28,017 bases of DNA from a virus: IMG/VR virus record IMGVR_UViG_3300045051_000890, positions 1-28,017 of that record. One strand, 5' to 3'. This document shows, piece by piece, positions 1 through 28,017 of the stretch; within the stretch, counting starts at the first letter, position 1; the number at the start of each line of letters is the position of its first letter. Below the pieces are notes generated by a model. The model was not told the origin of the DNA. It saw only the letters and a list, made by a program, of their open reading frames with translations, and made no database searches. The position numbers and the translations under genes were made by a program.

Positions 1-1417
1 GAGTCGCACCGTTGGTGAGGTACAGGAACGAGGGGTAGACGGCGAGGTCCTTGGAGTTTTCGTACGAGCGGAACCCAACCACGGAGAGGCCGTCCACGCC
101 GCGAACCCAGAGCGCGCTGCGCACCGACTGCTCCGCGCCCGACCCGACGATCGACACGCTCTTCGCGCCGTAGACGTAGTAACCCCAGAGGTTCGCGTCC
201 GCGGCGCAGCTGTGCAACGTGATGTACGTGCCCATGATCTGGAAGCCGACGCCCACGGGGAGAGCGTTCGCGTACACCGAGTTGATGTCGATGGAGGTGC
301 AGGCCGCGCCGACGTACACGCCCGCCACCGAGGCGCCGAGCGACCCCGACACGACGATGTTGTCCAGCGTCGAGTTGATGGTGCTTCCGCCGGTCGAGTT
401 GAAGTCGATCAGCATCCCCGTCCCGGACCCGACGACTGCCAGGTCCGCGAGACGAACGCGTCGATTGTTGCCCGTGAACCTGAGCTCCGGGCCTGTGCCG
501 GCGGCCGTGTGGCCCTGGATGTAGAACCCCTGGATCCGCACGTCGGACACGTCGGCCAGGACGATCGAGACGTTGGCGTTCGGGATGGTCGAGAAGTTCA
601 GGTAGGTGCCGTGCAGCCCCGGCGTGAGGCCGGTGCTCTTCCCTGCCCCCGTCAGCGTCCGGCCGGTACGCACCGTGAGCGAGGAGCTGAACCAGTAGGT
701 GCCGGCAGGGAAGACCACCTCTCCGAGGGTGGCGTCGATCGCCGCCTGCACGTACGAGGAGAGGTCGGTAACCCCCGTGCGATCCTTGATGCCTGCGTGC
801 AGGTTGGCCGGGATGAAGTCCAGGACGTTCACCTTGTCCGCCGCCCGGTCCTTCGCCGACCTCGCCGTGGAGGATCCCGTCGCCGTGATCAGCGCGTCGG
901 ACGCCGCGACCGGGCCCGTCGCCATCCAGTCCTCGAGCCGCTTCGTCGGCCCTCCCCCGGAGGCTGTCACTCCGAAGGGCGACACGTCCTGACCGGTGTA
1001 CGCCACCGCTCCCGCGCCCGAGAACGCGCCGTTCCCGAGGAACCACACGCGCAGGTTCGACGGGATCGTGATGCCGGGGCCGGCGGAGATGAGGCACACG
1101 CCAGGGACGAGCAGCGTCTTCTCGGCCGCCCCGAGGCTCGCGATCGCGGCGACGAGCGCCGCCCGGTCGTCCGTCGCGCCGTCGCAGGCGAGCCCGTAGG
1201 ACTTGAGGTTCGCGAACCCGGTCCCGCTCGTCCGCAGCGCGGCGAGCGCGTCGGCGTGCTCGTTCGCGTCGCCGGCCCCCCAGCACTGGCTCGGATCGCG
1301 CCCGACGGCGCAGCCCTTGTAGTTCGCCTTCGGGGTGATGATGGTCCCGTCGGTCACGTAGTCCGCGCGGGCGACGGTGGCGGCGAGGACGAGGACGGCC
1401 AGGTAGCGCAGGCGCAT
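1..1417 (-). CDS. Tailspike / tail fibre with pectate-lyase-like beta-helix, 3' end cut by window
   Basis: Open for 472 codons from ATG at 1417 with no stop before base 1, so the C-terminus is missing. An AGGAGG ribosome site at 1426-1431 supports the start. The N-terminus (MRLRYLAVLVLAATVARA) looks like a signal peptide. Two segments resemble the start of phage pectate-lyase-type beta-helices: residues about 70-100 (GLACDGATDDRAALVAAI, then TLLVPGVCLIS) and about 205-260 (VNVLDFIP..., an AAIDA stretch, VVFPAGTYWF, then TLTGAGKS). After that come Asn/Gly/Ser-rich beta-strand repeats (DVSDVRIQGFYIQGH, LDNIVVSGS, ITLHSCAADAN) typical of right-handed helices. As the last gene of the late operon it is placed where podophages encode the receptor-binding or capsule-degrading spike. 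Substrate unknown; no catalytic residues can be assigned by eye. Confidence 0.8.
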   Translation of the reverse strand, partial: MRLRYLAVLVLAATVARADYVTDGTIITPKANYKGCAVGRDPSQCWGAGDANEHADALAALRTSGTGFANLKSYGLACDGATDDRAALVAAIASLGAAEKTLLVPGVCLISAGPGITIPSNLRVWFLGNGAFSGAGAVAYTGQDVSPFGVTASGGGPTKRLEDWMATGPVAASDALITATGSSTARSAKDRAADKVNVLDFIPANLHAGIKDRTGVTDLSSYVQAAIDATLGEVVFPAGTYWFSSSLTVRTGRTLTGAGKSTGLTPGLHGTYLNFSTIPNANVSIVLADVSDVRIQGFYIQGHTAAGTGPELRFTGNNRRVRLADLAVVGSGTGMLIDFNSTGGSTINSTLDNIVVSGSLGASVAGVYVGAACTSIDINSVYANALPVGVGFQIMGTYITLHSCAADANLWGYYVYGAKSVSIVGSGAEQSVRSALWVRGVDGLSVVGFRSYENSKDLAVYPSFLYLTNGAT

Positions 1418-1486
1418 GGAGCGCACCTCCTGCCCGGGAGACTAGCAGCCGAGCTCGCGACCTAGCTACGGACGGGAGGGAGGCGT

Positions 1487-4400
1487 TCAGCGCGGGGACT
1501 TCTGCCGCGTGGTCTTCCGCTGGTGCGTGATCTGCTCCCTCGTCTGGAAGGCGCGGTTGAGCTCCGTCTGATACCAGGGCACCGGCTGGAGGCCCGAGCC
1601 GAAGACGGCCGGGATCCGCGCGAGCGCGGGAAGCGTGCTGTTCTGGTCGAACACCCGGAGCGTCGAGAGCGGGAAGGCGTTGAGCAGAGGGACCGTCTCC
1701 ATCGCCCGCTTCGTGGAGGCGTCCTGCATGACGTACGGGCTCCCCGGCGCGCGCGAGGTGGCGAGTACGGGGAGCTGCTTCCCTGCCGCCCACCCGAGGC
1801 GCTCCGCCAGCCGGTGCGCCAGCTCGGACGCGGCGCCGGCCTTCCCGGTGCCCTCCTGGTGGCCGACAATCTCGCCCGACGGGTCGCGGATCTCGAAGTT
1901 GATGTCGCGCTCGCGGAGGATGTCGCGGTTCGGCTCGCCGAGCACCTGGGCGAGGACGGGATTGCCGCGCTGGAGCAGGGCGGTCATCAGGCGCGAGCGC
2001 GCGAGCGGGAACGACGGGTTGCCGGAGGCGAGGTCGCGGGCGGCTCCGGAGGCGACCTCCGCCATGTCGTAGAGCTCGCCCTCCGTCGAGAACGGGTAAG
2101 GGATGCCGACCGGCTGGCCGATGGCGTCCTTCGCCCCCGTCCAGTAGAAGGGCGACGCCTGGAGGTACTTCCCGAGCGGACGGCGGCGGCTCTCCTTCTG
2201 CTCCTCCGGGGGGAGCGCGGCGAGGCGCGAGAGCTCCGGCGCGCGCGTCGTCACGTTGTAGACGCGGTTCGGGTGCTCCGTGACGAGACGCGCCTGGAGC
2301 GGGATGTTCTTCCCCCACCACCGGATGAACGGGAAGGGACCGGAGAGCCGCTGCATGGCCTCCGAGGTGCGGTGCGGGTTGAACAGGAGCTTCTCGGCCG
2401 TGGACACCGCCTCGCCGAGGTCGCCGCTGCGCTGGTACGCCAGGATCGCCGCGCGCGCACGCGCCGACTCTTCGACGCCCGCGCCGAACTTGCGGGCGGC
2501 GGCCTGGACGATCGGGTTCACCGACGGTTTGAGGGGGTTCAGCGCGCGCAGGATCGCCGTCCGGGCGGGGTTCGACAGGTCGAGGTCGGCAAGCTCCTGC
2601 TCGATCGAAGGACCGACGGGGATCTTGGGGTTCCCCGTATCGCCGTGCATCCCGCGCGCCTCGAGCCGCTGCCGGATCTCTCCGAGCGTCGTGCTCTTTC
2701 CACTCGGCCCCGGGACCGGACGCGCGAGCCCCATCCCCGGCCCCGCCTGCCCGCCGATGAGCTCGTCCACGAGCCGGCCGACATCGGGGTCGAACGCCTT
2801 GGGGCCGAACTCCTTGTACATCTGGTCGTAGTTCCCGCCCCAGTTCCGGATGTAGTACCGGGGGTTCATCACGGTGGCGGGGATCTTGAACAGCTCGGAG
2901 AGCGCGGAGTACCCCTTCCCGGCGATGCGCGCCGCGGCCGGCGAGCGGCCCGTCACCGCGTCCACGGCGGTGTCGTAGAAGCCGCGGCCGCCCAGGGGGT
3001 TCAGCTTCTCGACGGCCTCCGCCACCGGGATCGGGACGGCGACCTTCCTGTCCCCGCTCACGCGCGCCCACGCCGGCGTCTGGGGGACGGCCATCGGCCC
3101 CACCCCGCCCGGCGCCGCGGTCATCTGGTCGGCGGTCTGGATCTTCCGCTTCGGAGGCATCGGTGGGACAGGGAGCCCGGCCTCGCGAGCGGCGATCTGC
3201 GCCCGGAGGCCCGCGACTTGGGAGGCGAGGTCCGGCTTGGTGGTCACGTCCTCGCCGCGCGACAGCCACTTCTGGAGGAGCTCGAGGACGTTCGTGTCCT
3301 CCACGTCGCGCACGAGCTTCTCGGCCTGCGGCTGGACGCGCCCGGAGAAGAAGTCCCGGTTCGTCTGCGTACCCTCGGGGAGCAGCCGCTTCATGGCGGC
3401 GTTCAGCCCGAGCCGCGTATCCGGCGGGGCCTCGATGAACGGCTCGAGGTTGTCCTCCAGGTCGGCCTCGAGCGCGATGTTCCCGAGCCGCTCCTGGAGG
3501 TCGCGCCCGTGCTCCGTGTGGACGCGGAGGCCGGACTTCTGCGTGAACCCGTGCGCGGCCCGGTTGCCGGCGGCTCGCTCCGCCTCGCCCATCGCGGCGA
3601 TGTTGATGCCCTTCTGCGCCGCCGCGCGCTCCGCCGCCTGGTCGGAGGCGTGGACGATGTACGGCTCATCGATCGCCGTCGCCCGGGGGTCCACCGACAT
3701 GCGCGCTGCGCGGCCCTCCTTGTGAAGCTGCCGGAGGCCCTGTCGGGCAGGCCAGAGGCGGCGGATGTCGGGCCGCGCGCTGCCCGCGCCCGCGAGCGCG
3801 CCGGAGACGAACTGCTCGAGCGTCGGGGGACCCTTCGCCGCCGCGGCGCCAGCGCCACCCTCGACGGCCGCGAGCTGCTCCATGATCTCCGGCGTCTTCG
3901 TGGGGGAGATCATCCGGGCGGCCTTCGGCGAGACGACCTTCGTCACGTCGATCCCGCGCCCGGCGAGCGACTCGAGGAGGTTCGGGTTTCCGGAGAGGAT
4001 CTCGGGGTGCTCGACGGCATCGATCGCGAGGGTCCGCTCCGGGGCGGAGAGCGGCCGGAACAGCTCCTTGAGCCGCTCCGCGACATGGTGCCTCTCGCGC
4101 TTCGTCTTCACCTCCATCTCGAGGAGCTCGTCCGTCGCGTTCTTCCACTTCGCCGCCTGGTCCGGCATCCCCGCCACGCTCGCATCGACGCGCCGGAGCG
4201 GTCCCCCGTACGTGAAGTCGTCGATCAGGCGCTCCCCGCCGGCGGTCTTGTCGAGGAGGTTCCGCGCGCCGCGCAGCCCCTTTCCGGCGAGCTTCCCGGC
4301 GCCCTTCATGGTCGCCCCGAGCGCCACGGACCCGGGCGACGGCGCGAACATCTCGAGGAGCTCCGCCCCGATCTCCGCCGTCCCCTGCTCGACACCACCC

Positions 4401-5107
4401 AGCGTCTTGACCGGCTGCGGGTGCTCCTCCGCGTACCGGGCCGCCTTTGCCTCGTCCGCGCGCATCCGGCGCTGCTCGGCCACGAACGCCGGGTCGGCGC
4501 GGCGGGCCGCCGGGGTCTGGAGGATCGCCCGGATGCGGTCGGCCCGCGAGCGGATCTCGGGCGAGCGGTCCGGCGCCATCGTCGGCTTGCCGTACTTGCT
4601 CCAGAGCTCCGCCGCCACGTCGGCCGCGGTCTGCCGCGCCGAAGGATGGACGACCTGGTCCCAGGTGTCGCGGAAGAAGTCGCCGCCGGAGCCGCGGCTC
4701 CCAGCCTTCGGGTCGGCGAAGTGCTCGACGGTGTGCTTCACGAGCTGGCGGCCGGGGACGAAGAACGCCCCGAGCGCGCCGGCGACCTGCTGGAGCCCCG
4801 ACCCCGAGCCGATGACGGGGGTCTCGTCCTCGACCCGGTAGGCGTCTCCGAGGAGCCGGTTGAGGTCCCCGCTGGCCTGCTCGACGTTCCGTCGCGCCTT
4901 CGCGATCTCCTGCTCGTCGCCGGAAGCAGAGGCCGCCGCCATCGCGCGGTACGCGTCCGGGAGGTTCTTCGCCGTGAGGCGCACCGCCTGGACCTGATCC
5001 GTCGCCGCCTTGTTCCGGAGGGCGGTGACGATCGGGTCCTCGACCGGCGTCGAGGCCGCCGTGGGGTCCGGAGCGGGCGACCAGCTCTTAGGGCGGAAGC
5101 CGGCCAT
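1487..5107 (-). CDS. Large internal virion / DNA-ejection-type protein (1206 aa)
   Basis: ATG at 5107, six bases after the stop of the upstream gene; no strong ribosome site is visible, so translation is probably coupled. The protein is mostly helical and charged. An Ala/Gly-rich amphipathic stretch around residues 240-285 (SVALGATMKGAGKLAGKGL) could touch membrane. Two segments are familiar from very large phage proteins: about residue 740 (FKIPATVMNPRYYIRNWGG) and about residue 920 (PFPFIRWWGKNIPLQARL). I recall similar 'NP.Y..RN..GN' and 'PF..W...N.PLQ' signatures in polyvalent or internal virion proteins of podophages, but cannot check this. I see no lytic transglycosylase or protease motif. 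Its place between two smaller internal-type proteins and the tailspike fits a protein ejected with the DNA. The role is inferred from size and position. Confidence 0.7.
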   Translation of the reverse strand: MAGFRPKSWSPAPDPTAASTPVEDPIVTALRNKAATDQVQAVRLTAKNLPDAYRAMAAASASGDEQEIAKARRNVEQASGDLNRLLGDAYRVEDETPVIGSGSGLQQVAGALGAFFVPGRQLVKHTVEHFADPKAGSRGSGGDFFRDTWDQVVHPSARQTAADVAAELWSKYGKPTMAPDRSPEIRSRADRIRAILQTPAARRADPAFVAEQRRMRADEAKAARYAEEHPQPVKTLGGVEQGTAEIGAELLEMFAPSPGSVALGATMKGAGKLAGKGLRGARNLLDKTAGGERLIDDFTYGGPLRRVDASVAGMPDQAAKWKNATDELLEMEVKTKRERHHVAERLKELFRPLSAPERTLAIDAVEHPEILSGNPNLLESLAGRGIDVTKVVSPKAARMISPTKTPEIMEQLAAVEGGAGAAAAKGPPTLEQFVSGALAGAGSARPDIRRLWPARQGLRQLHKEGRAARMSVDPRATAIDEPYIVHASDQAAERAAAQKGINIAAMGEAERAAGNRAAHGFTQKSGLRVHTEHGRDLQERLGNIALEADLEDNLEPFIEAPPDTRLGLNAAMKRLLPEGTQTNRDFFSGRVQPQAEKLVRDVEDTNVLELLQKWLSRGEDVTTKPDLASQVAGLRAQIAAREAGLPVPPMPPKRKIQTADQMTAAPGGVGPMAVPQTPAWARVSGDRKVAVPIPVAEAVEKLNPLGGRGFYDTAVDAVTGRSPAAARIAGKGYSALSELFKIPATVMNPRYYIRNWGGNYDQMYKEFGPKAFDPDVGRLVDELIGGQAGPGMGLARPVPGPSGKSTTLGEIRQRLEARGMHGDTGNPKIPVGPSIEQELADLDLSNPARTAILRALNPLKPSVNPIVQAAARKFGAGVEESARARAAILAYQRSGDLGEAVSTAEKLLFNPHRTSEAMQRLSGPFPFIRWWGKNIPLQARLVTEHPNRVYNVTTRAPELSRLAALPPEEQKESRRRPLGKYLQASPFYWTGAKDAIGQPVGIPYPFSTEGELYDMAEVASGAARDLASGNPSFPLARSRLMTALLQRGNPVLAQVLGEPNRDILRERDINFEIRDPSGEIVGHQEGTGKAGAASELAHRLAERLGWAAGKQLPVLATSRAPGSPYVMQDASTKRAMETVPLLNAFPLSTLRVFDQNSTLPALARIPAVFGSGLQPVPWYQTELNRAFQTREQITHQRKTTRQKSPR

Positions 5108-5113
5108 GGCGCT

Positions 5114-6100
5114 CTACATCCCCGCCGCCTGGACGAGCTCGTACTCCCCGGACGCGAGCGCGTCGCCCACCTCGTTCGGGTCCACGTACCCGGTCTCGCC
5201 GGTGAGCACGTTCCGCATGAGGAGACCCCGAAACGCCTCGCTCCCGGGGGCCGCGGGCGCAGCCGGGCCGGCGGGGGTCATGTTCGCCTCCGGGGCTCCG
5301 CGCCGGCCGGCGTCTCCCGGCAGCGCGAGGCCCAGGATGTCGGCGAGCGACGCCTGCGAGGCCGCACCACGGCGCCGCGCGAGCTCGTCCGGCCCGACCT
5401 GCGTGGCCTTCCCGTCCGGCCCGACGGCGAACGGGTAGATGCCGGAGGAGGGCACGTCCACCTTCGCCCCCTCAGCGCGGGCCTTGAGCGCCGCCTGGGC
5501 TCGAGCGAGCGCGATCCGGTCGGCGAGCGTGAGGGAGCCGGTGTGCGTCGTCCGGAGCTGGGCGAGCCGGGCCTTGATCGCGTCCACCGCCGCCTGCCGC
5601 GCCTGCGCCGCGCCGCCGAACTGCGCGTACGCCTGGTCGATGCTCGAGGCCCGCTCCTCACCGAGCGTTGGGATGCGCGGCCCCTCGGCTCCGGGCGCGG
5701 GCTGCTCGCCGGGAAACGCCGGGCGGTCGGCCGCGGCGGGGTCGCGCGCGAGCGCCTCGTCGAGCGAGAACGCCTTGCCCGTGAACGGCGACGCCTTCGC
5801 CTCCGGGTACTTCCCGAGCAGCGGGCCGAGCGGCGCGGTCTCGCGGGTGAGCGCCTTCGAGCGGTCCCCGTACGCGATCCGCTCCTGGAGCGCGCGCTGC
5901 GCCGCCTCGGCGCGGGTGGCCGCCGCCTGCTGGAGCGCGAGGCTCCCGCGGCGGTACTCCTCGGTGAGCGCGTCGAGCCGGTCGTTCCGCCCGCGCGCGT
6001 ACTGGCGCTCGTCCCGGTTCTCGGCGTCGAGCGCCTGCTGGCGGTCGCGCCCCCGCCGGAACTCCATGCCCCTGAACAGCGCGTCGATAGGCCCGGCCAT
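5114..6100 (-). CDS. Coiled-coil virion-associated protein (328 aa), possible ejection protein
   Basis: ATG at 6100, starting MAGPIDALFRGMEFRRGR. An open frame extends further upstream but lies inside the preceding gene, and this ATG follows that gene's stop by eight bases. Residues about 10-80 form a long charged helix rich in Arg, Glu, Gln and Ala, a probable coiled coil. A Pro/Ala-rich linker follows (about 125-145), then a second helical stretch (about 150-215) and an Ala/Pro/Gly linker. The C-terminus (LMRNVLTGETGYVDPNEVGD) looks like a small globular tail. No enzymatic motif is visible. It sits between a 236-aa protein and the 1206-aa protein, the position of the two or three internal core proteins in T7-like and P22-like phages. 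Function is inferred only from position and composition. Confidence 0.65.
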   Translation of the reverse strand: MAGPIDALFRGMEFRRGRDRQQALDAENRDERQYARGRNDRLDALTEEYRRGSLALQQAAATRAEAAQRALQERIAYGDRSKALTRETAPLGPLLGKYPEAKASPFTGKAFSLDEALARDPAAADRPAFPGEQPAPGAEGPRIPTLGEERASSIDQAYAQFGGAAQARQAAVDAIKARLAQLRTTHTGSLTLADRIALARAQAALKARAEGAKVDVPSSGIYPFAVGPDGKATQVGPDELARRRGAASQASLADILGLALPGDAGRRGAPEANMTPAGPAAPAAPGSEAFRGLLMRNVLTGETGYVDPNEVGDALASGEYELVQAAGM

Positions 6101-6108
6101 CACGCCCC

Positions 6109-6819
6109 CTAGGTCCAGCCCTCGTGCGACCCGCCCGGCGAGAACGCCTCCGGAGCCATCGCCGCCAGGTCGGCGTCGCCGTAGCCCGCCGCGGTGCCGC
6201 CGATCGGCCCGCCGACCGCGTAGCCGGCGAGCTTGAACATCTGGTCCTCGAACGCGGCGCGCTGCTGGGCGGCCTGCTGGAGCGCGGCGCTGTACTGCTG
6301 CTCCGCGGAGGAGAGCATCTGCCGCAGGAAGGGGTCGCCCATCGCGGAGATGTTCGCCTGTCCCAGGATGCCCTTCTGCCCCTCGGCCACGGCCTGATCG
6401 AGCGCCGACGCGCGGGCGCGCTCGCGCTCCGCCGCCGCCGACTGAGCCGCCTGGCTGCGAGCCGCGGTGGCGTACCCGGAGCCCCCCATCCCGCGCTTCG
6501 AGTAGTCGCGCGCGATGTCTCCGGACGCCCGGTACTCCCCCTTGTCGATCTCGCGGGCGCGCAGGTCGAACAGCTTGTCGGCGCGCTCGCCCGTCGCAGG
6601 GTCGTTCGGCACGTCGCGGAACTGCGAGCCCACGTCGTCGTAGAAGGCCCGCCGTCCCTCGGTCTCGGCGCGCGCCTTGTTGACGCGGAACTCCGCGCGG
6701 CGCTTCTCGGCGATACCCGGGGCGACCTTCGCGAGGTCGTCCATCGCGCGCTCGAACTCCGCCTCGGCCTCGTCGAAGCCCGGCGGGGGGCCGCCAGAGT
6801 AGTCGGTGTCGTAGGCCAT
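6109..6819 (-). CDS. Internal virion-type protein with hydrophobic C-terminal segment (236 aa)
   Basis: ATG at 6819 with AAGGAGG about nine bases upstream. The N-terminal third is acidic and helical (FDEAEAEFERAMDDLAKV). The middle carries long Ala/Gln/Glu helices (about 115-205, including AAQSAAAERERARASA), and a Gly/Ala-rich hydrophobic segment lies near residues 200-220 (FKLAGYAVGGPIGGTAAG). Ala/Gln-rich helices followed by one weakly hydrophobic segment resemble small ejection proteins such as T7 gp14 or P22 gp7/gp16 in style; this is a resemblance, not an alignment. It is the first of three consecutive internal-type genes (236, 328 and 1206 aa), a familiar podovirus arrangement. No enzymatic motif is visible. 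Confidence 0.65.
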   Translation of the reverse strand: MAYDTDYSGGPPPGFDEAEAEFERAMDDLAKVAPGIAEKRRAEFRVNKARAETEGRRAFYDDVGSQFRDVPNDPATGERADKLFDLRAREIDKGEYRASGDIARDYSKRGMGGSGYATAARSQAAQSAAAERERARASALDQAVAEGQKGILGQANISAMGDPFLRQMLSSAEQQYSAALQQAAQQRAAFEDQMFKLAGYAVGGPIGGTAAGYGDADLAAMAPEAFSPGGSHEGWT

Positions 6820-6843
6820 CCTGCCGCCCTCCTTGCCGCGATG

Positions 6844-7428
6844 CTACGCCAGGTGCTCCGTCTTGAGCCACACCGCCACCGTCAGGCCGTGCAGCGGCAG
6901 GCACGTTCCCGCGCATCCGGCCACGCGCACGTCGAGCGTGTCGCCCTTCGCGACCGTGAACTCCGCGATCGCCCGGTCGAACAGCTTGCCGGAGACCGCC
7001 GCCGCGAGGGCGAACGAGTCCTTCTCGACCCCGTTGTGGTAGAGCTTCACCGTCCCGGCCGTGAGCGTGAGCCAGTCCTGGCGGTAGAGGCAGGCGCTCC
7101 AGCGCGCCACCTTCACCGTCCCGCTGCGCGCGAGCGGCGCGAAGGCCGGGACGATCCAGTTCACGCGCGAGGGGGTCTTGTCGGCCACGGTGGCGTCGCC
7201 GTACGACCCGTCGCCGTCGAACCGCTGGAACGTCCCGAGCTGGCCCTCAAGCACGAACCACGCGCGGGCGGCGGCCTTGTTCGCGTTCCCGATCCGGGCC
7301 CGGCGAGCGAAGTTGGTCGCCCCGAGCGCCCCGTTCACCACCGCGGCGATCGCGTCGTACATCGCCTTGACGTGCCAGCCGTCCACGAGGCGAACCGCGG
7401 AGAGCTTGTAGGGCAGGGTCACGCGCAT
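6844..7428 (-). CDS. Beta-rich virion protein, paralogue 3 of a tandem trio (194 aa)
   Basis: ATG at 7428 with GAGGGG upstream. Residues 30-41 read VVNGALGATNFA, nearly the same motif at the same position as in the 180-aa protein two genes upstream (VVNGGLTGDNLA). The rest looks like an all-beta domain with alternating hydrophobic residues (TVKVARWSACLYRQDW, TAGTVKLYHNGV). It ends in a strand pair, GDTLDVRVAGCAGT then GLTVAVWLKT, as in jelly-roll or Ig-like virion domains. Short helix plus 'NG.L.G.N' followed by a beta-sandwich is a layout I associate with short neck or tail fibre proteins that trimerise. Located between the nozzle gene and the internal proteins, it could be a tail appendage or neck fibre. 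No specific function can be given. Confidence 0.65.
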   Translation of the reverse strand: MRVTLPYKLSAVRLVDGWHVKAMYDAIAAVVNGALGATNFARRARIGNANKAAARAWFVLEGQLGTFQRFDGDGSYGDATVADKTPSRVNWIVPAFAPLARSGTVKVARWSACLYRQDWLTLTAGTVKLYHNGVEKDSFALAAAVSGKLFDRAIAEFTVAKGDTLDVRVAGCAGTCLPLHGLTVAVWLKTEHLA

Positions 7429-7443
7429 CGGGATGCCCCTCGG

Positions 7444-7995
7444 TCACGCGACATGGGTCGCCACCCCCAGAAGCGTGACGTACGCCTCCGTGCTGGCGGC
7501 GGGTTGCGTGCCGTCGCCCTTCGTGAGGTAGTCCGTCCCGTTGACGCACTTCACCTGGAGGATGTCCGACGCCCCGAGCGCGAGCGCGAGGCGGAACTCA
7601 TGCACCGCGCCCTGGGCTATCCCGCCGGCCTCGACCGGGAGCTCCGCCGCGAGCGCGCCGTTCACGAGCACCGCGATCTTCCCGATGAGCGTGTCCGCGC
7701 TGGACTGCCACACGAGCAGCGTGTCCACCTCGAGATCGAACGGCACGCAGACGATCGGCTTCAGCGCGTTGGCCGACCCGGACTGGTGGAGCACGACCCG
7801 GCTCCGCGGTTCCGCGACCTGCGAGAGCTGGAACCCCGCGGCGGCGGCGATGTTGTCGCCGTTGAGGGCGCCGGGGTGCGCTACCCCCTCGAGCGACCCG
7901 CCGATCGCGGCGAGGATGCTCGTCTCGACCGCTCGCACGTCCGCGATGGAGGGCTTCGGGGTCGCCGGGAAGTTGGGCACCACGACGAGCGGCAT
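7444..7995 (-). CDS. Beta-rich virion protein, paralogue 2 of a tandem trio (183 aa)
   Basis: ATG at 7995; the upstream gene stops four bases earlier, and a GAGG lies inside the end of that gene, so the two are probably coupled. After a helix (ADVRAVETSILAAIGGSL) it carries GALNGDNIAAAAGFQLS at 42-58, an 'NGdNIA' motif matching its two neighbours. The remainder alternates hydrophobic residues, with LVWQSSADTLIGKIAVLVNG and GASDILQVKCVNGTD as likely strands of a beta-sandwich. Three genes of similar length (180, 183, 194 aa) with the same N-terminal motif and beta-rich C-terminus lie in a row, which suggests gene duplication. A role as neck or tail fibre or as decoration of the nozzle is inferred. 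Confidence 0.65.
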   Translation of the reverse strand: MPLVVVPNFPATPKPSIADVRAVETSILAAIGGSLEGVAHPGALNGDNIAAAAGFQLSQVAEPRSRVVLHQSGSANALKPIVCVPFDLEVDTLLVWQSSADTLIGKIAVLVNGALAAELPVEAGGIAQGAVHEFRLALALGASDILQVKCVNGTDYLTKGDGTQPAASTEAYVTLLGVATHVA

Positions 7996-7998
7996 GGG

Positions 7999-8541
7999 TC
8001 ACACCTCGTGCGGGAGGCGGAAGGTGAACGTCACGTCGCCCTGGGGGGCCAGGACGGCAAACGGCCAGGAGAGGCACACGTCCTCGCCCGCCGCGATCGC
8101 GTGCGGCGCCGCCGGGCGGTAGTCGATCGCGTAGGAGAGCCAGGCCACCGGGCCGCCCGGGTACGACGACACCCGGACCGGGGTCAGCGACGCGAGCAGC
8201 ACCGGGGCCGCGAAGTTGCGGTTCAGTGAGAGCGCGGTCGGGACGCCGTTCCAGAAGCGCACCCTCACGGATTCGAGGTGGCACGCGACCGGCAACGGGG
8301 GCGTCAGCGCCCACCGGGTCGTGGCGGCGCCGGGGCCGATGAGGTTCGGCGCGTGGACGGAGATCGCCACCCTCGAGTACCGCTCCCGGAACGCCGCCGC
8401 CGGGATCGCGTACCCGGCTGCGAGGTTGTCGCCGGTGAGCCCGCCGTTCACCACCGCGGCGATTTTGCGCATCCGCTCGTCCAGCTTCCCGGGGAGGATG
8501 AGCGCCTTGCTGTAGAGCCTGCCGAGCACGAGGTTCAGCAC
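7999..8541 (-). CDS. Beta-rich virion protein, paralogue 1 of a tandem trio (180 aa)
   Basis: The start is GTG at 8541 with GAGGAGGGG about six bases upstream. The N-terminal helix (LDERMRKIAA) leads into VVNGGLTGDNLAAGYAIP at 30-47. Beta-type segments follow (RVAISVHAPNLIG, CHLESVRVRFWNG), and the protein ends QGDVTFTFRLPHEV. The first 45 residues align by eye with the other two members of the trio and more loosely with the C-terminal VLNGALTG of the nozzle-like protein encoded just upstream, hinting at a shared way of docking. No catalytic motif. Probable small virion or neck protein. Confidence 0.65.
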   Translation of the reverse strand: MLNLVLGRLYSKALILPGKLDERMRKIAAVVNGGLTGDNLAAGYAIPAAAFRERYSRVAISVHAPNLIGPGAATTRWALTPPLPVACHLESVRVRFWNGVPTALSLNRNFAAPVLLASLTPVRVSSYPGGPVAWLSYAIDYRPAAPHAIAAGEDVCLSWPFAVLAPQGDVTFTFRLPHEV

Positions 8542-8551
8542 GCGCCCCTCC

Positions 8552-8764
8552 TCACGGCACCGTCCGGAACGTGCCGTCCGCCCGGATCGCCGCGACCGTC
8601 TTCCAGACCCGCCCGCCCGTGAACCGCTGGAACAGGACCGCGTCCTGCCCCTCGTCCTTCCCCTCGAGCGTGCGCCACCGCTCGCCGATCTGGCGCCCAG
8701 ACCTGGCGCGCGCCTCGTCCTGGAGCTCCCGGGTCGCGGGGTCGGCGGAGAACGTCCGCCTCAC
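8552..8764 (-). CDS. Small hypothetical protein (70 aa)
   Basis: Starts at GTG 8764, which overlaps the TGA of the nozzle-like gene (GTGA), with GGGAGG five bases upstream. This arrangement implies coupled translation. The product begins VRRTFSADPATRELQDEA and ends VAAIRADGTFRTVP; it is charged with a central LFQRFTGGRVWKTV segment. No known family recognised. Its place between the nozzle gene and the trio of beta-rich proteins suggests a small structural or assembly protein, but that is guesswork. Confidence 0.6.
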   Translation of the reverse strand: MRRTFSADPATRELQDEARARSGRQIGERWRTLEGKDEGQDAVLFQRFTGGRVWKTVAAIRADGTFRTVP

Positions 8765-10449
8765 GACCGCCTCCCGCCGCGCGCGCGCACGCCGAGCCCG
8801 AGCCGGCGGATCGCGCCCGGCGCCGGGTCCACGCTCGCCCCGCTCTGGCCGGGGAGGAGGAGCACGGGCTGGACCTTGCGCTCCTTCGCGCGGAGCCCGA
8901 GGTCGAGTCGGGTCACGCGCGGTCCACGCGCGTCGATCGGCCACGCGCGCGCGGCCTCGTCCCAGGCGCGCTGCCCGTCGAGCAGCGCCCGCTGGAGCAC
9001 GTACGGGATGTCGTCCGTCGCGGCGCCGGTGAGCGCACCATTCAGCACCCGGACGATCTCCTGCTCCACGTCCCGCCCGCCCGTGAGGCAGAGCGCGGCG
9101 ATGTAGCTGCCGTCGTGGAGGCAGTCCACATGCCAGTCGGAGTAGGTCTCCCACTCCGAGCCGCGGTCCATCTCGCCGAACGCCGCGAACGCCGGGAAGA
9201 TCTGCCCCTCGTCGTCCTCGCCCACGTCCTCGAGCCAGATCCGGCCGGCCGAGTCGCCCGTGAGGAGCACCTCGCGCCCGCTGCCGAGGATCACCGCGAG
9301 CGCCGCGGTCACGTCGAACCTGTACGGGAGGTCGCGCCGGTCCGCCGAGTCGAACAGATACCAGTGCGAAGCCTTCGTCCAGGTCTTCGCCATGTAGTCG
9401 TAGATCAGGCAGAGCTGGTTCCCGGGAAGGCCCTTCACCGGCACCCACAGCCGGTACTCCGTCGTCTGCCGGAGGTGAACCGCCACGGCGAGGTGCGCCG
9501 AGTCCCAATCGACGAGCTCGTCCATCGTGCGCCGGAGCGCGTTCGACACCGGGACGACCGACTGGATCCCGTCGAAGATGAGGACGTTCTTCTCGCTCAG
9601 GTAGATCAGCGCGTTCCCGACGTTCACGACGCTGCGCGGGGCGATGCAGCCGTGCTGGCGCGCGACCCCGCGCGCGTACGGCGCCACCGAGTCCTCGTCC
9701 ACCATCGCGATGCCGCTGCGCCCGAGCACGGCGAGCCGGTCGTGGATGACGGAGACCGCCTCCACGCTGTCGCCCTCGTCGTTCGAGAGGTCGAAGTTGG
9801 TGCGCGAGGGCCAGACGTTCGCGCCGCCGATGGGCGCCTCGACCGGGATGTTGTCCACGGCCCACTTGTTCTCGGAGAGGCCGATGAGCCGCGGCGAGTC
9901 CGGAGCGCCGGCGGCGACCACGCGATCGCGCCAGATGGCGAGCCGGGACGCGCGCGGCGGCGCCCCCAGGTACGCCTCGTTCTGGACGCCGGCGTCCTCG
10001 CCGGCCATCGCCTCGAGCACGGACAGATCCACGCCGTCGTAGTCGAGGAGCAGCCCGCCCGGCTCGGCGATGATCGTGTGCCCGTCCATCGGCACGGCCG
10101 CCGTCGAGAGCTCCGGCTCGACGCTCGCGGCCTCGGGCGGCATCGCCACGTTCGCCACCGCGCCGGTGCGCCAGCTCACCGTCCCGAGCCCGCCTGCGAC
10201 CGCGCCGAACGGGTCCAGGTAGGCGAGGACCGAGCGCGCCCCGGAGGGCGCGACGTGCTCGTGGAGCCCCGCCACCCGCCGCCCGGACGCATCGGTCGCG
10301 ACAACCGCGCGCCCAGGGCGACGCGAGATCCGCCCGCCCCGGAAGACGACGTTCAGCCCGTCCCGGATCTTCGTCGGGCCGAGCGCGCCGGTCTCGTCGA
10401 TTCCGTCCCAGGGACCGAGATCCGGGTGGATGGCAGCGGGGTTCTCCAC
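8761..10449 (-). CDS. Tail nozzle / stabilisation-type beta-propeller protein (562 aa)
   Basis: GTG start at 10449 with GGGAGG four to five bases upstream. The N-terminus has RDGLNVVFRGGRISRRPG at 29-46, the 'N...r.GrI.rRpG' entry typical of phage stabilisation (P22 gp10-like) and T7 gp12-like nozzle proteins. Successive blade-like repeats follow (GVDLSVLEAMAGE, RDRVVAAGAPDSPRLIGLS, IHDRLAVLGRSGIAMVD, ALIYLSEKNVLIFDG, QLCLIYDYMAKTWTKAS, VLLTGDSAGRIWLEDV), as in a beta-propeller. The C-terminal 95 residues add a VLNGALTG motif at about 468 resembling that of the three small neighbours. Length fits the family. It should form the hexameric tip of the short tail below the adaptor, and is the best single marker that this is a podovirus-type virion. 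Confidence 0.75.
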   Translation of the reverse strand: MENPAAIHPDLGPWDGIDETGALGPTKIRDGLNVVFRGGRISRRPGRAVVATDASGRRVAGLHEHVAPSGARSVLAYLDPFGAVAGGLGTVSWRTGAVANVAMPPEAASVEPELSTAAVPMDGHTIIAEPGGLLLDYDGVDLSVLEAMAGEDAGVQNEAYLGAPPRASRLAIWRDRVVAAGAPDSPRLIGLSENKWAVDNIPVEAPIGGANVWPSRTNFDLSNDEGDSVEAVSVIHDRLAVLGRSGIAMVDEDSVAPYARGVARQHGCIAPRSVVNVGNALIYLSEKNVLIFDGIQSVVPVSNALRRTMDELVDWDSAHLAVAVHLRQTTEYRLWVPVKGLPGNQLCLIYDYMAKTWTKASHWYLFDSADRRDLPYRFDVTAALAVILGSGREVLLTGDSAGRIWLEDVGEDDEGQIFPAFAAFGEMDRGSEWETYSDWHVDCLHDGSYIAALCLTGGRDVEQEIVRVLNGALTGAATDDIPYVLQRALLDGQRAWDEAARAWPIDARGPRVTRLDLGLRAKERKVQPVLLLPGQSGASVDPAPGAIRRLGLGVRARGGRRS

Positions 10450-10461
10450 TGGCCTCCCGGG

Positions 10462-10794
10462 CTACTTCGCGGGCGGCGTCGCCGGAGGGGTCGCCGGCTT
10501 CGCGGGCGCCTCCGCGGCCTTCGGGACCACGGCCACGATCCGGTTCGGCGCGGTGCTCTCCTCGGCCGGCTCGTCGTCGAGCGGCTCGAGGAACTTCCCG
10601 CACTTGTAGAGCAGCCAGCCGCCGACGTTCGGCGGGACCGAGAGCACCGCGCCCTTCTCCGGGAAGTGGTACTCCACTCCCTCGCAGGTCTGGGTGAGCT
10701 GGTCCTTCTCCTTCTCGACGGTCTGGTTGCGCGGCTTGCCCGAGACCCGCACCTGGACCTTCTCGACGTTCCCGCCCTTGTAGCGAAGCTTCAT
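10462..10794 (-). CDS. Small hypothetical protein with Pro/Ala tail (110 aa)
   Basis: ATG at 10794; a GGGAG lies just upstream in the short gap. Residues 1-72 look like one small beta domain (MKLRYKGGNVEKVQVRV, then GVEYHFPEKGAVLSVPP and GGWLLYKCGKFLEPLDD). The last 25 residues are Pro/Ala/Lys-rich (KPATPPATPPAK) and probably disordered. The domain style resembles small phage proteins made next to adaptor genes, but I cannot name the family. It sits between the adaptor and the nozzle in the late operon. Confidence 0.6.
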   Translation of the reverse strand: MKLRYKGGNVEKVQVRVSGKPRNQTVEKEKDQLTQTCEGVEYHFPEKGAVLSVPPNVGGWLLYKCGKFLEPLDDEPAEESTAPNRIVAVVPKAAEAPAKPATPPATPPAK

Positions 10795-10805
10795 GGTCTT
10801 CTCCC

Positions 10806-11513
10806 TCAGTAGTGGCTCGAGCGGCGGATCCGCCGAGTCCTCTGCTCGCTGGAGCGCGACAGCGCGCGCCGCAGGTCGATGAACCCCTCGGTCACGTCCG
10901 TGTCCACCGGGGTCCGCAGCATCTCGTCCTTCTTGAAGATCATCTGGGCCGCGACGAGCGCCACGAGGTCGTGGTGGTCCATGAGCCGCCCGGCGAGCGG
11001 CTGGTCGAGCGGGGTGCCGAGGTCGAGCAGCGACCGCGCGAACCAGACCTTGAGCGTCGGCGAGCCGGCCGGCGGCGGGGTGAGCCAGATCCGCTGCCCC
11101 TCCACGAACCAGCGCGTCCCGGACAGCGGCGAGCGGCCCTGCGCGGGCTCGATGTCCGCGTGGTCCATCGCGTTGTCCACCGGGTCGATCTTGTAGAAGT
11201 CGGCCCCCTCCTGGATCTTCACGAGCCCGAGCTTCGCGATGGGCGACCCGGAGAACGCGAAGGAGAAGTCGTCGGCGAACTCTGGCGCCACCTCGCCCGC
11301 AACGACCGCGAACGAGAGCCCGTTCACGGGGTAGGCGAAGTTCTCGGACCGCTCCAGCCAGGGGTCGAGGTTCCACTCCAGGCACCGCTTGTAGACCTCG
11401 CGGTTCGCCCGGTTCGCGTCCCGGATGATCTCCGCCTCCGTCACCAGCCCGGTGTCGGTGGCCTTCTCGTTCACGATGTCGCGGATCGCCTGGATGAGCT
11501 CCGTCCGGGTCAT
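10806..11513 (-). CDS. Head-tail adaptor-like protein (235 aa)
   Basis: ATG at 11513, two bases after the upstream TGA; no clear ribosome site, so it is probably coupled to the gene before. The N-terminal helices (MTRTELIQAIRDIVNE, TEAEIIRDANRANREV YKR) are followed by beta-rich segments (NFAYPVNGLSFAVVAGEV, RWFVEGQRIWLTPPPAGS, LKVWFARSL). A C-terminal helix pair contains HHDLVALVAAQMIFKKDE. Helical entry, 'TPPPAGS.tL.v.f' and a C-terminal 'lv..aA......' helix is the layout of phage adaptor or gatekeeper proteins that plug the portal in podophages. The position downstream of the capsid and upstream of the nozzle agrees. The family is inferred by pattern. Confidence 0.65.
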   Translation of the reverse strand: MTRTELIQAIRDIVNEKATDTGLVTEAEIIRDANRANREVYKRCLEWNLDPWLERSENFAYPVNGLSFAVVAGEVAPEFADDFSFAFSGSPIAKLGLVKIQEGADFYKIDPVDNAMDHADIEPAQGRSPLSGTRWFVEGQRIWLTPPPAGSPTLKVWFARSLLDLGTPLDQPLAGRLMDHHDLVALVAAQMIFKKDEMLRTPVDTDVTEGFIDLRRALSRSSEQRTRRIRRSSHY

Positions 11514-11516
11514 CGC

Positions 11517-12023
11517 TCAGACCCCCACGATGCGCCGGCGAGGCGCGAGGATCTTCGCGTAGTCGGGCCGCCCGCCCAGCCCCATCTCGTCGGCGAGCTT
11601 CGCGAACTGCCCCCGGTAGTAGAGCGAGCGCGCCATGAGGTCGTCCCGCTGCGCCTTCGCCTTGCGCGCCCGGCGCGCGCGGATCTCCGCCATCAGCTCG
11701 CGGGCCACGTCTCGCTTGTGCGAGTCCCGCTTGATGAGCCCCTCCCGGATGATGTTCGGGTCGAGGGGGAGGTACTGGCCGCTCTCGTCCTCGAGCACGA
11801 ACGCCACGTCCTCGAGCGGCGCCACCTCGCGGATGATCGACGGCCCGCCGGCGCGCACCGTGCCGTCGTCGTCGATCGCGACGGGCCAGCTACGCGCGCC
11901 GGTCAGCATCTTCCGGCGCACGTAGACGGTCCACCGCTCGCGGATTGGGTCGAGCCGCACGACCAGGCGCTCGTCGTCGAACTCCCTGCGGAGCCGCTGG
12001 GAGACCTCCCGGGCCGTGTACAC
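11517..12023 (-). CDS. Hypothetical virion-region protein (168 aa)
   Basis: Starts at GTG 12023 with AGGGAGG immediately upstream; a longer open frame exists but would overlap the neighbouring gene. Residues 1-50 look like a small beta domain binding around RLDPIRERWTVYVRR. Residues about 60-100 contain VAPLEDVAFVLEDESGQYLP and PNIIREGLIKRDS. The last 70 are strongly basic and helical (RDVARELMAEIRARRARKAK). I do not recognise a named family. Its place between the capsid-decoration region and the adaptor suggests an assembly or virion protein. Confidence 0.6.
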   Translation of the reverse strand: MYTAREVSQRLRREFDDERLVVRLDPIRERWTVYVRRKMLTGARSWPVAIDDDGTVRAGGPSIIREVAPLEDVAFVLEDESGQYLPLDPNIIREGLIKRDSHKRDVARELMAEIRARRARKAKAQRDDLMARSLYYRGQFAKLADEMGLGGRPDYAKILAPRRRIVGV

Positions 12024-12034
12024 GGGGCCTCCCT

Positions 12035-12502
12035 CTACAGGTCCGGGAGGACGTGGACCGCGCACTCGACGGACGGGGGCGTCCCGTACGCCGCGTCGTG
12101 CGTGATGAGGACGTGCAGGGTGTCGCCCGGGAGCACCCGCTGGACGATCTCCGAGGCGAGCAGCGTCGGCTTCGTGCAGCCGGCAGGCGTCGCGATCGCC
12201 CCGTTCCCCGTCTTCGTGTCCACCGCCGCGCCAGCCCCGGCCGCGCGGGTGAGCAGCGCGGTTGCGTCGGTCACCGCGAGCGGCGCGATGCCGGCCCGGG
12301 TCCGGACGAGCTGCGCGGTGAAGTTCGCGCCCGCGCCCGCGCCCGCGTCCCGCTGGCAGACGACGAACCGCTTGATCTTGCCGCGCTCCGTGACGACGCC
12401 GAGCTCGATCTTCGTGGTCGTGACCGCCGCGCCGTGCGACCCCTCGTACCGGACGTGCCGCAGCGCCGACCTGCCCGCCACCTCGCGAACGTTGAGACCC
12501 AT
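12035..12502 (-). CDS. Putative capsid decoration / small head protein (155 aa)
   Basis: ATG at 12502 with GGAG seven bases upstream; an upstream in-frame ATG at 12595 lies in the terminator hairpin region and lacks a ribosome site. The protein looks beta-rich (TTTKIELGVVTERGKIKRF, then RVLPGDTLHVLITHDAA and SVECAVHVLPDL). It has a long Ala/Gly/Thr-rich centre and a C-terminal strand pattern close to that of the beta-rich trio (GDTL.V...). The gene directly after a major capsid gene often encodes a decoration or stabilising protein. No sequence motif proves this here. Confidence 0.55.
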   Translation of the reverse strand: MGLNVREVAGRSALRHVRYEGSHGAAVTTTKIELGVVTERGKIKRFVVCQRDAGAGAGANFTAQLVRTRAGIAPLAVTDATALLTRAAGAGAAVDTKTGNGAIATPAGCTKPTLLASEIVQRVLPGDTLHVLITHDAAYGTPPSVECAVHVLPDL

Positions 12503-12564
12503 CTTCCTGCTCCATCCAGCAGCGACCGCCCTCGGGCCGGGGTGCTTCGTCGTGGAACAGCAGC

Positions 12565-12602
12565 GAGGGGCGTGGCGGGCGGGCGGGCCGGCCACGCCCC
12601 TC
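12565..12602 (-). terminator. GC-rich hairpin after the major capsid gene
   Basis: A perfect 12-bp stem (GAGGGGCGTGGC at 12565-12576 with GCCACGCCCCTC at 12591-12602) and a 14-base loop lies in the 113-base gap between the capsid stop and the next gene. One more C-G pair extends it. There is no T-run on the minus-strand 3' side, so it may act as a partial terminator or mRNA-stabilising stem that raises capsid expression over downstream genes. Confidence 0.6.
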
Positions 12603-12615
12603 GTGCTACGTCAGG

Positions 12616-13950
12616 CTACCAGCCGACCGGGAGCGACGCCGGCGTGGCGAGGCCGTAGATGCGGCAGATCGCGTTCCGCATCACCGTGCCCCAATTCCCC
12701 GCCCAGCCCCAGAAGCCGACCTGCGCGTGCTTCTGGCCTGTCGAGTCCCGCCACGGGGTGAGGTACTGCCCGTCGGCCTGCTCGAGCAGCTCGATCCCGT
12801 AGAGCTCGATGTACCGGAGCACCTTCGAGTCGAAGACGTTCAGCTCGTCGACCGGGAGGTCGTCGTCCATCTTGATGCGGAGCTTCTTCCCGTGGACGTT
12901 GACGATCACGTCCTCCTCGTCGGCGCCGAGCCGGGTGGGCTCCGCGTCCACGAACCGCTTGTCCTTGTAGGAGCCCTCGTCCCCGTAGATGAGGCCGTGC
13001 CCCTGGTTCCCGTGGCACCAGATCGTGTTGAACATCGTGTTCGACCAGCGCCGGTACAGCATGGCGATCGCGCTCACGATCGCGGGCGAGACCGGGGCGC
13101 CGGCGGCGTCACGGATGATCCCCTTCCAGGCGGAGACCGTGGTCGCGCTGATGTCGAGGTAGCCGGTGGCGGGGTCGAGCGTGCCGTCATCCGCCATGAG
13201 TCGGAGACCCGCGGGCTCGTACGACAGGCGGGCAGCGCCGCTGACGTACGCGTTCTTCTTCCGGATGATCACGTCGCCGAGCGAGATCACGCCGGCCGGG
13301 ATGACGGCGCCCGTGCTCATGCCGAGCGTGAACGAGGTCTCGTCGATCACCGTGATGCACTTGAACCACGGCGAGGCCGTCTGCCCGTTCGCGTCGAGCG
13401 CGACGCCGTTGCGCTGGGTGATGGCCGCGGGGCCGTCCCAGATGTCGAGGATCATCCCGTCCGCGAGGAACTTGGTCGTGTTGACCGAGCACGTCGCGGT
13501 CGCGCCGCCGCCGGCCACCGCCGCCGTCAGTGTGGCGAGGATGCCGCGCCCGTCGCCCACCGCGACCCGGTTGAGGTCGCGCTTGAAGATCTCCTGGGAG
13601 GTCTCCTGGACGAGGGTCATGCCCTCGGCGAACGCGTGCTTGTCGCCCTTCGAGGCCACCATGAGGTCGTGGCTGATCTCGAACGGGATGTGGATGTACT
13701 TCGGGGTGATCGTCCCGTTGTACACCCGCTCCGTCTGCCCGGCCTCGAAGTAGTCGTCGGCGCTGCGGGCCGCGACCATCTGGTTGAACGCCAGGTGGGT
13801 CGCGAACTCGTACTGCTTGCCCTTGCCGTCGAACTTCTTCGCGGTGAACGCCTTCAGGAAGAACGCCTGGCTCTTGACCCCGCTGTTCAGCGAGGGCTCG
13901 TACACGGTCTTGAGCAGCTCGCCCAGTACCGCCCTGGTGTTGATCGTCAT
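12616..13950 (-). CDS. Major capsid protein (444 aa)
   Basis: ATG at 13950 with GGGAG upstream. The N-terminus (ELLKTVYEPSLNSGVKSQ, then FFLKAFTAKKFDGKGKQYEF) has the opening and 'G.....' strand style of HK97-fold capsid proteins. It continues with an N-arm/E-loop-like region (AARSADDYFEAGQTERVYN, ITPKYIHIPFEISHDLMVA) and a spine-helix-like stretch (GMTLVQETSQEIFKRDLNR). The C-terminal half has long beta and loop regions (SAWKGIIRDAAGAPVSP, YRRWSNTMFNTIWCHGNQ) and ends NAICRIYGLATPASLPVGW. Position (after a scaffold-like gene and portal) and length match. A strong hairpin follows the stop. The fold is inferred from pattern and context, not from an alignment. Confidence 0.8.
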   Translation of the reverse strand: MTINTRAVLGELLKTVYEPSLNSGVKSQAFFLKAFTAKKFDGKGKQYEFATHLAFNQMVAARSADDYFEAGQTERVYNGTITPKYIHIPFEISHDLMVASKGDKHAFAEGMTLVQETSQEIFKRDLNRVAVGDGRGILATLTAAVAGGGATATCSVNTTKFLADGMILDIWDGPAAITQRNGVALDANGQTASPWFKCITVIDETSFTLGMSTGAVIPAGVISLGDVIIRKKNAYVSGAARLSYEPAGLRLMADDGTLDPATGYLDISATTVSAWKGIIRDAAGAPVSPAIVSAIAMLYRRWSNTMFNTIWCHGNQGHGLIYGDEGSYKDKRFVDAEPTRLGADEEDVIVNVHGKKLRIKMDDDLPVDELNVFDSKVLRYIELYGIELLEQADGQYLTPWRDSTGQKHAQVGFWGWAGNWGTVMRNAICRIYGLATPASLPVGW

Positions 13951-13988
13951 GTCCCTGCTCCCTGTTCGCTACGGGTGAGCGAGACCGC

Positions 13989-14906
13989 CTACCGCGCGGC
14001 CTTCTCCAGGAACTCGAGCGCGCGCTTCGCCGTTCCCTCGGGCGAGTGGTCCACCTTCTGCGGCGGCTTCCTGCCGGGGGTCGGAGTCGAACCGGGGACG
14101 ATCGGAGTCTCCGTCGCGTCCCGCTTCTTCTCCTCGACGTACGCCTGGTTGAACTTCCCCACCCCCTCCTCGAGCTGCTTCACGAGGGTGTCGCAGATGC
14201 GATCGAGACCGATGCCGGCCTTCATCGCCTGGGGGGTGGACCAGACAGCGGCGGCGAGCTCCTCGAGCACGGGGAAGTGGCTGAACCACTTCTCGTGCTT
14301 CTGCTTCGCGGCCTGGAGGTCCAGGTGCGCGCGCTGGAGAACTTCGCGGCTCTTGGTCTCGCGCTGGAACTGCGCCTTCTGCTCCTCGAACCGACGGGAG
14401 ACCTCCTCCTCCGTCATGTACTTCGGCGCCGGCTTCTCCTTCTTCACGCCGAGCGACTCGAGGAACGCCTCTGCGATCCCGCCCTTGATGGCCGCGGGGT
14501 CGAACTTGGAGGAGAGCTCCCGGAGCTGTCCCAGCTCCTCGAGCACGGGGGCGAACTCGGTGAGGAGCGACTGCCGCGCCTCCTTGAGTGCCGTCTCGCG
14601 CGCCCGCTTCTCCGCGCGCGTCTCCCACGCCGACCGCATGGCCTTCACGCGCTCGTGCGGGATGCCCCTGCCCTCGCGGTCCTCGCGGATCGCGACTTCC
14701 AGCTCGTCCTCGGCCCCGCCGTCGTCCGCCTCGTGCGAAGGCGTCTCGCGCGGCTCGGTCCCGAACATGCGGGGGAACGGGTGTGCGTCACCGGCAGGCG
14801 CGGCCGGGCTTCTCACGCCAGGGGCAGGCGCGGCGCCGCCTCCGGAGCCGCCCGCGGGGGCGTCCTCGGGTGCGGAAACCATGCGCTTCGCTGCGAACAG
14901 GTACAT
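13989..14906 (-). CDS. Probable scaffolding protein (305 aa)
   Basis: ATG at 14906 with GAGGGAG upstream. The first 55 residues are Pro/Ala/Gly-rich and look disordered. Residues about 65-290 are almost wholly charged helix (RAEKRARETALKEARQSLL, EEEVSRRFEEQKAQFQRE, HLDLQAAKQKHEKWFSHF). A Pro-rich linker precedes a basic C-terminal helix (TAKRALEFLEKAAR) of the kind that touches capsid subunits. This helical, low-complexity composition between portal and major capsid is typical of scaffolding proteins. No protease motif is seen, so capsid maturation by cleavage is not indicated here. Confidence 0.7.
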   Translation of the reverse strand: MYLFAAKRMVSAPEDAPAGGSGGGAAPAPGVRSPAAPAGDAHPFPRMFGTEPRETPSHEADDGGAEDELEVAIREDREGRGIPHERVKAMRSAWETRAEKRARETALKEARQSLLTEFAPVLEELGQLRELSSKFDPAAIKGGIAEAFLESLGVKKEKPAPKYMTEEEVSRRFEEQKAQFQRETKSREVLQRAHLDLQAAKQKHEKWFSHFPVLEELAAAVWSTPQAMKAGIGLDRICDTLVKQLEEGVGKFNQAYVEEKKRDATETPIVPGSTPTPGRKPPQKVDHSPEGTAKRALEFLEKAAR

Positions 14907-14934
14907 CGCTTCTCCCTCGCGGCCCTACGTCCGT

Positions 14935-14954
14935 GTCGTGGACGAGTCGTGGAC
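14935..14954. repeat. Short direct repeat in the portal-scaffold gap
   Basis: GTCGTGGAC occurs at 14935-14943 and again at 14946-14954, an 11-base period, inside the 97-base gap between portal and scaffold genes. It is the second longest gap inside the late operon from terL to the tailspike (after the 113-base capsid gap) and could hold an operator or internal promoter, but no -35/-10 pair is evident. Confidence 0.35.
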
Positions 14955-15003
14955 CGACGGGACAAGCATCCGGCAGCGACCGGCGACCTAGCAAGCCGAT
15001 GCA

Positions 15004-17403
15004 CTACGGGTTGGGCGGCAGCGAGCCCGGCCCCGGGCCTGGCCCCGGAGGTCTCGGGACGCCCGGGAGGCCCGCCGCGCGCTCCGCGGCCGACTCCGGA
15101 GCGCCGGGAAGCGCCTCGCCGCCGACGCCGCCACCGCCGGGCGGGATCCCACCCTGGAGCGCCTGCGGAGAGCCGGTGGAGGGCGGGATCAAGTCGCCGC
15201 CAGCGTCGCCTCCGCCCTCGCCCGCGGCCTCCGGGAGCGGCGGCGGGGCGCCGGGGACGACCTCGGTGCCGGTGGGCATCGGCATGGGGTTGATCGGGGT
15301 CTCGATCGGCCCGCCGAGCTTGAGAAGCTGGTGCCACTCGAACAGCGCGTCCACGAGCGCGCGCTTCTGGGGCGGCCACTCGCGGTACTCGGCCGTCTTC
15401 CGGAGGTTCCGGTCGATCTGCTGCTGGTGGATCGCGTGGTTGTCGAAGATGAACGCCTCGATGCGCAGCGCGCGGAGCACGTACCGCTCCGACATCCTGT
15501 TGCCCTCCCGCTCCGCGAGCGCCTGCGCCTCGGCGATCACCTCCGGCGCGAACTGCGTGGGGGCGTTCTGGAGCCGGAAGATCATCTCGTCCGCGTTCTG
15601 CCGGTCCTGCTCCTCCTCGGAGTAGATCTCGGTGTCGAAGTCCCCCAGGTCGAGCAGCCGGAGGCCGATGTCGGGCTTGAGCCAGCCCTTGTCCATCCAG
15701 TTCTCGATCCGGTCCATGCGCTCCGTGCGCGACATGAGCAGCGACGACATGGGCTGGACGATGATCTCGTTGCAGCCGTCGAGGTCCGCGCCGATGAAGC
15801 TCACCACCTGGATCCGCCGGTCGCGCCCGACGAAGCTCTCGAACCTGTCCTCGGTGACCTTCTCCCGGAGCAGGCCGAGCGCCATGTTCCCGAACGCCGT
15901 GAGCGACCACTCGATCAGCATCGCCACGAGCGCGAGCACCGTGCCGGCGTACTCCTGGAGATAGGCCGTCTGCCGGCCCGACCGGACCTCGCCGGAGGTG
16001 CGCCCGGAGAGCACGTCGAACGAGCCGCCCAGCTCCTTCACGATGCCGATGAGCGCGTTCCGGATCTCCACCTCGCCCGGGCGCGTCTCGGGCGGCGCCA
16101 GGTGCTCGGGCTTGAACGGCGCCCAGTACGAGATAATCTCCGTGTCCGTCCGGTCGAAGGCGTCCTTGTCGATGTTCGCCTGCTCCGGGATGAGCGTCTT
16201 GTAGCGCAGCACCTTTCGGCGGTGCTCCTGCTGCGAGAGCTCGATGTTGATGACCTGATTGATGTCGAGGAGCTGGCGCGCGGTCGAGGTGGACCAGAAG
16301 GAGTTGGTCTTGATCTCGTCGAACTCGACGAACGGGATGTCCGGGTAGCCGCGCGGCGTCGGCGTCAGCTCGCGCTGGCCGTCCTTCCGCACGGCGATCT
16401 TCCCGTTGATCGAGACCGCGCGGAGCCCGTTCGGGAAGTCCTGCGACGGGCGGCACCACAGCTCCTTCACCGGGACGAGCCCCTCGAGCGACGACCCGGG
16501 TGCGTGGGTGAGCCCCTCGAGCTCGCGCCGCGCCTGGTCGATCGAGGAGGTCTCCTCGGCGAGCTTCTTGAGCGCGGCCTCGTCCTCCTCGTTGAACTCC
16601 CACCGGCGGAGTGCCTCGCCGATCGGCTTGAACGACGTGTGCAGGAGCCGCTGCGCGCCGCGCGCGCTCGTCGGGTCGAGGTCCATCGCGCCCGGGTTCA
16701 CCAGGATCTCGTGCCCGAAGACCACGTCCACCCGGAGGTCGCCCTCCGGAACGGCCGGGAGCGGCTTCCCGTCCGGCCCCGGGCGCGACTTCGCCGGGCC
16801 GAGCGTCGGGTCCCAGTAGACCTTCCAGAAGCTCTTGCCCGTGACGAGCATCCAGAGCAGCGCCTCCGCCAGCTTCCGGGGAAGGTGGAGCTTCCGCCAG
16901 TACGCCTCGAGCACGCGCACCGCGAGCCGCGTGGCGTTGCGCGCGTTCTCGTCCGGGCGGCCCGGGAGACCCTGGAGGATCGGCCGCGACTTGATGAGGT
17001 GCGCGAGCCGCGTCTGGACGAGGTGGAGGATGTAGTTCAGGACGAGGTGCGGGATGTCCTCGTCCTCGAGATCCACGAGGTTGCCGCTCTCGTCCCAATC
17101 GCCCCAATGCTTTCCGTTGTAGTACCGCCAGGCGATCTGCCACGACGCCTCCTCGTCGTAGCGGAGCTTGCCGCCGTCCTGCTCGAGCTCCTCGATCATC
17201 CGGAGGACGGTCTCGTCCTCCACGTCGGCGTACTCGTCCTCGTCCTGGGGCGGCTTCTCGGTGGGCGAGATCACGAGGTCGAGGATGTTCGCGGGGGAGC
17301 TGGTCGCCGGGGGCTGCTGGGCCGCCATGATGAGCTCGAGCAGCTTCCCCATGCCGAGCGCCGCGGGGGCCGCGGGCGGCGGGGCCATCGTCGTGGGGTC
17401 CAT
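15004..17403 (-). CDS. Portal protein (799 aa)
   Basis: ATG at 17403 with GGAGGG six bases upstream, three bases after the upstream stop. The N-terminal 50 residues are Pro/Ala-rich. The portal domain begins with WQIAWRYYNGKHWGDWDES at 88-106, a 'W...Y.G.hW' signature common in podophage portals. It is followed by PHLVLNYILHLVQTRLAHL (119-137) and EALLWMLVTGKSFWKVYWD (about 167-185). Later come VPFVEFDEIKTNSFW-like wing and stem segments and the LDINQVINIELSQQEHRR helix; the 60-residue Gly/Pro-rich end is disordered. Portal subunits form the dodecameric ring through which TerL pumps DNA. Its place next to terL, with scaffold and capsid downstream, strongly supports the call. Confidence 0.85.
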   Translation of the reverse strand: MDPTTMAPPPAAPAALGMGKLLELIMAAQQPPATSSPANILDLVISPTEKPPQDEDEYADVEDETVLRMIEELEQDGGKLRYDEEASWQIAWRYYNGKHWGDWDESGNLVDLEDEDIPHLVLNYILHLVQTRLAHLIKSRPILQGLPGRPDENARNATRLAVRVLEAYWRKLHLPRKLAEALLWMLVTGKSFWKVYWDPTLGPAKSRPGPDGKPLPAVPEGDLRVDVVFGHEILVNPGAMDLDPTSARGAQRLLHTSFKPIGEALRRWEFNEEDEAALKKLAEETSSIDQARRELEGLTHAPGSSLEGLVPVKELWCRPSQDFPNGLRAVSINGKIAVRKDGQRELTPTPRGYPDIPFVEFDEIKTNSFWSTSTARQLLDINQVINIELSQQEHRRKVLRYKTLIPEQANIDKDAFDRTDTEIISYWAPFKPEHLAPPETRPGEVEIRNALIGIVKELGGSFDVLSGRTSGEVRSGRQTAYLQEYAGTVLALVAMLIEWSLTAFGNMALGLLREKVTEDRFESFVGRDRRIQVVSFIGADLDGCNEIIVQPMSSLLMSRTERMDRIENWMDKGWLKPDIGLRLLDLGDFDTEIYSEEEQDRQNADEMIFRLQNAPTQFAPEVIAEAQALAEREGNRMSERYVLRALRIEAFIFDNHAIHQQQIDRNLRKTAEYREWPPQKRALVDALFEWHQLLKLGGPIETPINPMPMPTGTEVVPGAPPPLPEAAGEGGGDAGGDLIPPSTGSPQALQGGIPPGGGGVGGEALPGAPESAAERAAGLPGVPRPPGPGPGPGSLPPNP

Positions 17404-17406
17404 GCG

Positions 17407-17751
17407 TTACCCTCCGTTCGCGGCCGGCGGCTTCGGGGGACGCCGGCGCAGGCCGAACCAGTTTGGCCCGCGCTGGTCCTTCCGAGCAACGTCGCCCTCC
17501 GCGGGGGCGGGGCGCGCGCGCTGCTCCATCAGCTCGTCCCGCGCCTTCTCGATCCGGTTCAGCCGCTCGTAGCCGGAGATCGCTTCACCCACCGACGACG
17601 AGCGCCCGAGCAGGAGCAGCCGGTCCACCGACAGGTTGTGCCGGCGCACCATGCCGTTCATCAGCGCGACGAGCCACGCGACGACGGCCAGCTCGAGCAC
17701 GGCGATCGCGCCGAGCGCGGCGCACAGGACAGCCAGGATGGTCTCGTTCAT
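17407..17751 (-). CDS. Small single-pass membrane protein (114 aa)
   Basis: ATG at 17751 overlaps the terL TGA (ATGA). Residues 4-31 form one long hydrophobic segment (AVLCAALGAIAVLELAVVA W...), followed by a basic turn (MVRRHNLSVDRLLLLGR), a helix (YERLNRIEKARDELMEQR) and a Pro/Arg-rich tail. One TM plus a basic cytoplasmic helix would suit a holin-like, inner-membrane spanin-like or host-membrane protein; the sequence does not decide. Finding it between terL and portal is unusual, since those two are normally adjacent, so it may be an accessory insertion. No lysis partner is visible nearby. Confidence 0.65.
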   Translation of the reverse strand: MNETILAVLCAALGAIAVLELAVVAWLVALMNGMVRRHNLSVDRLLLLGRSSSVGEAISGYERLNRIEKARDELMEQRARPAPAEGDVARKDQRGPNWFGLRRRPPKPPAANGG

Positions 17752-19718
17752 CGGCGCGTGCCCCTTCCCCACAGTGAACGTCCACGGATCCGGCGGGCCT
17801 CGTGCCGCTCCACCGCCCGCTTCATGGACAGGTCCATCGGCATCGGCTGGAGAACCTCGTTCGGATCGACCTTCGGCGGAGGGGGCGGCTTTCGCTTCGT
17901 GAGCGCGGCGTTGACGTGAACCCCGAGCGCCATCGCGGCCATGAGGATCAGGTCGTCGTGCTTCCCGACCATCGCGCCCGGCTTCGGGTTGTCGGGCATC
18001 TTCATGCCCTGGGCGACGGTCGGCCACACGAACGTCCGCGCCTGGTCGAAGAACGTCGCGTCGTGAACCCCGAGCAGCGGCGCGCGCGTCTCCGCCTCGA
18101 GCAGCTTGAGCGCGTACATCCGGAGCTGGTAGCTCTGCACCCACCCCGGCTTCCCGGTGGGCTGCTCACCCGGCTTCGTCACGTCCCGGTGGTACCAGAG
18201 CTTCGGGTACATGATCCGGAGGAGCTCCTGGAGCACCGCGCCGCCGTGGTTGTTCGCCTCGACGACGAGCAGCGCCTTGTCGAAGAACCACGCGAGCAGC
18301 GCGGCGACGTGCGCGATCTCGCGCGTGGAGAGCGACGTGCTCCGGTAGATCGCGGCGAACTCGAAGGCGTTCCGCGCGAGAACGCCGATCGCGTGCTCGT
18401 CTCGCCCGGTGATGCCCTCCGCCGGGTCGAGCACCACGACGTACTCCTCGCTCGCGTCGTACGGCGACCAGACCTGGAGCTCGCCGTCGGGGTCCGGCTC
18501 GATCTTCGGCTTCACCGGGGTGAGCCGCCCCGGCCCGCGGTCGTCGAGCGGCGGCCCCTCGTTCACTACCCGGGCGCGGTAGAGCGGCGCGCGCGCCCCC
18601 TTCACCGGGTCCGCCGCCCAGGCGGTGACCTTCCCGGGGATGAAGAAGTTGCGGCTCGAGGAGAGCCAGGCGTCCTCCTCGCAGGCGGGGTACTCCTGGC
18701 GGAAGATCTCGTACCGCGAGCGGCCCGGCTTGTAGCAGCGCGGGCTCGCGATGACCTGCCGGCGCCACGCCAGCTGCTCGAACGAGAGCTTGTACTTCGC
18801 CGCGTACGCCTGCTCGTCCTCCTCGTCCGTGCGGACCCACGTCCACCCGGCACGCTCCTCCGAGGAGACCGGGATCGCGTTGTCCGGGTCGATCCACCAG
18901 GGCAGGAAGATCGGCGTCCACTCGTTCCGGCCGGCCCGCGCCTCCGCCCAGGTGTCCCGGAAGAAGCCCACCGCGCCGTTCGCCGACGACTCGAGCACCG
19001 CCACCGTTCCCGGAGCGTTCGAGAGCGCGATGCCCATGCCCTGCCACGGGGGCGGGTCCTCCGGCCAGTAGGCGACCTCGGAGCCGTGGATGAAGTGCTT
19101 CGTCCCGCCGCGGCCGGGCTCCTTCGACTCGGCGCTCGTCACGGCGAGCACGCTCTGGAGCCCCATGTGCTCGGCACGCGACGCCTTGTCGGGGTTGCCG
19201 AACTTGAGCTCGCGCTTCGACGACGCCTCCGTCTCAGGCCGGACGCCGAACCGGCGGCGCTCGTCGTGGTCGTAGAACGTCTTCACCCCGCGCTCGAAGA
19301 TCTCCTCGGTGAGCTCGTTCTTGTCGGCGCACGTCAGTCCCTCCACGTACGCGCGCGTGCTCGTGTACCAGTACGCGAGCGCCTGGCAGAGCGACGAGAT
19401 CTTCTGCCGGCGGCTCTTGAGCACGATAATCCGGACCGGCAGGCCGCACCGGAGCCGCCACCGCACCTTCCGGACCACGATCCGCTGGCCCACCGTCAGC
19501 TTGAACGGGACGAGCTTCCCGCCGTCGATGTGCCGGACCCAGAGGCACTCCTCGATGAACGCCTCCGGGTCGAAGGCGTAGCGGTCGAGCCGCTCGAGGA
19601 TGTCCCGGTCGTCCGCGGGCGCGAACTCCGACGGCGCGCCGGAGTCCTTCGCCCGGCCGCGCGCGCCCTTCCGCCGCTTCGAGAGCTGGCGCCAGCGCCG
19701 CGTCGAAGGCTCGGTCAT
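17748..19718 (-). CDS. terL: Terminase large subunit, ATPase-nuclease (656 aa)
   Basis: ATG at 19718 overlaps the TGA of the gene before (ATGA). Domain order is an N-terminal ATPase, then an RNase H-like nuclease. The Walker A-like strand-loop is IIVLKSRRQKISSLCQA at about 97-113. The Walker B-like HGSEVAYW lies at 211-218 and the coupling motif VLESSANGAVGFF at 241-253. Nuclease acids are in VVVLDPAEG (Asp431), LLVVEANNHGG (Glu487) and KHDDLILMAAMAL (Asp588/589). TerL cuts concatemeric DNA and pumps it through the portal. The usual 'K.RQ.G.ST' is here KSRRQKISS, with Lys where Gly is expected. All other motifs are intact, so the enzyme is probably active. Confidence 0.88.
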   Translation of the reverse strand: MTEPSTRRWRQLSKRRKGARGRAKDSGAPSEFAPADDRDILERLDRYAFDPEAFIEECLWVRHIDGGKLVPFKLTVGQRIVVRKVRWRLRCGLPVRIIVLKSRRQKISSLCQALAYWYTSTRAYVEGLTCADKNELTEEIFERGVKTFYDHDERRRFGVRPETEASSKRELKFGNPDKASRAEHMGLQSVLAVTSAESKEPGRGGTKHFIHGSEVAYWPEDPPPWQGMGIALSNAPGTVAVLESSANGAVGFFRDTWAEARAGRNEWTPIFLPWWIDPDNAIPVSSEERAGWTWVRTDEEDEQAYAAKYKLSFEQLAWRRQVIASPRCYKPGRSRYEIFRQEYPACEEDAWLSSSRNFFIPGKVTAWAADPVKGARAPLYRARVVNEGPPLDDRGPGRLTPVKPKIEPDPDGELQVWSPYDASEEYVVVLDPAEGITGRDEHAIGVLARNAFEFAAIYRSTSLSTREIAHVAALLAWFFDKALLVVEANNHGGAVLQELLRIMYPKLWYHRDVTKPGEQPTGKPGWVQSYQLRMYALKLLEAETRAPLLGVHDATFFDQARTFVWPTVAQGMKMPDNPKPGAMVGKHDDLILMAAMALGVHVNAALTKRKPPPPPKVDPNEVLQPMPMDLSMKRAVERHEARRIRGRSLWGRGTRR

Positions 19719-20047
19719 CGGTGCGCCGCCAGCCGCGGACCGCGCCCGCCGGGCACCGGTGGACGGGGCGACTTGTTCACCTTCTCCGGGGGGAGCTTCC
19801 GCTCGTAGAGCCGGTAGTACATCCGGTGACGCGCGCGCACCGCCTCCCGAACGTCCTCCTCCCGGGCCTCCTCCTCGTCGAGCTTCACCCGCTCCTCGAT
19901 CGCCGCCGGCCCCGCAAGGCAGCCGCCCCCGCACCCCACGCCGCGCCGCGCCTGCTCCGCCACGCACGCGTCCCGCGCCATCCCGTCCGACATCCGCTTC
20001 GGGCAGCGCACCATCCCGCCCACCACCAACGGGAGCGGCGGCTTCAC
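19715..20047 (-). CDS. Small Cys-containing protein next to terL (110 aa)
   Basis: GTG at 20047 overlaps the upstream TGA (GTGA); an internal ATG at codon 12 is an alternative. Cysteines at 15, 28, 39 and 43 (MVRCPKRMSDGMARDACVA, GVGCGGGCLAG) could bind a metal. The second half is helical and charged (EERVKLDEEEAREEDVREA, then RARHRMYYRLYERKLPPEK). No family recognised. The tight overlap with terL suggests a packaging-linked or regulatory accessory protein. Confidence 0.6.
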   Translation of the reverse strand: MKPPLPLVVGGMVRCPKRMSDGMARDACVAEQARRGVGCGGGCLAGPAAIEERVKLDEEEAREEDVREAVRARHRMYYRLYERKLPPEKVNKSPRPPVPGGRGPRLAAHR

Positions 20048-20241
20048 GGCTCGAGCTCCAGCCCGCCGTCGGGCATCCGCAGGTCCGACCACTCGGCCCC
20101 GCAGGGGCACTCCATCGACAGCACCCGGTGCCCGCGGACGAACCGCAACGACGTGACCCGCGGGTCGTGGTGGCCGAACGTCTCGTGCCAGAAGAACCTG
20201 GCGAGCTTCCCGGCGGCCTCGAGGAACGGCTTCACCCTCAT
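20044..20241 (-). CDS. Small hypothetical protein with CPCG motif (65 aa)
   Basis: ATG at 20241 overlaps the preceding TGA (ATGA) and has AAGGAGG six bases upstream. Starts MRVKPFLEAAGKLARFFWHE, then a beta-like half (RVTSLRFVRGHRVLSMECP) with a CPCGAEW knuckle at about 45-51. One CxC alone is too little for a full zinc site unless histidines (HETFGHH) join. No known family. Confidence 0.6.
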   Translation of the reverse strand: MRVKPFLEAAGKLARFFWHETFGHHDPRVTSLRFVRGHRVLSMECPCGAEWSDLRMPDGGLELEP

Positions 20242-20453
20242 CTCCCCCTCCTTCGCGCCTCCCGGCGCACACTCGGAAACGCCGGCGCCCGGTTCGAGCG
20301 CCGCTCCCTCACCCCCGCCGGCGCCGCCCGCTTCGGCAGCTTCTCCGGCCGCCCCGTCTCCGCCAGCCACCGCTCCGTCGTCCCCGCAGGAAGCTGGCCG
20401 TGCGCCTCGAGCACCCGGAACTTCGCGAGCTGCGCGCGCGAGCGGAACGGCAT
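20238..20453 (-). CDS. Small basic phage protein of the 'S.AQ' type (71 aa)
   Basis: ATG at 20453 shares a base with the upstream TGA (TGATG). The first 42 residues (MPFRSRAQLAKFRVLEA, TTERWLAETGRPEKLPKR) follow the pattern 'MPf.SkAQ.rf......W..ET....LP.r', which I recall in many small phage proteins coded near terminase and portal genes. Their function is unknown. The last 25 residues are Arg-rich. The family likeness is from memory and unverified. Confidence 0.6.
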   Translation of the reverse strand: MPFRSRAQLAKFRVLEAHGQLPAGTTERWLAETGRPEKLPKRAAPAGVRERRSNRAPAFPSVRREARRRGR

Positions 20454-20677
20454 CAGCGCCTCGGGTGCAGCGGGCACGCGGCGCCGGCAGCAAGGAGCCT
20501 TCCGCAGTAGAAGCAGACCGCTCCCGCCGGCACGGCGGCAGACGGGCAGAGAGCGCAGTCGGCCGCCTTCGTAGCCCGTCGCCCCCCGTTCTTCCCGCCC
20601 GCCGCCGTGCCTCGCTTGAACGTCCTGTCCCACCCGTCGCGGTATTCCCTCGTCGCCGGCATCGACCGGATCGTCAT
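20453..20677 (-). CDS. Small protein with Cys pairs, possible zinc ribbon (74 aa)
   Basis: ATG at 20677 with CTGGAGG six bases upstream; an in-frame GTG at 20683 abuts that ribosome site and is unlikely. The N-terminus REYRDGWDRTFKRG is like a motif found in small phage proteins ('YR.nWdrIFg'). The C-terminus has ADCALCPSAA, then AVCFYCGRLL and ACPLHPRR. The two CxxC pairs plus CPLH form a plausible four-ligand zinc site. Might bind nucleic acid. Coupled to the next gene by TGATG. Confidence 0.6.
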   Translation of the reverse strand: MTIRSMPATREYRDGWDRTFKRGTAAGGKNGGRRATKAADCALCPSAAVPAGAVCFYCGRLLAAGAACPLHPRR

Positions 20678-20679
20678 CG

Positions 20680-20802
20680 TCACCCTCCAGCGAGCTCGAA
20701 CTGCTCGCAGCCACACGTCAGGCACCCCCGGGGTATCCACTCCCAGGAAGTGCTCACCGAGACCTCGTGCTCCTCCAGTGTGCAGCCGCACCGGCAGAGC
20801 AC
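20680..20802 (-). CDS. Tiny Cys-rich protein (40 aa)
   Basis: Starts at GTG 20802 with CCGGAG just upstream; a longer frame continues into the hairpin-rich gap and is not supported. The product has LCRCGCTLEEHEV and RGCLTCGCEQFEL, that is Cys at 3, 5, 7 and 27, 30, 32. This resembles a minimal zinc ribbon with Cys clusters on both sides of a beta hairpin. It opens the run of five short, mostly Cys-bearing genes before terL. The start is uncertain because several GTG codons lie upstream. Confidence 0.5.
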   Translation of the reverse strand: MLCRCGCTLEEHEVSVSTSWEWIPRGCLTCGCEQFELAGG

Positions 20803-20872
20803 GCGCTCCGGACGACTCGAAAGATGCTGGGTGGCGGATTCGCGTACCGCCGCACCGGCTGCCACCGGCCTC

Positions 20873-20907
20873 TCGTGCCCCAGCGCACGACCGGGATTCG
20901 AACCCGG
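20873..20907 (-). ncRNA. tRNA T-arm-like hairpin plus adjacent hairpin (element C)
   Basis: On the minus strand, 20907-20891 reads CCGGG-TTCGAAT-CCCGG, a five-pair stem and seven-base loop identical to a tRNA T-arm. It is directly followed by a second perfect stem, TCGTGC/GCACGA with a six-base loop (20890-20873). I could not fold a D-arm, anticodon arm or acceptor stem around it, so it is not a normal tRNA gene. It lies 88 bases before the GTG of the 40-aa gene. Confidence 0.55.
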
Positions 20908-20938
20908 GCAACCTGTTACGGAAAGTGTTGGATGAGGG

Positions 20939-20958
20939 TCAGCGCGGAGAGACGCTGA
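20939..20958 (-). other. Hairpin in the terS-downstream gap
   Basis: TCAGCG and CGCTGA form a perfect 6-bp stem around an eight-base loop. It sits between the terS terminator-like stem and element C, making the 200-base gap from 20803 to 21002 a chain of at least four stem-loops. Confidence 0.4.
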
Positions 20959-20965
20959 GTTAAAT

Positions 20966-20985
20966 GAGAGCGGGACCTCGCTCCC
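20966..20985 (-). terminator. Terminator-like hairpin after terS
   Basis: On the minus strand GGGAGCG-AGGTCC-CGCTCTC (one G-T pair) is followed by ATTTAA, 18 bases after the terS stop. This is a short intrinsic-terminator-like stem with a modest T-rich tail; it may reduce read-through into the terL operon. Confidence 0.45.
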
Positions 20986-21002
20986 CCATAAGCCTGCCCT
21001 AG

Positions 21003-21494
21003 TCATGCCGAGGGCTTACCCTGGCCTGGCGGGGAGTTGCCATACTGGCCGTTATCAGACGCTCCGCTCGCTGTGCTTCCGCGGCGCGTCGCCCTTGACT
21101 CCCAGGCTCGGCGGAGAGCGTCCCCATCCCCTTTCCCGGGCGAGCCGTCGAGGAGGTCTCTCGCTGCCGCCAGTCCGTTCTGGCCTGGAACGTCAAGCAG
21201 GCCAGCGGTTCTAGCGAGCGCGTAGGGCCTGAGCAGCCTACGAGCGATTGCCTCTCCTGCGGGGTCCGTGGCGAGCATCGGAGCGAGCGCCTGAATCGCT
21301 CCACGGACCTGGACCCTACCGAGCACATCGAGCACCGTCTTCGCGCTCGTCCACCCTACCGAAGCAGCCGCATCTTCAGGAGTTTCCCCGCGCAGCAACT
21401 CCATGACGAATGCGCGCTCCGAGGCAGTGCAGGCGTCGAGAGTGTCCCAGGCGTTCGAGGGAGGGGGGCCGTTGCTGTTTCGCTTCGAGGGCAC
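21003..21494 (-). CDS. terS: Terminase small subunit-like protein (163 aa)
   Basis: The start is GTG at 21494; no good ribosome site is near it, so the exact start is open. Residues about 24-75 (SERAFVMELLRGETPEDAA, then ASVGWTSAKTVLDVLGRVQV) follow the terminase small subunit pattern: an 'F....l.G....eAa...G' helix-turn-helix, then short helices and 'v..ai'. A second helical part follows (AIARRLLRPYALARTAG, GLAAARDLLDG), with a disordered Gly/Ser-rich tail. TerS recognises the packaging site and feeds DNA to TerL. It is the first gene of the late strand, but it is separated from terL by five tiny genes and a structured gap. Confidence 0.65.
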   Translation of the reverse strand: MPSKRNSNGPPPSNAWDTLDACTASERAFVMELLRGETPEDAAASVGWTSAKTVLDVLGRVQVRGAIQALAPMLATDPAGEAIARRLLRPYALARTAGLLDVPGQNGLAAARDLLDGSPGKGDGDALRRAWESRATRRGSTASGASDNGQYGNSPPGQGKPSA

Positions 21495-21809
21495 GCGCGA
21501 AGCGTCTCGTTCTCCGCAGAGCGTGTCAAGGACAATCGTAGAATACGTGACAATACGTGGCCTTATGCTACACGACCGGGTGGGTCAAGATTGCGCACCC
21601 AGGGTCACCATGGACCCCTGCGTCCTGTTCGGGACAAGCGAGTGATTTGACCGGGTTAGCTGGACCCTGGGTTGTCACTCGAGACCCGGGGGTTTCTGTG
21701 ATTCCTGGGGGTTAGGTCGATTCTGGGCGGTTGGCACGTTCGCAGCAATGGAGCCCTCTCGACTGCCGAGCGGCGCGGAATGGACCGGGCCGGGCAGAAC
21801 GAGGGCTGT
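21495..21809. promoter_or_regulatory. Divergent control region with direct repeats
   Basis: No gene is visible in these 315 bases between terS (minus) and the first plus-strand gene. A relatively AT-rich island (21530-21570) has AATACGTG twice, at 21542-21549 and 21552-21559, exactly ten bases apart. Three imperfect repeats of the form GATT...GGGTTaG lie at 21644-21660, 21700-21716 and 21719-21734. Promoters for both strands should be here, but I see no convincing -35/-10 pair. Confidence 0.5.
21644..21734 (+). repeat. Three imperfect direct repeats (GATT...GGTTaG)
   Basis: Copies are GATTTGACCGGGTTAGC (21644), GATTCCTGGGGGTTAGG (21700) and GATTCTGGGCGGTTGG (21719). The last two start 19 bases apart. 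Possible repressor or replication-initiator sites upstream of the plus-strand genes; degenerate enough that chance is not excluded. Confidence 0.35.
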
Positions 21810-22130
21810 ATGAACCCCACGACGACGACGATGACGCGGGATGAGATGTTGGCCGAGCTGGCGCGGCTCCAGGCGCAGAACGAGGCGCTGAAGGCTGGCA
21901 AGGTGGCCCGGGTGACGCTGAAGGTGTCGGAGAAGGGCGGCGTCTCCGTGTACGGGCTCGGCCGCTTCCCGGTGACGCTCTACCCCGAGACCTGGGAGAA
22001 GCTGCTCTCCATGGACGCGACCATCCGGAAGTTCATCGCCGCGAACAAGAGCGTGCTCGACGCCCGCGGCGCGGCGAGCAAGGCTGCCAAGGCGGCGGGT
22101 TCCGCGGCTGGCGCCACGGTCACCAAGTAG
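21810..22130 (+). CDS. Small conserved-looking phage protein, YGLGRFPVTLY motif (106 aa)
   Basis: ATG at 21810 with GAGGG five bases upstream; an earlier in-frame ATG at 21780 lacks a ribosome site. A helix (TRDEMLAELARLQAQNEAL) precedes a compact domain, VARVTLKVSEKGGVSVYGL, GRFPVTLYPETWEKLLSM and IRKFIAANKSVL. It ends in an Ala/Lys-rich tail. I recall the 'kvSekGgvSVYGLGRFPVTLY..qW..LL' core in uncharacterised phage and virus proteins, but know no function. It is the first gene of the plus strand, just after the control region, and is followed by a hairpin, so it is probably made early and in quantity. Confidence 0.75.
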   Translation: MNPTTTTMTRDEMLAELARLQAQNEALKAGKVARVTLKVSEKGGVSVYGLGRFPVTLYPETWEKLLSMDATIRKFIAANKSVLDARGAASKAAKAAGSAAGATVTK

Positions 22131-22138
22131 CTTACCCG

Positions 22139-22170
22139 CGGCCCCGCTTGCCTTCCTGGGAGCGGGGCCG
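22139..22170 (+). terminator. Terminator-like hairpin
   Basis: CGGCCCCGC (22139-22147) pairs with GCGGGGCCG (22162-22170), a perfect 9-bp stem with a 14-base loop, nine bases after the stop of the 106-aa gene, followed by TTCC. Strong stem, weak T tail, as usual in GC-rich genomes. Confidence 0.6.
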
Positions 22171-22192
22171 TTCCATGTCCGGAGGATTCACC

Positions 22193-22348
22193 ATGTTCCG
22201 TCAGACTCTCTGGTCCGCCCGCGCGACTGCCATGCACCGATACCGCGAGATGAACCGCAACGAGCGGCGCCTCGCGACGCTGGGGGTCCGCCTGGTGCGC
22301 ATCATCGGCTACGTGGAGCGCCGCCTCGGGATGCTCTCGTACTGGTAG
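22193..22348 (+). CDS. Small basic protein (51 aa)
   Basis: ATG at 22193 with GGAGG at 22181-22185 and a seven-base spacer; the earlier in-frame ATGs lie in or next to the preceding hairpin and lack such a site. The product (MFRQTLWSARATAMHRYREM, then ERRLATLGVRLVRIIGYVER) is one or two Arg-rich amphipathic helices ending RLGMLSYW. It is bracketed by two strong hairpins, so it forms its own transcription unit or sits on a short transcript with the 106-aa gene. No family recognised. Confidence 0.6.
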   Translation: MFRQTLWSARATAMHRYREMNRNERRLATLGVRLVRIIGYVERRLGMLSYW

Positions 22349-22374
22349 CACTCCCAGGGAAGGCCAGTCGCAAC

Positions 22375-22404
22375 GCGGGGCGCTCCGGCAGCGGGGCGCC
22401 CCGC
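22375..22404 (+). terminator. Terminator-like hairpin
   Basis: GCGGGGCGC (22375-22383) pairs with GCGCCCCGC (22396-22404), a perfect 9-bp stem with a 12-base loop, 26 bases after the 51-aa gene. An overlapping 16-base palindrome is centred at 22397/22398. Probably ends the first plus-strand unit. Confidence 0.55.
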
Positions 22405-22560
22405 TGGCGTTTCGGGCGCCGCACGAGCGACCGCGCCACGCGAACGGAAACCGGGCGCCTGGCGATTCGTCGGGCCGACCCCGGGCGATACCGCGGGGCG
22501 AGCGCCGCGCCGCTCCCAGGGGCGCTTGCGGCGCCTGGCGACCGTGCGACCGGGCGCCGC
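22397..22560 (+). repeat. Imperfect GGCGCC...TGGCG direct repeats
   Basis: GGCGCCTGGCGA is exact at 22454-22465 and 22530-22541. A related copy with four extra bases begins near 22395 (GGGCGCCCCGCTGGCGTTTC). Each is followed within 10-20 bases by a GGGC(GCC) block. They lie in a gene-free stretch and might be iterons or operators. Confidence 0.35.
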
Positions 22561-23210
22561 TCCTAGTCCACCCCTGGTCTACCGCTACCCTCTCCAGGTC
22601 CAGCTCGACCCGGAGCTCCCCGGGTGCAGACCGACCCACCCCAGGGTGAGCAACGCGCGCGCGCCGACTGCGCGGGCCAAACCCAACCGAGGACACGCGC
22701 GCGGGCTCGAGCGGGCAGGCACGGACCGCTGACTGCTCGCCAGCTGCGGCTCCGATCTCTCGGGACGCTCACCAGATCACCGAAACCAGGACAGGCCACG
22801 ATCCGCTTACGAGAGACCTGTCCTGGTGGCGAGCCCAACGGCAGCATCGACGGGGAGGTGACGCCTGCCGAGACCTCGACTGCTTCGGCGCTGACTTCCG
22901 TCTCCTCGACTCGGGCCGGACAGCCGCGCGCGAGCAGAGCAGCCGGCCGAGGGCGTGTCAATATGGCATGGATGTCATGGCGCTGGTGTCGTGCCGACCA
23001 CGACTTCCATGTCATACCTCCCTTCTGGTCTATGGGTCGGCGCCGCGACCCGGGGTGCGTTTCAACCCACCGCCGAACGGGGGTGCGACCGCCAGCAAAA
23101 TCGGGCGTTTGCGCCGTTTTCGACCGCGGCACGACGATTGCTCGTCTCCGCAGCGGCGCCTGGTGCGCGCCCTGGCCCTGGAAGGCCAGAAACCGACGGA
23201 GGGTTGGACC
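22405..23210. other. About 800 bases without a convincing gene
   Basis: Open frames on both strands here lack ribosome sites, have Arg/Pro/Ala-heavy compositions typical of GC-rich non-coding DNA, and match nothing I know. The stretch holds the GGCGCC repeats, an 11-bp inverted repeat (22785-22827), and a less GC-rich patch at about 22955-23030 where ATGTCAT occurs at 22972-22978 and 23009-23015. Candidate functions are a promoter region for the operon starting at 23211 or a replication or recombination site. Confidence 0.45.
22785..22827. repeat. Perfect 11-bp inverted repeat with 21-base spacer
   Basis: ACCAGGACAGG (22785-22795) and CCTGTCCTGGT (22817-22827) are exact complements separated by 21 bases. 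There is no T-run after it on either strand. It could be a protein-binding or recombination site or an RNA stem in the leader of the downstream operon. Confidence 0.5.
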
Positions 23211-23387
23211 ATGGGCAAGACGCTGCGGAAGGACCCGGCGGGCAGGCGGGTGAGGGAGAACGAACTCCGGATGGACCGCGAGACCGAGAAGGTCGGTCCC
23301 GAGCTGGGGTGGGGCTCGAAGTACGTGACCCTACCGGACGACGTGGAGCGGGAGGTCTCGGTGGACCTCGCGAGGTGGCTGTCGTGA
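23211..23387 (+). CDS. Small charged hypothetical protein (58 aa)
   Basis: ATG at 23211 with GGAGGG eight bases upstream; a longer frame begins upstream in the gene-free stretch without support. The product is MGKTLRKDPAGRRVRENELR, then a helix with Glu/Lys and KYVTLPDDVEREVSVDLARW. It ends GTGA-overlapped with the next gene, so the two are coupled. This is the first gene of the second plus-strand operon. No family recognised. Confidence 0.6.
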   Translation: MGKTLRKDPAGRRVRENELRMDRETEKVGPELGWGSKYVTLPDDVEREVSVDLARWLS

Positions 23388-23635
23388 CCGCCGCCATCCT
23401 GGCCCTCGTGCTCTCGGCCGCCGCTCCCTTGGAGGGCTCGCGCTCCTGGTGCGAGACTGTGGCGGCGACGGACAGCGAGGTCGAGTTCTGCGCCGCGGCG
23501 TACCCCAGTCTCGCAGCCGAGTGGCGGCGCGAGATCGAGGGGGTGGAGACCGAGGCGGCCTGCAAGGCGGAGTGCAAGGGGCAGTACCACGAGACGTGCG
23601 AAGCGTCCTGCGAGGACTGGAGGTGGTCGCGATGA
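23384..23635 (+). CDS. Exported Cys-rich protein with twin CX3C motifs (83 aa)
   Basis: GTG at 23384 overlaps the preceding TGA; GAGG lies eight bases upstream. Residues 1-18 (VTAAILALVLSAAAPLEG) look like a signal peptide or membrane anchor with little charge at the N-terminus. The mature part has six cysteines: 23, 36, 60, 64, 72 and 76. The last four form C-x3-C-x7-C-x3-C (ACKAECKGQYHETCEASCED), a twin CX3C helical hairpin normally clamped by two disulfides. That implies an oxidising compartment, so a periplasmic or secreted location is likely. The stop overlaps the next ATG (ATGA). Function unknown; possibilities include envelope modification or superinfection exclusion. Confidence 0.65.
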   Translation: MTAAILALVLSAAAPLEGSRSWCETVAATDSEVEFCAAAYPSLAAEWRREIEGVETEAACKAECKGQYHETCEASCEDWRWSR

Positions 23636-24129
23636 AGCAGGCGATCCTGACGGTGCGCGTGCTCCCCGGCGAGGATGCCCGGCTGTACGCGATGGAAGCG
23701 AAGCTCGGCGAGGGGTTCGATTCCCCGCCAGCCCTTGAATCACCCCCGGGAATGGACCCGGGGTCACGTAGGACGGAGGGTCACATGGCACACGGGAGAA
23801 TCCCCAGCAGGATCGACGGCCCCACGGAGATCCCGGTCGGCAAGATCGGGTTCCTGACCCGGGCGATGAGCACGAACAATGGCGGCGAGACGTGGTCGCT
23901 CTCCGCCTTCCCGCTGCACACGAACCAGAGCCACATGCCCAGGCTGTACGGCTGGTGCGGGGAGACGAACAACGTGTCCCGCTACGCGGAGGGGCTAGCC
24001 CTGGTGGAGTCGCAGAACCCGTACAACGATCGGCTGCGGATTCGGCCGGTCACCGACCCCGCGGAGATCCGCGCGGCGCTCGAGGCGCTCGACTACCCCG
24101 AGCTGGCCGACGAGATCGAGGGAGGGTAG
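23632..24129 (+). CDS. Unknown protein with two in-frame starts (165 or 114 aa)
   Basis: Two starts each have a good ribosome site in the same frame: ATG 23632 (GGAGG, ATGA overlap with the upstream gene) and ATG 23785 (GGAGGG, four-base spacer). From 23632 the product opens MKQAILTVRVLPGEDARLYA; from 23785 it opens MAHGRIPSRIDGPTEIPVGK. The shared part contains KIGFLTRAMSTNNGGETWSL, HMPRLYGWCGETNNVSRYAE and a C-terminal helix ALEALDYPELADEIEGG. Codons between about 23718 and 23784 (CTT, GAA, TCA, GGA, TCA, CGT, AGG) are unlike the GC-ending codons around them and coincide with the T-arm-like RNA element. I therefore think the 114-aa form is the main product and the first start makes a short upstream peptide or fused variant. 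Confidence 0.6.
   Translation: MKQAILTVRVLPGEDARLYAMEAKLGEGFDSPPALESPPGMDPGSRRTEGHMAHGRIPSRIDGPTEIPVGKIGFLTRAMSTNNGGETWSLSAFPLHTNQSHMPRLYGWCGETNNVSRYAEGLALVESQNPYNDRLRIRPVTDPAEIRAALEALDYPELADEIEGG
23712..23763 (+). ncRNA. T-arm-like hairpin plus second hairpin before a gene start (element A)
   Basis: GGGG-TTCGATT-CCCC (23712-23726) is a T-arm-like hairpin. Then CCCCGGG-AATGGA-CCCGGGG (23744-23763) is a second perfect 7-bp stem, followed by TCAC, GGAGGG and ATG at 23785. GGCTG at 23681-23685 could pair with CAGCC at 23729-23733 as an acceptor-like stem. Layout and sequence match element B at 27308-27380. Confidence 0.55.
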
Positions 24130-24133
24130 CCAG

Positions 24134-25705
24134 GTGACCGAGACCATGACCGCCGGAGCGAAGGCCGCGCTGGATGTGGCGGCGCTCGTCCGGGCGCGGA
24201 ACCCGCTGATTATGGTGATCAGCCGAGAGGAGGTCCGGGTGGAGCGGTACATCGCCCCTCCGCTCGCTTCGCTGGGGTACGAGCCGCGCTTCTGGGACTG
24301 CGCCACGGGCGTCTCGAACCTGACGGGCGAGCCGTGCCAGCCCGGCGGCGAGGACGCGAAGGACCCGCTCCAGGTGCTCGAGGCCATCCGGAACACGAGG
24401 CAGCGACAAGTCTGGATCCTGCGGGACCTCCCGCCGTTCTTCCGGGACCCGGTTACCGTTCGTTATGTGAGGTCGCTCGTCCGGGGGCTCACGAACAGCC
24501 CGAGGGACGAGGCCCGGTCGCTCATCCTCATCACCCCGACCGGAGACATCCCGCCGGAGCTCGCGGGACACGCCGTCGTCGTCGAGTGGCCGCTGCCTGA
24601 CCGGGCGGAGGTCTCCGGGGTGCTCGACGTGGTGATCTCGGCGCAACCCGAGGACCGGCAGGAGGCGGTCGCTCCGAACGGCACCCGGGACAGGGCGATC
24701 GACGCGGCCGTGGGGCTCTCCGAGGAGGAGATCCAGGCGTGCTTCGGGAAGTCCCTGGTGCAGACCGGGAAGATCGACCCGGTGGCCGTGGCCCAGGAGA
24801 AGAAGCGTGTCATCGCGAGGGAGCGCGTCCTGGAGTGGTTCGACCCGCTCCCGGGTGGGCTGGAGAGCGTCGGCGGGCTCGACCTGATGAAGCTGTGGCT
24901 GCTCCAGAGGCGTGACGGCTTCTCCGCGAAGGCCAGGGCCTACGGGCTCCCGCCGCCGAAGGGTGTGCTGCTCGTCGGCGTGTCGGGCTGCGGCAAGTCC
25001 CTCACGGCGAAGGCGATCGCGACGGCGTACGGCGGGCTGCCGCTGCTCCGGCTCGACCTGGGCGGGCTCAAGTCCAAGTACGTGGGCGACTCCGAGGCGA
25101 ACATCCGGAAGGCGCTCAAGGTCGCGGAGGCCGTCTCTCCGTGCGTGGTCTGGGTGGACGAGATCGAGAAGGCGCTGGCCGGCGCCACGCAGGGCGCGGC
25201 GGACGGCGGCGTGTCCGGGGACGCTCTCGGGACGCTGCTCTCCTGGATGCAGGAGCGGCAGGGCAGCGTGTTCGTCATCGCCACCGCGAACGACGTGCGG
25301 ACGCTTCCCCCCGAGCTGCTCCGCAAGGGCCGGTTCGACGAGGTGTTCTGGATCGACCTGCCGACCAAGGAGGAGCGGAAGGCGGTCATCTCGGCGGCCA
25401 TCCGCCAGTACCGAGCGAAGGCGGAGGTGGACCTGAACGCCATCGCCGCGGCCACGCAGGACTTCACCGGCGCGGAGATCGCCGCGCTGGTGCCCGAGGC
25501 GATGTTCACGGCCTACTCGGACGGCGAGCGGGCGGTGACGAGCGCGGACCTGCTCGCCGCGGCGAAGAACACGGTCCCGCTGGCGAAGACGGCAGGCCCG
25601 AAGATCGAGGAGCTCCGGGCGTGGGCGAAGGGGCGGGCTCGGCCCGCGACGACGCCCGAGGCGAGCGGCATCACGGCAACCCCGGGTCGGAAGCTCGACC
25701 TGTAA
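24134..25705 (+). CDS. Ycf46-like AAA ATPase (523 aa)
   Basis: GTG at 24134 with GGAGGG seven bases upstream, inside the end of the gene before. Residues about 20-200 form a degenerate ATPase-like domain (RNPLIMVISREEVRVERYI, QVWILRDLPPFFRDPVTVR, LILITPTGDIPPELAGH, VVEWPLPDR). Residues about 240-470 form a canonical AAA module: GLPPPKGVLLVGVSGCGKS (Walker A to about 288), KSKYVGDSEANIRKALKVAE, CVVWVDEIEKAL (Walker B about 338-345), SVFVIATANDVRTLPPELL (sensor 1) and RKGRFDEVFWIDLP (arginine finger). This order and wording match the Ycf46 family of plastids, cyanobacteria and phages. All ATPase residues are present. The role in phages is unknown; remodelling of a protein partner, possibly the next gene's product, is my inference. 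Confidence 0.85.
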   Translation: MTETMTAGAKAALDVAALVRARNPLIMVISREEVRVERYIAPPLASLGYEPRFWDCATGVSNLTGEPCQPGGEDAKDPLQVLEAIRNTRQRQVWILRDLPPFFRDPVTVRYVRSLVRGLTNSPRDEARSLILITPTGDIPPELAGHAVVVEWPLPDRAEVSGVLDVVISAQPEDRQEAVAPNGTRDRAIDAAVGLSEEEIQACFGKSLVQTGKIDPVAVAQEKKRVIARERVLEWFDPLPGGLESVGGLDLMKLWLLQRRDGFSAKARAYGLPPPKGVLLVGVSGCGKSLTAKAIATAYGGLPLLRLDLGGLKSKYVGDSEANIRKALKVAEAVSPCVVWVDEIEKALAGATQGAADGGVSGDALGTLLSWMQERQGSVFVIATANDVRTLPPELLRKGRFDEVFWIDLPTKEERKAVISAAIRQYRAKAEVDLNAIAAATQDFTGAEIAALVPEAMFTAYSDGERAVTSADLLAAAKNTVPLAKTAGPKIEELRAWAKGRARPATTPEASGITATPGRKLDL

Positions 25706-25730
25706 CCAGCACCGCGACAGGAGAACGCAC

Positions 25731-26549
25731 ATGGCGATCCAGACGTTGAGGCCGGGCATCATGGTGTCGCTCAAGACGAGCGTGGACGGCGGCGTGCGGT
25801 ACGCCCGCCGGGAGATCGACCCCGAGCACATGACCGAGCAGGGGACGGTCGAGGCGAAGTGGGAGACCGCGAAGACGATCGAGAACCCGGAGGAGTTCAA
25901 GACCGCCACACAGGTCCGGGCAAAGTGCCGGGCGCTGATCACCGGGATCTGCGTCCGCTCGGACTTCGCGCTGCTCTGCCCGAACGAGAGGGAGGCGCAG
26001 CTCGAGGAGAAGATCAAGGAGGCCCGGCAGTTCGCGGAGGTGTTCAACGCGACGGCGACGCGCTGCCAGGTGGGCGTCTACGTGCTCCGGGGCCGCGTGG
26101 CGCAGGACGACGCGGAGGCGATGAAGGCGATCGGCTCGGAGGTCCGGGGCCTGCTCGACGCGATGGAGGCCGGGATCAAGGCCACGAACGTCGAGCAGAT
26201 TCGCGAGGCAGCGGCGAAGGCGAAGGACCTGGGGCGGATGCTGAACGCCGACGCTCAGGCGAAGGTGAACGAGGCCGTCCAGGCCGCCCGGGACATCGCC
26301 CGGGAGGTCGTGAAGCGGGTGCAGAAGCAGGGCGAGGACGCGAGCGCCGTGCTGGCGACCGTGAAGCTCGACTCGATCAACCGGGCGCGGTTCACGTTCC
26401 TGGACATGGACACGCCTGCGGTCCAGGTCGAGGCGCTCCCCGCGACGCCGCGCTCCGTGGAGGCCGCTCCGGTCATCGAGGCCGAGCACGTCCCGGAGAA
26501 GCTCCCGTCCGTGACGGTCACCATCCCGGCTCGCCGGATCGAGGTCTGA
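25731..26549 (+). CDS. Helical partner protein of the AAA ATPase (272 aa)
   Basis: ATG at 25731 with AGGAG about eight bases upstream, 25 bases after the ATPase gene. The N-terminal beta-type segment (GIMVSLKTSVDGGVRYARRE, then WETAKTIENPEEFKTATQ) leads to a Cys-bearing helix (RAKCRALITGICVRSDF, ALLCPNEREAQLEEKIKE). A long helical body follows, about residues 80-215 (ARQFAEVFNATATRCQVGVY, VEQIREAAAKAKDLGRML, ARDIAREVVKRVQKQGED), then a Pro/Val-rich tail. I recall similar proteins beside ATPase genes in other phages but know no function. The tight order suggests the two products act together, for example as substrate or scaffold for the ATPase. Confidence 0.75.
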   Translation: MAIQTLRPGIMVSLKTSVDGGVRYARREIDPEHMTEQGTVEAKWETAKTIENPEEFKTATQVRAKCRALITGICVRSDFALLCPNEREAQLEEKIKEARQFAEVFNATATRCQVGVYVLRGRVAQDDAEAMKAIGSEVRGLLDAMEAGIKATNVEQIREAAAKAKDLGRMLNADAQAKVNEAVQAARDIAREVVKRVQKQGEDASAVLATVKLDSINRARFTFLDMDTPAVQVEALPATPRSVEAAPVIEAEHVPEKLPSVTVTIPARRIEV

Positions 26550-26550
26550 C

Positions 26551-26760
26551 ATGGCCCTGCACTTCTTGCAGCCGAAGAACCCCGCCGCTCTCCCGCACCT
26601 GACCTGCGGGGACGAGCCGGACGGCTCGGACGAGTCGTGCCCGGGGACGGCGTTCGTCGTTAAGCGGACGGCGATGGGCACCATCCTCCTGCTCTGCGCG
26701 GACTGCGACGAGCAGTACGAGTTCGAGCAGATCGAGCAGGCTCCCACGGTGAAGGAGTAG
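26551..26760 (+). CDS. Small Cys-containing protein, possible zinc ribbon (69 aa)
   Basis: ATG at 26551 follows the upstream stop by one base, with GAGG ten bases before it. Cysteines at 19 and 30 (HLTCGDEPDG, DESCPGTAF) and at 49 and 52 (LLLCADCDEQYEF) could form a four-Cys zinc ribbon with beta strands FVVKRTAMGTILLLC between. Acidic C-terminus. Function unknown; part of the tight plus-strand operon. Confidence 0.65.
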   Translation: MALHFLQPKNPAALPHLTCGDEPDGSDESCPGTAFVVKRTAMGTILLLCADCDEQYEFEQIEQAPTVKE

Positions 26761-26762
26761 CC

Positions 26763-27101
26763 ATGGCCTGCGAGGCGTACAGGAAGCCGAAGGAGACCCT
26801 GGAGCAGCGCCGGGACCGGATCGCGAAGTCCCTGGGGCTGCTCGAGGAGCGCATCCGGCAGGGGCAGGTCCGCGTGGTCGTCGGCCGTGACGGCAGCGTG
26901 ACTTTCGCCGGGTGGAAGGTGGAGGACCGCGAGGACGTGGCGGATCTCTGCGCGTACCGGAAGCTCACGGCGAAGGGGAGCATCGCGCTCCGCTCCGCGC
27001 TCGCCAGGGCGGAGATCGCGGCGGGCCGGACGGTGGACAAGCAGGTCATCGGGTCGGGGCTGCACAGCCACGACGGCGGCAAGACCTGGGGGAGGCACTA
27101 G
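26763..27101 (+). CDS. Small phage protein ending HSHDGG.TW (112 aa)
   Basis: ATG at 26763, two bases after the upstream stop, with AAGGAG inside its end. An N-terminal helix (TLEQRRDRIAKSLGLLEER) leads to a beta segment (GQVRVVVGRDGSVTFAGWK), CAYRKLTAKGSIALRSALAR, and a C-terminal AEIAAGRTVDKQV plus GLHSHDGGKTWGRH. I recall the 'CAyR.L....s..lr.A.a.AE..aGr' and final 'HSHDGG.tW' pattern in uncharacterised phage proteins. No enzymatic role can be given. Confidence 0.7.
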   Translation: MACEAYRKPKETLEQRRDRIAKSLGLLEERIRQGQVRVVVGRDGSVTFAGWKVEDREDVADLCAYRKLTAKGSIALRSALARAEIAAGRTVDKQVIGSGLHSHDGGKTWGRH

Positions 27102-27103
27102 CC

Positions 27104-27301
27104 ATGCCCCGTGAAACCACCCCGGGAGTCACGGTGGAGCGGTATCTCGGCGACGGCGTGTACGTCGGGATCGACCCGCACGGCTACCTGGCCCTGATGA
27201 CCAAGGACGGGGTCACGAACCTGATCTTCCTGGAGCCGGAGGTGTACGCGGAGCTGGTCCGGTACGCCGAGGAGCTCAAGGCGAAGGCGCAGCAGAAGTA
27301 A
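27104..27301 (+). CDS. Small phage protein (65 aa)
   Basis: ATG at 27104, two bases after the preceding stop, with GGAGG nine bases upstream. The product has RYLGDGVYVGIDPHGYLALM and LIFLEPEVYAELVRYAEELK, the 'LgDGVYv..D..g...L.T.dG....I.LEPeV...L..Ya' pattern of a small, widespread phage protein of unknown function. It ends KAKAQQK. Followed by element B. Confidence 0.7.
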   Translation: MPRETTPGVTVERYLGDGVYVGIDPHGYLALMTKDGVTNLIFLEPEVYAELVRYAEELKAKAQQK

Positions 27302-27307
27302 CAGGCC

Positions 27308-27380
27308 GGGCGCATCGGCGCTTCACGCGGGGTTCGACTCCCCGGCGCCCAAAGCAGCACCCCGGGGAATCGTCTCCGGG
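27308..27380 (+). ncRNA. Minimal tRNA-like hairpin plus second hairpin (element B)
   Basis: GGGCGC (27308-27313) pairs with GCGCCC (27345-27350), and inside it CGGGG-TTCGACT-CCCCG (27328-27344) stacks directly on that stem, like an acceptor stem plus T-arm. Only 14 bases replace the D and anticodon arms. A second stem-loop (ACCC, bulged C, GGGGA / TCTCC-GGGT; about 27358-27381) follows, then TCACC, AGGAGG and ATG at 27401. It occupies the whole 99-base gap. Confidence 0.6.
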
Positions 27381-27400
27381 TCACCAGGAGGGTTGAACCG

Positions 27401-27721
27401 ATGGCGACGAAGACGAAGACGACGACCAAGGCGACGAACCACAACCCCGCGGTCATCGTCCGCACGTACAGCGCGGGCGTCCACTACGGGAAGCTCGCGG
27501 CGCAGAGCGCGGACGGCAAGCGCGTGACGCTCACGGGGGCGCGGCGGATCTGGAGCTGGAAGGGCGCGAACACGCTGCACGAGATCGCGCTGCGCGGCGT
27601 GGGCGCGGGGTCGAGGGTGTCGGAGCGGGTCGAGTCGATCGACCTGACCGAGGCGATCGAGATCCTGCGGTGCTCGCCGGCCGGCGAGACCGCAATGGAG
27701 GCGGCGTCGTGGCCGGCGTAG
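27401..27721 (+). CDS. DUF6948-like phage protein (106 aa)
   Basis: ATG at 27401 with AGGAGGG about eight bases upstream. After a Thr/Lys-rich start it reads AVIVRTYSAGVHYGKLAA, RVTLTGARRIWSWKGANTLH, EIALRGVGAGSRVSE and IDLTEAIEILRCSPAGETAM. This is the 'vRTysAGVh.G.l...G..v.l..ARriW.W.GA..l...a..G' pattern of the phage family I know as DUF6948, whose function is unknown. The length fits. Its 3' end overlaps the start of the Gly-repeat gene, so the two are translationally linked. Confidence 0.75.
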   Translation: MATKTKTTTKATNHNPAVIVRTYSAGVHYGKLAAQSADGKRVTLTGARRIWSWKGANTLHEIALRGVGAGSRVSERVESIDLTEAIEILRCSPAGETAMEAASWPA

Positions 27722-28017
27722 ATCACGACGGCTACGGCTCCGGCGACGGCTCCGGCTACGGCTACGGCTCCGGCGACGGCTCCGGCTACGGCGACGGCTC
27801 CGGCTACGGCTACGGCTCCGGCTACGGCTCCGGCTCCGGCTACGGCTACGGCTACGGCTACGGCTCCGGCTCCGGCTACGGCTACGGCTACGGCTACGGC
27901 TCCGGCGACGGCTCCGGCTACGGCTACGGCTCCGGCTACGGCTCCGGCGACGGCTCCGGCTACGGCTACGGCTCCGGCTACGGCTCCGGCTCCGGCTACG
28001 GCTCCGGCTACGGCTAC
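27709..28017 (+). CDS. (Tyr/Ser/Asp)-Gly repeat protein, cut by window end
   Basis: GTG at 27709 with GGAGG and a seven-base spacer, overlapping the end of the preceding gene by 13 bases. After VAGVDHD all 96 remaining codons alternate GGC (Gly) with TAC (Tyr), TCC (Ser) or GAC (Asp), for example GYGSGDGSGYGYGSGDGSGY. The frame stays open to base 28017, so the gene continues. Only four codons are used. Such Tyr-Gly-Ser low-complexity chains resemble phase-separating domains (FUS-like), and I recall similar repeat genes after DUF6948-type genes in other phages; the function is unknown. It may carry a folded C-terminal part beyond the window. Confidence 0.7.
   Translation, partial: MAGVDHDGYGSGDGSGYGYGSGDGSGYGDGSGYGYGSGYGSGSGYGYGYGYGSGSGYGYGYGYGSGDGSGYGYGSGYGSGDGSGYGYGSGYGSGSGYGSGYGY
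27730..28017 (+). repeat. Six-base-period coding repeat (GGCTAC / GGCTCC / GGCGAC)
   Basis: Forty-eight consecutive six-base units, each GGC followed by TAC, TCC or GAC, run to the end of the window. Larger blocks recur, such as the SGDGSGYGYGSG-coding unit near 27750, 27900 and 27945. The array is open-ended and is a likely site of slippage or assembly breakage. Confidence 0.9.

Follow-up and report, generated by a model that had tools for sequence, protein, structure and literature searches.

We find that a compact tRNA-like RNA element lies between two viral genes at 27308-27350, on the + strand of the 28,017-nucleotide stretch of DNA analyzed here (the window), and that it belongs to a widespread and apparently undescribed class of such elements. 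Comparison of sequences across this class indicates a common structure, an elbow motif, a position between genes, an accompanying hairpin, and a recurrence in viruses of both bacteria and archaea. We consider it likely that these elements serve as minimal tRNA-like punctuation, offering sites for host RNase P and/or RNase Z in polycistronic viral mRNA; cleavage itself, the enzyme responsible, and any effect on mRNA stability or expression are what we infer. For the window, a minimal tRNA-like mRNA-processing site ahead of a DUF6948 gene is the best-supported reading and has found partial support.

In the window's element, copy A, an acceptor stem pairs GGGCGC (27308-27313) with GCGCCC (27345-27350), both strands being evident in the sequence and recovered by a structure scan. 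The T-arm, CGGGG-TTCGACT-CCCCG (27328-27344), is recovered by a covariance model as well, and the intervening 14-nt linker, ATCGGCGCTTCACG (27314-27327), begins with ATCGG, a D-loop-like A-N-N-G-G motif as in the class. On the 3' strand the T-stem runs into the acceptor without a gap, forming a helix of 6 + 5 = 11 bp that, together with the T-loop TTCGACT, agrees with the 11-12 bp coaxial helix and TTCRANY loop found across the class. The sequence bears out the original prediction of an acceptor stem and a perfect T-arm joined by 14 nt, with the anticodon arm missing. At this quality, the structure scan of the window yielded exactly one element, and 25 dinucleotide-shuffled versions yielded none. 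Neither ARAGORN nor Rfam calls a tRNA or another family at 27308-27350, a scan of the whole window against Rfam at lax thresholds returned no relevant match, and copy A lacks the D-arm, anticodon arm, and anticodon of a tRNA gene (RF00005), having only the 14-nt linker. Copy A is the best match of a covariance model (R1) that was built without the window sequence, at 21.1 bits and an E-value of 0.0022, the E-values of the class model being roughly calibrated. This score is modest, and copy A is atypical in its 6 + 5 split and in its linker, which falls outside the usual class range of 8-12 nt. The acceptor is followed by A-A in copy A and mostly by R-C, not CCA, in the class; an RNase Z-type cut would be predicted after 27350/27351.

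Folded alone, a 48-mer closes both the acceptor stem and the T-arm, and in a 99-nt context the T-arm has a competing fold in which it pairs with the downstream AGGAGGGTTGAACC. In both settings the folding energy is unexceptional (z about -1), and the case for copy A therefore rests on comparative evidence. The T-arm GGTTCGACTCCC (27328-27344) can in this way pair with the Shine-Dalgarno region GGAGGGTTGAACC (27387-27399), a pairing that might possibly act as a switch in copy A.

The upstream neighbor of copy A is a 65-aa gene of unknown function (phrog_11545; 27104-27301, + strand) whose stop codon is separated from the element by 6 nt. Downstream, the start codon of a gene at 27401-27721 on the same strand follows 50 nt 3' of it, and the DUF6948-like character predicted for this gene is confirmed by a match to PF22253 (E 1.5e-25). 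Between the two lie a hairpin, CCCGGGGA-ATCG-TCTCCGGG (27361-27380), and a Shine-Dalgarno sequence, AGGAGGG (27386-27392), read from the sequence, both on the + strand. The core of the predicted feature holds at 27308-27350 on the + strand, and its extent has been revised: the feature is larger than first described, continuing into the hairpin and the Shine-Dalgarno sequence. This order, in which an intergenic element on the coding strand comes just after a stop codon and is followed by hairpin, Shine-Dalgarno sequence, and start codon, is that of the class. Directly 3' of the DUF6948 gene is a long frame of Gly-Tyr/Ser/Asp repeats (GGCTACGGCTCC...; 27722-28017). An orthologous comparison by way of the DUF6948 gene and the upstream 65-aa gene was set aside with relatives too distant and the element absent; the distant DUF6948 relatives examined carry no tRNA-like element.

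The same virus carries a second, diverged tRNA-like element, copy B, at 23681-23733 on the + strand, with a GGCTG...CAGCC acceptor, a T-arm GGGG-TTCGATT-CCCC (23712-23726), and a 26-nt linker, longer than that of copy A; its form is also less regular. A hairpin at 23744-23763 (+ strand) is homologous to that at 27361-27380, and the copy B region (23681-23784) aligns with copy A over 68 nt, from the T-arm to the Shine-Dalgarno sequence, at 73.5% (E 4e-8). Within the shared hairpin, one pair has changed from G-C to C-G, which is compensatory, one from G-U to G-C, and one has been lost. Copy B and its hairpin precede an ATG at 23785, and an ORF finder would take the copy B region for an N-terminal extension of the downstream gene. 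An IMG/VR contig (L171) that overlaps 25788-28015 of the window at 100% identity extends the same virus, and we found no further copies in it.

Besides the same virus (L003), an exact 22-base search of IMG/VR matched a single contig, L002, in which a tRNA-like minihelix stands right after a stop codon and is followed by a hairpin and then a start codon. The arrangement is the same in Halorubrum tailed virus 27 (HRTV-27). When the L002 element and consensus sequences of the class served as BLAST queries, they matched 217 and 256 phage records, mainly from Streptomyces, Mycobacterium, Halorubrum, Gordonia, and Haloarcula; annotation at the match was absent from almost every one. Members of the class were found, in capped scans that give a lower bound on its breadth, in viruses of Streptomyces, Mycobacterium, Gordonia, Microbacterium, Riemerella, and haloarchaea. 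Copy number reaches 15 in one IMG/VR record and is 12 in Mycobacterium phage Cuke, seven in Streptomyces phage Amela, and five in HRTV-27; many viruses hold just one or two copies, the window among them. A Riemerella phage has two within 1.2 kb of its sequence, and HHTV-2 has one. Nor is the class universal, since two phages with T-arm matches, Bacillus phage Grass and Microbacterium phage MonChoix, yielded no element by structure scan or model. Matches in Vibrio phages were discarded as probable ordinary tRNA genes, one being an annotated tRNA-Gly.

That the stems are genuinely paired is indicated by two tests whose sites were chosen independently of pairing, in the first for the acceptor and in the second for both stems. 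Among 99 non-redundant virus sites picked by T-arm sequence alone, 59 combined a linker of 7-18 nt with an acceptor no shorter than 5 bp, including 30 with a linker of exactly 11 nt, against a mean of 11.5 and a maximum of 21 in 200 partner-swapped controls. When 218 sites were picked by their unpaired letters alone (A-N-N-G-G and TTCRANY at fixed spacing), 156 had all 11 pairs (5 + 6), with little in between and clear of the background. A third test, in agreement with these, took 47 distinct members: of their pair cells, 99.0% were standard (65% when shuffled, at most 55% when slid), both sides changed in 10 of the 11 pairs, and the covariation score was 0.833 against 0.175 when shuffled. These figures are not independent of pairing because only sites having 8 or more of the 11 pairs supplied the members, which were afterwards thinned by visual inspection. 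The original prediction had looked to related phages for compensatory changes, and these are seen across the class and, in the attached hairpin, between the window's two copies.

The class is further defined by helix length. A coaxial helix of 11-12 bp occurs in 118 of 134 members whatever the division between stems (5 + 6, 6 + 6, 6 + 5, 7 + 4, and 8 + 4 were seen), in a scan that required a score of at least 10.5 and so placed shorter helices outside the sample. A linker of 8-12 nt, found in 107 of the 134, is typical and not strictly defining, because the tail of the distribution reaches 23 nt. GG stands at offset 3 of the linker in 94 of the 134, and in 72 the linker also starts with A. The linker resembles a tRNA D-loop minus its stem. 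The linker motif furthermore appears to co-vary with the T-loop: GG occurs together with TTCGA in 129 of 140, and AG occurs with TGCGA in L024, in phage Predator, and in a variant Cuke gap. Few as they are, these cases suggest docking of the linker into the T-loop, the contact that forms the elbow of a tRNA. An additional arm at the position of the tRNA anticodon arm is present in some members in Cuke, so an arm at that position is dispensable. At 14525-14728 and 17970-18100, Cuke has larger members in which a long extra arm replaces the anticodon arm.

The placement of the elements relative to genes is similarly consistent. In five annotated genomes, all 27 elements were on the coding strand and 22 started between -6 and +13 nt from the upstream stop codon. 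Across the 134 non-redundant elements, an ORF stop lay within 20 nt for 102 (22% for random positions), a start with a ribosome-binding site followed at a median of 37.5 nt, and a strong fold was found 3' of the element in 43% as opposed to 11%. In Cuke, a hairpin of 6-9 bp and varying sequence separates every scanned element from the Shine-Dalgarno sequence.

The elements keep the features by which RNase P and RNase Z are known to recognize a substrate, namely the elbow, the coaxial acceptor/T helix, and the length of that helix, and they discard the parts of a tRNA that ribosomes and synthetases need. In a polycistronic viral transcript, the element would fold as the top half of a tRNA with a coaxial acceptor/T helix of 11-12 bp, and the linker GG would dock into the T-loop to form the elbow. 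Host RNase P and/or RNase Z might then mistake it for a pre-tRNA and cut on one or both sides, leaving the upstream message to end just after its own stop codon and the DUF6948 message to begin a few nucleotides before a stable hairpin. Such a 5' hairpin could shield the DUF6948 message from 5'-end-dependent decay while its ribosome-binding site stays free. The position between stop and start codons, with a hairpin at the would-be new 5' end, fits excision from or cutting of the mRNA, and the spread over bacterial and archaeal viruses fits the presence of both enzymes in bacteria and archaea alike. Copy A, with 11 bp from the T-loop to the acceptor end, agrees with the helix of about 12 bp expected of an RNase P or RNase Z substrate. 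Against this reading, most of the helices have 11 bp where a tRNA has one more, and efficient cleavage by RNase P is not assured given this length and the absence of CCA. The atypical form and modest score of copy A, the greater irregularity of copy B, the absence of the element from distant DUF6948 relatives, and the competing fold of copy A in the 99-nt context also count against it.

Alternatively, the elements could be tRNA-shaped translation or decay signals that stay uncleaved after the stop codon, blocking ribosomes or exonucleases or aiding re-initiation at the following gene, the hairpin acting as spacer. We think this unlikely. A fixed position between stop codon and Shine-Dalgarno sequence would suit such a signal, the upstream 3' end would gain protection from a stable 11-bp helix, and the T-arm of copy A could mask the ribosome-binding site; yet that pairing is not evident in copy B, and such a role leaves unexplained why the elbow (GG and T-loop) and the 11-12 bp distance are kept when the helix sequence is free. 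We consider it scarcely probable that the elements are transcription terminators or attenuators whose likeness to tRNA is incidental. Their GC-rich stems are intergenic and often have a second hairpin next to them, but no U-tract follows, the hairpin leads to a Shine-Dalgarno sequence and start codon, the genuine terminators of the same phages look different (Cuke 19676-19850), and termination makes no use of the conserved loop letters or of the GG in the linker.

The original prediction named a decayed tRNA gene as its main alternative, to which may be added an attP core, from a virus with a host tRNA gene as its integration site. In its favor, the T-arm together with the 3' strand of the acceptor resembles a tRNA 3' end, attP fragments of tRNA genes occur in viruses (PMC8707807, PMC7230728), and four T-arm matches (L012, L073, L094, and L099) retain a remnant of the anticodon arm, as attP would. 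However, only 5 of the 131 T-arm matches listed overlap an ARAGORN call, leaving 126 outside. An attP site would be present once, close to an integrase gene, and would be identical to the 3' end of a host tRNA, whereas genomes of this class carry many different copies, up to 15 per record, with acceptors that differ yet are internally compensated. The elements are also always intergenic on the coding strand and paired without decay, and we reject this alternative for the class on these grounds, holding it very improbable overall. That the many copies serve as a decoy or sponge, engaging the host's tRNA-binding enzymes or its tRNA-cutting defenses, strikes us as hardly more than a faint prospect: the numerous copies in some phages would fit, but the low copy number of many viruses would not, the anticodon arm that most tRNA-cutting defenses target is missing, and both the position and the downstream hairpin would go unexplained.

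The proposed cleavable punctuation of mRNA by tRNA-like elements has several counterparts. The mascRNA and menRNA of eukaryotic lncRNA ends are tRNA-like, with an acceptor and T-arm, and are released by RNase P and RNase Z; the viral elements differ in lying between viral genes. The mascRNA-menRNA model (RF01684) has weak full-length matches to L002 and L004, at 20.5-20.6 bits against a gathering score of 42.5, and an Rfam scan gave it no match to the window. In mitochondria, tRNA punctuation and, in plants, t-elements direct RNase P and RNase Z to cut at gene borders, generating mRNA ends (PMC11658184, citing Forner et al. 2007); t-elements are not aminoacylated and are homologues of whole organellar tRNA genes, with eight annotated in Arabidopsis. 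The viral elements are likewise tRNA-like structures at gene borders, but they are about 40 nt long, lack a D-stem and usually an anticodon arm, occur in virus genomes together with a hairpin before the ribosome-binding site, and are putative substrates of cleavage. RNase P sites are also known from bacterial operon mRNAs (the his operon) and from the phage M3 and P1/P7 C4 RNAs (reviewed in PMC11143913). These too are tRNA-like substrates in polycistronic or phage RNA, but as individual cases they have no shared element, covarying family, elbow motif, or fixed position. With tRNA (RF00005) and attP fragments, the viral elements have in common the acceptor, T-arm, and D-loop-like letters; unlike them, they have no anticodon arm or D-stem, are multicopy, and go uncalled by ARAGORN and Rfam. 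Intergenic repeats of HF2 carry promoters (PMC8707807), and the tRNA-like element is not described in that account of HF2.

The class is absent from Rfam 15: in four element-rich loci searched against it, no member reached a gathering score, while two true tRNAs did. We found no description of the class in open papers, subscription papers and preprints being outside the scope of the search. The class supplies a searchable RNA family missed by current annotation and by Rfam. More broadly, we lean toward the view that a common RNA punctuation code runs through the tailed viruses of bacteria and of archaea. In this code, miniature tRNA mimics, pared down to the determinants that RNase P and RNase Z recognize, would divide polycistronic early transcripts into hairpin-capped single-gene messages by way of these host enzymes, which occur in all domains of life. 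If so, many phages and archaeal viruses would use miniature tRNA mimics to set their mRNA ends, much as is known from mitochondria, and the class would amount to an extensive natural collection of minimal substrates for RNase P and RNase Z and help to explain the separate lifetimes of viral genes within one transcript.

Some matches fall in host genomes or in annotated viral features. In 38 genomes of a Kribbella genome's family, the model matched two. Each of these holds its matches in a cluster, which lies close to an integrase gene in one case and beside a RusA-type resolvase gene in the other. These matches suggest prophages, and such clusters in two of 38 genomes argue against a host housekeeping element. 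Elements also lie inside annotated genes of Cuke (12437-12476 and 12720-12759) and Amela (47865-47904), suggesting that the annotated starts of those genes are too far upstream. Finally, phage Hardygib1 has an annotated putative hammerhead ribozyme between two genes (9837-9902), possibly another mRNA-cutting device in the same virus.
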